Shown: positions 1 through 64,000 of the stretch, in pieces | Layout of the letters: every line of letters starts with the position of its first letter | Numbering within the stretch: position 1 is the first letter of the stretch | NCBI RefSeq assembly: GCF_900215215.1 | Contig: NZ_OBDR01000004.1 | Span: 62,001 to 126,000 of the forward strand | From: Methanohalophilus euhalobius | GTDB lineage: Archaea; Halobacteriota; Methanosarcinia; Methanosarcinales; Methanosarcinaceae | DNA length: 64,000 nt | Reading direction: 5' to 3' | Notes under the pieces: model-generated | Databases searched by the model: none | Seen by the model: the letters and a program-made list of their open reading frames with translations, nothing else | What the model was told of the DNA's origin: nothing | Translations under genes and position numbers: made by a program

Positions 1-66
1 TTGCATTTCTCCCCTATCAACAGAACGCATGGCTTCTATATAGCCTCTTTTGCCTGGTTTTTCCAA
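1..66 (-). CDS. Possible 5' fragment of a gene leaving the window, unidentified
   Basis: A reading frame on the minus strand is open from an in-frame TAA near position 90 to the left edge, with a possible TTG start at 64-66 and an ATG further in. It reads MEKPGKRGYIEAMRSVDRGE and continues out of the window. The hydrophilic composition looks more protein-like than the competing plus-strand frame, which is open from base 1 to a TAA at 112-114 and is rich in Phe and Trp. No ribosome-binding site is evident and no family is recognised. It would lie downstream of argF in the same direction. Low confidence; the plus-strand alternative (the end of a gene entering from the left) cannot be excluded. 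Confidence 0.25.
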   Translation of the reverse strand, partial: MEKPGKRGYIEAMRSVDRGEMQ

Positions 67-131
67 CGAGGGGTGACTCTGAGCATGGCATTAAAAAATA
101 TAAAGGATCACTAAAATGAAAAAGGAACAAA

Positions 132-153
132 CGGATGAGTTACTTCTCATCCG
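132..153 (-). terminator. Hairpin terminator after argF
   Basis: A perfect 8-bp inverted repeat (CGGATGAG, six-base loop, CTCATCCG) overlaps the argF stop codon. On the minus strand it is followed by a T-rich run (TTTGTTCCTTTTTC). This fits an intrinsic-type terminator ending the purD-argF transcript. Confidence 0.6.
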
Positions 154-1052
154 ATAAGTTTCAATATCAGGGCTTTCTGTGCATGCAACCGGTTTTCTGC
201 CTGATCGAAAACTACGGAATGGGTACCGTCCATAACTTCGGCCGATATCTCCTCTCCCCTGTGGGCCGGTAGGCAATGCATGACGATCACATCATTCTTT
301 GCGACATCAAGCAAATTACTGTTAATCTGGTAATCCGCCAGGTCACTCAGCCTTTTATCCCTTTCCCCTTCGTCTCCCATGGATATCCAGACATCGGTAT
401 AGAGAACGTCAGCATCAGTAGAAGCCTCTATCGGATCCCTGAGGATCTCAACCTTACCCCCCATTTCACGTGCCATACTTACGATATCATCGTCCGGTTC
501 ATAACCATCAGGACAGGCCACAGCAATCTCCATTCCTACCATGGCACAACCCAGTATCATTGAATTGCACACATTGTTGCCATCGCCTACCCAGGTAAGT
601 TTCCGGCCTTCCAGTGTGCTTTTGTACTCCTTGATTGTCAACAGGTCTGCCAGGATCTGGCAGGGGTGTTCCTTATCGGAGAGGGCATTGATCACAGGCA
701 CAGTAGCATGTTCTGCGAGTTCTTCCACGGTTGAGTGGCTGTTCACCCTGGCAGTAATAGCTGCTACATACCCGGAAAGGACCTTTGCGGTGTCTGCAAC
801 CGTTTCTCCTCTTCCTATCTGCATGTCCCTCTGGTTAAGATACAGGGAATGGCCGCCCATATCACTCATGGCCACCTCAAAGGAAACCCGGGTTCTGGTA
901 GATGATTTTTCAAAGATCATCGCAAGGCTTTTGTTTTTCAGTAGATCAGTGACCTTGCCCTTAATTCTCTTTTCTTTCAGATCCTCTCCTGTCTCCAATA
1001 TATCCAGTATATCTTCTTTGGAAAGGTCCGTCATTGACAGGACATGTTTCAT
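147..1052 (-). CDS. argF: Ornithine carbamoyltransferase
   Basis: Transfers the carbamoyl group of carbamoyl phosphate to ornithine to give citrulline in arginine synthesis; cytoplasmic. The 301-residue protein has normal family length. The carbamoyl-phosphate site STRTR is at residues 51-55, HPCQ at 129-132, the ornithine-contacting SMGDE at 224-228, and the catalytic-cysteine motif [10 protein letters not shown] at 259-268. The SMG and HCLP motifs separate it from aspartate carbamoyltransferase. The start is the ATG at the right end, four bases after the purD stop, so it is probably translated from a purD-argF message. No truncation is seen. Confidence 0.97.
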
Positions 1053-1056
1053 TATA

Positions 1057-2370
1057 TCAGCTCTGTTTTTGCTCTCTTATTTTATTCATATGTGTGACTT
1101 TCTTTCGTACAAGAGCCCGGGTACCGATATCCCGGCGTGAATGCAAATCGCCGATGATATTCTCAAGTGCATCCTGTGCTATTCTTTCAGCCTTGCTTAT
1201 GGAATCAGCGATACCGACAACTGCTGCGGCGCGAGATGTGCTGGTATAGATTTTCCCATCCTTTTCATCTACGCTGGAATAGAACAAAATTGCATCGCCC
1301 ATATCCCCGAAAACTATTTCTTTATCTGAATCCGGGTTATCCGGATACCCTGCAGGGACAACGTACTTACACACAGTTGCCTTCTTGCTGAACACCACAT
1401 CGAGATCTTCCAGCCGCCCTTCCACAATAGCTTCCATGACATCAAGTATATCGGTCTCAAGCAGAGGCATTATGTTCATAGCTTCGGGGTCTCCGAAACG
1501 CGCATTGAATTCTATAACCTTTGGTCCTTTACTGGTAAGAATGAACTGGCCGTAAAGGATGCCCTGATATGGAATTCCTGTAACCTCACAGAGTTTTTCT
1601 ACGGTCTTTTGCATTATGGCTTTGGCCTTTTCCAGATCATCTACCATCATGAAAGGCAGGATTACATCGGTGTCGGAATAGGCTCCCATCCCGCCGGTGT
1701 TTGGTCCAAGGTCATTTTCGAAAGCTCTCTTATGGTCCTGTACGCAGGGAGTAAAGGCAAGAGTGCTTCCATCCACAAATGCCTGCAGGGTGAATTCCTC
1801 TCCTTTCAGTTTCTCCTCAACAATCACACTATCTTTTTCGAGGATGCCAAGTGCATATTCATAGGCATCTGTAGTATCCGGCAGTTGATCACCTATAACC
1901 TTGACGCCTTTTCCTCCGGTAAGCCCGGCGGGTTTTATGGCGACATCCCCAAGTTCCTCGATATATTCTTTCAATCCATTTTCATCATTGAAGACTTTAA
2001 AAGCAGGACATCCCTCGATATTTTCTTCCTTCATGAAAGTCCTTGACCACGATTTATCGAATTCAATCTGGGCAACATCCTTTTTCGGACCCACGGAAGG
2101 TATTTTAACTTTTTCAAGAGCATCTACAAGGCCGGCTGCAAGAGGTGCTTCCGGACCTATGAATGCAATGTCTATTTTTTGCGAAGTGGCATATTCAACC
2201 ACTTTTTCCACATTTGTTTCTTTTTCAAGTAAGAAATCCCTGCAAAGCTTTGCTATACCGGGATTTTTTTTGCTCATTATTGCATACAGTTGCGGCTCTC
2301 TCTTACTTCTGGAGATGGCTTCAGCAATGGCATGTTCCCTGCCGCCTCCACCGATAAGCAAAACATTCAT
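1057..2370 (-). CDS. purD: Phosphoribosylamine-glycine ligase (GARS)
   Basis: Second step of purine synthesis: ATP-dependent joining of phosphoribosylamine and glycine to give GAR. The ATG at 2368-2370 is chosen because it directly precedes the family start [14 protein letters not shown] and has an AGAGAGGT Shine-Dalgarno eight bases upstream; a longer frame starting at 2406 adds 12 unsupported residues. The protein then has 437 residues. Visible motifs are the N-terminal glycine loop (residues 7-14), [13 protein letters not shown], the ATP-grasp segment with [15 protein letters not shown] and [11 protein letters not shown]. It lies just upstream of argF with a 4-base gap. A TATA-like box (about 2425-2435 on the minus strand) lies upstream. 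Confidence 0.96.
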
Positions 2371-2509
2371 CTGTAGACCTCTCTGATTAAAAATCCTATA
2401 AAACACGTTGCTAATTATTCATTTATATTATGCAAATTTGTGTTGTAAACAATTATTATTAGAATAGAGCATTCCGGATAATTAGATAAATACTTTCCGC
2501 TTTTGCTGC

Positions 2510-3052
2510 TTATTCTTCTTTGAGCAGATCGGATGCTTTCACAAGCGGATTCAATGTCACATTTTCATTCCACAAATTTGCTTCTGCTCCTTCTTCCCTG
2601 TCAACAACGGTAATCACTTCATCGACACTGGCACCGAAGTCCCTGAGAAGATTGATCGCTTCAAGAACAGATCCGCCACTTGTGGTAACGTCTTCTATCA
2701 GTATGACTTTATCTCCTTTTTCCAGATCACCTACAAATCTTCCCCTGGTTCCATAGGCCTTTGCATCCTTGCGTACGAGTAAAAGGGGAATCTCTGTTTT
2801 CAGGGAGACAGCCGTTGCAAGAGGAACTCCTCCAAGGGCCACTCCTCCAATACGGGTTGTTTTAGAAAGGTCAATCCTATCCGAGGCAACGTCAGAGATT
2901 TTTTTGAGGGTTACAGGATCTGAAATTGCCTTTTTTATATCAACGTAATATTTGCTGGTTTTTCCCGAGGCAAGGGTAAACTGGCCGAACTTGACGGCTT
3001 CACATTTCTTGAGAGCCTCTATGAGTTCATTTTTCTCATTGTTTTCCTGCAT
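2510..3052 (-). CDS. pyrE: Orotate phosphoribosyltransferase
   Basis: Converts orotate and PRPP to OMP in pyrimidine synthesis. The protein has 180 residues, typical of the archaeal stand-alone enzyme. The PRPP-binding loop EDVTTSGGS is at residues 120-128, and the flexible-loop region around RKDAKAYGTRG (94-104) is present. The start ATG lies 18 bases after the stop of the membrane gene to its right, so the two probably share a transcript. No OMP decarboxylase is fused or adjacent. Confidence 0.95.
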   Translation of the reverse strand: MQENNEKNELIEALKKCEAVKFGQFTLASGKTSKYYVDIKKAISDPVTLKKISDVASDRIDLSKTTRIGGVALGGVPLATAVSLKTEIPLLLVRKDAKAYGTRGRFVGDLEKGDKVILIEDVTTSGGSVLEAINLLRDFGASVDEVITVVDREEGAEANLWNENVTLNPLVKASDLLKEE

Positions 3053-3070
3053 GGCATAGATCTCCTGAGG

Positions 3071-3607
3071 TTACCAGGGTTCTTTCTTGATTCCAAGTAT
3101 GTAACCTATTATATTGGTACCTATGTGTAAAAGGGGTGTTAGTATCAGTAACACTATAATGATATTCAGGGTGAAATTTGCAACAAACCACTGTGGGGAT
3201 ACCAGGTAGGTCAATATCCACGCACCTGCTACAAAATCAAGCTGATCTGCAACCGGCAAAGGAGCTCCTCTTTTCAGGTTAATTCTTCTTTTAACAAAAC
3301 TCATTGCCATATCACCAAGAAGAGAACCAATCGAAAGAGCAGCAATAGTAATGAGTACATCCGGAATTGTAAACCCAAATGGTGGTAATCTAATCCCCAT
3401 AAATTCGATTTGGGTAAAGGCAATCCACGTTTGTAGGATCCCCGCAACGATTCCAATTAAACTTCCTGCGACAAATCCCCGTATTGTTTTTCCGTCACCA
3501 AGTATTCTTCTTCCGTCCACCATGGTCCTTTTGCCATCAATGGGTCTTCCTCCTCCTAAAAGAGCTGCAAAAGGACTCGGAAGGTAGGCAGGTACCATTA
3601 ACCACAC
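3071..3607 (-). CDS. carS: CDP-archaeol synthase
   Basis: Activates unsaturated archaetidic acid with CTP to give CDP-archaeol for ether-lipid synthesis; integral membrane protein. The sequence has the family signature near the N terminus (PAYLPSPFAALLGGGRPID, then RRILGDGKTIRG) and hydrophobic spans around residues 45-65, 78-95 and 145-170. The GTG at 3605-3607 gives 178 residues, but conserved-looking frame (KTLDTIILAVWLM) continues upstream to about 3640 with no ATG, GTG or TTG. The TATA box at 3669-3676 predicts transcription starting near 3646, so the true start may be a rare codon such as CTG at 3638-3640. Likely co-transcribed with pyrE. Confidence 0.9.
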   Translation of the reverse strand: MWLMVPAYLPSPFAALLGGGRPIDGKRTMVDGRRILGDGKTIRGFVAGSLIGIVAGILQTWIAFTQIEFMGIRLPPFGFTIPDVLITIAALSIGSLLGDMAMSFVKRRINLKRGAPLPVADQLDFVAGAWILTYLVSPQWFVANFTLNIIIVLLILTPLLHIGTNIIGYILGIKKEPW

Positions 3608-3664
3608 AGCGAGGATAATTGTATCAAGCGTCTTGATCAGCCCCTTTTGACTTCAATTACTTTC

Positions 3665-3680
3665 GTTTTTATATAAGGGT
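3665..3680 (-). promoter_or_regulatory. TATA-box promoter for carS-pyrE
   Basis: The minus strand reads CTTATATAAAAAC here, a strong archaeal TATA element. A start site about 26 bases downstream would fall near 3646, which leaves almost no leader before the conserved CarS frame. Confidence 0.55.
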
Positions 3681-3856
3681 TTGCCGTTTTTTCCTGTATT
3701 ACCGGTGGAATTTGAACAATTCCCTGAACATGATTCCTTTGAGGGAATCACTATCAGTTCAAACAATTAACAGCGTGAACTAAACTAGGCAAATCCCTTT
3801 ATACCTGAAAAACTTTCCTTTTGCTAATATAATTCTTACAGGACAGGTTTGTATAG

Positions 3857-4786
3857 ATGAACTCTCAAAACCTCATTTCCAGAAAAAATCTGATTTTTGC
3901 AACTGTTACAACATTCGGGATACTCGCAGCTTTGATAACTATTGGAATGCTGACACCCCTTGTGGTTCAGCTATTTAGTGATATGCAAATAGGTATGGAT
4001 GCAACATATTTCAATAACAGGACAGGTCCTATTGCCGGTTTACTTGTAATCCTGCTATGTGCCTGCCTGCTTGTCACCTATATTTCCGGCAGGTATATTG
4101 GTGTCCTCCTTGGAAGTATAATTTTATTTTCTGCACTTATGGCAGTTTTGTCTCCTGCCGGGAATATGCTTGTAGACATTTCTATAATCCCCATGCTTGC
4201 GGTTTTTGCTGCATCCCTGTACAGGTTAGTTCATGTTATGAGAAAACGCACTGGCAAATCCCGTCTCAAAGGAATAGGTGCCCATGTAATCCATATTGGG
4301 ATTTTGCTGGTGATATTCGGTACTATTTTCAGTTCAGCAATGAAAGTAGAAGATTCAGCTGTAGTTAGCATTGGTGAGGAAACATCATTTGAGGGAATCC
4401 CTTATTCTGTAAGTGTGATGGGCATGGCTTCAAATTTTGAAGGTACTCCCTATGACAATTATCCCGGTTCATCTTATGCAACGAATGTTGGACTTGTAAT
4501 TTCCAAAAACGGGAATGAGTTCGACAGGGGTATAGTTCGGTATATAACCGATATAAAATGGAGGCAGACATATACTTCTACATACATCAATCGGGGAATT
4601 ATGGAGGAAGTTTTTATTGCCCCCAAGGCCCTCGATGAAAAATCAGGGGAAGTTGACCTGTATGTGCGGGTAGTTCCATTTATCAGTTTTCTCTGGGCTG
4701 GTATTTACATAATGCTTGGGGGTATGTTCATACTGCTTCTTGGAAGTACAGTGTTGCCAGACAGTGAAAATGAGGTGGTCACATGA
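3857..4786 (+). CDS. CcmF C-terminal-half protein (split heme lyase)
   Basis: The 309-residue membrane protein has about five N-terminal hydrophobic spans (around 15-38, 55-75, 78-98, 108-125 and 140-160), then an extracytoplasmic soluble region (about 165-270), and a last span near 273-297. This is the layout of the C-terminal part of bacterial CcmF, the heme-apocytochrome c ligase. Its stop overlaps the start of the next gene (ATGA), which encodes the N-terminal CcmF half. The call rests mainly on that pairing and on the topology, since this half carries no short diagnostic motif. A TATA-like element lies at about 3826-3835. The two halves together are near bacterial CcmF length, but in reversed gene order. 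Confidence 0.7.
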   Translation: MNSQNLISRKNLIFATVTTFGILAALITIGMLTPLVVQLFSDMQIGMDATYFNNRTGPIAGLLVILLCACLLVTYISGRYIGVLLGSIILFSALMAVLSPAGNMLVDISIIPMLAVFAASLYRLVHVMRKRTGKSRLKGIGAHVIHIGILLVIFGTIFSSAMKVEDSAVVSIGEETSFEGIPYSVSVMGMASNFEGTPYDNYPGSSYATNVGLVISKNGNEFDRGIVRYITDIKWRQTYTSTYINRGIMEEVFIAPKALDEKSGEVDLYVRVVPFISFLWAGIYIMLGGMFILLLGSTVLPDSENEVVT

Positions 4787-5832
4787 ATTTTGGTATGATT
4801 ATTATATGGTTGGCATTTCTTTTTGGTTTGCTTGCTATGGTCTATTCATACCTGGGTTTTCGCAGGGAAGATGAGAAGTACCGGATACTTTCATCAAGAC
4901 TTGAAATTACCTGTGCTGTTTTGGTCACAGTTGCCTCTGTCATGCTGATGTACTATCTTTATGATGTTGCCGCGTTCTTTGAGTATGTTTATACTCATTC
5001 CAGTCTTGATCTTTCCACGTACTATCGTCTTTCAGCTTTCTGGGCAGGTCAGGAAGGTTCACTTTTGTTGTGGGCCTGGGCCATTTCGGTTATGCTTTTG
5101 GTCCTCAGGTATGCCTCCCGCTTTTCTACAGGAAACGTATTCACGGTCACAAGGATACTGTCCCTGGGTATTCTTTCGGTATTCCTCATGCTGCTTGTAC
5201 TTGACAATCCGTTTGCAGTATATTACTCAAAAGCCGGCTCCATTATGGTAAGCAACTGGAATCCGTTTATCCATCCCTATCACCTAACAGATGGACAGGG
5301 CATGAATCCGCTGCTTCGCAATCCCTGGATGGCTATCCATCCTCCCATCCTTTTTTTGGGTTATGCAGCTTTTACTATTCCTTTTACATCTGCTATTGCG
5401 GGTCTGCTCCTTAATGACAGCAGCTGGCGCAAAATCGCCAATAACTGGATGCGGATTTCCTGGTTATTCCTGACTGCAGGGATAGGTCTGGGTGGTTTCT
5501 GGGCCTATGAGGTTCTTGGCTGGGGTGCATGGTACTGGAGCTGGGATCCGGTTGAGACCTCTTCGCTGATTCCCTGGATAACCGCGACAGCTTATCTGCA
5601 TACAATATACGGCAGACAGGGACAGTTCAGGTTCTTGGCGCCAGCAATGGCTATTTTCTCATTTATACTTGTAATTTTTGCAACTTTTGTTACGAGAAGT
5701 GGTATGTGGGCTTCTGTCCATTCCTGGCAGGATTTCAATGCAGAAAGCCTCTTAATAGGTATATTCCTGGCAGGAGTTACTCTTGCGGGAACATCGCTAC
5801 TTGCAAAAAGGTATTTTGAAGAACAGGATTGA
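4783..5832 (+). CDS. CcmF N-terminal-half protein with WWD domain
   Basis: Heme-handling membrane protein of cytochrome c maturation system I. In the 349 residues the tryptophan-rich WWD signature WGAWYWSWDPVE is at 247-258. Conserved CcmF blocks FWAGQEGSLLLW (86-97) and MAIHPPILFLGY (183-194, with His186) are present, as is a second candidate heme-ligand His273 in YLHTIYG. At least eight hydrophobic spans are visible. The protein ends after the span following TFVTRSG, where bacterial CcmF would continue into the part encoded by the preceding gene. Start and stop overlap (ATGA) implies translational coupling. ccmABC lie about 31 kb away at 36.7-38.9 kb; no ccmE, ccmH or ccmI is seen in the window. 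Confidence 0.85.
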   Translation: MNFGMIIIWLAFLFGLLAMVYSYLGFRREDEKYRILSSRLEITCAVLVTVASVMLMYYLYDVAAFFEYVYTHSSLDLSTYYRLSAFWAGQEGSLLLWAWAISVMLLVLRYASRFSTGNVFTVTRILSLGILSVFLMLLVLDNPFAVYYSKAGSIMVSNWNPFIHPYHLTDGQGMNPLLRNPWMAIHPPILFLGYAAFTIPFTSAIAGLLLNDSSWRKIANNWMRISWLFLTAGIGLGGFWAYEVLGWGAWYWSWDPVETSSLIPWITATAYLHTIYGRQGQFRFLAPAMAIFSFILVIFATFVTRSGMWASVHSWQDFNAESLLIGIFLAGVTLAGTSLLAKRYFEEQD

Positions 5833-5900
5833 AACTGTTCTTTGCTTTTTATTTATAGTGGGCAAAAGCCAAGGTATCAGGACCTTGTCGAGAAGGGACT

Positions 5901-6113
5901 TTATACACGATCTTTAAAATTGTATGTTACGTTCTGACTGCAGTCCTCACTGGCATAGAGAAGAGCTTTGACATGTTGCTGTAGCCTATCACAATTCCTG
6001 ATTATTGTAAACAAGGCGTCTTTTTGCTTGTTGTTAATTACTCCTTACTCGCCTTTAGCGAGCAAATCGCTGAAACCTTTGATGGATGCAAGAGGTCTTT
6101 GTAAATCCCTTGC
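5901..6113 (-). pseudogene. Remnant of a histidine-kinase dimerisation (HisKA-like) domain
   Basis: This gene-free stretch (5833-6155) translates on the minus strand as DLQRPLASIKGFSDLLAKGE, a TAA at 6045-6047, then GVINNKQKDALFTIIRNCDR and a tail ending in VTYNFKDRV before a stop at 5901-5903. It resembles the first helix (H-box region, normally a His-Asp/Glu-Leu-Arg-x-Pro-Leu pattern) and second helix of a sensor kinase. The His position is occupied by Arg, another stop lies at 6114-6116, and no ATPase domain follows. I read it as a decayed fragment of a methanogen-type two-component kinase. It sits directly downstream of proB, so proB read-through could transcribe it. Confidence 0.55.
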
Positions 6114-6155
6114 TTATATTGGTGAGGATGCTATTAACACGCTATATATTAATAC

Positions 6156-7304
6156 TTATATATTAAATCCTTCTTTAAAAAGCCCTATGTTATCTTTGTT
6201 TAAAACATTGTCATAATTTTTGTATCCCAGGATATCTGCTATCATATTGGTATGTTTCCCCTTTATTTTCTGCAATTCATCTGAGGTGTAATCCGTAATT
6301 CCTTTCCCGAATACCTGCCCGTTGCACTCGAGTTTTACTATATCTCCGCGATCAAAATCACCCTTTAAACCAATTACACCCGAAGGCAGGAGACTCATGC
6401 GGTTTCTTACCGCATCTCTGGCTCCTTCATCTACCACGATTGTGCCTGAGGAATGAGCAAGTAAAATCCATCGAATGCGGTTCTTATGGACTTCTCCTTC
6501 AGCTAAAAACAGGGTGCCGATTTCTTCACCCTCCATTATTTTGAGGATTGCATTTTGGATAGAGCTGTTTGCAATTACCATATGGCAGCCTGCCATATTG
6601 CATATTTTGGCAGCATCTATCTTTGTCCTCATGCCACCGGTCCCTTTTGTACTTGAAGGGCTCCCTCCATAACTTTCTATAGTTGGTGTAATCTCAGACA
6701 CAGTTTTCAGTAATACAGCATCCCTGTGCCTTTTAGGATTTTTATCATATAAACCATCAATATCCGATAGGAGTATCAGCAGATCGGCTTCCATTTTGCT
6801 GGCAACCATTGCCGAAAGCCTGTCATTATCTCCAAGGGTAGCTTCTATCTCGTGCACGCAGGTACTGTCATTCTCATTGATAATCGGGATTACCCCATAT
6901 TCCAGTAATGTGGATATGCTGTTTCTAAGGTTGAGATAGGTTAACCTGCTGGTAAAGGAGTCATAGGTCAAAAGAATCTGAGCAACATTGAGATCGTAAG
7001 TACTAAAAGCCTCCATCCATTTTTGCATCAAAATATTTTGACCAACAGCTGCTGCTGCCTGTCGGACCGGAATTTCCCGTGGCTTACAGCCAAGTTGCAT
7101 CAGGTCAATCCCCACTCCTATGGAGCCAGAGCTGACAAGAATGACTTCTTTTCCCAGACTGTGGAGGTATGCAATCTGTGAGGCTACATGTTTCATGAAT
7201 TCTTCATTCAATCCTCCACAATCATTACTTATTGAAGTTGTTCCTATTTTGATAACAACTTTTTTTGCGTTGTCAAGGATGACTTTTCTCTTGCTCAAAA
7301 TCAC
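6156..7304 (-). CDS. proB: Glutamate 5-kinase
   Basis: Phosphorylates glutamate to glutamyl 5-phosphate, the first step of proline synthesis. The 382-residue protein has the amino-acid-kinase domain first (VVIKIGTTSIS near residue 16, SSGSIGVGIDL near 60, INENDST near 150, KGTGGMRTKIDAA near 225) and a C-terminal PUA domain (about 285-360, including GVIGLKGDFDRGDIV). It is 17 bases downstream of proA and forms a proA-proB unit in the order opposite to the common bacterial proB-proA. The presence of PUA is normal for the full-length enzyme. Confidence 0.95.
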   Translation of the reverse strand: MILSKRKVILDNAKKVVIKIGTTSISNDCGGLNEEFMKHVASQIAYLHSLGKEVILVSSGSIGVGIDLMQLGCKPREIPVRQAAAAVGQNILMQKWMEAFSTYDLNVAQILLTYDSFTSRLTYLNLRNSISTLLEYGVIPIINENDSTCVHEIEATLGDNDRLSAMVASKMEADLLILLSDIDGLYDKNPKRHRDAVLLKTVSEITPTIESYGGSPSSTKGTGGMRTKIDAAKICNMAGCHMVIANSSIQNAILKIMEGEEIGTLFLAEGEVHKNRIRWILLAHSSGTIVVDEGARDAVRNRMSLLPSGVIGLKGDFDRGDIVKLECNGQVFGKGITDYTSDELQKIKGKHTNMIADILGYKNYDNVLNKDNIGLFKEGFNI

Positions 7305-7321
7305 AATCCCCGGATGTTATT

Positions 7322-8665
7322 TCAAATGATGTCGCTTATCTGTTTATCCAGTTTCCTGTGGGTAAATTGTTTTGCATTATCTCCTGCATAATCGGATACC
7401 CTGTCACCGTTACCCAGAAGAATATACTTGTATATCAAAAGACCTTCCATTCCTACAGGTCCACGTGCATGTATTTTATTTGTGCTGATGCCAACCTCTG
7501 CCCCTTTACCATACCTGAAACCATCGGCAAATCTTGTAGAGGCATTTACCATGACGCTTGAGGAATCCACAAGATCGGCAAATGTGCGGCGCTTGTCCTT
7601 GTTCTTGGTGACAATGCAATCCGTATGATGGGAACCGTACCTGTTAATATGATCAATTGCTTCACCTATTGAATCAACCGTTTTCACAGACAGTATCAAA
7701 TCATTATATTCAGTGCTCCAATCTTCATCGGATGCTTTTTTTACATCTTTGATGCCTGCATCTTCTGCAATAGTGTATGCTTTCTCATCCAGGCGGATCT
7801 CTACACCTGCTTTAACGAATTTTTCGATCATTCCGAGCAGGAACTTGCCTGTGATATCACTGTTTACAAGCAGTGTTTCCATTGCGTTGCACACTGCCGG
7901 ATACTGTACTTTTGAATCATAGCAGACATCAATCGCTTTTTCCATATCTGCTTCATTGTCTACATAGACATGGCATATTCCGTCTGCATGACCCAGTACG
8001 GGTATCCTGGTGTTATCCTGTATGAACTTCACAAAAGCGTTCGACCCACGGGGTATAAGCAGGTCTATATAGGAATCAAGTGCCAGGATGTCCATTACCT
8101 CTTCCCGGGTTTCCATCAGTTGGAAGGCTGTTGCAGGAATATCCCCGGTTTCTTCCAGGGCATTTTTAAGTATGTTGAAAATAGTACGGTTTGAATTTAA
8201 GGCCTCACTCCCCCCCTTAAATATCGTTGCATTACCGCTTTTCAGGCAGAGGGACATGATCTGCGGAACAACATCAGGACGTGACTCGAAAATAACCCCT
8301 ATAAGGCCTATCGGGCAACTTACCTGATACAATTCCAGCCCATCGTCAAGCTCTAAGCAGCTGAGAGTTTTGCCTGTCGGGTCTTCAAGTTCCATGACAT
8401 CTTTTATACCTGCGATCATTCCATCGATCTTGCTATCATTTACTTTTAGCCTGTCCACAAGAGCCTGTGAGATTTCCCCTTGATCTTTTAACTGCTCAGC
8501 GGCTTCGAGGTCTTTGCGGTTTGCCTCTTGTATTGAGTTTCTATTTTGATCGAGGGCCTCTGCCATTGCTTCAAGCCCTTTATTTTTTAGGAGTGTATTT
8601 ATGCTGGCAAGTTTGATGGAGGCATCTTTTGCTGGTATGACTTTTTTCTCTGTATTATCGGTCAT
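7322..8665 (-). CDS. proA: Gamma-glutamyl phosphate reductase
   Basis: NADPH-dependent reduction of glutamyl 5-phosphate to glutamate semialdehyde in proline synthesis. The 447-residue protein has the aldehyde-dehydrogenase fold. The catalytic cysteine lies in AVCNAMETLLV (about residue 268), and the blocks GLIGVIFESRPDVVPQI, GNATIFKGGSEA, IPVLGHADGICHVYVD and FADGFRYGKGAEVGIS are all recognisable. An AGGTG Shine-Dalgarno precedes the ATG by about six bases. Co-transcribed with proB immediately downstream. Confidence 0.95.
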   Translation of the reverse strand: MTDNTEKKVIPAKDASIKLASINTLLKNKGLEAMAEALDQNRNSIQEANRKDLEAAEQLKDQGEISQALVDRLKVNDSKIDGMIAGIKDVMELEDPTGKTLSCLELDDGLELYQVSCPIGLIGVIFESRPDVVPQIMSLCLKSGNATIFKGGSEALNSNRTIFNILKNALEETGDIPATAFQLMETREEVMDILALDSYIDLLIPRGSNAFVKFIQDNTRIPVLGHADGICHVYVDNEADMEKAIDVCYDSKVQYPAVCNAMETLLVNSDITGKFLLGMIEKFVKAGVEIRLDEKAYTIAEDAGIKDVKKASDEDWSTEYNDLILSVKTVDSIGEAIDHINRYGSHHTDCIVTKNKDKRRTFADLVDSSSVMVNASTRFADGFRYGKGAEVGISTNKIHARGPVGMEGLLIYKYILLGNGDRVSDYAGDNAKQFTHRKLDKQISDII

Positions 8666-8768
8666 GGGAACACCTGATTATATGGTTGTAACTATGGCAA
8701 AAGCAAATAGGATCATCATATAAAAAAAGCTTTGAGCTATTTAATTGGGGGGGTTATAAAATAGTAGG

Positions 8769-8793
8769 TGAAGTAGGCAGGGCGCCTACTTCA
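8769..8793 (-). terminator. Terminator of the mcr operon
   Basis: A perfect 10-bp inverted repeat (TGAAGTAGGC, 5-base loop, GCCTACTTCA) lies just beyond the mcrA stop. On the minus strand it is followed by a short stretch containing ATTTTATAA. Its position at the end of the operon supports a terminator or 3'-end stabilising hairpin. Confidence 0.65.
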
Positions 8794-8801
8794 TATTGTG
8801 C

Positions 8802-10523
8802 TTATTTGGCCGGGATGATGAGGGATCTCTCACCAGAAGGCTCAAACTCACGAAGCGCACCGCGTCCGAACTCCTTCCTTGGCTGGGAGAAGTCGAATGG
8901 GAGCATTTCGTCGGCGAAACAGACCTTGATCAGTGGGTTGAGTGCATATGCATCTCCACGACCGGCGTGTGCTGCGGCTGCGATTGCAGCGTAGCCACCC
9001 TGGTGACCAACGTTCATTGCGTAGTTCGGGTAGTTTGGACCACGGAGTTCGTGGGGCAGACCTTCGTCGGACTGGTAGGAGAATGTGTTGGTTGCACCAC
9101 ACTGGTCCTGCAGGTCATATCCGAAGAATCCGAGACGTCCGTGACCTTCCTTTATAAGGTACATACAGAGATACCATGCGGAGAGACCGGCGTTTGCGTT
9201 ACCGGTTGCAAGGGATCCTGCACTACCGGCGGCTGCGGACAGGACGGTTGCTCTCTGGGATCCACCAAAGTGGTCTTCAAGTGCAACAGGGTATTTCTCG
9301 TAGTTCTCGAGACCGTAGAGTGTGGACTCTGTTGCAATATCCTTGATAACATCCATGCTTGGGGTGACCTTGTTGTCGATACCCTTGTCGGCTGCACCGT
9401 CATACTTGTCGTTGATGTATTCAACGTCATAGTACAGGTTGTCATCCAGAATGTTGTTGGTGTATGCAGCAGTGGAGTACTGGGTGAAACCGACACCACC
9501 GGACATGTAGGATCCGAGCCAGATCTGATCGTAGAGCATACATCCTGCACCGACTACCTCAAGGGTTACATGCGCAGGGTCTTCCGGATCTGTCCGGCTG
9601 GTCTGGACGATGTCTGCAAGGTTACCAAAGGTGACACCACCAGGTTCGTTTGGTGCACGTGCACGTCTTGCTGGGAGCATGTCACCCATGTTAACAACAC
9701 CTGCGTGCTTTGCTGCATAGGAAAGGTCTGCCACAGCTGCTTCACCGGCACACATTCCGTATGCTGCAATGTAAGACATACCGATCTGCATTGCAGTCCA
9801 TCTTGTGGTTTGACCACCGTCTGTTGTTCTGGATACGATGGTTGGGATGTGGGCTGCCTGCCAGGTAGTGTTGCCGATAGAGGATTTGAGCTGTTCTGCC
9901 TGTTCTGCTGGGAACTGTTTGTCGATGTCGATGAGGAATTGGTCATCGATCTCGTCTGCAAGCTCATCGTCACCTGTGAATATTTTCACGTAACAGTCAT
10001 CAACAAGTGCGGGGTGAGTCTCTACCATGTGTTCCTGAACAACTGCACCGCCAGGGAGTGCGTGGTTGAGCACTTCGAGGTAGTGGTTGATTGTTTCAGG
10101 GGTTACCTCAATACCCAGTCTCTTCTCGAGGGTTTCGTGGGCCATATCCATACCGACAATACAGGTTCTGCGTATGTCGTCCCACATCTGCTGCATTGCA
10201 GCATTGTTGACATAGTGAAGGTCATCATTTTCGACCATCATGTCATCATTACCGGAGATGAAGGATGGTGTAAGAGCTCTCTGACCGAGGGGTATACCAC
10301 CGCAGTGCATCATTGGGTTGTAGCCTGCAAGACCCCTCTTTTCTGCAATCTCCTTACCTACTTTCTTCATTTCCAGTTTCCTGGGGTTCTGGTCGACACC
10401 GAGGCGGTAATATGGAATTCTCATATCTGTAATGTCGCCGCCTTCCATCTTGTTGGTGCCGTGCTCCTTTGTGAATTTATTTTCTAAATCTTTCTGGAAC
10501 ATTCTCTTTCTGTCGTCTGCCAT
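8802..10523 (-). CDS. mcrA: Methyl-coenzyme M reductase alpha subunit
   Basis: Catalytic subunit of MCR (alpha2 beta2 gamma2, with coenzyme F430), which forms methane and the CoM-CoB heterodisulfide. The ATG at 10521-10523 (MADDRK) is chosen because AGGAGTGA lies five bases upstream; this gives 573 residues. By alignment with well-studied MCR positions, the F430-ligand Gln is Q163 in [11 protein letters not shown], methyl-His is H273, 5-methyl-Arg is R287 in [14 protein letters not shown], thioglycine is G468 in LGFFG, and methyl-Cys is C475 in DLQDQCGA. Whether each is modified cannot be seen from DNA. It is last in mcrBDCGA. Confidence 0.99.
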
Positions 10524-10528
10524 TTTAC

Positions 10529-11284
10529 TCACTCCTGTACAGCTGGCTTGTATCCATACGTGGTTCTCTGTTCAAAGATCCTGTGTACCCATTCGAGGAC
10601 TTCCTTGTCCTCCCTGTATGGGACGTTGTCTACACGGTAGATTGTGGTCCTTTTTGCAGCTTCTTCGTCGGACATTGGTTTTCCGAGATCGACCTTCTTG
10701 TCTATTGGTCTTCCTACCAGGTCCTTCTGGACGATGATGGTTCCGTTTTCCAGACGTACTCTTTCGAGCATGTCAAACATTACACCATCTTCCTGAAGGC
10801 GGAGGGAGTGACCGTGTACACTGGCACCACGAAGGCATGCAAGTGCAGGGCAGGTCATTTCGGTTTCAAGCTGGAATTTTGCAAGTTCTTCCATGTCCCT
10901 TTCACGGGCTTCAACGACCTGACGGCCGGAAAGTGTACCCGGGTCTACGCCTCTGAAGTTAATTGCAGCGTTGTAGGACCTGAAGTATGGGGTGGAAGGT
11001 GCATTGTACATTGAATCTACAAACTGTACGTATCTGATCCTGTCACCTGCTTTTGCACCATCTGTAGGTTCTACCATTTCGCGGATGGAACATTCTGGTT
11101 CGCCCATTTCCGCCAGTGGTGGGTGGGTGCTTGGGTAATCTGTACCGGGAACACGGTGTCCGAGAATAATGGTTAAGTCATCATCAGAGATTTCCCTGAG
11201 TTTTTCGACTTTACCGGACATGTGTTTCCTTCTATTTTCCGCAACACTTGTTGCTCCGGGATAAAACTGTGCTTCATATGCCAT
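10529..11284 (-). CDS. mcrG: Methyl-coenzyme M reductase gamma subunit
   Basis: Gamma subunit of MCR. The ATG at 11282-11284 begins [18 protein letters not shown], the usual family N terminus, with AGGAGTG upstream, giving 251 residues; an upstream extension of eight residues is unlikely. Family blocks visible are [40 protein letters not shown] and [18 protein letters not shown]. Its stop codon lies inside the Shine-Dalgarno region of mcrA, which implies coupled translation. Confidence 0.99.
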
Positions 11285-11288
11285 ATGA

Positions 11289-11909
11289 TTACACTCCTTT
11301 GTTATCAATTGATTTCATTGTGGATTTCACTGCTTTGACGAGTTCGTTTAACTTGTCTCTTGGACAAGTTTCTCCTCGCGTCACTCCAGTCACAATCTCC
11401 ATCACTTTTCCCTTTGTCTGGATGTTTTTATCTTGAGGTTTTACCAATCTAGTATGGATACCGGCCTTTGCAAAATCTTCAAAGTCCACGATTGTCTGAC
11501 AGACAACCACTGCCGGCACTTCTGCATAGACCAATATTTCCCTTACTTTCCTGACAACGTGATCACGAATGTTTCCTGTATGAATGACTGCCATCTTGTG
11601 CCTGTTTATCTGTTTGATCTCCTCCGGGTTGATACCGAAGGAACCAGATTTCATCTGTTTATCGGGTTCTCCTGATCCCGAATTGAGCACAAGCACACTT
11701 ACCTGTATATCTTCTTTGCGCATTCCGTAAGTCAGTTCACAAACAGGCTTGGTGATATGGCGTCTTCCGGGACTCATAGCAACTGCGACTACGTCGGTTC
11801 TGCCGGCTTCGGAGAGTGTGCCTCTCTGGGCAAGTCCGCCTCCTTTGCCAAGGCCCATTCCGTGTCTGCAATCTACAACCTGAGTTTCCCGGTCAAACAT
11901 CTGAATCAT
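11289..11909 (-). CDS. mcrC: Methyl-coenzyme M reductase operon protein C
   Basis: McrC is an accessory protein linked in other methanogens to the ATP-dependent activation complex of MCR. The 206-residue protein contains MFDRETQVVDCRHGMGLGKG and GLAQRGTLSE at the N terminus, both typical. The ATG at 11907-11909 overlaps the mcrD stop (ATGA); an ATG three codons in (11898-11900) matches the family start better. It lies between mcrD and mcrG as in most Methanosarcinales. Confidence 0.95.
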   Translation of the reverse strand: MIQMFDRETQVVDCRHGMGLGKGGGLAQRGTLSEAGRTDVVAVAMSPGRRHITKPVCELTYGMRKEDIQVSVLVLNSGSGEPDKQMKSGSFGINPEEIKQINRHKMAVIHTGNIRDHVVRKVREILVYAEVPAVVVCQTIVDFEDFAKAGIHTRLVKPQDKNIQTKGKVMEIVTGVTRGETCPRDKLNELVKAVKSTMKSIDNKGV

Positions 11910-12400
11910 TCCTTTTCATTTGTTCTCAGGAAGTTCACCTGTGATTCGACCTTGCTTTTCGGGTCATAAAGACCGTATAAGGCAGGATCGGCTTTAGGGC
12001 CTCTTTTTGCATAATCTGAAACTGTTTGCCTTGTCTGGATGAAACGTCCTTCTCTAATGTCAAAACCGCAGGGAAGTGTGTCTTCACAAATCACATTTAT
12101 TTCTTCCATGACTTCCTTTTCGGCAAGTTCCAGTGTAATTCTCCCTACAAGTATTTCCAGGCCCATTTCGGTCTCACCAAAATGTACATTTGTCCTTAAT
12201 GGATGATGTACGGGTGTTCCGACAGCAGGTCCGAATGGTACTTTTGTAGGTAGGCGCGGCCCCTGTATGAATGCCCTTAGTATACCTTCCAGACTGCAAA
12301 TTTTATTGAGCAGCCTCTCTACGGTATCGGGTTTAATCATACGCTTTGGGAATATCTCGATCTGTATGGGTTTTTTTGTGTCTGAAGCAGAAGTTTCCAT
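11906..12400 (-). CDS. mcrD: Methyl-coenzyme M reductase operon protein D
   Basis: Small conserved protein of the mcr operon, thought to help MCR assembly but not part of the purified enzyme. The ATG at 12398-12400 (METSASDTKK) is chosen because GAAGGT lies about seven bases before it; a TTG five codons upstream would add MKVPI. The protein then has 164 residues. Recognisable blocks are IEIFPKRMIKPDTVERLLN, GPRLPTKVPFGPAVGTPVHH and LPCGFDIREGRFIQTRQTV. Its stop overlaps the start of mcrC. Confidence 0.95.
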   Translation of the reverse strand: METSASDTKKPIQIEIFPKRMIKPDTVERLLNKICSLEGILRAFIQGPRLPTKVPFGPAVGTPVHHPLRTNVHFGETEMGLEILVGRITLELAEKEVMEEINVICEDTLPCGFDIREGRFIQTRQTVSDYAKRGPKADPALYGLYDPKSKVESQVNFLRTNEKE

Positions 12401-12429
12401 TATTGGTACCTTCAATCTTTGTGACTCAT

Positions 12430-13734
12430 TTAGAGTGATTCAGCGACTGCTTTTATTGGTTCTCTGAATTCTTTGATTGAACCAAATACGTCACCGATGA
12501 GGCCGGATGTCTTCTCTATGGAGAACATCTGGGTACCTGCATCAAGGGATACACCAGCGGATACACATGGAATTGCGAATCCTCTTGAGTGTCTGGTTAC
12601 AATGTGGTTACCATTGAATACACCGGGACCACCGCCGCCATAGATAGAGTGGCTGAAGAAAGAGAATCCGACAGCAGTACCCTGTGCCCTACCCATATCA
12701 CAGCCAGGCAGGCCAGTTTCTTTCTCGATGATATCGTTGTAATACAGAATTGTGGATGATACATTCTGGGCAGCCCTGCCTGCACCACAGTTTACCATTG
12801 TAGCGGCAAGCTGGCCGGCTGCAGCGTATGCATTCCACATGGATACATCGTTTGCCTTGTAGAAGTTGTAACCTGAAGGAGCAGTGTTGTCGACTTCGAT
12901 TACATTGTCCTCAATTGCTCTTTCAACAACAGACTGTACTACGGTACCGACGGTTCCGTCTTTGCCATTGTCTTTTACAAGATCATATACTACGTTGTTG
13001 GCGTTAAGGCCCTGGCATGCAAATCCCAGAAGTTGATGTCTCTCGAACTCTCCGACTGCATTACCCATTTCGAACATACCTGCCTGTTCAAAGATGGAAG
13101 ACAGTGCGGCTGCATTCATTGCTTTTTTCTCTGTAATTGCAGCAATGTGGTTGGTCATGATGTTCCTCAGGGAGTATCCCAGACCTTCGTTCTTCTGTGG
13201 GATGTTCAGGATTGAAGCGATGTTTCCACCGGCCATATCCATTGTCTGTGGGTAGTTGCCCCAAACGGCTCCTTTGACCACAGGTGCGTTGAACATGTCA
13301 ATGTTGAACATGTCAACAATGGTCTGGACGGTTGCTGCTGCACTTACGGTAAGTGCGGAAGAGTAATCAGCACCGGCGGTGAGCCTTGCGGTTGGAAGCT
13401 GAACAAGAAGATGCTTGCCGCCACCGAGAGTCTCGATGTTTGTGTCGTCGTCACCGTCTATCTGTACAAGTTCCTTTACGGAATCTGCAATTGCGCCAGC
13501 ATTTTCGACAATATCGAGTTCCATTTCACGTCCCGGCATGTGGCGAGCCTTTCCGCCCATCTTACCGGTTGCGAGAGATTTTTGAATACCTCCCAGGTTG
13601 ACTGCTACAGTCCTCTTTGTGTCTCCGATGATACGCTGAATTGCTGCGTTCCTTGTAGGAGCGAGCTCTTCAATTGCAACGCCGCTTTCTAAGAGTTTTC
13701 CTCTGTCGTCGTAGATGTCTATTTTGTCAGACAC
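12430..13734 (-). CDS. mcrB: Methyl-coenzyme M reductase beta subunit
   Basis: Beta subunit of MCR and first gene of the operon. The start is a GTG at 13732-13734 with a near-perfect AAAGGAGG Shine-Dalgarno, giving 434 residues. The active-site aromatics equivalent to Phe361 and Tyr367 of the M. marburgensis enzyme are F359 and Y365 in [17 protein letters not shown] local repeat gives [11 protein letters not shown] (residues 141-151), produced by two copies of TTGAACATGTCAA around 13290-13317 in the plus strand; it does not disrupt the fold motifs. A 29-base gap leads to mcrD. Confidence 0.99.
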
Positions 13735-13954
13735 GTATTTTCCTCCTTTAAGTTTTTTAATGGAAAGAAAATCCCCATTTGGAAAGCAACCACGCTTGAG
13801 CGAGGATATGCTCTAAGCACTTTCGGGGTGAGAATGCCTTCCAGTCGGTTTTCTTCAATTTATTCATGTCAGCAATGGAGTTTTTGCCTTTAAAACTTTT
13901 GCATTCGTTTTTTGGCTAGACAGAATATACAATAATTATTCATGATATATATTC
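13735..13954 (-). promoter_or_regulatory. mcr promoter and long 5' leader
   Basis: On the minus strand, GAATATATATC at 13944-13954, preceded by a CCCAATT element, is a strong TATA/BRE candidate. Transcription would start near 13923, leaving about 190 untranslated bases before the mcrB GTG. A second weaker TATA (TGTATATTC, about 13922-13931) is closer. The leader ends in AAAGGAGG. No convincing long hairpin was found by eye, but the length suggests post-transcriptional control or stability. Confidence 0.55.
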
Positions 13955-14023
13955 AATTGGGTTTGAGTATTTACTTAATTAACCACAAAGATTTAGTAAT
14001 ATCTTTTTCTACCACTTGGTCAC

Positions 14024-15256
14024 ATGGAGATAGTTGCTGATATCGGAGGCAGTCCGGGAACTGATTGCCGCGGGTTTTGCTCATATTGTTACTTTAAGAA
14101 GGTACAGGAAGTACCACCTTTTGGTTGCAAGCACTGTTTTCCTTTTGCAAAGGGATGTGATTACTGTACACGTAGTATAAGGGAATCCTATCCCGGCTTT
14201 AAACCTCTGCAGATTGTAATGAGGGATGTATCCCAGAATTTACGTTTTTCATCTTCTGAACCGGATAAATTTACCATCAGTGGGGGTGGGGATATCAGCT
14301 GCTACCCCGCGCTCAAGGAACTTGTCAGTTCACTTTCTCGTTTTGGAAAGCCCATTCATCTGGGATACACAAGCGGAAAAGGCTTTGATGATCCCGATGA
14401 CGCTTCCTTTTACATTGAAAACAGTGTCAGTGAGGTTTCTTTTACGGTTTTTGCCACCGACCCTCAACTCAGGGCCAAGTACATGAATGACCCTGAGCCA
14501 GAAGTTTCAATTGAAATTCTTCGCCGCTTCTGTGGAGAATGTGATGTATATGCCGCTATCGTCCTGATTCCCGGTGTAAATGATGGTAATATCCTGGAAG
14601 AAACCCTTTCAGATCTTCAGGAAATGGGTGCAAGGGGAGCAATACTGATGCGTTTTGCCAACAGTTGTGAAGAAGGTTTGATTCTGCGCAATTCCCCTGT
14701 CCTGGAGGGCATCACTACACATTCAATAGAGGAATTTGAGACGATAGTAAGAAATGCGGCAGACAAATTTGATCTGCGTATCACCGGTACACCTCTTGAA
14801 GATCCTCTTATAGGTTGTCCTTTTGCTATAAGAATGGACAAAGCAGCACTGTCCAAACTCCCGGAAGTTACAAAGACCGCGACTATTGTTACCAGTAAAG
14901 CTGCCCAGCCGAGATTACAGGAAGTTTTCGAGGCTCTGAATGCACCTGTCAATGTTGTGGCGGCAGGCAAAGATATTGGATGCCTTATCACAATTGAGGA
15001 TTTCCAGGCACTTGACCTGTCGCAGATAAAAGAAACTGTAATGATTCCAGGGCGCACGCTTGCTCATGATCCTGAGATAAAATCGATCCTTTCAAATGAC
15101 GGTGTGGAGAGATTTATCAGACGAGGTCCGGACCAGCTCACCTATGACGGCGAAATGTCCATTGGTCTGGATAGGGAAGAAGTTCTTTCTTTTGAAATCG
15201 AGAATCTCACCGAGCTTATCCAGCACATAAACGTAGTTGGACTTCCTGTGCAATAA
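14024..15256 (+). CDS. mmp10: McrA arginine C-methyltransferase (methanogenesis marker 10)
   Basis: Cobalamin-dependent radical-SAM enzyme that makes 5-methylarginine in McrA. The 410-residue protein has the radical-SAM cluster CX3CX2C at Cys15, Cys19 and Cys22 (CRGFCSYC), followed by four further cysteines (35, 38, 45, 48) in the pattern known to bind an extra metal in this family. GGGDISCYP and [11 protein letters not shown] match radical-SAM core blocks. It is divergent from mcrBDCGA across 289 bases, so enzyme and substrate genes share a regulatory region. Its stop abuts the polC stop directly. The McrA target Arg (R287) is conserved in this window. Confidence 0.95.
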
Positions 15257-18200
15257 TTACATATAATCAGCAAGTCCCATCTGTTTTGATTTATCGTTCT
15301 TAAACAAAGATTCGATATCGTATCCGATAAGTTCGATGCGCTGCTGAGTATAACTTGAAACATTATACTTTTTTGCAACCTTCAGTGACACTTCAAGATA
15401 TTTCTTGACCGCTCCTTCATGAACAGTCAGTATGACTCTCCCGCCACAATGCGGGCATGTACCAGTAAGCGGTGCCCTTCGGAATTTTCCGCCACATTTG
15501 ACACACCGCATCCCCTGCCTGGAAAATGCCCTGAGGTTGCCAAAAAGATCGGGGAGGAAGTGCGATACAAGAACCCTTTCAGCCACATCTGCCACATCAA
15601 CTGCACGTATTTTTTCCGCCAGGGAGAGTTGGGCATCCATTTTTTCCACCATCGAACCCAGCGTCTTGTATGCACTTTTGACCGGCCCTGCGGCAATATC
15701 CGAAGTATCGTGTGTAAACATGAATCCGTCAAACTGTGCCGGGGTTCCTAACCTGCTGCTGACCAGGTCCATGGTTTCTTCCAGTTCCTTGGGATTTGTA
15801 TAATTCAAGGTAGTCTCATAAAATTCCAGGGGATAAGAGGAACAAACATCAATATTGTGTGCTTCCTTATCGACTTCACTGGGATCTATCCTGGTTGTAA
15901 GCACAAGGGGGGCATCCATCTTTCCTCCTCTTTTATCAGGCAGGTATTCATGTGAAAAGTTAATCAGGCCGTCCATAAGCAACATCACACAATCCTCATC
16001 ACCATCGCAATTACGCCGTTTTGCTGCATGGAAGAAAGGATGTGCATATCCTACAGATGATTTTGTGAATCCTACCAATCTGCCCAGGACTCCCGCTGAT
16101 GTGTGTGGAGCCAAACCGATTAGCATCACCCCTATAATGTCCTCTATAGTTTCTGCTTTGTAATAGGGTTCAAGTCCGTAATACTTCACCAGCAGGTCAT
16201 CAATGTATTTTGTAGTTTGAAGTATGTACTCTGCCGCACCCCGGGACACTACCAAATCCTGTACTTTAAGGGTTACAACCTGGTCATCCCTCTCCAGTTT
16301 ATTGCCGTGAATATCTGTTTCATATCCCATTTCAAGAAGTTTTTCAGCTGTGGTTCCCAGTTCATCGGCCCGGATATGTGTCAGGGGAAGGTCGGACATG
16401 TCGTATCTGACAGTTCCGTCCTTGAATGTGAAAAGGTCATGTTTTGCCCGAAGGATTCCTTTTTCAAGAGGCTCAGGGGTCATGTGCTTTGACATCATCC
16501 TTTTTACCCCTTTGAAGGATTCCAGTTTATTTCGTTCTCCTAGCCTCTCAAATGCCCTATCGTATACCGTTTTGAAATTTATGTTGTGTGCGGTTACACA
16601 GGATGTGGCGGCCTTACATTTTGGACAGATGTCCTTATTGACAGCCCTGCCACAACGGGGGCAGAAAAGTTTTGGGATTGTATGGGTGCCACACTCACAT
16701 CTGAATTCATGGGTTTCCATTCCACAGGATGGACAAATACGGTTTCCTATCTCTATTTTTATTTCGCCCACTTTGCTGTTGTTGTTGGCTTTATAGGATG
16801 CGGCACTTGAGAGCATGCGGGTGTTTCCACCGCTTTCCCCTATCGGAAACAATACATGCGGGGCAGGGGACATCTTACGCCGATTAGCTTTTTCGGGTCT
16901 TCCCATCCTTGCCCCAATGCGCATTGGTGCTTTCTCTCTGACAGTCCACCCTGAGAGTCTAATAACACATCCAAGGATATCTTCACAAGGCAATTCTTCC
17001 CACTGTTTTTTCAGATCCTCTCCAAGTCCGAGACAATTTATAAAAGGCAAAGGATTGTCGATTGCAATTTTGCTATCATAAATCCGGTGTAATACGAGAA
17101 GTTTTTCCAGGATCGTTTTTATTCCCTGCTCCTTTGCTTTTCCTTCAGGTAGTAACAGTCGATTTCCCTGGTCTTCTTTTATGCCATTTTTAGCAATGAA
17201 GTCCGCAAGTTTTACAAATTCCTCTCTTTCAATGTCATGCCAGGTATAGGTATAATCCGGATGTAGGGGAAGATTGTAATTATTGCAAATATCCATTACT
17301 TCATGCTGGTTTGGATTTTCAGGAGCAATCCGGCCAGTTTTTTTTAAGTATTCCTGTGCCCACCATTCCACACAGTAAGATGCAGGTATTAGTGGATGAT
17401 TATTTTCCAGGAAATCCCCGTAATTGATAAGTATTTCACCAATGTCTATGATGGTTTCCACCTGTGAATGTAACTCGATTGCAGTTTTTTCATCATCTAT
17501 CCGAAGCACATCTCCGTTGTAGAGACGCACGGTCGGCCCTTCGATGGAATCCACAGGTGCCATTCCGGCAGCTTTTCCGGGTCTTTCTATTTTCAGCTGG
17601 GTACCGGCAACAATGAAATTATCCATTATGACCATGCCTGCGGGATTTATGCCGGATGCCGCAAATGATGTGTTGCGTGACCTGCCATAGCGCAACCTGA
17701 ATCCACCAGGCCTGGATGGGTGGGAAAATACAGGTCTGCCTGCAATGAGGTCCCGCATATATTTATCCTTGGGCTTGACCTTGGTTTTCTCATCTTTATC
17801 TTCCTCATCTGAACTCCCTCCGGAAATGAACGTATCCAGCCATTCCCATCCGTCTATTTTGAGTTTGTTCACATGTTTTTGTACTTTTGGAGCTTTTAGG
17901 GCCAACCCCTCGGCAAGTACGAGTGCCATCCCACCGCGAACCCTGTTCGTTTCGATCCTGTCAAGGTTTCTGTAACCTTCAACTTCTTCCTGTTCAGTGG
18001 GCTCTCCATCTATGCAAATCGGACAATTATCAACGATAAGACGTATCTCATCTTCCGAGGGCATGTACTGGAGGGTGGCAATTTGTCTGTATAGCAATAT
18101 TTCTTCGACATATCTCTCCACTTCCTCCTTGCGTGGCTTGTACCTGTCAACACCGATTCCTCTTCTTACATAATCTCCCACAAGTACAGAAAGGGCCTGT

Positions 18201-18664
18201 GCCGTACCACCGGCACTGCGTATAGGTCCTGCGTAGTATATCTTGATGTATTCTGTACCATCATCATTTTTGCCCAGGTCGACCCTGTCGATCCCCTCAA
18301 TTGGTGCGGCAACTACGCCTTCGGTAAGCATTGCAATCGCCACTCGGATGGCGCTCTCTATTGCCTCACGTTTTGTATCAAAATTTCCCACATTGCCGGC
18401 AGCGATATCTTTTCCAAGTGCCAGGGCTGCTTCTTCCCGTGAAAGATCGGTTTCCAGTTCCCGGATACGCCCGGCTACACCTTCAACCCCTATGAGATTT
18501 TCTACCCGGTCTGCAAGATCTTTTGCCAGGGGGATTTCTGTTTCGGGTTTTGGATCCTTTCCCTGTGAACGTGCCCTGTTTGCTATTTCAATTTCATTGT
18601 GCAGCACTCCTTCCATCAGGTCGAAGTATTTCTGCATGGTTTCGCTTACTACAATGTCTCCCAT
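15257..18664 (-). CDS. polC: DNA polymerase D large (catalytic) subunit DP2
   Basis: Catalytic subunit of the archaeal replicative family-D polymerase. The 1135-residue protein has the catalytic acidic motif NCDGDED with D887, D889 and D891. A zinc-binding segment ([16 protein letters not shown], then [16 protein letters not shown]) lies near residues 640-690, and a C-terminal zinc module ([20 protein letters not shown]) near 1060-1080. The last residues, QMGLADYM, resemble a PCNA-interacting peptide. Length and continuity show no intein. The small subunit DP1 is not in this window. An AAAGGC element lies upstream of the ATG. The gene starts 60 bases downstream of the AAA ATPase gene. Confidence 0.96.
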
Positions 18665-18724
18665 TATGATCTGCCTTTCACAATCAATATGTGGTATAGT
18701 AAAAAAAGTCTGCCATAGGAAAAT

Positions 18725-20146
18725 TCAGGCATACATACCTGCCGCCTCAGGGGACATGACAAGTGTATTGATCTCTTTTTTGTATTTTTCAATGCTTTTG
18801 AGGACATCATCGGTGGTCAGGGTTTCGGTTTCTATATTTATTAAGTCCGAGCGGGTTATGACATCAGGCATCTGTTTGCGCAATTTGACGATTTTGTTAA
18901 ACACGCAGGCATTTACTATCCCTTTAACGTCAGCACCGGTTAGTCCTTTGCTGGCCTTTGCCAGCTTCTCATAATCCATTCCTTCCTCCAGGTTGCGTCC
19001 ACTTAGGTGTATATGATAGATATCCTGTAGGGCCTTTTCATCAGGGAGGGGCACCTCCATTTTCAAATCAAATCTTCCTGGGCGCAGGAATGCCGGATCG
19101 ATATGGTTGGGACGGTTTGTAGCACCCATTATGATCACTCCCTTTGTACTTTCGATCCCATCCATTTCCTGCAAAAGAAGGGATACTATCCTTACTGTAA
19201 CCTCATGTGAAGTGTCTCTCTGGGGCATTAATGCATCAATTTCATCAATAAAAATTACCGAAGGGCTGCTAACCTTTGCTTTTTCGAAAAGGGCATTCAA
19301 GTTTTTCTCTGATTCTCCGTACCATTTGGAAAGTATATCTGAACCATTTATGGAATAGAAGTTTGCATCGAGTTCTTTTGCAGCAGCCTTTGAGAGCATG
19401 GTCTTCCCGGTGCCAGGCGGGCCATATAACAGAATCCCACGAGGTAGTTCTGCCCTGTAAACCTCATATATTTTAGGAAAACGTATTCCCAGGTCGATTA
19501 GCATGAGTTGCTCTTTTGCTTCCTTGCATCCTCCTACATCTTCAAAATCAATATCCAAAAATTCACGGGGTATGACTTCGAATTCCCCTTCTTCCTCTGT
19601 TTTTTCTCCTTCCCTTTCTTCAAAAGAATGGGGTTTATATTCGGGTTCTCTTTGGGGCATTGGCACAAGGGATAGATCACTTTCTCCCTCGCCTGCTTCA
19701 TATCCACAGTTTACAAGTATTTCGAGTATTTCCAGGAAAACGGGAATGTTTTCTTTTAATTCGGCAGGGTCCAGAATCGAGGTTGAGGATATTTTGAATG
19801 TCTTTTTGGTATAACTGAGTATGTAGAGATTTTTGTTTTCCGTGTTGAATATGCGTAAACTTCTTTTTGTGCCTTCGATTGAATATTTATCTCCCGGAAG
19901 TTTTCTTTTTAATAATTCGATGATTTTTTCAGCACTTGCTTGCTCCCCGAGCACAATTCTTCCGTATATATCATAAAGCTCATCGTTGAAGGAATGTGGA
20001 GACACAAGGACAGCTGAAATTTCATAAATCTCATCCCTTGTATGCAGGGGAGAAAGTAATGAAACAACACTTTCTTCGTTGATTGAGAAAAATAGGTTAT
20101 TATAATCCTTCATGTTCAGGACATCACTGTTTATCTTAAAAGGCAT
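18725..20146 (-). CDS. Single-domain AAA ATPase, proteasome-regulatory type
   Basis: The 473-residue protein has an unrecognised N-terminal domain (about 1-160), an acidic linker (about 165-195, many Glu), then one AAA domain. The Walker A GPPGTGKT is at about 239-246, Walker B is [10 protein letters not shown], and the second region of homology is [19 protein letters not shown] with its arginine finger. The C terminus is Met-Tyr-Ala, which fits the HbYX pattern used to dock on the 20S proteasome. It lacks the N-terminal coiled coil of PAN and the second ATPase domain of Cdc48. It could belong to the AMA-type or a related methanogen AAA family; family assignment is uncertain. Confidence 0.8.
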
Positions 20147-20307
20147 ATTTCAAAGTTTGATTTCCGTATTTTAAAAAGGTTGCGCCATTTAGATGGTGGT
20201 TTTTCTGATGGTGTTTTATGAATTGAGAGGCCTTTTCCTCATTTAGCAGTAAATATAACTAATATTAAACTCAAATTTATATTGATGTTTATTGAGAGGT
20301 GACTACT

Positions 20308-20766
20308 ATGAAGAAATTTATAACTATTCTAATGGCCCTATTTATCTTTTCCATGTCTGCAGGTGCCACGATTGTTGATGACATGAAAAGTGAGGTGGAT
20401 GAATACAATGCCAATTCGGATAACGTCCCCTCTTCCCTGAAAGACATGCTGGGGAATGAGCGTATTCATGTCATAGTAGATATGAACAATGGTTCCATCC
20501 TGAATCTCAAAGTAGTAACAAGCGATGCCAGTATAGTTGAGTTTGGGGAACTGGAAGATGGTGAAGAATTTGGACCGACTCTTATTGTTAACACTAATGA
20601 AAACACTGCAAGGTCTATAATGGATTCTCCTTCCCCTGCACAGTTTTTTCTGGATGCTTATGACAGAGGGGATATTGAGATAACTTCTCCAAGCTTTACA
20701 AAAAATGTATCTCTTTCAGTGGGCAAATTTGTGTTGAAGGTGTCCCAGTGGCTGGGATTCTACTGA
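20308..20766 (+). CDS. Small exported protein, possibly SCP2-like
   Basis: The 152-residue protein starts with a clear signal peptide (MKKFITILMALFIFSMSAGA). The ATG is chosen because GAGAGGTGA precedes it; a GTG three codons earlier is less likely. The mature part is acidic and contains IHVIVDMNNGSILNLKVV followed by a C-terminal segment with PAQFFLDAYDRGDIEI, whose shape resembles sterol-carrier-protein-2-like folds found in small methanogen exported proteins. No catalytic motif or transmembrane anchor is visible. The SCP2 comparison is a guess. It stands alone between divergent and downstream operons. Confidence 0.7.
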   Translation: MKKFITILMALFIFSMSAGATIVDDMKSEVDEYNANSDNVPSSLKDMLGNERIHVIVDMNNGSILNLKVVTSDASIVEFGELEDGEEFGPTLIVNTNENTARSIMDSPSPAQFFLDAYDRGDIEITSPSFTKNVSLSVGKFVLKVSQWLGFY

Positions 20767-20947
20767 TATAATTCCCTGTCTATATTTCTTTTTTATTTTT
20801 ACTGTCTGCCTTTTCCACCAGAAACTACATAAAAGTTCATGCATAATTAGTTACAATTCTACTTATTGCATGTATGCTATTACTGGCATATTTTTGACCC
20901 GTATGGCCAATCAGACTTATCAATAAGAGGACATGAAGAGGTATTCT

Positions 20948-22678
20948 ATGAAAGTTAAAATAACGGAAACAATTCTGAGGGATGCGCACCAGTCGCTTCT
21001 TGCGACAAGGATGCGCACGAGGAGTATGTTGCCTATTATTGAAGAACTGGATGAAATTGGATATTATTCTCTCGAGATGTGGGGAGGAGCAACTTTTGAT
21101 TCCTGCATCAGGTACCTCAATGAAGACCCCTGGGAAAGGCTGCGTGAACTTAAAAACCATATGAATAACACATATGCCCAGATGCTTCTGAGAGGACAGA
21201 ATCTTGTCGGATACAGGCATTATTCCGATGATGTGGTTGAAAAGTTCGTGACCAAGGCCTATGAAAACGGAATTGATATCTTCCGTATATTCGATGCTGT
21301 TAATGATATACGTAACATGGAAAAGTCAATTACCGTTGCAAAAGGACTGGGAGCCCACGTACAGGGTACTATCAGTTACACCACAAGCCCGGTTCACACC
21401 GTTGAAAAGTATGTGGATTTTGCTAATGAGCTGGCTGCTATGGATTGTGATTCGATTTGTATCAAAGATATGGCAGGCCTTTTGACACCGCATGAAGCCA
21501 AAGAACTGGTTAGTTCTCTAAAAAAGGAAGTTGGACTGCCTGTAGATCTGCACTGCCACTGTACATCAGGCATGGCTCCTATGACTTACATGGCGGCATG
21601 TGATGCAGGTGTAGATATACTGGATACTGCCCTGTCTCCCTTTGCCTGGGGTACTTCCCAGCCTCCCACAGAATCCGTGGTGGCTGCACTGCAAGGAACA
21701 CCTTATGATACAGGTCTGGATCTTGGACAACTTGCCGGAGTAAGCCGTTATTTCAAGGATATCAAGTCCAAATACAGCGGGGAAATCAATCCAATATCCG
21801 AGCAGATTGATACCAATGTACTATTGTATCAGATTCCGGGAGGTATGCTTTCCAACCTTGTATCCCAGTTGAAGGAGCAGAACGCTCTTGACAGGTATGA
21901 TGATGTACTGGAAGAGATGCCCAAAGTCAGGGCTGAACTTGGATATCCACCTCTTGTAACACCTACAAGTCAGATCGTGGGATCACAGGCTGTCCTTAAC
22001 GTTCTCATGGGGGAGCGGTACAAAGTTATTCCCAAGGAAGTCAAGGATTACGTGCGAGGTCTCTATGGCCGTTCACCATCACCTATCAGTGATGATATCA
22101 TTGCAATGATAATTGGTGAAGAAGATCCAATCGATGTAAGGCCGGCCGACCTGCTTGAACCTGAATACGATAAAAGGAAAAAAGAAGCCGAAGAAATGGG
22201 TCTTGTCAAAAAGGAAGAAGACATATTGACCTATATCCTGTATCCTTCCATCGCTCCGAAATTCCTGCGTGGTGAGTCCAGAGAAGAAAAACTTGCACCT
22301 GCCAAACAAACTGCATCACCACCCCTGTCTCAGGTTTCCATACCTACCAGATTCAAGGTGGAAGTGGATAATGAAGTATTTGAGGTACAGGTAGAACCAA
22401 TAGATGGTAGTGTTGTTGCAGTCGAGGAAAGCAGCCCAAAGACTCCTTCTGCTTCAGCATCTTCTGCTGGTGCTGTAACCTGTCATATGCAGGGTATGGT
22501 ACTCTCAGTTGACGTCAACGTTGGAGATAATGTTGAAGAGGGAGAGAAAATTGGTGTCATTGAAGCAATGAAAATGGAAAATGCCATCAATTCACCGCAT
22601 GGTGGTGTGGTGAAGGAAATCCTTGTTGCTGAAGGTGATTCCGTGGCAACAGATGATGTGATTATGATCATTGAGTGA
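20948..22678 (+). CDS. pycB: Pyruvate carboxylase subunit B (carboxyltransferase + BCCP)
   Basis: Carries biotin and transfers its carboxyl group to pyruvate to make oxaloacetate. The ATG at 20948 (MKVKITETILRDAHQS) is chosen because GAGGT lies seven bases upstream; another ATG 15 bases earlier is possible. The 576-residue protein has the carboxyltransferase domain first (LRDAHQSLLATRMRT; metal-site HCHCTSGMA), then a conserved PYC/OADA region, an Ala/Ser/Pro linker (about 485-505), and a biotinyl domain with the target lysine K542 in EAMKMEN. It is first in pycB-pycA-birA. Confidence 0.95.
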   Translation: MKVKITETILRDAHQSLLATRMRTRSMLPIIEELDEIGYYSLEMWGGATFDSCIRYLNEDPWERLRELKNHMNNTYAQMLLRGQNLVGYRHYSDDVVEKFVTKAYENGIDIFRIFDAVNDIRNMEKSITVAKGLGAHVQGTISYTTSPVHTVEKYVDFANELAAMDCDSICIKDMAGLLTPHEAKELVSSLKKEVGLPVDLHCHCTSGMAPMTYMAACDAGVDILDTALSPFAWGTSQPPTESVVAALQGTPYDTGLDLGQLAGVSRYFKDIKSKYSGEINPISEQIDTNVLLYQIPGGMLSNLVSQLKEQNALDRYDDVLEEMPKVRAELGYPPLVTPTSQIVGSQAVLNVLMGERYKVIPKEVKDYVRGLYGRSPSPISDDIIAMIIGEEDPIDVRPADLLEPEYDKRKKEAEEMGLVKKEEDILTYILYPSIAPKFLRGESREEKLAPAKQTASPPLSQVSIPTRFKVEVDNEVFEVQVEPIDGSVVAVEESSPKTPSASASSAGAVTCHMQGMVLSVDVNVGDNVEEGEKIGVIEAMKMENAINSPHGGVVKEILVAEGDSVATDDVIMIIE

Positions 22679-22696
22679 TTTAGCCGGAGGTATTCG

Positions 22697-24193
22697 ATGT
22701 TTAAGAAAATACTGATTGCAAACCGAGGTGAGATCGCGATCAGGGTAATGAGGGCCTGCAAGGAACTTGATGTGTCCACGGTTGCGGTGTATTCCGAAGC
22801 CGATAGCAATGCCCTTTTTACCAAATATGCGGACGAGGCGTACTGCATAGGTCCACCCCCTTCTTCCAGGAGTTATCTGAATATAGATGCAATTATCGAT
22901 GTGGCCAAAAAAGCAGGGGCAGAAGCAGTTCATCCGGGATATGGCTTCCTTTCGGAGAATTCGAAATTCGCCAGCGCCTGTGAAAAAGCAGGCATTAAGT
23001 TTATCGGTCCTTCGAGTGAAGTTATAGAAAAGATGGGTAGCAAGATCACTGCCCGCTCGGCAATGATCGAGGCCGGTGTACCGGTGGTTCCCGGTGATGG
23101 CAGGGCTGTTGAGGATGATGCCACGGCAATTGAAATAGGTGAATCCATCGGATATCCTTTGATGGTGAAAGCTTCTGCCGGTGGTGGTGGCATAGGCATG
23201 AAAGTTGTTTATACTCCAGAAGAGCTTACCCGGGCACTTTCATCCATACGTAATGTTGCAGCTTCTACATTTGGTGATTCAACTGTCTTCATTGAAAAAT
23301 ATCTTGAAGAACCACGTCACATAGAGATACAGATATTGGCTGACTCTCATGGTAATTGTCTCTATCTAGGTGACCGTGAATGTTCCATTCAGAGAAGACA
23401 CCAGAAACTGATTGAAGAGGCTCCTTCTCCTATAATGACTCCTGAACTTCGCAAGGATATGGGTGAGGCTGCTGTCAAAGCTGCCAAAAAAATAGGATAT
23501 GTAAATGCCGGTACTGTTGAATTCCTTTATTCAAAGGGTGATTATTATTTCCTTGAAGTAAACACACGTTTGCAGGTAGAACATGGAGTTACGGAGCTTG
23601 TTACAGGCATTGATATAGTAAAGCAGCAGTTGCGTGTTGCCTGTGATGAAAAATTACCCTTTACCCAGGATGATATTGAGATCAGAGGCTCGGCTATTGA
23701 ATGCCGTATCAATGCCGAAGATCCGTTGAATGATTTCGCCCCTTCGCCCGGTAAGATACGCAGGTATCGTTCGGCAGGTGGCCCCGGTGTGAGGGTGGAC
23801 AGTGGTGTCCATATGGGTTATGTTATTCCTCCCTTTTATGATTCAATGATCTCCAAACTCTGTGTATGGGGATGTGATCGTGAGGAAGCCATTGCACGTA
23901 TGAAAAGAGCCCTCTATGAATATGTGGTTGTAGGGGTTAAAACCAACATTCCTTTCCACAGAACGGTTTTGTCCATTGATGCATTCGTAAAAGGGGAGCT
24001 AACAACACACTTTATTGATGACCACAATGTGCTTTCAGCTTTAGAAAAGGTTGCTGTATCTGATAGTGAAAGATGTGCAACTCTTTCTTCTGCTCTTGAG
24101 GATCGCAACAAGAAGATTGCTGCAATCAGCACTGCAGTTGGTTCATATATGAATGCTGCAAAAAGGCATGATATGAAAGGCTCAGATGAATGA
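22697..24193 (+). CDS. pycA: Pyruvate carboxylase subunit A (biotin carboxylase)
   Basis: ATP-dependent carboxylation of the biotin on PycB. The 498-residue protein begins [20 protein letters not shown], typical of biotin carboxylase, with GGAGGT upstream. The glycine-rich ATP loop is [13 protein letters not shown] (about 157-169) and the catalytic block is [16 protein letters not shown] (about 291-306). It is 18 bases after pycB. Separate A and B subunits are usual in methanogens, unlike the single-chain eukaryotic enzyme. Oxaloacetate made here feeds the reductive partial TCA route. Confidence 0.96.
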
Positions 24194-24244
24194 CGACAGA
24201 TAACTTTTTTTATCTGTCGCTCTTTCTTTATTACGGGGAGTTTT

Positions 24245-25213
24245 GTGGAGAATAAAAAGATTGAATTGATACGTCTTCTTTCTCAGACAGAGGGCAAGCC
24301 TATTTCCGGGGAACAGATTGGCAGGAAACTGGAAATTTCCAGGACAATGGTCTGGAAATACATTCAGTCGCTTCAAAGCCAGGGGTATTCAATCATCTCA
24401 TCGCCTGGTAAAGGCTATATTTTAAACTCGGTTCCTGATTCTCTTTTGCCAGAACTTGTGCAAGCAGGTCTTGAAACAGATATTTTAGGTAAGGACATCC
24501 AGCATTTTATGGAACTTGAGTCCACCAACGATTATGCAAAGACAATTGCAGGAGATGCAAAAGAAGGTACCGTTGTAGTTGCAGAAGTCCAGAAAAAAGG
24601 ACGTGGGAGAAGAGGGTTTGATTGGGTATCTCCTCAAGGGGGGATATGGATGTCTATAGTTCTTAAGCCATCGATAGCTCCTGCGGATGCTTCAAGATTG
24701 ACTCTTGTGGGTGGGCTTGCTGTGATTGATTCCCTGAAAGCAATCGGTCTTAACCCGTCTCTGAAATGGCCAAACGATGTGCTTGTCAACGGCAAAAAGA
24801 TTTGTGGAATACTTACAGAAATGGAAGCTGAAATAGATCGGGTTGAATATATTGTCCTGGGTCTGGGAATTAATTTAAACTTTAATACCGATATGTTGCC
24901 GAAGGAAATCCGGGATGGTTCCACAACCATAAGTGATGAGCTTGGTACCTATGTGGGTAGGCTTGAATTTGTCCACTCTTTACTTTATAATCTGGAACAG
25001 TATTATATCCATTTCAAGACACAACCCTTTGAGGAATTAATGGAAAGATGGATAGATTCTTCGGATACTATTGGTAGAAACGTACGTATTGTCACTCCTT
25101 CTAAAATGATGAAGGGCAGAGCAATTGGGATAACCCCCTCCGGAGGTTTGCTTTTGCAGAAAAATGATGGTTCAACCGAAGAAATTATGTCTGGCCGCTG
25201 CATCTACATCTGA
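24245..25213 (+). CDS. birA: Biotin-protein ligase with N-terminal HTH
   Basis: Attaches biotin to the PycB biotinyl domain. The 322-residue protein starts at a GTG with GGGGAG upstream. Residues about 1-60 form a winged helix (ISGEQIGRKLEISRTMVWKY), as in bacterial BirA. The catalytic domain includes the ligand loop KGRGRRGFDW (about residue 119) and LKWPNDVLVNGKKICGILTE, and a small C-terminal SH3-like domain follows. The HTH suggests it may also repress biotin- or pyc-related genes. It follows pycA by about 50 bases and is probably co-transcribed. Confidence 0.93.
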   Translation: MENKKIELIRLLSQTEGKPISGEQIGRKLEISRTMVWKYIQSLQSQGYSIISSPGKGYILNSVPDSLLPELVQAGLETDILGKDIQHFMELESTNDYAKTIAGDAKEGTVVVAEVQKKGRGRRGFDWVSPQGGIWMSIVLKPSIAPADASRLTLVGGLAVIDSLKAIGLNPSLKWPNDVLVNGKKICGILTEMEAEIDRVEYIVLGLGINLNFNTDMLPKEIRDGSTTISDELGTYVGRLEFVHSLLYNLEQYYIHFKTQPFEELMERWIDSSDTIGRNVRIVTPSKMMKGRAIGITPSGGLLLQKNDGSTEEIMSGRCIYI

Positions 25214-25221
25214 CGGGGATT

Positions 25222-25752
25222 GTGATGAAGGACATTCCGTATTTTAAAATTTTTTATTTTTTTATACTATGTAGTATTCTTTTATGTGGTGTGGTAACTG
25301 CCGGGGATTCGGAAGTAATTCTCAATGGGACTTCCGTGTATGTCAAAGCTGGAGAGAGTTTCGATTTTGAGCAGGATTATTCTCTGCATGTCAAGTATGT
25401 CAATCCCGAAAGTGAAAGGGTATGGGTGTCCCTTTCATTGAATGATGAAAGTGTAGCGGATTCCATTCTGGGTAGGGATGAGGTATTTATCTACTCCAGT
25501 AATTCATCAACGGTATTCAATATTACAATGGATAGGATATATTATGGTTCCAGTGGTGAGCTGGTAACTTTTGAACCGGTTTATCAATATGTAGATCACA
25601 GATATCCTTATAATCCGGATGATGAAAAGATGCAGAATAAAGTGCAGAATACATCTGAAAATGAATCTCAAAATCAGAGGGTGCCTTTTTTAAATCCGAC
25701 ACTCCTGATTCTGTTTGCACTTCTGTTACCCTATGTTTATGAACACAGGTAA
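25222..25752 (+). CDS. Exported single-copy S-layer-duplication-like domain protein
   Basis: The 176-residue protein has an N-terminal hydrophobic signal (about 9-28), an extracellular domain and a C-terminal membrane segment (about 157-172), followed by a short charged tail. The segment with SFDFEQDYSLHVKYVNPES, VWVSLSLNDESV and ELVTFEPVYQYVD resembles one copy of the domain duplicated in Methanosarcina S-layer proteins. A linker rich in Asn, Gln, Glu and Ser (about 131-155) precedes the anchor. The start is GTG at 25222 or ATG at 25225. It begins 8 bases after birA. A role in the cell envelope is inferred. Confidence 0.65.
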   Translation: MMKDIPYFKIFYFFILCSILLCGVVTAGDSEVILNGTSVYVKAGESFDFEQDYSLHVKYVNPESERVWVSLSLNDESVADSILGRDEVFIYSSNSSTVFNITMDRIYYGSSGELVTFEPVYQYVDHRYPYNPDDEKMQNKVQNTSENESQNQRVPFLNPTLLILFALLLPYVYEHR

Positions 25753-25754
25753 TT

Positions 25755-26672
25755 TTAGAGTTTGATATCTCCTTTATCCATAAGGACTCTCAGTTCTTCA
25801 AGACTGAGTTTGCCGGTCTTTTCAAACTTTTCTTTTGCGGCGACGTGCTGATCACTCTTTTTTTGTTCGTCTTTATGGGTCTGTATATCATTCAATCTAT
25901 CAAGATAGATACTCAATTCATCTCTCAAATTAGATATTTTTGTTTTGAGAGGGTCTATCTTTTCACGGGTAGGAGCAATTACCTGATAGGTTTCTTTAAT
26001 CTGTGAATGGAATTTATCCGCTTCTTTTCGAATTTCATCGACCTGGTTATATAGCTCTATCATATTCAAATGATGTTGCTGGGATTTTTCTGCAAGTTGC
26101 TTTATTTCCTTTGAAACATTTCTTTCCTCGTCACCAATGTCTCTGGTATTTTCATAAATATTGATGACCTGCCTGTGGAAATGATTGGCAGCTTTTGCTG
26201 CTTCAAGACGCTTTTCCAGTTCGTTGAGTTTTTCAAAAAGATTTTGCTCGTGCTTCAGGGGGATGTCAGCGTTGAGAAATTTATCAAGGTCTTCTGCATA
26301 GGCTTTAGAAAGGGTTTCCAAACTCCCTTTTGATTGTTCATTATATTGATCACGCTTTTTCTTGAGACTATTTATGTCTTTTACGACCTTGTTTCTTTCA
26401 CCAGCAACTTCATTCCTTCTGGATTTCAAATCAGCTATCTTCTTGTTGATATCATCACGTTGCGTTTTTTCTTCCCGTGCCTCTTTTGCAAGTTCCCTGA
26501 CCTTTGCATTGAGCTCATTCCTTTTCTCTTTGAGTTCATCAATATTAGTTTTATGAAGTTTGAGCTCTTCGAAAACCCCTTTTAAGCTCTTTTCATGCTG
26601 GGATATCTCTTTCCTGTAATTATTTACAGTATCTTTAAGTTCGCGTTCTGTCATTGAAGATACATCTTTCAT
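25755..26672 (-). CDS. Archaeal coiled-coil protein (COG1340-like)
   Basis: The 305-residue, highly charged protein is almost all predicted coiled coil, rich in Lys, Glu, Asn and Gln with no Cys or Trp. A break near residues 118-150 (KGSLETLSKAYAEDLDKFLN) separates two helical arms, and a short acidic tail (LSLEELRVLMDKGDI) ends it. It resembles the archaeal COG1340 family of unknown function, distantly SMC-like in composition, but with no ATPase site. Its ATG overlaps the stop of the upstream coiled-coil gene, so the two proteins are probably made together. Confidence 0.75.
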   Translation of the reverse strand: MKDVSSMTERELKDTVNNYRKEISQHEKSLKGVFEELKLHKTNIDELKEKRNELNAKVRELAKEAREEKTQRDDINKKIADLKSRRNEVAGERNKVVKDINSLKKKRDQYNEQSKGSLETLSKAYAEDLDKFLNADIPLKHEQNLFEKLNELEKRLEAAKAANHFHRQVINIYENTRDIGDEERNVSKEIKQLAEKSQQHHLNMIELYNQVDEIRKEADKFHSQIKETYQVIAPTREKIDPLKTKISNLRDELSIYLDRLNDIQTHKDEQKKSDQHVAAKEKFEKTGKLSLEELRVLMDKGDIKL

Positions 26673-27313
26673 GCAACATTCCCCGCAATCACTTCTTTTT
26701 GGTTTTTCCAGTACTCAAGTGCTTCTTTATGGCTTTTGATCCTTCTTTCCAGCCAGTTATACCTGGGTTTTTTTTCACCAAGTTCTTTATGAATCTGATC
26801 CAGGTTTTCTTCTTTTTCCATAGATTTTATCAGGGATGATATTTCGGAGGAAGCTTTTGAAGCTTCTTGTATGCGGGCTCTTATCTGGCTGGTGTATTCG
26901 CGTGTATTCTCGTTTTCAAGTTCAGCTATTTTTCCCAGAACATCCTGAATCGTTTTTTCTTCATTTTCCAGCTGCCTTGTCCTTTTCAACTCCTCTATAT
27001 CGTCATTTGTGGAGTGCATAATTCGATTATCAAGTTCTTCGGGATAGGCTGTGAACATTTCTCCCAGCAGATTATTCGCCTGGTGATACAATTGCTGCTT
27101 TTTTTCCTTGAGTACTTCTAAGCGGTTTTTCTCTTCTTCTCTTTTCTTTTTAGAGTTGCTTATTGTATCCTCGAGTTTTTTAACTTCATACTCAAGTTTA
27201 CTGTATTCCGCATTGTACTCATTCAGAAACTTCTGGTGTTTTTCAATCACACCTTTCACCAATCCTTCTTTGCCGGGGAAGGGTGAATTTTCTTCAACTG
27301 CACTCTCATTCAT
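26669..27313 (-). CDS. Coiled-coil protein, partner of the COG1340-like gene
   Basis: The 214-residue charged protein has two long helical segments (about 20-80 and 105-210) around a break containing LLGEMFTAYPEELDNRIMH. The break resembles the one in the downstream protein (KAYAEDLDKFLN), which suggests the two are diverged paralogues or structural partners. No enzymatic motif is visible. It sits 20 bases after the DUF424 gene in the mcm transcription unit, with AAAGG upstream of its ATG. Confidence 0.7.
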   Translation of the reverse strand: MNESAVEENSPFPGKEGLVKGVIEKHQKFLNEYNAEYSKLEYEVKKLEDTISNSKKKREEEKNRLEVLKEKKQQLYHQANNLLGEMFTAYPEELDNRIMHSTNDDIEELKRTRQLENEEKTIQDVLGKIAELENENTREYTSQIRARIQEASKASSEISSLIKSMEKEENLDQIHKELGEKKPRYNWLERRIKSHKEALEYWKNQKEVIAGNVA

Positions 27314-27333
27314 CTTAAAAACCTTTCGTAGTC

Positions 27334-27624
27334 TTATATCCTGTATAGTTGCGCATGTGGCACGCCATTAATAGTAATTATTGATTCGGGATTGATCATC
27401 CCGCATTCCAGGGCACATTCAATTGTTTTCTTGCCAAACAGATTCGCACTGGTTGCCCTTCCAAGAGCAGATTGCACCTGTTTTTCAGATACTATGTCCC
27501 CTTTATAGAAACTTTCCGTTATTTCGACAACAACATTCCCATGTTCCAATTTCTGCCCTATTAACTCCTGGTCACAAGCAGCAACAATCAGTCTGTCTCC
27601 GGCTCGGTGTTCTTTGAGGTACAT
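27334..27624 (-). CDS. DUF424 family protein
   Basis: A 96-residue archaeal conserved protein of unknown function. The ATG at 27622-27624 (MYLKEHRAGDRLIVAACDQE) has TGAGG six bases upstream; an ATG four codons earlier overlaps the mcm stop. The blocks ATSANLFGKKTIECALECGM and NGVPHAQLYRI at the C terminus are the family hallmark. The short basic fold and placement beside mcm hint at an information-processing role, which is inferred only. Confidence 0.85.
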   Translation of the reverse strand: MYLKEHRAGDRLIVAACDQELIGQKLEHGNVVVEITESFYKGDIVSEKQVQSALGRATSANLFGKKTIECALECGMINPESIITINGVPHAQLYRI

Positions 27625-27632
27625 ATATTTCC

Positions 27633-29723
27633 TCATACCAGTCTTATATGTTTTTTATCAGGTGCCAGCAAATCACCCGTTCGTTTCATTTTCTGAATAA
27701 ACTCCTCTGCGTGTTCTCTATCTATATTTTCAGCTGAGGCTTCTTCATAGACTTCATCTAATGGTGCTTTACCGCCGGCATGTTTCTGACTTACATGCTT
27801 TATAATGTCCTGAAGTATGTGTATCTTGTCACGCTGACTTTTACTCGTACCTGATGCTATGACATCCACATCAAGAGCTCCGGTGTCAGGATCAACACCA
27901 ACTTGTTTCATACATGCGAGGGAAATTTTAGTGGTACGTTTTGCATCCTCAAGGGTAACAGTGTTGCTAAGCCTTATTCGGGCGCTGGATTCAGCAAGCC
28001 TGACCAGTGCTTCCAGCTGTCTTGCAGTGACAGGTACCGGAGAATCCTTATTTTCTCCCATCTTACGTAGATCTAGATAGAAATCGACCAGATGTTGCCT
28101 GGCTTCTTCTTCCATAATGGGATAGACCATCCGGCGTGCATAGGCGACGTATTTGCGTAATAATTCCGTCTCGATTTCCGGTAGGATTACTTTTTGTTGA
28201 GAGGCAACTTTTTCCTGTGTTATTGTGGAGGTGGGTAATTTGTCCCATTGTTCATAGAGTTCACCGGCATAATGGGATTTTAGAATATGGTTTGCGATAT
28301 CAGCATCCATTTTTGAATCCGGTACATCAAGAAGGATGAAAATCAGGTCAAACCTGGATATGAGGGCAGGAGGCATATTGATCTGTTCTGCAAGTCCTTC
28401 GTATCTGTCAAACCTTCCGTATTTAGGGTTTGCCGCTCCCAGCAGGGCACAACGGGATTTCAGTGTTGCCAGGATTCCAGCTTTTGCCACAGAGATTGTC
28501 TGTTGTTCCATTGCTTCATGGAGTGCACTTTTGTCTTCTCTGCTCATCTTATCCATTTCGTCCACTGCCGCAATTCCCATATCTGCCATAACCAGGGCAC
28601 CGGCTTCCAGTGTCCAGCGACCGTCTCCCAAATCATCCTTTACCGCTGCTGCGGTCAGCCCACTTGATGAGGCACTTTTGCCTGAAGCAAACACGCCTCG
28701 TGGGGATAATTTCACCATGTATCTGAGTAACTGACTTTTCGCAATACCGGGGTCTCCTACAAGCAACAGGTGGATGTCTCCTCTAATACGTCCTCCGTCA
28801 GGAAGGGATTTTGGGACTCCTGAGAATAACTGTAAAGTTAGTGCTTCTTTGATATTCTCATAACCATAAATTGAAGGCGCTATGGATTTTATAATTTTAT
28901 TATATATCTGTGGGTCATTGCTAAGTTCTATTATTTCGTCTTCTTCTTCCGGAGATATATCCAGCTCATCAAATTCCTGATCCAGGTATTCTATGGAATT
29001 GCAGTGTAAGACAAGATCGTAAAATGTGGATTTCCCTTCGCGTGTGGTTCGCTGGTGGGACCTGAGGATGCCGTTTACTACTACACGGTCACCTGGTTTC
29101 ACAATGCCGGCCAGTTCATCTTCGGCATCGACATCAATACTCTGGGGCTGACTTCCTCCCTTGAGACTTTCGGGGGATTCCTGTACCTGAAGCTTCTGGG
29201 CATCGATGAAATTGGATTTATCAATGAGAAGTTTGAATGGCCCTCTTTTGCCGCAACTCTCTTCTTCACATTCGCCGGGTTCCACGAATTTTGGTCCGCT
29301 CTGGGGTATATAATTTACTGTTTCACACCTCATACAGTAAAATGCCGCATTGGTAATCTTTGGACGTACTTCGGTTGCCTTGCGGACCATTCCTTCAACT
29401 GCAATGAACTTGAGAAGATGATTGCTCCTGAGGTCACGTATCGTGACCTTGTTTGGAATGCTGGTAAACTGGATGTGTGCATCATCCAGTTGTTTCTCAA
29501 CAGGGAGCTCAATTTGTTTAAGAGCTTCTTCAGCCGAGGGGATAACCTCATCCGGCGTTTGTAATAATTCTTCGGAAAGTTCCCTGTCGAATTGTTCCAG
29601 ATCTGTAAAATTTACTTCTATACTTCGTAATTCCGGGTATTCGTTGGCAAGTTTAAGTATATCATGCCAGCAATATCGTTTAAGAAAATCCCGGAATTTA
29701 TTTTCCCATTTTTCTTCCGTCAT
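27633..29723 (-). CDS. mcm: MCM replicative helicase
   Basis: Hexameric helicase that unwinds DNA at archaeal origins. The 696-residue protein has an N-terminal domain with a zinc site (CMRC then CEEESC, about residues 130-160), followed by the AAA+ domain. Walker A is GDPGIAKSQ at about 321-329, Walker B is AAVDEMDKM, and the arginine-finger segment is ISRFDLIFILLDVPD. A C-terminal winged helix (about 615-696) completes the usual plan. No intein is present. A TATA box at 29754-29765 predicts a leader of only about ten bases. It heads mcm-DUF424-coiled-coil-coiled-coil. Confidence 0.97.
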   Translation of the reverse strand: MTEEKWENKFRDFLKRYCWHDILKLANEYPELRSIEVNFTDLEQFDRELSEELLQTPDEVIPSAEEALKQIELPVEKQLDDAHIQFTSIPNKVTIRDLRSNHLLKFIAVEGMVRKATEVRPKITNAAFYCMRCETVNYIPQSGPKFVEPGECEEESCGKRGPFKLLIDKSNFIDAQKLQVQESPESLKGGSQPQSIDVDAEDELAGIVKPGDRVVVNGILRSHQRTTREGKSTFYDLVLHCNSIEYLDQEFDELDISPEEEDEIIELSNDPQIYNKIIKSIAPSIYGYENIKEALTLQLFSGVPKSLPDGGRIRGDIHLLLVGDPGIAKSQLLRYMVKLSPRGVFASGKSASSSGLTAAAVKDDLGDGRWTLEAGALVMADMGIAAVDEMDKMSREDKSALHEAMEQQTISVAKAGILATLKSRCALLGAANPKYGRFDRYEGLAEQINMPPALISRFDLIFILLDVPDSKMDADIANHILKSHYAGELYEQWDKLPTSTITQEKVASQQKVILPEIETELLRKYVAYARRMVYPIMEEEARQHLVDFYLDLRKMGENKDSPVPVTARQLEALVRLAESSARIRLSNTVTLEDAKRTTKISLACMKQVGVDPDTGALDVDVIASGTSKSQRDKIHILQDIIKHVSQKHAGGKAPLDEVYEEASAENIDREHAEEFIQKMKRTGDLLAPDKKHIRLV

Positions 29724-29794
29724 TAATATCAGTGCATACCAGATTTGACTTCGGATTATAAAAACTTACAAGCTTTATCTATCTTTCGTGTGTA

Positions 29795-30490
29795 TCATTT
29801 CTTTTGTCGTTGTATATCCCTGAGTACACCTCTTAATGTCTGTACTTCCCGTGGTGTCAGTTCTGCACGTCCGAATATTCTTTTTAGCATAATTGAAGTT
29901 TTTTCCATCTTATGTTCGGGGTGTTTTATATCTGCAAGCACCTGTCCAAAATGGTCATATAACAATTGAAGATCAAAACCATTAGCAATCGGTCTCTCTC
30001 CGATTTCCAGATTGCTCATTTCATACATTGCAACTGTTGCTGCATGGGAGATGTTCATGATGGGGTATTTTTCTGATGTCGGAATCGTCATGATCATATC
30101 GCATCTTTTGAGTTCTTCCCGGGTAAATCCATTATCCTCTCTTCCGAAAAGGAAGGCAATCTTTCCATTAGTTTCCCTGAATTTATCCCGTATCTCGGAT
30201 GGAGTGTATGCAGGCATACGTATGTGCTGGTCGGTTTTTATACCTGCAATCCCCGATGTACCAATTACTATATCTGTATCTTCAATAGCCTCTTCCAATG
30301 TGTCTACTTTTGGAGCACTTTCCAGTAAATCACTTGCATGGCATGACATTGCTCTTGCCTGTCCTTCCAGTTTACAGGGATTTACAAGAACCAGGTCATC
30401 AAATCCGAAATTTTCCATTGAGCGTGTGACCGAACCTACATTTCCCTGGTATAGAGGTTCTACAAGTACGATTCTAATTTGCGGTGACAT
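29795..30490 (-). CDS. trmJ: TrmJ-type SPOUT RNA methyltransferase
   Basis: Predicted SAM-dependent 2'-O-methyltransferase acting on tRNA position 32, by family resemblance. The 231-residue protein has the TrmH/SPOUT blocks RIVLVEPLYQGNVGSVTRSM at the N terminus, AFLFGREDNGFTREEL near 110, and the knot motif PIMNISHAATVAMYEM near 140. A basic C-terminal helical region (FGRAELTPREVQTLRGVLRD) follows. It stands alone, upstream of mcm on the same strand and divergent from the rubrerythrin gene. Substrate is inferred; another tRNA or rRNA site is possible. Confidence 0.85.
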   Translation of the reverse strand: MSPQIRIVLVEPLYQGNVGSVTRSMENFGFDDLVLVNPCKLEGQARAMSCHASDLLESAPKVDTLEEAIEDTDIVIGTSGIAGIKTDQHIRMPAYTPSEIRDKFRETNGKIAFLFGREDNGFTREELKRCDMIMTIPTSEKYPIMNISHAATVAMYEMSNLEIGERPIANGFDLQLLYDHFGQVLADIKHPEHKMEKTSIMLKRIFGRAELTPREVQTLRGVLRDIQRQKK

Positions 30491-30582
30491 GTCTTGCTTT
30501 TTGAATACGCTCTTTGCTATAATATCTTGCGAATGGTTGTCTGTTTGTAGTTGGGTTGATGCAATATTTCATGCCAAAAAAT

Positions 30583-30596
30583 GTTATATAATATAC
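30583..30596 (+). promoter_or_regulatory. TATA-box promoter for the rubrerythrin gene
   Basis: GTTATATAATATAC is a strong TATA element. The predicted start is near 30615, giving a leader of about 30 bases that carries GGAGTGA before the ATG. Confidence 0.55.
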
Positions 30597-30645
30597 GAAC
30601 AATCTACTTTCTACTGCTCTAACAGCATTATTGTGGAGTGATTTT

Positions 30646-31029
30646 ATGAGTATTGAGAAAATATTGAAAGATACTTTCAAAGGGGAAACGACAGAAGTTG
30701 GATGGTACTTTGCCATGTCAAAACTGGCAGAGAGGGAAGGCTACCCTGAAGTCGCAGTTTATTTACGCCAGATTGCAATGGATGAAGCCTGGCATGCCGC
30801 AGAGACTGCAGAAATTCTTGGTCTGATCAAAGATACCACAATTGAGAACATCAAGATGATGCTTGAAGGTGAAACCATGGCAGAAGGCGAAAAAGGTGAT
30901 GCTGCTAAAATTGCCAGGGATGAAGGTAATGCACAGGCAGCTCTTTTCTTCGAGAAAGCTTCCTTTGATGAGGCAAGGCATAAAGAAGGCCTTAAAGGTC
31001 TGCTGAAAAGATTGGAAAAAGAGTGCTAA
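30646..31029 (+). CDS. Rubrerythrin-like diiron protein (no rubredoxin domain)
   Basis: Ferritin-like four-helix protein of 127 residues, expected to reduce peroxide in anaerobes. The ATG is chosen for GGAGTGA five bases upstream. Diiron-ligand motifs are visible in both halves: ETTEVGWYFAMS and DEAWHAAE in the first, DEGNAQAALFFEKASFDEARH in the second. The C-terminal rubredoxin domain of classical rubrerythrin is absent, so an electron donor must be separate. It is 13 bases before a siroheme protein gene, which suggests a shared role in redox stress or sulfur chemistry. Confidence 0.88.
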   Translation: MSIEKILKDTFKGETTEVGWYFAMSKLAEREGYPEVAVYLRQIAMDEAWHAAETAEILGLIKDTTIENIKMMLEGETMAEGEKGDAAKIARDEGNAQAALFFEKASFDEARHKEGLKGLLKRLEKEC

Positions 31030-31042
31030 TGAGGGATTATTA

Positions 31043-31702
31043 ATGTCAAAAGATATTCTTGAAAAGGGTGCCATTCTCCAGAGGGACCGTGAAACATTCG
31101 CGATTGCCCCCCAAACACCTGGAGGCATTGTATCAGCTGATGTGTTGCGTAAGATTGCTGACACTGCGGACAAATATGAGGCAGCTGCCATTAAACTGAC
31201 ATCTGCTCAACGTGTCTGTATTGTAGGTCTCAAGGAGGACGATATAGACAATGTCTGGGATGACCTGGATATGAAACCAGCTGCTGCAATCGGTCCATGT
31301 GTGAGAAGTATCAAAATTTGTCCGGGTACTACTTTCTGTAAACGAGGTCAGCAGGATGCTGTAACTCTCGGTCTTGAACTGGATGAGAAATACCATGGAA
31401 TGCAACTCCCTTCCAAATTCAAAATAGCGGTTTCAGGCTGCATGAACTCATGTTCCGAACCTGCTGTCAGGGATATAGGTATCATGGGTACTCCAAAAGG
31501 TTATACCGTGATGGTCGGGGGTAATGCAGGTATTCGTCCAAGACTTGGTGATGTGATAGCTGATGAACAGAATGATGATGAGGTTAAAGAACTGGTTGAT
31601 AAGATTGTCAGCTTTTACAAGACCCACGCAAAAAAGCACAGGATCGGACGCATGATCGATGATATGGGTCTTGAAAATTTCAAAAGGGAAATAGGCCTGT
31701 AA
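31043..31702 (+). CDS. Small sulfite-reductase-like siroheme/[4Fe-4S] protein
   Basis: The 219-residue protein has one ferredoxin-like half domain (about 15-75) and a siroheme-[4Fe-4S] half with Cys93, Cys99, Cys133 and Cys137 in the CX5C...CX3C pattern (CPGTTFC and GCMNSC). This matches the small dissimilatory-sulfite-reductase-like proteins of methanogens (Dsr-LP or aSiR type). There is no F420-dehydrogenase domain, so it is not the full F420-dependent Fsr. The substrate (sulfite, nitrite or other) cannot be told. It follows rubrerythrin and precedes hdrED on the same strand. Confidence 0.87.
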   Translation: MSKDILEKGAILQRDRETFAIAPQTPGGIVSADVLRKIADTADKYEAAAIKLTSAQRVCIVGLKEDDIDNVWDDLDMKPAAAIGPCVRSIKICPGTTFCKRGQQDAVTLGLELDEKYHGMQLPSKFKIAVSGCMNSCSEPAVRDIGIMGTPKGYTVMVGGNAGIRPRLGDVIADEQNDDEVKELVDKIVSFYKTHAKKHRIGRMIDDMGLENFKREIGL

Positions 31703-31878
31703 TTAAGGGATTCTATTCTTTCCTTTCCTCTCTTTTTTTCTAATTCTCCTCTCCTGTTTTGTTTTTGCATAATGAAAATCTTTAAATACAATTGTTACCA
31801 CCAATACTCCATCTTATATTACTACTGCTAATAATTTTTGTAAAATGTCTTTTAAAATGGTATCAGGAGATAGAATTT

Positions 31879-32655
31879 ATGGCTATGGAATATTATGCTG
31901 GCATATCCGATGCTATGAGGATCACATTCGTGCAGGTCATGATACTGGCCATTATAGCGATTGTGATATTCCTCTATGGAATGTATATAAATCTGAAAAA
32001 ATGGGGATTAGGTGCTGAAGGTTACGGACAAAAACCTTCCAAAGGCAGCATCTTTACTCTCCCTAAAACACTGGCCTATCAGATGAGTGAGGATGGGCAT
32101 GGTCATAAACAGAATATCATTGTGACTCTTGTGCTTGATATTCTATTGCAGCGTCGTATAATGCGCCGCAGTCCCCTTCGATGGTTTATGCATATTACCA
32201 TTTTTGTAGGCTGGATGACTCTGTTCCTATTGTCCCTTCTTATGTTCCTTGTGGAATTACTACACATGGCACACCTGGGAATCGGCCCCGATCCTGCAGT
32301 CTTCAGGGAATTCCTCGGTCCAATTAATGACCTGTTCAGCTACATTCTGCTTACAGGTATAATAATTGCAATCGCAAGAAGACTCTTTATTCCAAGAATG
32401 CGTGAAGCTACCATTGCATATGACTCCATACTACTTGGTGGACTGACCCTCATTACTGTTACAGGATTTATTGCTGATGGTATCAGGAATGGCACTTTCT
32501 GGGGCTTTGGTATTGAATATCCCTATGCTCCACCAGCTGCACTGTTCCACGTGATAATCTCCCTGCTCTTCTGTATTGCTTACATCCCATACAGCAAATA
32601 CATCCACATGATTGCAACACCTCTTACTATTTTGGCCAACAAGGGAGGCGAATAA
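31879..32655 (+). CDS. hdrE: Heterodisulfide reductase subunit E (cytochrome b)
   Basis: Membrane b-type cytochrome that passes electrons from methanophenazine to HdrD. The ATG at 31879 ([17 protein letters not shown]) is preceded by CAGGAGAT; upstream frame is not needed. The 258-residue protein has about five membrane spans (about 15-35, 103-130, 150-172, 185-205, 222-240) and candidate heme histidines in [20 protein letters not shown] and [12 protein letters not shown] at about 31781-31790 gives a leader near 68 bases. It is the first of the hdrED pair. Confidence 0.95.
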
Positions 32656-32656
32656 A

Positions 32657-33913
32657 ATGGTACGTGATAATCCGTCTATTACAACGGAAAACCTTACAGC
32701 TGTCCAGCTTATGGAAATCGATTCCTGCACTCGTTGTGGCGAATGTGTACAGTGGTGCCCGACATATGATGCATCAGGCAAAAAACCCGGTCTTGCACCC
32801 AGGGACAAGATTCTACGCTGGCAGGAATATATGAAGAAATCCTATGGTCTGCGTGCCAGGCTCTTTGGACCCAAACAGGTTCCAGAGGAAGAAATTGAAC
32901 AATTCAAGGAAGATGTCTACGGATGTACCACCTGTGCAATGTGTGCTACAGTTTGTGAATCCGGCATCAATACCGTTGAACTCTGGGAAGCAATGCGCGC
33001 CAATCTAGTAAAACGTGGCAATGGTCCTGTTGGTAAACAGCCCATGTTTGTCAAGCTTATAGGGGAATATGGCAACCCATACATGGCAGATCCCAAGGAA
33101 CGTCTCAGCTGGGTCCCCGATGATGTTAAAATAGAAGATAAAGCAGATATTCTCTATTTCGGTGGCTGTACCGCTGAACTGAGGCAGAAAAAACTTGCTT
33201 TTGCAACCGCACGTGTACTGAACCATCTGGATATTCCATTCACCATGCTCGGTGAGGACGAACAGTGCTGTAATTCCGCTCTTGTAAGAACCGGTCAGTA
33301 CGAAATCGAAGATATTTCCAGAAGGTCTGCCCGTAAAAATGTTGACGGTATAAAGGCAAAGGGTGCCACCAAGGTACTTTTCGCTTGCGCGGGTTGCTAC
33401 AGGACTGCCCTTGTGGATTGGCCAAGGTTGCTTGGTGAAGAACTTCCATTCGAGGTTATCCACATAACTGAGTACCTTGACAAACTCATCGATGAAGGCA
33501 AGATCAACTGGAAACAGCCATTTGATAATAAGACAATCACCTACCACGACCCATGTCACCTGGGACGTCACGTAGGAGTTTTCGAGCCACCACGTAAGGT
33601 ATTGCGCAGTATCCCCGGTCTGAACTTTGTTGAAATGGACCGTATAAAGGACAATCAGCGCTGCTGTGGAGCAGGCGGTGGTGTCAAAGCAGGTATTCCG
33701 GATCTTGCACTTGGTGTTGCCGAGACAAGGGTTGAAGATGCTCTTGCCAAGAACCCGGATATTCTTTCCAGTGCCTGCCCATTCTGTAAGAGGAACCTTT
33801 CTGATGGAAGAGATTCTGTCAAGGCAGAAAAACTGGAAGTCGAAGATGTCATTGTTTTGACTGCTGAGGCTCTTGGTATCGATCTTTCTGATTGTGAAGA
33901 TCAGGCAAGATAA
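32657..33913 (+). CDS. hdrD: Heterodisulfide reductase subunit D
   Basis: Catalytic subunit that reduces CoM-S-S-CoB at the membrane using electrons from HdrE, closing the methanogenic cycle started by MCR. The ATG at 32657 ([14 protein letters not shown]) has GGGAGGCG upstream and follows the hdrE stop by one base. The 418-residue protein has two [4Fe-4S] motifs ([12 protein letters not shown] and [13 protein letters not shown]) and two CCG domains, with EQCCNSALV plus ACAGC in the first and QRCCGAGGG plus ACPFC in the second. The CCG cysteines bind the noncubane active-site cluster. Confidence 0.97.
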
Positions 33914-33920
33914 TCAACTC

Positions 33921-33937
33921 AAGGGGTTATACCCCTT
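33921..33937 (+). terminator. Terminator of hdrED
   Basis: AAGGGGT, a three-base loop, and ACCCCTT form a compact perfect hairpin followed by a T-rich tract (TTATTTTCTCTTTTT), eight bases after the hdrD stop. Confidence 0.7.
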
Positions 33938-33992
33938 TTATTTTCTCTTTTTAGAAACCTACATAAATTATCAGTTACGTCTTGTTGCTGCT

Positions 33993-34640
33993 ATGCAAAT
34001 TCCCTACGAGTTTTTAGGCAGGATATTCATATACCTGATGATTCTGGCTTTGGCAGGGATATTGTTGGCACTTATAGTAGGTGCTTACAGTTTCAGGAAA
34101 AGGCACATCATTTTCCCAAATTTTGTCCTTTTCATTCTCTATATGTTCTATACTCCGGCCAAATGGATATGCAGAGTGTTCCATATCAGGGATACTCTGG
34201 TTGATGAGATTCTGATCGAAGTGCGCAATGCTGTAATGCTGGATGAATTTAGTGACAGTTCCGGTTTACGTGTTGTATTCCTGCCACAATGTCTAAGGCA
34301 TGCCCGGTGTCCTGCGCGTTGTGATCCGATTCATGGTTATGAATGTCGGCGATGCGGCCTTTGTTCCATTGGTTATATCAGTGAGGAAGCTGAAAAACGT
34401 GGCTTCCGCGCTTTTGTAATTCCCGGGGGAAGTTTCATTAAGAAAATCATAAAAAACTATCATCCTACTTCATGTATCGGAGTGGCATGTTATACTGAAC
34501 TTGCAGAGGCTATGGAAGAAGTTTCATTTATGCCTGTACAGGGAATCTGCCTTTTAAAAGATGGTTGTTTTGAAACAGAAGTGGACGTCGAGGCTGTAAT
34601 TGAGAAAATGGAGGCATGTAATGTACGATCTGATAGGTAA
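33993..34640 (+). CDS. DUF116 family membrane-anchored Cys-rich protein, copy 1
   Basis: The 215-residue protein has two N-terminal hydrophobic spans (about 8-32 and 38-58), then a cytoplasmic domain. The Cys-rich signature FLPQCLRHARCPARCD and YECRRCGLC suggests a metal or Fe-S site. A second block, VIPGGSFIKKIIKNYHP, is also conserved in copy 2. The ATG is chosen because a TATA-like ACATAAATTA is centred 29 bases before it, so the mRNA would be almost leaderless; longer upstream frame overlaps hdrD and is unlikely. Function of DUF116 is unknown. It overlaps copy 2 by 20 bases. Confidence 0.82.
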   Translation: MQIPYEFLGRIFIYLMILALAGILLALIVGAYSFRKRHIIFPNFVLFILYMFYTPAKWICRVFHIRDTLVDEILIEVRNAVMLDEFSDSSGLRVVFLPQCLRHARCPARCDPIHGYECRRCGLCSIGYISEEAEKRGFRAFVIPGGSFIKKIIKNYHPTSCIGVACYTELAEAMEEVSFMPVQGICLLKDGCFETEVDVEAVIEKMEACNVRSDR

Positions 34641-35256
34641 AGTGCTGATAGGAGCCGTGGCAATATCTGTCTTATTGAGTAGCTTTGCTCTTTTTGTCAG
34701 CCGCATCAGCCTTAATCGGCATGTACGTCTTGCAGGTATTTTTGCATGGGTACTTGATTTATTCTACCTGCCTATCAAATATTTCTTTTGCAAATTGTCT
34801 GATCCCCGTATTCTGGACAGCTGGATGGTTTCCCTGAAGAACATTGCTCATTACCATGCTTTTGGAAGGACTCGTAACAGGATTATGCTTTTACCACATT
34901 GTATGCGTTTTCTGGACTGTCCTGCTTACTCGTCGCGGTATGGTATACAATGCAAGGAATGTGGCAGATGTATAGTTGGGCAGCTAAAAAGGGATGCACA
35001 AAAGTATGGTTATCGTTTCTACATTATAACAGGCTCCTCATTTGTGAAGCATGTATTGAAAGAAAAGCCTGCAGACGGAATTCTGGTTGTTGGTTGTAAT
35101 TATGAGATTAACAAGGGCATGCGTTTTCTACGAGGTAAAAACGTTATTGCTTATGGTGTCCCTCTTGAAAGTGATGGTTGTTATAATACCTCTATAAGTT
35201 ACGAAAAAATTGCAGGTATTCTTGAGGAATTCGGTCCTGCTGGCAATAGTGTGTGA
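34621..35256 (+). CDS. DUF116 family membrane-anchored Cys-rich protein, copy 2
   Basis: A 211-residue paralogue of the preceding protein. It keeps two N-terminal spans (about 5-28 and 35-58), the Cys signature LLPHCMRFLDCPAYSS with IQCKECGRC, and ITGSSFVKHVLKEKP in place of IPGGSFIKKIIKNYHP. The third Cys of the first cluster in copy 1 (PARCD) is replaced by Ser here (PAYSS). The start has GGAGG seven bases upstream, inside copy 1, so the two are translationally coupled, possibly as a heterodimer. Function unknown. Confidence 0.82.
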   Translation: MYDLIGKVLIGAVAISVLLSSFALFVSRISLNRHVRLAGIFAWVLDLFYLPIKYFFCKLSDPRILDSWMVSLKNIAHYHAFGRTRNRIMLLPHCMRFLDCPAYSSRYGIQCKECGRCIVGQLKRDAQKYGYRFYIITGSSFVKHVLKEKPADGILVVGCNYEINKGMRFLRGKNVIAYGVPLESDGCYNTSISYEKIAGILEEFGPAGNSV

Positions 35257-35298
35257 GTGAGGGGAGTAAGCTCCCTTCTGTTGATGCAAAGATGCATT

Positions 35299-35600
35299 GG
35301 CAGTATTCGGCTAAGCGTCACACCAAAACGGAGGTTGTCCGAACAACAACTTTGATCCCATTTCGACTTGCACCCGCGAGGATTCGCCGTTCCATCCGTA
35401 CCCTGCGCGACCTCAATTTTTCATATCATTGCTTTAACGCAGGCCGGTATCGTTTCTGTGCCATCATGCGGTAAAACCGCAAGAGCCGGTTTCCCGGCTG
35501 CCCGGGCTCTCGCCCGATACCCTTTACAGGTATTCGCGTGTCCGGAAGGTGGGGAGACTTTCCTCAGACCAGAAGGCCCGGAAACTGCCCTCCCTCTCTC
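35299..35600 (-). ncRNA. rnpB: RNase P RNA
   Basis: Catalytic RNA that matures tRNA 5' ends. On the minus strand the stretch carries the universal element GAGGAAAGTC (35556-35565), ACAGAAAC (35452-35459), the block GGATGGAACGGCGAATCC followed by GGGTGCAAGTCGAAATGGG, and the 3' element CGCTTAGCCGAATACTGCC. GGCAG near 35585 pairs with CTGCC at 35299-35303, closing the molecule. A TATA box (TTCTATATATCC on the minus strand, about 35620-35631) predicts a 5' end near 35600. Exact ends are estimated. It explains the gap between the DUF116 pair and msrB. Confidence 0.92.
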
Positions 35601-35660
35601 ACAAAGCCCCTAATTCATCGGATATATAGAAATACTTATCGCAATGGCTTTTTTATTTTC

Positions 35661-36059
35661 TTATTCAGGGTTAATATTCAGGGAAATCGAGTCTATGCAA
35701 AAATGCTCTCCGGTAGGGGCCGGTCCATCATCAAAAACATGGCCCAAGTGCCCTCCACAACGGCTGCATATCACTTCGATGCGTTTCATTCCCAGGGAAT
35801 AGTCAGGTATTCTTTCAATGTTGTCTTCTGATATTGCTTCCCAGAAGCTTGGCCAGCCGGTGCCTGCATCGTACTTTGTGGAGGAAGAGAATAGATCCTG
35901 ACCACATCCGGCACAGGAGTAGATACCTTTTTCGTAAAAATCATTGTATTTACCACTAAAAGGTGCTTCTGTTCCTTTTTTTCTGAGGACACGAAACTGT
36001 TCTGTAGATAAACGGCTTCTCCATTCCTCTTCTGAAATTTGGATCAAGTTTTCGGACAT
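35661..36059 (-). CDS. msrB: Peptide-methionine (R)-S-oxide reductase
   Basis: Repairs oxidised methionine (R form) in proteins. The 132-residue protein has the MsrB fold motifs: the two zinc-binding CXXC pairs (CAGC near 49-52, CSRC near 98-101), YDAGTGWPSFWEAI, HLGHVFDDGPAPTGEHFCID with the catalytic cysteine (C120 or so) in HFCID. GAGGGG lies six bases before the ATG. It lies about 60 bases downstream of the rnpB start on the same strand. No MsrA is adjacent. Confidence 0.95.
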   Translation of the reverse strand: MSENLIQISEEEWRSRLSTEQFRVLRKKGTEAPFSGKYNDFYEKGIYSCAGCGQDLFSSSTKYDAGTGWPSFWEAISEDNIERIPDYSLGMKRIEVICSRCGGHLGHVFDDGPAPTGEHFCIDSISLNINPE

Positions 36060-36178
36060 ATTAACCCCTCATAAAAATATTGCAAACGGCTGGATGGAGA
36101 ATGTTTGGTAGGATTGAATCAACCGTTCGCAATCATACTAACATTGTGTTTGGGCTATATAATCGTTTGCCTGATGCC

Positions 36179-36616
36179 TTAGGGTACGACCAATACCTGT
36201 GTTTTGGAATGTCTTACCACATTTTCTGCCACACTGCCAAGCAAAAGATGACTGATACCTGTCCTACCAAGTGTTCCCATTACTATGAGGTCTATCCCGT
36301 TTTCCGTGGCAAATTTGACGATGCTATCTGCAGGATTGCCCTCTATTATTATGGGTTCTACATCGACATCTGCCTTCTTCCCGGTATCAACAACGTATTC
36401 AGTTGCACTTTTTCCTTCATCCTTAAGATGATTGCGCAATGAATCGGCCCACCTTTCTCCGCGGGTTGTGATGGATACACTTACAGGTGGCAAAACATAG
36501 ACTGCCTTGACCTTTGCACCGGTTGCTTTTGCAAGTTCAATACCCCAGTTAACTGCATTCTTTACATTCTCAGACCCGTCGGTGGCGATCATTATCTTTT
36601 CAATTTTCGTACTCAT
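36179..36616 (-). CDS. Universal stress protein (UspA family)
   Basis: A 145-residue single Usp domain. The ATG at 36614-36616 has GGGGGT seven bases upstream; a TTG one codon earlier is the only alternative. IMIATDGSENVKNAV at the N terminus and the nucleotide-binding motif GTLGRTGISHLLLGSVAENV near residues 115-134 (G-2x-G-9x-G-S type) suggest an ATP-binding member. Its exact role is not known. It is divergent from ccmA and upstream of msrB on the same strand. Confidence 0.93.
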   Translation of the reverse strand: MSTKIEKIMIATDGSENVKNAVNWGIELAKATGAKVKAVYVLPPVSVSITTRGERWADSLRNHLKDEGKSATEYVVDTGKKADVDVEPIIIEGNPADSIVKFATENGIDLIVMGTLGRTGISHLLLGSVAENVVRHSKTQVLVVP

Positions 36617-36697
36617 CAATATACCCCCATAATATCTTCTGATTATTATGCTATATTTCTTTTGGTTGTATTTGCCAATATATCACAATCTTAATTT

Positions 36698-37441
36698 ATG
36701 GCTACTATCATTTATTCCATGATGGGCGAAACGATTCTTGTTGCAGAGGATATTTTCCGGGATTACGGTTGCCTACATGCTTTGAATGGAATTAACCTGC
36801 GTGTGGAAGAAGGTGAATTTATTGCAATTATCGGTCCCAATGGGGCAGGTAAATCCACCCTTTTGAAAATTTTTGCCTCTCTGATCTCTCCTACCGAAGG
36901 TACATTGCAAATCTTTGGAACAAAAGATCACGACAGAGAAGATGTACAGGATAGAATAGGAATGCTTTCCCACGAAACGTTCCTGTATGAAAATCTGACA
37001 GCTCGTGAAAACCTTGTATTTTTTGGGAAACTGTATGGCATAGAACATACTGCTCTTGATGAGAGATGTGATTATCTTATCAGAAAAATCGGTCTGTGGA
37101 AAAGGGCCGAAGATCCTGTTAAAAACTTCTCAAGGGGAATGAAACAACGTTTGTCCTTTGCAAGGGCCATTATCCATGATCCTTCCCTTTTATTACTTGA
37201 TGAACCTTATACCGGCCTTGACATGAATGCATCTTCACTTATGGAAAACCTTCTTCTGGAAAACCCGGCTGTGACTAAGATAATGATTACTCATGATCTG
37301 GATAAGGCATTTCGTTTGTGCAATCGTCTGTTGATCATGGAGGACGGGAATATTGTTCATGATGTGGGGGCCAACGATCCAAATGCACGTAAATTTGCCG
37401 AAGCTGTCTGTTTTTCTGATGGAGGGCAATTTAAATGTTAA
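36698..37441 (+). CDS. ccmA: Heme ABC exporter ATPase CcmA
   Basis: ATPase of the CcmABC heme-handling transporter of cytochrome c maturation. The 247-residue protein has Walker A GPNGAGKST at 46-54, signature NFSRGMKQRLSFA (about 143-155), Walker B LLLLDEPYTGLD and the H-loop ITHD. The first ATG gives this length, but a TATA element at about 36673-36682 predicts transcription near 36704, so the ATG at 36719 or 36722 (MGETILVAEDIFRDYG) is more likely the real start. It overlaps ccmB by 7 bases. Taken alone it could be any ABC ATPase; its neighbours decide the call. Confidence 0.85.
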   Translation: MATIIYSMMGETILVAEDIFRDYGCLHALNGINLRVEEGEFIAIIGPNGAGKSTLLKIFASLISPTEGTLQIFGTKDHDREDVQDRIGMLSHETFLYENLTARENLVFFGKLYGIEHTALDERCDYLIRKIGLWKRAEDPVKNFSRGMKQRLSFARAIIHDPSLLLLDEPYTGLDMNASSLMENLLLENPAVTKIMITHDLDKAFRLCNRLLIMEDGNIVHDVGANDPNARKFAEAVCFSDGGQFKC

Positions 37442-38109
37442 AGGGTTTGAATATAGCTTTAAAAGATCTGAAAATTGAAAGCAGGGCTAGGGAAATATTT
37501 ATTTCGATGGTTGTTTTTTCGTTATTGATCCTTATTATCTTTAGTATTGCTTTTTCTGATCTGTTGTCTTCTGCCAGCAAAACTGCAACGGTGGCTTCGG
37601 GTGTGCTCTGGATATGTTTCATATTTGCAGGGACGCTGGGTCTAAACCGTACCTTTGCTACAGAGGTCCAGAACAGTTGTATGGATGCCCTGAAAATGTG
37701 TCCCATACCCCGCAATTCAATTTACCTCTCCAAGGTCATCTTTGTATTCTTGCTGATGCTACTGGTAGAAATAATTACTATCCCAATGTTTTCTGTCCTC
37801 TTTAATTACCAGTTTACTGCAATTATCTGGGTTGGTATTGTCATATTACTGGGATCCTTTGGCTTTGTTGTGGTGGGATGCCTGATATCGGCTCTTGTCA
37901 TACGTGCCCGTGCCGGGGAAATGCTGCTTCCTGTCCTACTTTTACCTCTGTCCCTGCCGGTTATCATCCCGGCGGTGTCTGCCACTTCGGGTCTTTTGAG
38001 GGGTGAGGATATATTTTCTTTAATGTCATATATCCGACTGCTGGTAGTCTATGACTTTGTCTTCTTTGCAGTTTCAATGCTGGTTTTTGAGTATGTCGTA
38101 GAGGATTAA
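37435..38109 (+). CDS. ccmB: Heme ABC exporter membrane protein CcmB
   Basis: Integral membrane partner of CcmA. The 224-residue protein has six hydrophobic spans (about 20-42, 48-66, 95-118, 122-148, 155-178 and 195-218) and the family block LKMCPIPRNSIYLSKVIFVF around residue 85. It begins inside the 3' end of ccmA, so the two are coupled. It is followed by ccmC after 63 bases. In bacteria CcmAB releases the CcmE-heme complex; no ccmE gene is visible in this window. Confidence 0.87.
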   Translation: MLKGLNIALKDLKIESRAREIFISMVVFSLLILIIFSIAFSDLLSSASKTATVASGVLWICFIFAGTLGLNRTFATEVQNSCMDALKMCPIPRNSIYLSKVIFVFLLMLLVEIITIPMFSVLFNYQFTAIIWVGIVILLGSFGFVVVGCLISALVIRARAGEMLLPVLLLPLSLPVIIPAVSATSGLLRGEDIFSLMSYIRLLVVYDFVFFAVSMLVFEYVVED

Positions 38110-38172
38110 TATACAGTGAGTTCCATAGTCATGCAGACATCTGAAATAACCCTTACAAACCGGTGATGCTAG

Positions 38173-38874
38173 TTGCAGTGGGAAAAATATTCCAAACCAT
38201 TTTACCTGTTCACAGCCCTGATGCTTGTTGTAGCATTTTGGGCCATTTTTTTCTATCTGCCGGTCATGAAAGATTCGGCGGGGAATGTACTGGATTCCAG
38301 TTTCAATATATTCTATTTCCATATGCCGATTGCAATTGTTGCCTATCTGGCCTTTTTTGTTGTCTTTGTATCGAGTATCCTTTATCTGCGTGAAAGTGAT
38401 TCAAAATGGGATATGGTATCTCTTTCTGCTGCAGAAGTAGGTGTCATATTTGCATTCCTTGTGCTTGCAACCGGCTCCATCTGGGCAAAAGCTATATGGG
38501 GCTGGTACTGGGTGTGGGAGCCCCGGTTAACTACCTCTCTTGTGCTTTTTCTTGTGTATGTAGGCTATCTCATGCTCAGGACAGCCTTGGATGACCCTCT
38601 TAAAAGGGCCCGGTTATCTGCGGTTTTCGGGATTGTGGCCTTTGTATCGGTGCCTTTGAGTTTTCTTTCCATTCGCATCTGGAGAAGTGCCCATCCCCTG
38701 ATGTTTGGAGGCTCTCTTTATGGTCAGGAGGGAGGCGGGCTTGAAGGCTCTTCCTTACTCCTTGTGCTCCTTCTCAACATGCTGGCATTTGTGATGTCAT
38801 TTATAAGCCTTACTTCTTTTAAGTATCAAAATGAAAAGCTTGGAAGAGAACTGGAAATGGCTAAAGGTCGTTGA
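38173..38874 (+). CDS. ccmC: Heme exporter/CcmC-type WWD protein
   Basis: Membrane protein that presents heme for cytochrome c maturation. The 233-residue protein has about six spans, the WWD-type motif WGWYWVWEPRLT at 109-120 and a candidate heme-ligand His50 in FYFHMP, with a second histidine in RSAHPLMF. The usual Asp of WxWD is Glu-Pro here, an unusual variation. The start is a TTG at 38173 (an in-frame TAG lies just upstream), with GGTGAT as a weak binding site. It completes ccmABC. Confidence 0.87.
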   Translation: MQWEKYSKPFYLFTALMLVVAFWAIFFYLPVMKDSAGNVLDSSFNIFYFHMPIAIVAYLAFFVVFVSSILYLRESDSKWDMVSLSAAEVGVIFAFLVLATGSIWAKAIWGWYWVWEPRLTTSLVLFLVYVGYLMLRTALDDPLKRARLSAVFGIVAFVSVPLSFLSIRIWRSAHPLMFGGSLYGQEGGGLEGSSLLLVLLLNMLAFVMSFISLTSFKYQNEKLGRELEMAKGR

Positions 38875-38912
38875 GTAAAGCATATATGCATCTGCGGGCA
38901 TGAATATTGAAT

Positions 38913-39998
38913 ATGCTATTCGATCCGATCAATATTGAAGGTTTATCCATCCCGAACAGATTTGTACGCTCAGCAACCCATGAATGGCTGGCAGAGGAAG
39001 ACGGCACACCCACAGCAGCTATAGGGGATATCTATGAAGAGCTGGCCAAAAATGAGGTTGGGCTTATTGTAACGGGATATTCTTACGTAAATCCTGCTGG
39101 TAAAAGCGATGGTTTGCAGCAGGGTATCTATGATGACCGTTTTATAGGCCCTTACAGGAAGATTGTTGAAAGAGTTCATTCCTATGAGAGTAAAATCGTT
39201 CTCCAGATTGTACATGGGGGACGACAATCAATGACACAGCACGGTTATCCTCTGCTTGCTCCTTCAGCGGTTGAAGACAGTTCCACAGGTAAACTTCCAA
39301 GGGCAATGACAGAAGAAGAGATCCTGGAAACCATTGATGATTTTGCTAATGCTAGCCGCAGGGCAATGGAGGCAGGTTTTGACGGGGTACAACTGCACTG
39401 TGCCCATGGCTTTTTGCTGAGTAGTTTTATCTCGCCCTATACCAACAGGCGTGAAGATAAATGGGGTGGTTCTGTGGAAAACCGTACACGTATAATCACC
39501 GAGATAGTGCGCCGTATCCGGGAGGATGTCTCTCCTGATTTTCCTGTAATGGTCAAACTGAATGCAACCGATGGTTTTGATATATATTCTGGTCACATTA
39601 GCCTGGATGCACCTGAATGCGTGGAAATTGCTGCCCTTCTTGAAAAAGCGGGAGTATGTGCCATAGAGGTAAGTGGTGGAATTGTCGAGGCTGGTTCTGT
39701 GATGTCCCAGCCCGGGGTTGATTCAGAGGAAAAGGAAGCCTACTTCAGACGTTATGCCAAGATGATAAAAGATACTGTAAGTATACCCGTAATACTGGTG
39801 GGCGGTATCCGTACAAGAGCCGTTATGGATGAAGTCCTCAGGGTTTATGCGGATATGGTCTCCATGAGTCGTCCGTTCATCAGTGAACCAGACCTTGTGA
39901 AAAAACTGGAGAACGGAACAGAAGGGGCGCGCTGTGTTTCATGTAACCGTTGTTTTGATAAAGGTGGCATTAGATGCAATTATGATTTTGGCCTCTAA
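38913..39998 (+). CDS. Old-yellow-enzyme family NADH:flavin oxidoreductase
   Basis: An FMN-binding TIM-barrel oxidoreductase of 361 residues. Recognisable blocks are IPNRFVRSATHEW at the N terminus, LQIVHGGRQS, QLHCAHGFLLSSFISPYTNRR in the active site, and VILVGGIRTRAVMDEVL for phosphate binding. The C terminus carries CVSCNRCFD, a cysteine cluster like that of the [4Fe-4S]-containing class, but the large FAD-binding domains of 2,4-dienoyl-CoA reductase are absent. The substrate is unknown. The start is the ATG at 38913; a TTG two codons earlier is possible. Confidence 0.88.
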   Translation: MLFDPINIEGLSIPNRFVRSATHEWLAEEDGTPTAAIGDIYEELAKNEVGLIVTGYSYVNPAGKSDGLQQGIYDDRFIGPYRKIVERVHSYESKIVLQIVHGGRQSMTQHGYPLLAPSAVEDSSTGKLPRAMTEEEILETIDDFANASRRAMEAGFDGVQLHCAHGFLLSSFISPYTNRREDKWGGSVENRTRIITEIVRRIREDVSPDFPVMVKLNATDGFDIYSGHISLDAPECVEIAALLEKAGVCAIEVSGGIVEAGSVMSQPGVDSEEKEAYFRRYAKMIKDTVSIPVILVGGIRTRAVMDEVLRVYADMVSMSRPFISEPDLVKKLENGTEGARCVSCNRCFDKGGIRCNYDFGL

Positions 39999-40108
39999 TG
40001 CCAGGATCATTCTTTTAAAGCAAAAGAAATATTTCCGGGCATAAACATGCTTAGTTCCCGTGCAGGTCAACTTACCCTATATATAGGGCGTTGTACATCT
40101 TGTATCTC

Positions 40109-40765
40109 ATGCGACTTGATGTATATCTTATAGAAACTGGCTTTTTCAGTTCCCGGGGAAGGGCTAAGAAGGCAATAAGTGAAGGGCATGTGAAAGTTGA
40201 TGGCAACGTCACAACGAAATCTTCCCGTGAAGTGTCCGAGTTCAATGAAATAGAAGTCGATGAAGGGCTGGATAAACCGCGGGGATATTTTAAACTTCGT
40301 AACATACAGGAAAAATTCGATTTAATCAAAGAAGGCGACCGTGTATTGGACCTGGGTTCCAGTGCTGGGGGCTTCCTGATGTTTGCTTGTGAACTCGGTG
40401 CGAACGTAGTAGGAATTGAATACAGCCGCCATTTTCGCTCAGAACTAGGGAGACTGGCCTATGAAAACCCAAATATTACCATAATCTTTGATGATGTATT
40501 TACGATGCCGACATCTAAAATACCTGGAAGTCCCTTTGACGTATTGCTTACTGATATGACTCTTGAGCCCGAGGCTTCGATAGAGGCCCTCGGCAAGGTA
40601 CTCCCCCTTCTCAAGAAAGGTGGAATGATTTTTCAGGTAATTAAACTGGGCAGGGGAAGAAATAAAAAACACCTGGTTGAAAATATTAAATCACTGGGAA
40701 TCGAAGTCCTGGAAGTCCTGGATTCTGCCCAGAGGGAATTTTACGTAGTGGCAAAAAAGACATGA
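40109..40765 (+). CDS. S4-domain FtsJ-like RNA methyltransferase (TlyA-like)
   Basis: The 218-residue protein has an N-terminal S4 RNA-binding domain (MRLDVYLIETGFFSSRGRAKKAISEGHVKVDG) and a C-terminal Rossmann methyltransferase with the SAM loop VLDLGSSAGGF near residue 79 and DVLLTDMT as motif IV. The plan resembles TlyA-type 2'-O-methyltransferases acting on rRNA. The ATG is chosen because a TATA box (CCTATATATAGG, 40077-40088) lies about 26 bases upstream, predicting a leaderless mRNA. It is followed after 7 bases by DUF2119. Substrate RNA unknown. Confidence 0.86.
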   Translation: MRLDVYLIETGFFSSRGRAKKAISEGHVKVDGNVTTKSSREVSEFNEIEVDEGLDKPRGYFKLRNIQEKFDLIKEGDRVLDLGSSAGGFLMFACELGANVVGIEYSRHFRSELGRLAYENPNITIIFDDVFTMPTSKIPGSPFDVLLTDMTLEPEASIEALGKVLPLLKKGGMIFQVIKLGRGRNKKHLVENIKSLGIEVLEVLDSAQREFYVVAKKT

Positions 40766-40772
40766 GGAACTT

Positions 40773-41351
40773 ATGTTGCTCAAGGTTTATGGTAAAGGCA
40801 GGCCTTACAGGTTTTTTGCTGCAGGGATGCATGGTGGTGAGTGGAAAGACACTTCCAACCTTCTGCTGGAGTTGAACCCTCCATTGTCGGGTTCTCTTTT
40901 TCTGTTGCCCCTTGTTGACCGGGGTCGCTATCTCTCTACTCTTCAGGATGGCTACTACAAAGGTCCCGGTTCTAATATTCCTGTTTTTGTGAACAATTAT
41001 GCGCCTGAGATATATATTGAGATTCATTCCTATTCAAAGCAGAATTTTCATAAACTTGCCGGAGGGGATCGTATTTCCAGAATAGGTGTCCCTCCTTACA
41101 GTGTGCTGGAAGAAGGCCTGCTACTTGGTTCGGTGTCTCCTCACATCAGGCTACATTTCCCCAAAGAGGCCCTCTGCTTATCTCTGGAGGTGCAAAGGGA
41201 AAATCCTGCATCATATGAACTTGCACTGCATATGCTTGATAGGATGAAAGAGTGTAGGGGTCGGGATGATTTTATAGCCTTTTTGAATAAAGAATATCCA
41301 TCTGCGGTTCTTAAGGCAATTGAAAATTACAAAAAGTTTTATGGCCTGTGA
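40773..41351 (+). CDS. DUF2119 family protein, predicted M14-like zinc hydrolase
   Basis: A 192-residue archaeal protein. AGMHGGEWKD near residue 17 matches the zinc-binding HxxE element of the succinylglutamate-desuccinylase and carboxypeptidase A clan, and EIYIEIHSYSK (about 80-90) could supply the third ligand, with LEVQRENP as a possible catalytic Glu. It is shorter than true M14 enzymes. The substrate is unknown. TGAGGA precedes the ATG and it is co-transcribed with the S4-FtsJ methyltransferase. Confidence 0.8.
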   Translation: MLLKVYGKGRPYRFFAAGMHGGEWKDTSNLLLELNPPLSGSLFLLPLVDRGRYLSTLQDGYYKGPGSNIPVFVNNYAPEIYIEIHSYSKQNFHKLAGGDRISRIGVPPYSVLEEGLLLGSVSPHIRLHFPKEALCLSLEVQRENPASYELALHMLDRMKECRGRDDFIAFLNKEYPSAVLKAIENYKKFYGL

Positions 41352-41366
41352 ATATATCACAGGCCA
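41342..41366. terminator. Bidirectional hairpin between convergent genes
   Basis: TGGCCTGTGA, a five-base loop ATATA, and TCACAGGCCA form a perfect 10-bp hairpin overlapping the DUF2119 stop codon and lying 10 bases beyond the thermosome stop on the other strand. It could end both transcripts. Confidence 0.6.
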
Positions 41367-41375
41367 GACGGCCAT

Positions 41376-43004
41376 TTAGAAAGGCCTGTTGTAGTTATGG
41401 ACATTATGTTCGGGTTTGACATCCATCATATCTTTTTTCTGTGCCCTCATCATGTCGTCGATCCTCAGGATCATGGTTGCAACTTCTGAAGCAGACCTTA
41501 TAGTTTGGGTTTTTACACGAAGGGGATCCACTATTCCTTTTTCAACCATGTCAAGATAATCGCCGCTGTAGATGTCCAATCCGATATTGGGATTTTTGAC
41601 ATGTGCATTACGCAGTTTCAGGATTACGGATGTCGCGTCCATTCCACCGTTTTCAGCAATAGCCATGGGTATGGATTCTACAGCATCGGCAAATGCAGTG
41701 ATTGCAAGTTGTTCCCTGCCACCTATGGATGAAGCATAATTGCGCAGTCTCTGGGCAATTTCCACTTCTGCTGCACCGCCACCTGCCACAATCTTGCCAT
41801 CCTCAAAGACTGAGTTGATAACATGGAGTGCGTCATCAAAGGCTCTTTCCAGATTGTCCGTGACATGCTCGGTACTTCCACGAAGCAGAATGGTAATTAC
41901 CTTTGTATTTTCACATTTCTTTATGAATATCTTGGCAACGGTGGACTCTCCTTCTTCTCCGACTTCGCCTGCATGTCCCAGGTCCTCTTCACTGAGATCA
42001 AAGACCTTTTTCACGATTTTTGCACCTGTTGCATAGGACAGGTTCCTGATATCATCATCACTGACTCTGCGGATACCCATAACACCGCTCTTTTGCAAGT
42101 AATGTGCTACCTTGTCGCCGATATTCTTGGAGCATATTACGACGTTTGCCCCGGTTTTGATGACATGGTCAGCCATCTGTTTGAAATCATCCTCTTCACG
42201 GGCAAGGAATTGTTGCATTTCATCAGCATTGCTAATTTGTAATTTGGATGTGTTTGATGTTTTCTGGGTTTCAAGAGGTGTGTCTATAATAGCGATCTTT
42301 GCATCCTTTACAGTTTTTGGCATACCAGGGTGTACCCTGTACTTGTTGAGCATTATGCCATCGAGGATCTCTGTTTCACTGACACTTTTTCCGGGTTCCT
42401 GTCTGAGGATTATGTCGTTGTCTACATTGACACTTCCCTTTTTGCTAATCTGCAGGATTGCATCCACACAAAGTGCTGCAAGTATCTCCTTGTTTGTTTC
42501 GGAAGCTTTTCCTGACATAGAAGTGCTGGCGATTTTTTCAAGAGCTTCCCTGTTTCCTTCGGATACATCTATGGCAAATTCATTGAGAATTTCCAGAGCT
42601 TTTTCAGATGCATTTTCGAATCCTCTTACAAGAACACGTGCGTGTACACCTTCTTCTATAAGATCGGATGCTTTGTCAAGTAATGTACCTGCAGTCACAA
42701 CTGCACTGGTTGTACCGTCACCTGCAATCTCTTCCTGGGTACGGGCAACCTCTACGATCATTTTGGCAGTTGGATGCTCGATATCCATTCCCTTGAGGAT
42801 CATGGCCCCGTCGTTGGTGAGGACTATGTCTCCAATGGAGTTTACCATCATTTTGTCCATGCCCTTGGGTCCAAGGGTAGTCTTAACAATGTTTGCTACT
42901 GCCTTTGCCGCGGCGATGTTTACGGATAAAGCATCCTTTCCCTGCTTGTGTTCGGTGCGGGGATTCACGATGTAGGCGGGTTGTCCGCCATAATGTCCTG
43001 GCAT
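41376..43004 (-). CDS. thsA: Thermosome (group II chaperonin) subunit
   Basis: ATP-driven double-ring protein-folding chaperone. The 542-residue protein has LGPKGMDKM and NDGAMILKGMDIEHPTAKM at the N terminus, the ATPase signature AGDGTTSAVV (about 93-102), and GGGAAEVEIAQRL with DAVESIPMAIAENGGMD toward the C terminus. The C terminus ends in NVHNYNRPF and lacks the Gly-Met-rich tail of many thermosome subunits. AGGAGGT lies nine bases before the ATG. The exact paralogue letter is not determined. Confidence 0.96.
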   Translation of the reverse strand: MPGHYGGQPAYIVNPRTEHKQGKDALSVNIAAAKAVANIVKTTLGPKGMDKMMVNSIGDIVLTNDGAMILKGMDIEHPTAKMIVEVARTQEEIAGDGTTSAVVTAGTLLDKASDLIEEGVHARVLVRGFENASEKALEILNEFAIDVSEGNREALEKIASTSMSGKASETNKEILAALCVDAILQISKKGSVNVDNDIILRQEPGKSVSETEILDGIMLNKYRVHPGMPKTVKDAKIAIIDTPLETQKTSNTSKLQISNADEMQQFLAREEDDFKQMADHVIKTGANVVICSKNIGDKVAHYLQKSGVMGIRRVSDDDIRNLSYATGAKIVKKVFDLSEEDLGHAGEVGEEGESTVAKIFIKKCENTKVITILLRGSTEHVTDNLERAFDDALHVINSVFEDGKIVAGGGAAEVEIAQRLRNYASSIGGREQLAITAFADAVESIPMAIAENGGMDATSVILKLRNAHVKNPNIGLDIYSGDYLDMVEKGIVDPLRVKTQTIRSASEVATMILRIDDMMRAQKKDMMDVKPEHNVHNYNRPF

Positions 43005-43060
43005 TGATGTTGAACCTCCTGATGAATAATCTGTATATAAAGAAATCTAACTGTCTATGG

Positions 43061-43072
43061 TTCTATAAATAC
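43061..43072 (-). promoter_or_regulatory. Thermosome promoter TATA element
   Basis: GTATTTATAGAA on the minus strand lies about 60 bases before the thermosome ATG, giving a predicted leader near 36 bases that includes AGGAGGT. The divergent dphB promoter lies just to the right. Confidence 0.5.
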
Positions 43073-43113
43073 GTTTCGCAGTAACTCTCTGCTATTGCTA
43101 GCCTTTTCAAAAC

Positions 43114-43128
43114 CTTTAATATATAGAG
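43114..43128 (+). promoter_or_regulatory. dphB promoter TATA element (leaderless mRNA predicted)
   Basis: CTTTAATATATAGAG is centred about 26 bases before the dphB ATG, so transcription should begin at or next to the start codon. No Shine-Dalgarno is visible, which agrees. Confidence 0.55.
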
Positions 43129-43146
43129 CGGGGTCTTATAAAGCCT

Positions 43147-43953
43147 ATGCTTTATTTTGTCGGACTTGGGTTATTTGATGAAAAGGATGTTTCTGTAAAG
43201 GGGCTTGAAGTTATAAAAAATGCCGGTAAGGTGTATGTGGAATTTTATACTTCCCGATTGATGGGTGCGGATAAAGAAAAGATGGAAAACCTGTATGGCA
43301 GGGAAATACACGTTCTTGACAGGCAGGAAGTAGAGCAAGATCCCTGGTGGCTTGAAGAAGCAAAAGAGATCAATATAGCTTTTCTGACAGGCGGGGACAC
43401 GATGGTATCCACTACTCATGTAGATATCCGGCTCAGAGCAATGGAGATGGGCATTGAAACCTGTTTGATCCACGGCGCTTCCATAGTCTCTGCTATCTGT
43501 GGTCTGACTGGCCTCCAGAATTACAGGTTTGGCAAAGCAGCAACCATTCCTTATCCATACACGAGCACCCGGGGAAATACAATTATTTCTGAAACTCCCT
43601 ATGATACTATTCTACACAACAGACAGATGGGTCTGCATACGGCTGTATTTCTTGATATTGATATGGATAAGGGTTATATGACGGTTAATCAGGGAATTGA
43701 GCTCTTGCTTCAGGTAGATGAAAAAAGAGGTGAAAATCTCATAAAAGGTTCAATAGCTGTGGGTATTGCAAATGCAGGTTCTGAGAAACCTATTGTAAGG
43801 GCAGATTTTGCTGAAAATCTCGAAAGTTGTGATTTTGGTTCTCCCCTGCATATTGTAGTTATTCCGGCAGATCTGCATTTTGTCGAGGCAGAATCCCTTA
43901 TTAAACTAGCGGATGCACCTGAATCTATCCTTGAAGAAGGAGACATAAATTAA
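43147..43953 (+). CDS. dphB: Diphthine synthase
   Basis: Methyltransferase that builds the diphthamide precursor on elongation factor 2. The 268-residue protein is typical in length. MLYFVGLGLFDEKDVSVKGL at the N terminus, FLTGGDTMVSTTHVDIRLRA near 75 and GLTGLQNYRFGKAATIPYPY near 120 are family blocks of the tetrapyrrole-methylase fold. It is divergent from the thermosome gene and is 45 bases before the HerA-type gene. Confidence 0.97.
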   Translation: MLYFVGLGLFDEKDVSVKGLEVIKNAGKVYVEFYTSRLMGADKEKMENLYGREIHVLDRQEVEQDPWWLEEAKEINIAFLTGGDTMVSTTHVDIRLRAMEMGIETCLIHGASIVSAICGLTGLQNYRFGKAATIPYPYTSTRGNTIISETPYDTILHNRQMGLHTAVFLDIDMDKGYMTVNQGIELLLQVDEKRGENLIKGSIAVGIANAGSEKPIVRADFAENLESCDFGSPLHIVVIPADLHFVEAESLIKLADAPESILEEGDIN

Positions 43954-43998
43954 TTTGAAGTATTTTGAGTGAAAATTGTTTACTGGTGAGAGTATAAT

Positions 43999-45621
43999 AT
44001 GGTACGTGGTTCAGTAGGAGTCATATTTGGTGAAACAGGAACTCTTAATTTCAAGTTCCTGATATCGGACAGTACGGCAGTTCTGAGAGGGCATTATGTC
44101 AAAATATGGCATGAGACCGATGGCTGGATACTTGCACAGGTAATGTCAATTGTGCGCTCCAGTGAAAAATATTCTCTGGAAGAAGCCAAAAAAGGGCAGA
44201 GGAAAGATCGAAATGATGACCGTATAGTGGCCTCTGCCACAATAATAGGAAGCAGGGATGATCGTGGTCTTTTAAGGGCACCTATGAGTCCTTTCAGTCC
44301 CGGGGATCAGGTCTATCTGGCAGATGATACACTTATTAGAGATACACTGGGTCTTGTGGGAGATGACATGTATATTGGATTGCTTGAAGGTACCGGTATT
44401 CCTGTACATCTTAATGTGAACAGTCTTGTACAGAAACATTGTAGCATCCTTGCAAAAACCGGTAGTGGTAAGTCTTACACTGCCGGAGTAATTCTTGAAG
44501 AATTACTTGATCATAATGTGCCCATGTTGATAATTGATCCTCATAGTGAGTATTCTTCCCTTAAAGAATCAGCCAGTGGAAATGAAGGTGACCTAAAAAA
44601 ATACGGTATAAAATCCAAAGGATACGGCTCCAGGATACAGGTTTATACTCCTGCCGATAAATCAATTAATCCAAATGCTGATCATCTTTTCAGGTTAAAC
44701 GGGGTTAATCTTACTCCCAGTGAACTGATGACTTTATTTCCTGATAATTTTAACAGTACCCATTCCGGTATTCTCTATGAAGCTGTACACAGGTTACGTG
44801 CTGATGTGGAAACCTATTTCCTTGATGATATAATCAGGGAGGTCAGTAATAATGAAAGCAAGGCCCGCTGGAATGTAATTAATTTACTTGAAGACATTAA
44901 CCAGCTGGATATACTTTCCCCTCAACCTACTCCGGTTGAAGAATTAATGCAGGATGGAAAGGCTTCGATCATTGACCTGAAAGGGGTCCCTCCTCATATA
45001 CAGACAATGATTGTGGCCCAGCTCTGTGATACTCTTTTTGAAGCTCGCAAACTTGGCACGATTCCTCCGGGAATGCTGGTTGTGGAAGAAGCCCATAATT
45101 TTGCTCCTGAAAGAGGGTATAGCAAGAGTTCCAGTTCCGAAATTCTCCGCACAATAGCCTCAGAAGGGCGAAAGTTTGGTTTGGGGATGCTGGTTATCTC
45201 CCAGAGGCCTGCAAGGGTTGATAAAAATGTACTTTCACAGTGTGGAAGCCAGATTATATTGAAAATTACCAATCCAAATGACCTTAAATCCATCAGTAAA
45301 GGTCTGGAGGGTGTGAATTCCTATGTAGAAGAAGAATTGTTACGCCTGCCACCCGGGATTGCGATGCTGGTGAGCAATGATATTGAACGCCCGATTCTTG
45401 TGGATATACGTGCCAGGAAATCCAGGCATGGTGGGGAATCTGTGAAAATTCTCAATAAATCCTCCCGTAAAATATCTCCCGGTACCAAAAAAGAGTCCAA
45501 AACAGAACCTGTAAACGAAAAGAAATCCCAATCCCCGCCACCTAAAAGGAAACCAAGCCGCAATCCCAAGAAAGATAGCGGAGGTCTTTTCAATAAGCTG
45601 TTTGGCTCTGAAAGTAAATAA
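43999..45621 (+). CDS. HerA-like hexameric ATPase (DUF87)
   Basis: A 540-residue DNA translocase of the FtsK-HerA class. The N-terminal HAS-barrel-like region (about 1-140) is followed by Walker A KTGSGKSYT (about 153-161), Walker B MLVVEEAHNF (about 357-366) and SQRPARVDKNVLSQCGSQI with the arginine finger. The last 70 residues are Lys, Ser and Pro rich and end in a short hydrophobic GGLFNKLFG motif. A NurA nuclease, the usual partner, is not adjacent. The downstream neighbour is DUF357, 10 bases away. It may process DNA ends; not shown by the sequence alone. Confidence 0.88.
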   Translation: MVRGSVGVIFGETGTLNFKFLISDSTAVLRGHYVKIWHETDGWILAQVMSIVRSSEKYSLEEAKKGQRKDRNDDRIVASATIIGSRDDRGLLRAPMSPFSPGDQVYLADDTLIRDTLGLVGDDMYIGLLEGTGIPVHLNVNSLVQKHCSILAKTGSGKSYTAGVILEELLDHNVPMLIIDPHSEYSSLKESASGNEGDLKKYGIKSKGYGSRIQVYTPADKSINPNADHLFRLNGVNLTPSELMTLFPDNFNSTHSGILYEAVHRLRADVETYFLDDIIREVSNNESKARWNVINLLEDINQLDILSPQPTPVEELMQDGKASIIDLKGVPPHIQTMIVAQLCDTLFEARKLGTIPPGMLVVEEAHNFAPERGYSKSSSSEILRTIASEGRKFGLGMLVISQRPARVDKNVLSQCGSQIILKITNPNDLKSISKGLEGVNSYVEEELLRLPPGIAMLVSNDIERPILVDIRARKSRHGGESVKILNKSSRKISPGTKKESKTEPVNEKKSQSPPPKRKPSRNPKKDSGGLFNKLFGSESK

Positions 45622-45631
45622 GGTGTTATAA

Positions 45632-45913
45632 ATGGCAGCGGATTTGAATGAGAAAGTTGGACGATATGAAAAATTGCTTAAAAAAGCTCTGGAACTTGCA
45701 CAACCTGCTCCCAAGGCCAATTCCCATTTGATGAAAGTAGCAGATGATTACGTGGATATGGCTCAATCCTATTATAATGACGGTCTTCATTTTATTAAGA
45801 TTGGGGATCCGGTAAATGCCCTTGTATGTTTCAGTTATGGACATGCCTGGCTGGATGCCGGTGCAAAGCTCGGGATTTTTGATGTGGATGATGATGTGTT
45901 ATTTACAATATGA
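45632..45913 (+). CDS. DUF357 family protein
   Basis: A 93-residue helical archaeal protein of unknown function. The block VDMAQSYYNDGLHFIKIGDPVNALVCFSYGHAWLDAGAKLG is the family hallmark and looks like a helical-hairpin (TPR-like) pair. It starts 10 bases after the HerA-like gene, so the two are likely one unit. No catalytic residues are evident. Confidence 0.85.
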   Translation: MAADLNEKVGRYEKLLKKALELAQPAPKANSHLMKVADDYVDMAQSYYNDGLHFIKIGDPVNALVCFSYGHAWLDAGAKLGIFDVDDDVLFTI

Positions 45914-46074
45914 TCTGCCATACCTTATTCAAATTCGGTTTAAGCAGAGAATTAATATAAGTGAAACGAATATGACTGAGTTTATTGCTTAATATACTAT
46001 TTGTGCTTATTAGTTTTGATGGCGATGTTTTAATTTGAGAGAATGTAGAAGTTTTAAACCTGGAGACGAAAAGT

Positions 46075-46419
46075 ATGCCGAGTTATCATGTAACCCTTGA
46101 AGCCGCCTGGTTGGTAAGGGATGTGAAAAGCGCAGATGATGCCATTGGTGTAGCAATTGCTGAAGCCGGAAAGAGGCTCAATCCCAAACTTGATTTTGTT
46201 GAAGTTGATGTGGGTTCTACTTTCTGTCCTGCCTGTAATGAACCTTTTAGTAGTGTTTTCATAGCAGCAAATACCGGTATAGTCGGCCTTATCCTGGAAA
46301 TGAAAGTTTTTGATGCTGAAAGTGACGAACATGCTTCCCGTATTGCCAAATCGGTCATCGGAAGGACCTTGAGGGATGTACCTCTTACTGTAATAGATGT
46401 CGAAGAATTTGTCAGATGA
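46075..46419 (+). CDS. DUF555/UPF0212 family protein
   Basis: A 114-residue archaeal conserved protein. The block [20 protein letters not shown] and a zinc-like pair in [10 protein letters not shown] (about 50-59) define the family, along with [16 protein letters not shown] at the C terminus. Function unknown. It is followed 13 bases later by the PfkB kinase, whose GGGAGGT site starts just after its stop. A TATA-like stretch is not obvious in the 160 bases before it. Confidence 0.87.
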
Positions 46420-46432
46420 AGTGGGAGGTCTA

Positions 46433-47326
46433 ATGTCGGGACCCATGGATGTTGTAGGACATGCGGCATTGGATTATCTATTTGAAGTAGAACATATCGC
46501 TTCACCCAATGAATCCTATCCGATAACAAGCTACGAAGTGCTTTTCGGAGGGGGTGGTTCCAATATTGCCGCAGCAATGGCGCAGTTGGGCGGTAATTCC
46601 CGTCTGGTTGCTGCTGTAGGGGATGATTTTTCCACAAGCGGCTATGAGCAACATCTGGATAATCTGGGTGTTGATCTTTCTCTCCTTTATCATATAGAAG
46701 GTGAGGAAAGTACCAAAGCTTTTGTCTATACTGACCCAAATCATAACCAATCATCCTACTTTTACTGGGGTTCATCTTCAAAGTTGTCGGATATGGAAAC
46801 TCCAGCGCTGGATTTTGTCCATCTGGCACCTTCTGAGGCAAGTTTCAGTGCCCGGGTGGCTCAGAACTCAGAGTTTGTTTCTTTTGATCCGGGTCAGGAC
46901 CTTGTTACTTACTCAAAAGAGCATCTGATTACGATACTGGATAATACGGATATTCTCTTTGCCAATATCCATGAGCTCAAGCGTGTAAAAGAGATGACGG
47001 GAAGGTCTTTTGATGATCTGAAGCAATCCATTTCAACTATTGTAGTTACCTGTGATTCCAGTGGAAGTAAGATTTATCATAAAAATAAAAAGATCGATAT
47101 TCCTGTCGTGGCCGTAAAAGCTGTGGATCCCACCGGGGCGGGAGATGGTTACAGAGCGGGATTCCTTTTGGCTTTCAGGAAAGGCCTACCCTTTGAGGTA
47201 TGTGGCAAAATAGGTTCAACAGTTGCTTCATTTGAAGTGGAATGTGTTGGATGCCAGACCAATCTGCCAACATGGGGTGCTATGAAAAAAAGATATGAAG
47301 AGAACTTTGGAGCATTGCCCCTCTGA
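46433..47326 (+). CDS. PfkB-family carbohydrate or nucleoside kinase
   Basis: A 297-residue ribokinase-like kinase. The ATG at 46433 (MSGPMDVVGHAALDYLF) has GGGAGGT upstream; an earlier in-frame ATG inside DUF555 is unlikely. The first signature FGGGGSNIAAAMAQLGG is near residue 40 and the ATP-site signature DPTGAGDGYRAGFLLA near 238 contains the catalytic Asp. The substrate cannot be named; archaeal members include ribokinase, ADP-dependent and nucleoside kinases. It is co-transcribed with DUF555. Confidence 0.9.
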   Translation: MSGPMDVVGHAALDYLFEVEHIASPNESYPITSYEVLFGGGGSNIAAAMAQLGGNSRLVAAVGDDFSTSGYEQHLDNLGVDLSLLYHIEGEESTKAFVYTDPNHNQSSYFYWGSSSKLSDMETPALDFVHLAPSEASFSARVAQNSEFVSFDPGQDLVTYSKEHLITILDNTDILFANIHELKRVKEMTGRSFDDLKQSISTIVVTCDSSGSKIYHKNKKIDIPVVAVKAVDPTGAGDGYRAGFLLAFRKGLPFEVCGKIGSTVASFEVECVGCQTNLPTWGAMKKRYEENFGALPL

Positions 47327-47342
47327 TCTCTTCTTTTTTGTT

Positions 47343-50000
47343 TTACTTATTTTTGTTTTCGATCACGGCCTGGGCTGCTGCCAGTCTTGCAATGGGAACG
47401 CGGAATGGTGAGCAACTTACATAATTGAGTCCTACGTTATGGCCATATTTTACAGAAGCCGGTTCTCCGCCGTGTTCCCCACAAATACCTATTTTGAGTT
47501 TACTATTTGTGTTTCTTCCTTTCTCAATACCGATCTTGACAAGCTCTCCGACCCCTTCCTGATCAAGTACTGCGAATGGGTCCTGCTCCAGTATATTGTT
47601 CTCTATATAGGATGGGAGGAACTTACCTGCATCATCTCTGCTGAAACCGAAGGTTGTCTGGGTAAGATCATTAGTACCAAAGGAGAAGAATTCGGCCTCT
47701 TCAGCGATACGGTCTGCAGTAAGGGCTGCTCTTGGTAATTCTATCATGGTTCCAACCAGATAATCAATGGTTGAACCGTTACAATCCATTACTTCCTGTG
47801 CAGCCGATTTCACTGTTTCCTTGATTACCTTGAGTTCATTGACATGGCTGACCAGTGGGATCATTATTTCAGGTACAATTTCAAGTCCTTCCTTTTTCAG
47901 GTCACATGCTGCTTCAATAATAGCTTTGACCTGCATCTCGTACACTTCCGGATAAGTAATGCCAAGACGGCATCCACGGTGGCCAAGCATCGGATTGACT
48001 TCTTTGAGTGATTCTACTCCACCTATCAGTCTGTTTACTTCAGCTATCTCTGATTGTTTGGCGCCTTTATTTTTCAGTTCGCGTAGTTTTTCCGTGAGTT
48101 CCTCATGGTTGGGCAGAAACTCGTGAAGTGGAGGGTCAAGCAATCTGATTGTAACAGGATAGCCTTCCATTGCACGGAATATGCCGGTAAAGTCTTCCTT
48201 TTGCATGGGAAGCAATTTTTCAAGTGCCTTTTTCCTTTCCTGACTGCTTTCTGCCATTATCATTTCACGAACAACAGGGATTCTTTCCTCGCCAAAAAAC
48301 ATATGCTCTGTACGGCAAAGGCCAATCCCTTCAGCTCCGAATTCCCTTGCGACTGTTGCATCATGAGGAGTATCGGCATTGGATCTGATATTTATGGATC
48401 TGATCTTGTCAGCCCATCTCAGAATGGTATCAAGTTCACCACTCAGTTCAGGGGAAATGAGTTTGACTTCTCCCAGTATGACTTCTCCTGTACTGCCGTC
48501 GATGGTTACATAGTCTCCTTTTTTTACAGTAACCTTCCCGTTGGTGAATTCTTTTTTGTCCATATCGATTGTAATTTCGCCACAACCAGCAACACATGGT
48601 TTACCCATTCCTCTGGCAACAACTGCTGCGTGGGATGTCATTCCTCCACGAACAGTAAGTACACCTTCAGAAGCTGCCATTCCTCCGATATCCTCCGGTG
48701 AGGTTTCGGTACGTACAAGAATAGTCTGTTTTCCTTCCTTGGATTTTTCTTCGGCTTCCTCTGCTGTGAATACAACCTTTCCGACTGCTGCACCTGGGGA
48801 TGCCGGTAATCCTGTAGCAATTACATCGAGGTTTGCATCAGGATCTATCATTGGATGGAGGACTTTATCAATCTGTGAAGCTTCTATACGTGATACTGCG
48901 ATTTCTTTATCAATGAGGCCTTCTTTTTCCATATCCACGGCTATTTTGATAGCTGCTTTTGCAGTCCGTTTACCGGTTCTTGTCTGGAGCATGTAAAGGT
49001 TACCTTCCTGGATGGTAAACTCAATGTCCTGCATGTCCCGGAAATGATTCTCCAGTTTCCTGTAGATCTCCACCAGTTTATCATAGACCTCAGGCATGCT
49101 GTCCTGGAGTGCTTCGATGGGTTGTGGGGTGCGTATTCCTGCAACTACGTCTTCTCCCTGGGCATTTGTGAGGAATTCGCCAAAGAAGCATTTTTCACCG
49201 GTAGCAGGGTCACGTGTGAATGCCACACCTGTTCCGGATTTTTCACCCATGTTTCCATAAACCATGCTCTGTACGTTTACAGCAGTACCCCAATTGTCAG
49301 GTATATTATTCAGGCGGCGGTATTTTATTGCTCTCTGGTTGTTCCAGGAATTGAATACAGCATCGATAGCCATCTGGAGTTGTTTTCTGGGATCCTGTGG
49401 AAACTCTTTCCCTGTATTGTCCTTTATTATTGCTTTGAATTTTTCGACCAGGTATTTGAGAGAATCCGTGTCCAGTTCGGTATCCAGTTCTACATCCAGC
49501 TCTTTTTTCCGGGATTCTATTACCTTTTCAAAATTTTCAGTAGGTATTCCAAGTACAACATCTGCGAACATTGTCAGGAATCTTCTGTAACTGTCATAAG
49601 CAAAACGCTCGTTAGATGTCTTTTTTGCAAGTCCTGTGACAGTTCTGTCGTTTAGGCCGAGATTGAGAACAGTATCCATCATTCCAGGCATTGAAACCCG
49701 TGCTCCGGAGCGAACAGAAAGGAGAAGGGGATTGTCCGGATCACCAAATTGTTTGTTATTTGCTTTTTCGAGATTTTGTAAAGCCCGATCCACCTCATCA
49801 AGCATTCCGGATGGATATTGATTGTATTTCGTATAGAACACACACACTTCGGTGGTAATTGTAAAGCCTGGAGGTACCGGAATACCCAGGTTTGCCATTT
49901 CGGCAAGGTTTGCGCCTTTACCACCCAGCAAATCTTTCATGCTGTTTTTTCCTTCGGTTTTATTATTTCCAAAAAAATAAACAAATTTTTCATCTGCCAC
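47343..50000 (-). CDS. ppdK: Pyruvate, phosphate dikinase
   Basis: Interconverts pyruvate, ATP and Pi with PEP, AMP and PPi; in methanogens it feeds gluconeogenesis. The start is the GTG at 49998-50000 (MADEKFVYFFGNNKTEG), because GGGAGG lies seven bases upstream and this is the family N terminus; a longer ATG start adds five residues. The 885-residue protein has the ATP-grasp domain (GGKGANLAEM, NLGLNDRTV), the phosphohistidine motif GGMTSHAAVVARGMGKP near residue 455, and the PEP domain with CRTEHMFF and GICGEHGGEP. A TATA box at about 50077-50088 predicts a leader near 56 bases. Confidence 0.96.
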   Translation of the reverse strand: MADEKFVYFFGNNKTEGKNSMKDLLGGKGANLAEMANLGIPVPPGFTITTEVCVFYTKYNQYPSGMLDEVDRALQNLEKANNKQFGDPDNPLLLSVRSGARVSMPGMMDTVLNLGLNDRTVTGLAKKTSNERFAYDSYRRFLTMFADVVLGIPTENFEKVIESRKKELDVELDTELDTDSLKYLVEKFKAIIKDNTGKEFPQDPRKQLQMAIDAVFNSWNNQRAIKYRRLNNIPDNWGTAVNVQSMVYGNMGEKSGTGVAFTRDPATGEKCFFGEFLTNAQGEDVVAGIRTPQPIEALQDSMPEVYDKLVEIYRKLENHFRDMQDIEFTIQEGNLYMLQTRTGKRTAKAAIKIAVDMEKEGLIDKEIAVSRIEASQIDKVLHPMIDPDANLDVIATGLPASPGAAVGKVVFTAEEAEEKSKEGKQTILVRTETSPEDIGGMAASEGVLTVRGGMTSHAAVVARGMGKPCVAGCGEITIDMDKKEFTNGKVTVKKGDYVTIDGSTGEVILGEVKLISPELSGELDTILRWADKIRSINIRSNADTPHDATVAREFGAEGIGLCRTEHMFFGEERIPVVREMIMAESSQERKKALEKLLPMQKEDFTGIFRAMEGYPVTIRLLDPPLHEFLPNHEELTEKLRELKNKGAKQSEIAEVNRLIGGVESLKEVNPMLGHRGCRLGITYPEVYEMQVKAIIEAACDLKKEGLEIVPEIMIPLVSHVNELKVIKETVKSAAQEVMDCNGSTIDYLVGTMIELPRAALTADRIAEEAEFFSFGTNDLTQTTFGFSRDDAGKFLPSYIENNILEQDPFAVLDQEGVGELVKIGIEKGRNTNSKLKIGICGEHGGEPASVKYGHNVGLNYVSCSPFRVPIARLAAAQAVIENKNK

Positions 50001-50275
50001 TAACTTTCCTCCCATGGAAATATAGATTCTTGATTATATGTAGGGTCCTGTTTGTTAGTAGATGACACAATAGTTCATTTTATATTAAGGTTTAACGATG
50101 CATCATATTTTGAAGCAAAAATGAAATAATTCCAGGTGTATTAATTTTGTTTAAATCCTTATTTTGTGCCCGGGAATGGCATAGATTCCTATTAAAGGTA
50201 TTGCGATACATTTATATATAATCAATTTAATCTAATTTATACATCCAAATTATCTTATATTATGGAAAAATGCAT

Positions 50276-50536
50276 ATGAAAAGGCTTGGAGTAGTGTCCC
50301 ACCTGATAGGTGGCAGGAAGCTTATAGTAAAAGGCTCCGAAAGCATGTCTTTCTGTAATATAAAGGATTTGCCCAGGAAAGGGTCGGCAGTTCTGGACAA
50401 GAAGGTCGCAAAAATTGGCAAAGTTTCCGATATAATAGGTCCGACCGCCCATCCTTATGTTGTAGTCAAAATTTTTAGTGACGTGCCGGATTCGAAGATA
50501 AAAAGCTGGATTCGGGAAAAAGTGTATGTCAAATAA
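50276..50536 (+). CDS. gar1: H/ACA RNA-protein component Gar1
   Basis: Small protein of the archaeal H/ACA pseudouridylation complex with Cbf5, Nop10 and L7Ae. The 86-residue protein has the beta-barrel core with VLDKKVAKIGKVSDIIGPTAHPYVVVKI, the family hallmark, and lacks the eukaryotic GAR domains. The start is the ATG at 50276 (MKRLGVVSHLIGG); one at 50270 is possible. TATA at 50209-50222 gives a short leader. The gene precedes tfb, a pairing common in Euryarchaeota. Confidence 0.92.
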   Translation: MKRLGVVSHLIGGRKLIVKGSESMSFCNIKDLPRKGSAVLDKKVAKIGKVSDIIGPTAHPYVVVKIFSDVPDSKIKSWIREKVYVK

Positions 50537-50583
50537 TAAATGTTTACATTTTTATTCCGTGATTTTAATCAGAGGTCCAATAC

Positions 50584-51597
50584 ATGGTAGAAGTTGAAAG
50601 GGTAAGGTATTCAGACACTTCCGAACGAGAAAAAATGCGTGCTATGATAAAAGCACGTCGGGAGAAGGAAAAGAATACTGATGTAGAGAATAAGGCACTG
50701 GAGTGCCCTGAATGTGGTAGCCGCAATCTTGAACAGGATTACGAACGTGCAGAGCTTGTATGTGCGGATTGTGGTTTAGTAGTCGATGCTGATTTTGTAG
50801 ATGAGGGACCTGAGTGGCGGGCTTTTGACCATGACCAGAGGATGAAGCGCTCCCGTGTGGGTGCGCCGATGACCTACACGATACATGATAAGGGTCTCTC
50901 CACAATGATCGATTGGAGGAACCGTGATTCTTATGGAAAGTCCATATCATCCAAGAATCGTGCCCAACTGTATCGTTTGAGAAAATGGCAGAGGCGTATC
51001 CGTGTAAGCAATGCAACTGAACGAAACCTGGCATTTGCTCTTTCAGAACTTGACAGGATGGCCTCAGCCCTTGGTCTCCCCAGGACGGTTCGTGAAACAG
51101 CAGCTGTTGTTTACAGAAAAGCGGTTGACAAGAACCTGATTCGTGGTCGCAGTATTGAAGGTGTTGCCGCAGCTGCTCTGTATGCGGCATGCAGGCAGTG
51201 CAGTGTTCCAAGGACACTGGATGAGATAGGAGAAGTATCCAGGGTCAGCAGGAAAGAAATTGGTAGGACATACCGTTTCATTTCAAGGGAATTGTCCCTC
51301 AAACTAATGCCTACTTCCCCGATAGATTATGTGCCCAGGTTCTGTTCGGGCCTAAGCCTGAAAGGCGAGGTACAATCCCGCGGTGTAGAAATCCTGAGGC
51401 AGGCATCGGAGAAAGAATTAACAAGCGGACGTGGGCCTACAGGTGTTGCTGCTGCGGCTATTTATATTGCCTCTATCCTGTGTGGGGAACGCCGCACACA
51501 GCGTGAGGTTGCAGACGTGGCAGGTGTGACAGAGGTTACTATCCGTAACCGCTACAAGGAACTTGCAGAGGAACTCGATATCGAGATTATCCTCTGA
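50584..51597 (+). CDS. tfb: Transcription initiation factor TFB
   Basis: Archaeal TFIIB homologue that recruits RNA polymerase to TBP-bound TATA boxes, such as those noted throughout this window. The 337-residue protein has an N-terminal zinc ribbon ([10 protein letters not shown] and [12 protein letters not shown], about 39-70), a B-finger/linker segment containing [20 protein letters not shown], and two cyclin-like repeats (about 135-225 and 230-330). [20 protein letters not shown] and [21 protein letters not shown] mark the repeats. It is 47 bases after gar1. Confidence 0.97.
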
Positions 51598-51599
51598 TT

Positions 51600-51627
51600 T
51601 TGAAGGATACCTTTTAATATCCTTCAA
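51600..51627 (+). terminator. Hairpin after tfb, overlapping the lysE promoter
   Basis: TTGAAGGATA and TATCCTTCAA are perfect 10-bp arms around CCTTTTAA, three bases after the tfb stop and followed by a T-rich stretch. The same sequence TTTTAATATCC provides the TATA element for the next gene, centred near 51617. Confidence 0.6.
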
Positions 51628-51646
51628 CTTCTTTTCTTCCCTATCC

Positions 51647-52258
51647 ATGCTTGCAATACTGGACATGCTGCTTGTGGGATTCGCAGTAGGTCTTACAGGA
51701 GCGCTTGTGCCAGGCCCGATGCTTTTTGCCACCATTGAAGGGTCTTTGAAAAAAGGATGGAGGGCAGGGCCTGAAGTTGTCCTTGGCCATGCTTTGATTG
51801 AACTTTTAATTTGTATTCTTATTGTGCTGGGCCTTACATCGCTTATAGGGGATGCGGAAATGTCCGTTATATCCTTTGTAGGGGGTATGGTTCTTGTTGT
51901 ATTTGGTTTACTTACGATAATACAGTCCCGGAATACATCTATTGATTCAGGGTTATCTGGTGGAGTTCTGGCAAACCCTGTTTCTGCAGGTCTACTAACT
52001 TCAGCTTCCAATCCTTATTTCTGGGTATGGTGGCTGGCTGCAGGAAGTGCACTTGTGCTCAAGGGGTTGGAGATAGGTATATTTGCTGCTGTGATGTTTG
52101 TAGTCGGACACTGGATGGCTGACCTTGGATGGTTTACCTTTGTTTCCACATCTCTTAGCAAGACGAGAAGTTTCTTTTCGGGAACTGTATATAGGAGTGT
52201 CCTTGCATGTTGCGGCCTTTTCCTGATGGGATTTGGTACCTGGTTTGCCCTGGGGTGA
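51647..52258 (+). CDS. LysE/RhtB-family amino-acid exporter
   Basis: A 203-residue membrane protein with about six spans. The hallmark GALVPGPMLFATIEGSLKKG (about 17-36) is followed by GHALIEL, as in LysE/RhtB exporters, and ANPVSAGLLTSASNPYFWVWW. The ATG is chosen because a TATA element lies about 30 bases upstream, so the mRNA is nearly leaderless. The substrate is unknown. It overlaps nothing and is followed after 4 bases by trm5. Confidence 0.85.
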   Translation: MLAILDMLLVGFAVGLTGALVPGPMLFATIEGSLKKGWRAGPEVVLGHALIELLICILIVLGLTSLIGDAEMSVISFVGGMVLVVFGLLTIIQSRNTSIDSGLSGGVLANPVSAGLLTSASNPYFWVWWLAAGSALVLKGLEIGIFAAVMFVVGHWMADLGWFTFVSTSLSKTRSFFSGTVYRSVLACCGLFLMGFGTWFALG

Positions 52259-52262
52259 TTTG

Positions 52263-53258
52263 ATGGAACGTTTGTGTGTAAAAGTGAAAAAACGGTTTGG
52301 TGAGCCTGTCAGGCAGGCACTGGCGGAGATGGATTTACTGGATAATTCATACAGGCTGTCTGCGGATGATGACTGTCTGTATGTGCCTGTTATGGACGAG
52401 TGTCCGGAAGATGTCTGTTCAAATCTTCCCCACGTGGCAGAACTGGTCAAACATGACCTGCAACCCAATAAGAAACAGATCACTCCCGAAAATTTACTTG
52501 GTTTTTCTCCCTCTTTTGAAATAGTGGGGGATATTGCAATTCTTGACGGCGATGAAGAGGAACCTGAAAAGGTTGCCCAGGCCCTTCTGGAATTTCGAAA
52601 GAGTCTGCGTGTGGTTTTACAGGAAAAAGCAGGGATCACAGGAGAATTTCGGGTACGCAGTTTCAGACTGGTTGCAGGAGAAGACAGGACCGAGACGGTT
52701 CACCGGGATCATGGATACAGGTATCTGGTGGATGTCGCGAAGGTTTATTTCACTCCCAGGCTTTCCACAGAAAGACAACGGGTGGTTTTGCAGTTGAAAT
52801 CGGATGATGTAGTTGTGGATATGTTTGCAGGGGTGGGTCCATACAGTATCCCGGCGGCCAAAAAATGTGGTTATGTGTATGCAATTGATAAAAATCCGCA
52901 CGCAGTTGAGTACCTGCAAAAAAACATCGAACTCAACCGCCTGGATAATGTTGAAGCCTTTGTGGCAGACGCCCGTGACCTTCCGCAGAGGCTGGGTCAG
53001 GTAGCAGATCATGTGATCATGAACCTGCCCCATAATGCCTGTGATTTTGTCAATGAGGCCGTGGCCCTGACCAAACCCGGAGGTATAATCCATTATTATG
53101 CAATGGCGCATGAGGATGCCCTTTTTGGTCCCTCTCTTTGCCTGATCGAGGAGGCTGCAAAAAAAGCAGACAGGGAATTTGAAGTACTGGAAACCCGCTC
53201 GGTCCGTTCGTATGCCCCGCATCAGTACAATATATGTATCGATGTGCGGATTGATTGA
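52263..53258 (+). CDS. trm5: tRNA (guanine37-N1)-methyltransferase Trm5
   Basis: Methylates G37 next to the anticodon to keep the reading frame. The 331-residue protein has an N-terminal region with GFSPSFEIVGDIAILD, a TYW2/Trm5 signature VHRDHGYRYLVDVAKVYF (about 156-173), the SAM loop VVDMFAGVGPYSIPAAKK (about 190-207), and NLPHNA (about 260-265) as catalytic motif. The ATG at 52263 (MERLCVKVKKRFGEP) is chosen as it follows the LysE stop; an earlier start lies inside lysE. tRNA-Thr follows 62 bases later. Confidence 0.93.
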   Translation: MERLCVKVKKRFGEPVRQALAEMDLLDNSYRLSADDDCLYVPVMDECPEDVCSNLPHVAELVKHDLQPNKKQITPENLLGFSPSFEIVGDIAILDGDEEEPEKVAQALLEFRKSLRVVLQEKAGITGEFRVRSFRLVAGEDRTETVHRDHGYRYLVDVAKVYFTPRLSTERQRVVLQLKSDDVVVDMFAGVGPYSIPAAKKCGYVYAIDKNPHAVEYLQKNIELNRLDNVEAFVADARDLPQRLGQVADHVIMNLPHNACDFVNEAVALTKPGGIIHYYAMAHEDALFGPSLCLIEEAAKKADREFEVLETRSVRSYAPHQYNICIDVRID

Positions 53259-53320
53259 TATGCAGGCAAAATAGCGAAATGGTTAAATCCTAATATCCGT
53301 ATCTGGATACGCCTCGGTGT

Positions 53321-53391
53321 GCCGTCGTGGCTTAGTGGTATAGCGGCTGATTCGTAATCAGCAGGCCGGGGGTTCGAATCCCCCCGACGGC
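53321..53391 (+). tRNA. tRNA-Thr (anticodon CGT)
   Basis: A 71-base tRNA with a 7-bp acceptor (GCCGTCG/CGACGGC), anticodon stem GCTGA/TCAGC with loop TTCGTAA, anticodon CGT (reads ACG, Thr), variable loop AGGCC, and T arm GGGGG-TTCGAAT-CCCCC. No intron and no encoded CCA. A TATA-like TCCTAATATCC lies about 30 bases upstream. Confidence 0.96.
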
Positions 53392-53445
53392 TTATTATCC
53401 CGAGGTAAAAATCCCTTAGTTTTAGAATTGATTTTTATTCTATAG

Positions 53446-53610
53446 ATTCAGAACAATAGTTTTGTAAACCTGTCAGAAACAGAATATGGCACTCCTGCAA
53501 TTGTTGAAGGGACTCAAATTGTGGTGGAAAACAGGTTAATGGAGAAAAAGAGGGTCAAAATTTACAGATATTTTGGAAAATTAACGTTCACCGAAATACT
53601 CGTTAATTAG
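53446..53610 (+). pseudogene. Orphan open frame, possible gene fragment
   Basis: In the 250-base gap after tRNA-Thr, one plus-strand frame runs 55 codons from a TAG at 53443-53445 to a TAG at 53608-53610 and reads in part NLSETEYGTPAIVEGTQIVV then KKRVKIYRYFGKLTFTEILV. The composition looks coding but there is no good start codon or ribosome site, and no family is recognised. It could be a 3' fragment of a lost gene. Downstream a 6-bp repeat CTGTCG/CGACAG (53613-53638) may serve as a terminator for the gene on the other strand. Confidence 0.3.
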
Positions 53611-53642
53611 AACTGTCGTCTGTAGTAATTTTCGACAGAGGT

Positions 53643-54719
53643 TTAGCTGTATTTCCCATACATATCAGCTGCATCTATCATTGCCATTAATTTTTTGGGA
53701 GGAGCATCTACTGGGAACTCACAACCTGGTGCCAGCATATAACCAGACGGTGAGTTCATTCCTTCAGCTATGTTTTCCCTGCAAATTTCCAGCAGGTCTT
53801 CATAAGACTCTGTGAGGAACAAGGAAGGTTGAATATTACCACAAATTACATCATAATCCCCAAAGGCTTTTACCTGATCCTTTACCGGTGTTTCAGGACC
53901 AAATAACCAGACATATTTCCCGGACCAACCAAGTTCTTCCCGCATTTTGACATAATAAGGAATGTTTTTATTTTGATCAGAACACGGATGCATAAGCACA
54001 GATTTTACTCCAATATCTTTCATATGCGTATGAATCCGTTTCATATACGGATAGGCAAATTCTCCAAACATATCTGGTGATATCATTGTATTGGATTCAG
54101 ATGGCCCACCGTCAAAGGGAAGCAAATTTTCCGCGCCATACTTGTCCGCAAAAAAATCTAACGCATTGATGAACATCTCTGTTACTTTTCCGAGTAATTC
54201 GTGTGTAGCCTCGGGTTCCATCACTGTCCAAATTATAAATTCAGATGTGTCTGCAACTACTGATGCAGTGGTAAACACACTTCCGAGCTGTATTGAAACC
54301 GGCATACCGAGTTCGGCACTTCTGGCAGCTACCTTATCTGCTTCCTTATATGCACCGGGAAGTTCATCCTTAAAATCGGGTACAGTTAATTTTTCAATAT
54401 CCTCTATATCTTTTACGGGATGTTCGACTACAAAGGGTGCTCCCTGTCCCTTGCCATAAGGAAAACCAATTTTTCCCCCAAATTCCCAGGCACCGCACGA
54501 AGCATAACCATACATAGGAGTTGCCTCATAGCCATGCAGCCTCATCGAAGTAAATTGCGCATCGAAACATTTGTCTCCGTCAGCATAAAAATCCCCAAGG
54601 GATACCCCCGTAATTTTTGAAGTATATCCCAAAGCGAAGGGATTTACAGGAACACGATCGGGTTTCTCCCCGGCCATTACAGATGCCATACGCTCTGCTG
54701 ATGTCATTTTCTTTTCCAT
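53643..54719 (-). CDS. Corrinoid:CoM-type methyltransferase of the UroD/MtaA superfamily
   Basis: A 358-residue TIM-barrel protein. The N terminus (MTSAERMASVMAGEKPDRVP) and overall plan match the UroD-like methylcobamide:CoM methyltransferases MtaA, MtbA and relatives. The zinc ligands of that group are present as H244-x-C246 in LMHPCSDQ and C333 in APGCEFP, so it is more likely a methyltransferase than a uroporphyrinogen decarboxylase. The methyl donor is unknown; no corrinoid protein gene is adjacent. AGGGGGA lies upstream of the ATG, and a TATA-like ATAATATAAATAG at about 54835-54848 predicts a leader near 100 bases. A decayed paralogue lies at 55142-55339. Confidence 0.85.
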   Translation of the reverse strand: MEKKMTSAERMASVMAGEKPDRVPVNPFALGYTSKITGVSLGDFYADGDKCFDAQFTSMRLHGYEATPMYGYASCGAWEFGGKIGFPYGKGQGAPFVVEHPVKDIEDIEKLTVPDFKDELPGAYKEADKVAARSAELGMPVSIQLGSVFTTASVVADTSEFIIWTVMEPEATHELLGKVTEMFINALDFFADKYGAENLLPFDGGPSESNTMISPDMFGEFAYPYMKRIHTHMKDIGVKSVLMHPCSDQNKNIPYYVKMREELGWSGKYVWLFGPETPVKDQVKAFGDYDVICGNIQPSLFLTESYEDLLEICRENIAEGMNSPSGYMLAPGCEFPVDAPPKKLMAMIDAADMYGKYS

Positions 54720-55141
54720 ATCTATTCCCCCTATAATTCTATTAAATGTATATTTGCAAACCTATAAGAGTATTTCTATTGAAGGCTCTGTAGAAATCCC
54801 CCTTTGAATAATTACTGAAGTAGAGATGGACCTATTTATATTATGAATTAATAACTTGAACTTGACCTCTTTGACCTGATTTCTGTATAATGTTGACCCG
54901 GGTACTTCACCATATTTCATTTTCTGTAATCTGATATATTCTGACAAGAATCTTCAGTTTGATTTTTTGAGCATATACATTTTCTTCTTTTTAACGTATG
55001 CGTCCGAACAAATCACTGAAAATCTTCATTCTGCTTCCCCTTCATCTCATAATCTTGCCTAAATCTTCCCCATAACCTGGCAAATTTGAAATTAACACAA
55101 TTCCAACCAAATATACCTCACAAAATCGGTTCTAAAAAGCG
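54720..55141. other. Gene-free AT-rich region
   Basis: Holds the predicted promoter and leader of the methyltransferase gene (TATA at about 54835-54848 on the minus strand). Beyond about 54960 I see no frame, RNA or repeat that I can support, apart from the degraded methyltransferase copy that begins at its right edge. Confidence 0.6.
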
Positions 55142-55339
55142 TATAATATCAATCCGCCATTGTTCCTGAACAGTACATACGAGGAAGTTCTGGAACTCTG
55201 CAAGGAAAATATTGAAGAAGGTATTGATACGTCGGGTGGCTATATATTGGCTCCGGGTTGTGAATTCCCGTTGGATGCTCCACCTATAAAGGTTATGGCA
55301 ATGATGGATGCCGCCGAAATGTATGGAAGTTACATATAA
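55142..55339 (+). pseudogene. C-terminal remnant of a second UroD/MtaA-type methyltransferase
   Basis: This plus-strand frame of 65 residues begins after an in-frame TAA and ends at a TAA at 55337-55339. It reads in part NINPPLFLNSTYEEVLELC, GGYILAPGCEFPLDAPP and VMAMMDAAEMYGSY. It aligns closely with residues about 293-358 of the intact methyltransferase at 53643-54719, including the C333 zinc ligand. It lacks the other 290 residues and a start, and lies in the opposite orientation. It is therefore a truncated duplicate or the end of a lost paralogous gene. Confidence 0.85.
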
Positions 55340-55442
55340 TTTTTCCTTCTTTTTCTTATTTGATTTTGTAGCATTCTTAATAAGACCTTTATACTTGTCG
55401 GCGTTATTGTTTAGGATACACTATTAACTGTGGAGCAAACAA

Positions 55443-56288
55443 ATGATTCCTGCTGAATTCCTAGTCGTGTTTTTTGGGCTTATTTCTGCCGCTTCCTGGG
55501 GAGCCGGTGACTTTAGCGGAGGATTTGCTTCAAAGAAGGCAAATGTCTATGCTGTGGTCCTGATTACCCAGGCAGTTGGCGTGTTTCTCCTTGCAGGTTC
55601 TGCATACTTACTCGGAGAGACGTTTCCGCCGTTTGATGGTATCATATGGGGAGTACTTGCAGGCATTTTCATCAGTATTGCTCTGCTGTCCCTTTACAAA
55701 GGCCTCTCCCTTGGTAAAATGGGCTTTGTTGCCCCTGTGTCAGCGGTTGTGGCTGCGGGTGTGCCGGTAATATATGCTACTATTTTTGAGGGTTTGCCGC
55801 AAGTCCATAAACTGCTGGGTTTTGTGGTTGCCCTGATTGCTGTATGGCTGATAGCCGCAGACAGTGACGGAATCAAAGTGCAGAAAAAAGACCTGTATCT
55901 GCCTCTTACAGCAGGTTTGGGTTTTGGTCTTTTTTTTATTATAATAGATCTTGTAAGTGAAACGGCGGTTTTGTGGCCCCTTACTGCTGCCAGAATTGCG
56001 GCTGTGGGGGTCTTGCTTGTGTTCATCGCCCTGTCCGGCCCGGTAGAGATGCCCGGGCGCAGTGTTTTGCCTGTAATCCTTGTGGCAGGAATTTTTGATA
56101 CCGGGGGAAATGCCTTCTATGCTCTTGCTTCCCAGACCGGCAGGCTGGATATTGCATCAATCACCTCTTCCCTCTATCCTGCAGGCACAGTACTTTTGGC
56201 CTGGTTCATACTGAAGGAAAAACTTGCTCAGAAACAATGGATAGGAGTAGCAACTGCCCTGGTGGCTATTGTGCTGATTTCGATCTGA
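55443..56288 (+). CDS. EamA/DMT-family transporter
   Basis: A 281-residue membrane protein with about ten hydrophobic spans arranged as two EamA repeats (about 5-135 and 150-280). SWGAGDFSGGFASKKA near residue 17 and AGTVLLAWFILKEKLAQKQWIG near 245 match the family. The substrate (metabolite or amino acid) is not known. GTGGAG lies eight bases before the ATG. It is probably separate from the upstream remnant. Confidence 0.87.
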   Translation: MIPAEFLVVFFGLISAASWGAGDFSGGFASKKANVYAVVLITQAVGVFLLAGSAYLLGETFPPFDGIIWGVLAGIFISIALLSLYKGLSLGKMGFVAPVSAVVAAGVPVIYATIFEGLPQVHKLLGFVVALIAVWLIAADSDGIKVQKKDLYLPLTAGLGFGLFFIIIDLVSETAVLWPLTAARIAAVGVLLVFIALSGPVEMPGRSVLPVILVAGIFDTGGNAFYALASQTGRLDIASITSSLYPAGTVLLAWFILKEKLAQKQWIGVATALVAIVLISI

Positions 56289-56380
56289 CGGCAGGGTCCT
56301 GTGAACTTATTAGATAAGTTTATATCTGTATTAGTATATTTGCTATTACTGTTTATTAATAAAGAATGGAGTAGTGATCA

Positions 56381-56756
56381 TATGGGATTTTCGGGTATTT
56401 TTGGTAATGCAGGTGTTGTTGAACCTGAGAAATTGGAATCGGATTATGGACAACTTATGTGTGACGGGGAAACAATAGAGATTGGTTTTGTTGTTATCCG
56501 GGATACGTTTATTTTCACAAATAAACGGTTAATTATTGTGGATGTTCAGGGCATGACGGGCAAGAAAAGAAGTTATCTGTCCATTCCCTATAGCAAAATC
56601 ACAAAATACAGTATTGAGACATCAGGTCATTTCGATCTAGATGCAGAACTTAAGATATGGGTTGGCAGTGATCCCCAGCCAATTGAAAAGACCTTCAACA
56701 AGAAGGTGGACATATACGAGTTGCAGAAAGTACTGTCCACGCATGTGCTTGGCTGA
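56381..56756 (+). CDS. Bacterial-type PH-domain protein
   Basis: A 124-residue protein. The ATG at 56381 (MGFSGIFGNAGVVEPEKLES) is chosen for GGAGTAGTGAT upstream; an earlier GTG-start frame adds unsupported residues. DTFIFTNKRLIIVDVQGMTGKK and IPYSKITKYSIETSGHFDLD, with EKTFNKKVDIYELQKVLS at the end, match the bPH (DUF1696) domain, which is found in many bacteria and archaea with unknown function. No membrane span. Confidence 0.82.
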
Positions 56757-56787
56757 TTTTATCGGATTATGCTTTTTTATTTAGCAA

Positions 56788-56810
56788 GGCGGGCGATATG
56801 TTTGCCCGCT
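56788..56810 (+). terminator. Terminator after the PH-domain gene
   Basis: GCGGGC and GCCCGC arms around a nine-base loop are followed by GGATTTTTCTTATTTTTTTT. Marks the left boundary of the accessory island beginning with hsdM. Confidence 0.65.
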
Positions 56811-56965
56811 GGATTTTTCTTATTTTTTTTGGGGGATTTCCCTGTGTCTATTTATCGATGAAACAGGAGTTTAACTGTTTGTTGTTTTTGCAATAACTAA
56901 TGCAATAAAATTATATGCATTGTATTATTTCCTCTATGTATTATCACAATTAATGAGAGATCACA

Positions 56966-58498
56966 ATGGTCAGGGAATCAACGGGTGAGAATATCAATTT
57001 TGAGGAAAAGTTGTGGCAGACTGCAGATAAACTCCGGAATAATATGGATGCTGCGGAGTATAAGCATGTCGTGCTGGGTTTGATTTTCCTGAAGTATATT
57101 TCCGATGCTTTTGAGGAGAAGTACACTGAACTCAAAGAGGACGAATGGGCCGATCCCGAGGATCAGGATGAGTACCTGGCCGAGAATATTTTCTGGGTGC
57201 CGCCGGAAGCCCGCTGGGAGTACCTGCAGAACAATGCCAAGAGACCGATTATCGGCAGGCTTGTTGATGACGCGATGGCTGCGATTGAGAGGGATAATTC
57301 CACCCTGAAAGGTGTGCTGCCGAAGAATTATGCCCGGGAGGCCCTGGATAAGCAGCGACTCGGGGAGTTGATCGACCTGATCGGTACGATAGGATTGGGA
57401 GATCGGGAAAACCGCAGCAGGGATGTGCTGGGCAGGGTTTACGAGTATTTCCTGGGCAGGTTTGCGGATGCAGAGGGCAAGCGTGGCGGCCAGTTCTATA
57501 CCCCGCGCAGTATTGTGAGGGTGCTGACCGAGATGATCGAGCCTTACCACGGCAGGGTGTACGATCCGTGCTGTGGTTCGGGCGGGATGTTTGTGCAGAG
57601 CGAGAAGTTCATTGAGGCCCACGGTGGCAGGGTTGATGATATAGCGGTGTACGGGCAGGAATCCAACCAGACGACCTGGCGGTTGTGCAAGATGAACCTG
57701 GCCATCAGGGGCATAGATGGTAATATCCAGTGGGGTGATTCCTTCCATGATGACCGCCACAGGGACCTGAAGGCGGATTTTATCCTGTCCAATCCGCCGT
57801 TTAATGATTCAGACTGGAAGGGCGACCAGCTGGCCGATGACAGCAGGTGGCAGTTTGGCAGGCCGCCGAAGGGGAATGCGAATTTTGCCTGGGTGCAGCA
57901 CTACATCCACCACCTCTCCCCCACAGGCATTGCGGGTTTTGTGCTGGCCAACGGTTCTATGTCCTCAAATACCGCAGGCGAGGGAAAGATTCGCAAAAGT
58001 ATCGTGGAGGCGGACCTGGTGGATTGCATGATAGCCCTGCCGGGCCAGTTGTTCTATAATACGGGCATCCCGGCCTGCCTGTGGTTTGTGACCCGTGACA
58101 AGCAGAATAACAAGTTCCGGGACCGCCGGGGCGAGGTGCTGTTCATCGATGCCCGGGAGATGGGTTTCTTGCGGGACCGCACCCACCGGGAACTCACGGA
58201 TGAGGAGATTAAGCAAATCGCCGACACCTACCATGCCTGGCGCGGTGAGGATGTCGGATTTACGTATAAGGATGTCCCGGGCTTCTGCAAGTCCGCAAAC
58301 ATCGAGGAGATCGCAAAGCACGACCACATCCTGACCCCGGGCCGTTATGTGGGCTTTGCCGAGGAGGAAGAGGAGGATGAGCCCTTCGAGGAGAAGATGG
58401 AGCGGCTGACGACTCAATTGGCGGAGCAGTTCAGGGAGTCCCGGGAGTTGGAAGAGAGGATTAGGGAGAATTTGAAGGGGATTGGGTATGAGTTGTGA
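56966..58498 (+). CDS. hsdM: Type I restriction-modification methyltransferase subunit HsdM
   Basis: N6-adenine methyltransferase subunit of a type I R-M complex (M2S for methylation, with R for cleavage). The 510-residue protein has the helical N-terminal domain (about 10-150), the SAM motif [11 protein letters not shown] (200-209 region) and the catalytic NPPF at 276-279. GAGAGATC lies a few bases before the ATG. Codon use is strongly GC-rich, unlike the neighbours on either side, which suggests transfer. hsdR is not in the window; hsdS follows after one intervening gene. Confidence 0.95.
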
Positions 58499-58604
58499 AG
58501 AATTTGCTAATTATCAAAGCATATTTCTAAAATATTTTTTGTAATTAGGTTTGATACATTGGGGGGTTTAATTTATAGTAAAAAATTTAATTCAAGAATA
58601 TAAT

Positions 58605-59663
58605 TTGAATACTGATTTTGATAATTCAACATTGAATATTGAGATATATGCTGATGAAATAATTTTACCTACAGATTTTAATAGTGAAACTAAAAATATT
58701 ATTGGTATTGCGTGTTTATTTGTTCCATTATCTATAAAAGAAAAATTGTTTTCGGAATTAGTGAATAATCGATGTTTATTTGAAGAAAGTAATCAATGGT
58801 GTTGGAAGTATCAAGAATGCAGTTTTTCACAGATTAAAGGTGGTCAATGCAAAGAGGATTGGCATATACAAAATATGTGTGAGGTACATCACTCTGAATT
58901 AAGAAATAATAGTTCCCATTCTAAAAAATCCATTTCACGAAATTGGTTATATTATCTCATGTTTAATAACAAGAAAAACTTAAAACAAATATATTTCAAC
59001 ATACTATATGTCGATTTAAATAAATTACGTGTTAATTTGTTTGGTGACGAAAAAACACATGAAAATATATACAATAAATTTTTCAGAACAGTTTTGGATT
59101 ATGGAATTAAATCATATTTCCCAAATAAGAGAGTTGTGGTAAAAAATGTATTTCACGATGAAGGGCATATGGTAAATCACCATTATTTTCCACATTTCAA
59201 TTTAAAAAAATTGAATGTCAGTTTAGAAGATAATACATCCATCGAAAACACATCAATTCAATTCATTGATTCGGATCATCGAAAATATTTGAAAAATGAG
59301 TATGAATCAGTGAAAGCAAGCCATTTTGTACAATTGATCGATTTAATTTTGGGAGCTATAAGTCAAAATATTTTTTATCTTTCCAATGATTCATTTAAAA
59401 AAGAAATAGCTATGATCATTAGACCTTTAGTAGAAAGATTGTTAAAGAATCCGTATAATATAAACAGTTCTTATAATTATTGCAAATGTCAGCATATTAG
59501 TTTTTTCCCAGAACATTCAATAGATGAAGCTGAAAATATTCTCACTAATTTGAGTTACAAAGAAATACGATCTATTAACAGGAACAATTTCTATTCTAAT
59601 AGAAAAATAGAGATGCCTCCGTATAATCCGCATCAAAAAACATTGGATATGTGGTCTAAATGA
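58605..59663 (+). CDS. DUF3800-like protein between hsdM and hsdS
   Basis: A 352-residue, AT-rich gene. The N-terminal IEIYADEI (Asp17, Glu18) and a later SHFVQLIDLILGAI (Q243, D246) recall the acidic pattern of DUF3800, a predicted RNase H-fold family often found in defence loci; a central KNVFHDEGHM and QFIDSDHRK may add further acidic residues. The start is uncertain: the TTG gives this length, but a GGGGGG run at 58561-58566 lies eight bases before an in-frame ATA at 58575, suggesting a possibly longer protein. Its stop overlaps the hsdS start (ATGA), so it is coupled to hsdS. Function unknown; family call is tentative. Confidence 0.6.
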   Translation: MNTDFDNSTLNIEIYADEIILPTDFNSETKNIIGIACLFVPLSIKEKLFSELVNNRCLFEESNQWCWKYQECSFSQIKGGQCKEDWHIQNMCEVHHSELRNNSSHSKKSISRNWLYYLMFNNKKNLKQIYFNILYVDLNKLRVNLFGDEKTHENIYNKFFRTVLDYGIKSYFPNKRVVVKNVFHDEGHMVNHHYFPHFNLKKLNVSLEDNTSIENTSIQFIDSDHRKYLKNEYESVKASHFVQLIDLILGAISQNIFYLSNDSFKKEIAMIIRPLVERLLKNPYNINSSYNYCKCQHISFFPEHSIDEAENILTNLSYKEIRSINRNNFYSNRKIEMPPYNPHQKTLDMWSK

Positions 59664-60847
59664 AATATATGTCAAGACATGATTTTCAATCAATTATTCC
59701 AGAAGGTTTCCATGAAATAAATTTGGGAGATTTAATTACATTTCAAAGAGGCCATGATTTGCCCAAAAAGAAAAGAAAAAAGGGCAGTTATCCAGTTGTT
59801 GCTTCAAACGGTATAGTTGGATTTCATAATGAATTTAAAGTAAAGGGTCCTGGTGTTATTGTTGGTAGAAGTGGTAACATAGGTGAGCCTTATTATATAA
59901 ACAAAAACTATTGGCCTTTGAATACTACTCTATATGTAAAAGAGTTCAAAAGTACAAGTCCTGAGTTTGTGTATTATTTCTTAAAATCCATAAATTTAGG
60001 TCGTTACAACTCGGGAAGTGCAGTACCAAGTTTAAATAGAAACTACATTCATCCACTAAAAATCAAAGTTCCCAAATCAATTACATATCAAAACAAAATT
60101 GCTTCACTACTCTCCACCCTCGACGACAAGATCGAACTCAACCGCCGGATGAATGCCACCCTCGAGCAGATCGCACAGGCCATCTTCAAGCAGTGGTTCA
60201 TCGATTTCGAGTTTCCGGACGAGAACGGGCAGCCCTACAAATCCAGCGGCGGTGAGATGGTGGAGTCGGAGATGGGGGAGATTCCGCGAGGGTGGCGTGT
60301 CGGGAAACTGAAAGATATTTGTGAAATAAATATGGGTCAATCCCCTCCAGGTAAAACCTATAATGAAAATGGAGAAGGCACACCTTTCTATCAGGGGATT
60401 ACTGATTTTGGTTTCCGCTTCCCTACAAGAAGGATATATTGTACAGAACCAAAGAAGTTTGCAGAAAAGAATGATGTGCTTCTAAGTGTACGTGCACCTG
60501 TGGGAAGTTTAAATATTTCAAATGAAAGATGTGCAATTGGAAGAGGTTTGGCAGCACTGAGATTGAAGGAAAATCATGGTAGTTTTCTCTATTATCTGCT
60601 TCTATCAACAAAACATAGATGGAGCATTTTTGAATCAGGTGGAACGGTTTTCAGTTCAATAAACAAATCAAATATTAGTGAGTTTGAATTGGTGATTCCT
60701 CCAGATGATTTAATTTCAAAATTTAATAACCTCATATTATCGAAAGATGAACAAATTTTTTATAGTACTGTTCAAAATAATTCTTTATCGCAAATCCGTG
60801 ATTTTCTTCTCCCCAAACTAATATCTGGAAAAATTAGGCAGGTGTAA
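59660..60847 (+). CDS. hsdS: Type I restriction-modification specificity subunit HsdS
   Basis: DNA-recognition subunit that positions HsdM. The 395-residue protein has two target-recognition domains (about 15-145 and 215-360) separated by a conserved helical spacer with LLSTLDDKIELNRRMNATLE and IFKQWFIDFEFPDENGQPY (about 148-200), and a C-terminal helix (LSQIRDFLLPKLISGKIRQV). The spacer DNA (about 60108-60305) is GC-rich while both recognition domains are AT-rich, a sign of domain exchange. It overlaps the DUF3800-like gene and precedes the OLD-type gene by 2 bases. Confidence 0.93.
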   Translation: MKYMSRHDFQSIIPEGFHEINLGDLITFQRGHDLPKKKRKKGSYPVVASNGIVGFHNEFKVKGPGVIVGRSGNIGEPYYINKNYWPLNTTLYVKEFKSTSPEFVYYFLKSINLGRYNSGSAVPSLNRNYIHPLKIKVPKSITYQNKIASLLSTLDDKIELNRRMNATLEQIAQAIFKQWFIDFEFPDENGQPYKSSGGEMVESEMGEIPRGWRVGKLKDICEINMGQSPPGKTYNENGEGTPFYQGITDFGFRFPTRRIYCTEPKKFAEKNDVLLSVRAPVGSLNISNERCAIGRGLAALRLKENHGSFLYYLLLSTKHRWSIFESGGTVFSSINKSNISEFELVIPPDDLISKFNNLILSKDEQIFYSTVQNNSLSQIRDFLLPKLISGKIRQV

Positions 60848-60849
60848 TA

Positions 60850-62487
60850 TTGCAAATAACTGAAATATATGTCAAAAATTTTAAAAGTATAAAGGAATTG
60901 ACTTTTTGCCCGACCAAATATTTGAATGCATTTATAGGTTCTAATAACTCAGGAAAAACTAATCTTTTTTCTGCAATTAATTTTGTTCTTGGAGAACGGT
61001 ACCCGACTTTTAATTCAATTTCAAAAGATGATTACTATAAAGGGAATGATGACGATGATATGTGCATAAAGATATCTTTTGATGACGGTAACTATTTAGA
61101 ATTTACAAGTGAGTGGGAAACCCCTTATCGGCAGATTAAAAGTGGGTTGAATATGTCTGGTAATTATTGTAACAATGAAAATAGACAAAAATATTGTTCT
61201 GCTTATGTTGGAGTTAGAAGAGAGATTAATGATTATATGCCTTCTAATAAATGGACTCTCATGGGTAGATTTTTACAAGAAGTAAATGCTCAGTTTTTAG
61301 AAGAACGCCTCCCTCACGAAGACAAAATGAAAAGTGATGAGCTTAAAGAGCAATTAAACAAAATAAGAGATGAACTACTATTTTCGGTCGAAGATCGATC
61401 TGGAAAAAATGTTATGGAAACTTTTTTGTCAATTATTAAAGAAGAAACATCAAAACAGATAAGTGGCTCAGATTGTGATTTTGATATACATATGAACATG
61501 TACGACCCATGGAACTATTACAGATCATTGCAGTTTGTTGCCAGTGATCATACAATGGGTTTGGATTTAAAAGCATCACAACTTGGTATGGGGTTACAGG
61601 CATCTTTAACGATAGCGATATTGAAGGCTTATGCTCAATTGAAATTAAGAAATCAACCACCGATATTTATTGATGAGCCAGAATTATTCCTCCATCCCCA
61701 TGCAGAAAGAAACTTTTATTCTGTATTACGTGAATTAGCTGAAAACGGCACTCAAGTATTTTATACAACTCATTCTCCTAGTTTTTTATCTGTAAAACAC
61801 TTTGATGAGATATTTGTAGTTCGGAAACGAAATGCAGAAACATATTTGAAATTTGCAAATATTAATAATTTTGTTCAAGATCTTTCTAATCGAAAAGGAA
61901 TTACTTCTTCAGAAGAAGATTTAAAACTTCACTATGCCAATGCATATGAAAATACTGGGAATTCAAAAGAAGCAAATGAGGCCTTTTTTGCAAATAAAAT
62001 TATTCTGGTGGAAGGGCAGTCTGAAAGTTTACTCTTACCCTACTTTTTTGAGAAAAAAGGGTATGAGTATCTAAAAGAAGGAATTTCAATCGTTTGCTGT
62101 GGATCAAAAGGCGAACTTGATCGCTTTTACAGATTGTATTCTGAGTTTGGAATCCCTTGCTATATCATTTTTGATGGGGATAAACAACTAGAAGGAACTG
62201 ATGAAGAAAGGGCGAATATTGGAAAAAATAAAGACTTAATTTCATTACTAGATTCAGGGGGCATTCCTAACTATCCCGATAATACTCCACATGATAAATA
62301 TTTGGGATTTGAAAAGACTTTAGAATACAATTTGGGATTTGATACTTCCAAAAAAGGATTAGATTTATTTTTGCAGTTTAAGAAAAAATATGAATCAAAA
62401 GAAGTACAAATCCCTTCATGGGTAGATTCATTAATAGATCAAGTCTCTAAGCTTGATGGTGAAAGTGAATCGATATTACAACTTTAA
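60850..62487 (+). CDS. OLD-family ATPase/TOPRIM nuclease
   Basis: A 545-residue protein of the overcoming-lysogenisation-defect type, expected to be an ATP-controlled nuclease acting in defence. The N-terminal ABC/SMC-like ATPase has Walker A GSNNSGKT (30-37), signature-like SQLGMGLQASL (about 243-253) and Walker B FIDEPELFLHP (about 273-283). The C-terminal TOPRIM domain has ILVEGQSES with E388 and IIFDGD with D442 and D444. The start is a TTG two bases after hsdS stop, so it is within the R-M operon. No UvrD-type helicase partner is adjacent, which argues against Gabija. Confidence 0.85.
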   Translation: MQITEIYVKNFKSIKELTFCPTKYLNAFIGSNNSGKTNLFSAINFVLGERYPTFNSISKDDYYKGNDDDDMCIKISFDDGNYLEFTSEWETPYRQIKSGLNMSGNYCNNENRQKYCSAYVGVRREINDYMPSNKWTLMGRFLQEVNAQFLEERLPHEDKMKSDELKEQLNKIRDELLFSVEDRSGKNVMETFLSIIKEETSKQISGSDCDFDIHMNMYDPWNYYRSLQFVASDHTMGLDLKASQLGMGLQASLTIAILKAYAQLKLRNQPPIFIDEPELFLHPHAERNFYSVLRELAENGTQVFYTTHSPSFLSVKHFDEIFVVRKRNAETYLKFANINNFVQDLSNRKGITSSEEDLKLHYANAYENTGNSKEANEAFFANKIILVEGQSESLLLPYFFEKKGYEYLKEGISIVCCGSKGELDRFYRLYSEFGIPCYIIFDGDKQLEGTDEERANIGKNKDLISLLDSGGIPNYPDNTPHDKYLGFEKTLEYNLGFDTSKKGLDLFLQFKKKYESKEVQIPSWVDSLIDQVSKLDGESESILQL

Positions 62488-62496
62488 TCTCCAAAA

Positions 62497-62579
62497 ACTA
62501 CCAATTCCTACCAAATTGGTAGTAATCTATTTATTCCAATAAATACCAGAAACTACCAGAAACTAACGGATTGGTAGTT
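62497..62579. promoter_or_regulatory. Repeat-rich upstream region of the Fic gene (candidate operator)
   Basis: A perfect 10-bp inverted repeat, ACTACCAATT (62497-62506) with AATTGGTAGT (62514-62523), is followed by a second, AACTACCA (62551-62558) with TGGTAGTT (62572-62579), the latter ending at the Fic ATG. Additional TACCA half-sites lie between them, around 62509-62513 and 62543-62548. This looks like a protein-binding operator array rather than a terminator. The C-terminal DNA-binding part of the Fic protein is a candidate ligand. Confidence 0.5.
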
Positions 62580-63878
62580 ATGAAGGTTCCGCAGAAGGCC
62601 CCGAATATGTGGGCGGTGATTGAGAAGTATCCTGATGCGTATTCGCTGTTTGTTGATCCCGGGATACAGGAGATTGTTGCAAAATATAACCGGGATTACC
62701 TGCACTGGGAGGAGCTGCGCCGCAGGAAACTGCCGGTGGAGGCGGAAAAACTCTGGGCTGTGATCAAAAGCAGCAGGTCTATGCAGGCACGACACATCGA
62801 ATTCGGGGAATGGGACTTCCAGTACGTGCAATCCAATGAAACCCTGCGCAGGCTGCACCTGCTGGACACCCGGGGAGCCGGTAATCTGGAAGGTCGGCCG
62901 GGCGGGGTCAGTGCTGCGGATCGCAGGCGGTATATCGTCAACTCCCTCATGGAAGAGGCCATCGCCTCCAGCCAGCTGGAGGGTGCGGCCACCACCCGGG
63001 AAGCCGCCAAGCAGATGCTGCGGCAAAAACGCCGGCCCCGGGATTACTCCGAGAAGATGATCGTCAACGGCTATCGCACCATCCGCAGGATCGCCGACAT
63101 GAAAAGCAGGACCATTGACGTGGACACCCTGCTTGAAATTCACAGGGAGATTACCCGGGATACCATGGAAAACCCGGCGGATGAGGGGAAATTCCGGGAC
63201 AACAACGACATAGTGGTAGCCAATCCGCAGGACAGTAGTAAAATCTACCACACCCCGCCGGACTACCGGGAAATCCCGGCACACATGCAGGAATTCTGTG
63301 AATTTGCCAGCAGCGATGAAGACGAATTCATCCATCCCCTAATCAAAGGGATCATGCTGCACTTCCTCATCGGCTACATCCATCCCTTCATCGACGGCAA
63401 CGGAAGGTGTGCGCGTTCCATCTTCTACTGGTACATGCTCAGCCGGGGCTACTGGCTCTTTGAATACATGCCCATCTCCCGGATATTGCTTCACTCCAAA
63501 ACGAAATACGCCCGCGCCTACCTTTACACCGAAACCGATGACAATGACCTGACCTATTTCATAAACTACAACCTCTCGGCAATCGAAAGAGCCCTGGAAG
63601 ACCTCGAGGAGTATATCGTTCGCAAAAAGGAGGAGCAGGCCACAGCCATGCAGCTGATTGAAACCGCTGAAAACTTAAATCTCCGGCAGGCCGACATCCT
63701 CAAAACCCTGCTTGAAGAATCCGACAGGCTGTTCTCCATCGCCGAAATAATGGGTAAATACAATGTTGCCTACGACACCGCAAGACGTGATATGCAATAT
63801 CTCTCGGAACTGGGGTATATTGAGCAAATAAAGGTACGCAACAAATTGATGTACAGATATTCAGGTGTAACAGGGTGA
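62580..63878 (+). CDS. Fic/DOC family protein with winged-helix C terminus
   Basis: A 432-residue protein. The catalytic Fic motif HPFIDGNGR is at 268-276, the core used by AMP-transferring Fic enzymes. An inhibitory-helix motif S-S-Q-L-E-G (about 130-135, fitting [S/T]xxxE[G/N]) lies before it, suggesting the self-inhibited class. The C-terminal part (about 355-430) with ILKTLLEESDRLFSIAEIMG and ARRDMQYLSELGYI looks like a winged helix that could bind the upstream repeats. Codon use is GC-rich like hsdM. The ATG at 62580 is chosen; TTG at 62571 is possible. Often found with type I R-M genes. Confidence 0.9.
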   Translation: MKVPQKAPNMWAVIEKYPDAYSLFVDPGIQEIVAKYNRDYLHWEELRRRKLPVEAEKLWAVIKSSRSMQARHIEFGEWDFQYVQSNETLRRLHLLDTRGAGNLEGRPGGVSAADRRRYIVNSLMEEAIASSQLEGAATTREAAKQMLRQKRRPRDYSEKMIVNGYRTIRRIADMKSRTIDVDTLLEIHREITRDTMENPADEGKFRDNNDIVVANPQDSSKIYHTPPDYREIPAHMQEFCEFASSDEDEFIHPLIKGIMLHFLIGYIHPFIDGNGRCARSIFYWYMLSRGYWLFEYMPISRILLHSKTKYARAYLYTETDDNDLTYFINYNLSAIERALEDLEEYIVRKKEEQATAMQLIETAENLNLRQADILKTLLEESDRLFSIAEIMGKYNVAYDTARRDMQYLSELGYIEQIKVRNKLMYRYSGVTG

Positions 63879-63954
63879 ACTAAATCTCGATGCCTTACCT
63901 CCAGTCAAATCAATACAATCAAATTTAATATACCAGAAACACGGATGATTAACT

Positions 63955-64000
63955 ATGGAATATACAGTTGTTCTTGAGGTCGCAGAAGAGGATGGGTACA
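63955..64000 (+). CDS. HicB-like antitoxin, 5' end only
   Basis: The last 46 bases give MEYTVVLEVAEEDGY in the 5'-to-3' direction to the window edge. This is the usual start of HicB-family proteins (MxYxVxxExxEEGGY). The rest, including any DNA-binding domain, and a HicA toxin are not visible here; the 76-base gap from the Fic gene is too short to hold a HicA gene upstream. Confidence 0.6.
   Translation, partial: MEYTVVLEVAEEDGY

Follow-up and report, generated by a model that had tools for sequence, protein, structure and literature searches.

The window, the whole 64,000-nucleotide stretch of Methanohalophilus euhalobius DNA analysed here, carries a type I restriction-modification (RM) operon with additional cargo genes (Table 1). 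Genes follow one another in the order hsdM, a DUF3800-like gene, hsdS, an OLD-like ATPase gene, the Fic gene and hsdR. The last lies complete beyond the window, 3' of Fic (L014:8313-11465), and hsdM, hsdS and hsdR are found in one operon. The 352-residue open reading frame of the DUF3800-like gene (58605-59663, forward strand) belongs to a frame that is open from 58572 to 59663. This reading frame is real: it has 363 open codons, whereas 1000 Markov-shuffled versions of the stretch gave at most 139. An earlier note had described the gene as far more AT-rich than hsdM, and the compositions agree: GC is 0.268 and GC3 0.227, compared with 0.553 and 0.714 in hsdM. Also AT-rich relative to hsdM are hsdS (GC 0.37) and the OLD-like gene (0.32), and Fic stands at 0.53.

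Table 1. Features of the operon and of the DUF3800-like gene, in window coordinates.
Feature	Position	Strand	Basis or remark
hsdM, type I methyltransferase subunit	56966..58498	+	PF02384 (E 9e-113), PF12161
18-codon stub overlapping hsdM stop, in frame of DUF3800-like gene	58488..58544	+	by eye
Variable interval; other genes there in two other Methanohalophilus, flanks align	58491..62494	+	genome comparison
GGGGGG SD-like run and in-frame ATA 58575, unlikely start	58561..58577	+	SD pairing, homologue starts
TTG start from ORF caller, without SD	58605..58607	+	ORF list, SD pairing
DUF3800-superfamily gene, predicted RNase-H-fold nuclease with Cys3His insert	58605..59663	+	352 aa from TTG 58605, 343 aa from TTG 58632
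TTG start favoured by homology (M-N-I-E-I-Y-A-D-E)	58632..58634	+	aligned with ATG of L015, L112, L114, L115 and TTG of L039
D17-E18, YxDE motif, predicted catalytic pair	58653..58658	+	invariant, 34/34
C57, C72, C82, H87, predicted zinc-binding quartet	58773..58865	+	in 32/34 homologues
H95	58887..58889	+	invariant, 34/34
H184-D185, third predicted acidic residue	59154..59159	+	D in 31/34
Q243-LI-D246-LIL-G250, fourth predicted acidic residue	59331..59354	+	D246 and Q243 in 34/34
hsdS, specificity subunit; start overlaps DUF3800-like gene stop by 4 nt	59660..60847	+	PF01420 (E 2.6e-40)
OLD-like AAA ATPase with TOPRIM, second cargo gene, TTG start	60850..62487	+	PF20469, PADLOC Old (E 6.7e-51)
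Fic protein, conserved right flank of variable slot	62571..63878	+	PF02661

Comparison with related genomes reveals a variable slot between hsdM and Fic. Each of the four Methanohalophilus compared fills it differently, while the two flanking genes are 96-98% identical among the three closest. In G112 and G110, where hsdM is 98 and 97% and Fic 97 and 96% identical, everything between the two genes differs. The DNA sequences align up to GGATTGGGTATG (58479-58490, close to the hsdM stop) and again from CCAAAAACTACC, just 3' of the OLD gene. hsdR is kept in G110 (97% identical) and was not detected in the G112 stretch compared. Cargo in these two genomes includes a PIN_12 protein, a metallo-beta-lactamase-like protein (PDC-M48B) and a DUF3644 protein (PDC-S19). 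In the fourth, more distant species (G113, hsdM 87% identical) the slot is occupied by a Schlafen/AlbA_2 protein together with a DUF3800 homologue that starts with an HsdS-like N-terminal leader, EAEIGLIPEDWGLK (the fusion is seen at L016:9299-9382). Specificity subunit and cargo are exchanged between species as a block.

Two smaller elements lie at the borders of the slot. The stub at the hsdM stop resembles, by eye, the N-terminus of hsdS (MSCEWEEV in L102), and G110 carries a similar one, MSCDWQEWNLKE; these stubs look like remnants of an hsdS start, as if cargo had entered hsdS at its 5' end. Just upstream of Fic, at 62497-62570, the inverted repeat ACTACCAATT...AATTGGTAGT is kept in G112 and G110 and is a possible operator.

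What the DUF3800-like gene encodes was approached through structure prediction. An AlphaFold model built from ten sequences reached a pLDDT of 65, and one built from 34 sequences a pLDDT of 89.9 and a pTM of 0.90. In a Foldseek search of the latter against the PDB, ranks 1-10 are all RNase HII/H2, with probabilities mostly of 0.9-1.0, E-values of 2e-3 to 0.2 and modest TM-scores (0.3-0.5). The best viral match of the first model is a DUF3800 phage protein (A0A8S5M5R1, E 3.3e-4, probability 1.00). Sequence searches of the PDB gave no matches. An RNase H fold is well supported by modelling. Within it, D17, E18, D185 and D246 are compatible with an RNase HII-like D-E-D-D site, given a presumed residue-to-residue correspondence, and all predicted catalytic residues are in place in the window protein. 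The Cys-Cys-Cys-His quartet is present as a set in 32 of the 34 members and missing as a whole set in the other two (L134 and L135), as expected of a metal site; the inserted Cys3His knuckle probably binds zinc. Close homologue pairs have dN/dS values of 0.06-0.25, and purifying selection acts in the family.

Searched alone, the window protein has no significant match in Pfam, NCBIfam or PADLOC. Against DUF3800 (PF12686) it scores 9.8 bits, below the gathering cut-off of 21 bits, so the match is as weak as the earlier note had described it. Its homologues are more informative: PF12686 is matched by 18 of the 34 (best E 1.1e-5), and homologues in five genomes (G160, G125, G159, G137 and G172), 31-35% identical, pass the cut-off with 21.2-24.3 bits. 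No other family recurs among them. Together with the RNase HII/H2 fold matches, these profile searches uphold the original guess of a DUF3800, RNase H-like protein. It is well supported that the protein represents a divergent branch of the DUF3800 superfamily and not a Pfam-defined member. PADLOC PDC-M04A is weakly matched, with partial coverage, by 15 of the 34 homologues (best E 7.6e-8), unlike the window protein, which has no match to it. Low-scoring Pfam matches to DnaGprimase_HBD and Replitron_HUH, each in one member only, were rejected. Relatives were first found in Methanosarcinaceae and other Euryarchaeota, and an alignment query of genome contigs yielded 33 loci. The wider set spans Thermoplasmata, Nanohaloarchaea, Micrarchaeota, Methanobacteria and Lokiarchaeota as well as Bacillota, Nitrospirota, Lentisphaerota, WOR-3 and WWE3; none was found in plasmids or phages (both by tblastn) or in viral contigs.

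The beginning of the gene is peculiar. As noted earlier, there is no ATG near the 5' end: the first in-frame methionine of the 58605 frame is residue 91, and the first 90 codons are free of ATG. A run of six G (58561-58566) does lie eight nucleotides upstream of the in-frame ATA at 58575, which would add ten residues. Paired with an archaeal 16S tail, the 20 nucleotides upstream of this ATA reach -10.2 kcal/mol. About 1% of window positions attain this value, making the G-run a real SD-like outlier. TTG 58605 indeed lacks a site, its pairing amounting to -0.1 kcal/mol.

The homologues lead elsewhere, to a further in-frame TTG at 58632 that the earlier note had missed and that is also without an SD. 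Translation of the closest relatives starts 5-8 residues ahead of the YxDE tyrosine: at -5 with ATG or TTG (Table 1), at -7 with ATG (L111) and at -8 with GTG (L110) or ATG (L109, L113). Initiation at TTG 58632, position -5, gives MNIEIYADE, to be compared with MEIEVYADE (L015) and MEIEIYSDE (L112). In six homologues (L015, L110-L113 and L115) an in-frame stop only 7-13 codons before that tyrosine excludes a longer N-terminus. L016 and L030 do have longer N-termini, so extra length is tolerated; residues 1-4 of the 34-sequence model are disordered. With close homologues beginning at the position of TTG 58632, six of them without room upstream, the ATA start was not sustained. Alignment of the starts makes TTG 58632 the probable site of initiation; TTG 58605 is an unlikely one, and ATA 58575 slightly less likely again. 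A TTG 58632 start does not account for the SD-like G-run. The leader shows no unusual folding (z -0.9), sigma-70-like sites are no commoner than in shuffles, and TATA-like octamers, in excess across the whole window, are absent from the leader. Since no start is clear and neither TTG has an SD, expression of the gene is a prediction.

The relatives of this branch recur beside DNA methyltransferases. An RM reference BLAST match lies within 1.5 kb at 12 of 37 subfamily loci, compared with 1 of 30 ordinary DUF3800 loci drawn from the window's class only (Fisher p = 0.004; loci not fully independent, some ending at contig ends). The BLAST part of the automatic count was used alone because the count missed diverged methyltransferases and included false cytosine-methylase matches. 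By inspection with Pfam, 17 of the 34 aligned members are RM-linked, and this label changes at least nine times on the tree. Type I genes adjoin the homologue in L039, L108, L109, L113, L116, L117, L122, L133 and L137, Eco57I-type or PglX-like methyltransferases in L015, L112, L120, L121, L129 and L135, and cytosine methylase genes in L139. The gene recurs at one spot, immediately 3' of a DNA methyltransferase or flanked by hsdM and hsdS, and often only a few bases separate it from its neighbour or the two overlap. Loci of this kind are seen in Methanohalophilus, Thermoplasmata, Nanohaloarchaea, Nitrospirota and WWE3.

Several individual loci deserve mention. In G328 (L037/L039) the homologue 3' of hsdM is split over two frames by a frameshift or assembly error, and L129:2-2935 encodes an Eco57I-type methyltransferase with a C-terminal Fic domain two genes upstream of a DUF3800 homologue. 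Scans with Rfam found no RNA of any family in or near the gene; DUF3800 RNAs in particular are absent from the window and from the immediate neighbourhood of the homologues at the loci scanned. DUF3800-X RNAs occur in Nanohaloarchaeal RM operons at L133:3271-3340 (67.8 bits) and L116:3313-3382 (54.8 bits), in both cases 2.6 kb from a Cys3His-branch homologue. The former is directly 3' of an ordinary DUF3800 gene (2566-3273), and no such gene was seen beside the latter.

We lean towards reading the protein as an RM-coupled accessory nuclease with an RNase H fold, from the Cys3His branch of DUF3800 and likely started at TTG 58632, that would serve as a PrrC-like second-line antiviral effector. 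Carried as cargo between hsdM and hsdS, it would most probably act as a metal-dependent nuclease through its predicted RNase HII-like D-E...D...D site, RNA or RNA-DNA hybrids being slightly favoured over DNA as putative substrate. By analogy with PrrC in EcoprrI, the co-expressed methyltransferase complex would keep the predicted nuclease harmless and release it once restriction is evaded or inhibited, adding a second line of antiviral defence. Its place in the variable slot and the recurrence of its relatives beside DNA methyltransferases make the gene product a good candidate antiviral nuclease.

A looser association is possible, if considerably less probable: the nuclease might work alone, as a passenger without functional tie to the restriction enzyme, in a slot that collects defence genes. 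Each of the four Methanohalophilus has different cargo there, and RM genes are lacking beside half of the relatives, such as the Methanosarcina copies adjoining the fpo region. Moreover, RM linkage barely clusters on the tree (35 of 500 shuffles are equally low), so it may reflect repeated capture by defence islands and not a fixed partnership. Recurrence at one spot across five lineages speaks against a mere passenger. Closer involvement, as a DNA-cutting or DNA-processing subunit that aids or replaces HsdR, we consider improbable. It would suit L039, where hsdM lacks an hsdR within the stretch examined, and the linkage to single-chain Eco57I-type or PglX-like methyltransferases, but the operon already has a complete hsdR downstream, and the best fold match is RNase HII and not a restriction endonuclease. 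Still less credible is a dying gene, untranslated after damage to its start codon or leader. The strong SD-like site, which no standard start codon follows, and the two SD-less TTGs would fit such decay; against it stand the full frame with all motif residues and the TTG or GTG starts common in the family (L039, L110, L019, L034) and used by the neighbouring OLD gene.

Extending the RM-coupled effector beyond this operon is more speculative. The zinc-knuckle branch could conceivably form a new kind of restriction-linked nuclease across archaea and bacteria, RNase HII-like and with methyltransferases of the type I, Eco57I-type and PglX-like kinds as its partners, which would sense loss of the methyltransferase/restriction complex and stop infection, a PrrC-like role with an unrelated fold. 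DUF3800 is widespread and stands in the literature cited here without a biochemical role, its reported ties being to non-coding RNAs and a small number of CRISPR types. With its metal-binding insert and its repeated occurrence next to DNA methyltransferases, the present branch offers a testable partner and trigger, here within the little-explored antiviral arsenal of methanogens, in a salt-loving methane-producing archaeon.

Compared with ordinary DUF3800 proteins, for which an RNase H fold has been described (PMC10910872, PMC12669027), the branch shares the N-terminal YxDE, the acidic motif, H-D and Q-x-x-D-x-x-x-G in the same order, the correspondence being drawn by eye; hhalign of 13 branch against 19 ordinary sequences aligned only the QxxD motif (probability 5%, E 0.008). 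It differs in length, about 350 versus about 210 residues, with an extra C-terminal part, and in the Cys3His insert, which 18 of the 19 ordinary proteins lack; the regex matched the remaining one through another arrangement that looks like chance. DUF3800 proteins have also been described as RNase-H-fold accessory proteins in CRISPR V-A2 and VI-F (PMC12669027, PMC10910872). They are similarly tied to a defence system, but to Cas12a2/Cas13-type effectors (with TPR domains in the Cas12a2 case), whereas the branch described here accompanies RM/BREX-type methyltransferases. RNase HII/H2 enzymes provide the best solved-structure matches and share the adjacent D-E in the first strand and two more acids; they show no detectable sequence similarity and lack the extra insert and C-terminal region. 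Finally, PrrC is an anticodon nuclease encoded within EcoprrI that stays latent while in its complex (PMC3874165, PMC12707154). Its fold is unrelated, no PrrC-type family is among the Pfam or PADLOC matches, and our gene sits between hsdM and hsdS. The likeness is one of genomic position only: in both cases the gene of a nuclease, a putative one here, lies inside a type I RM operon.
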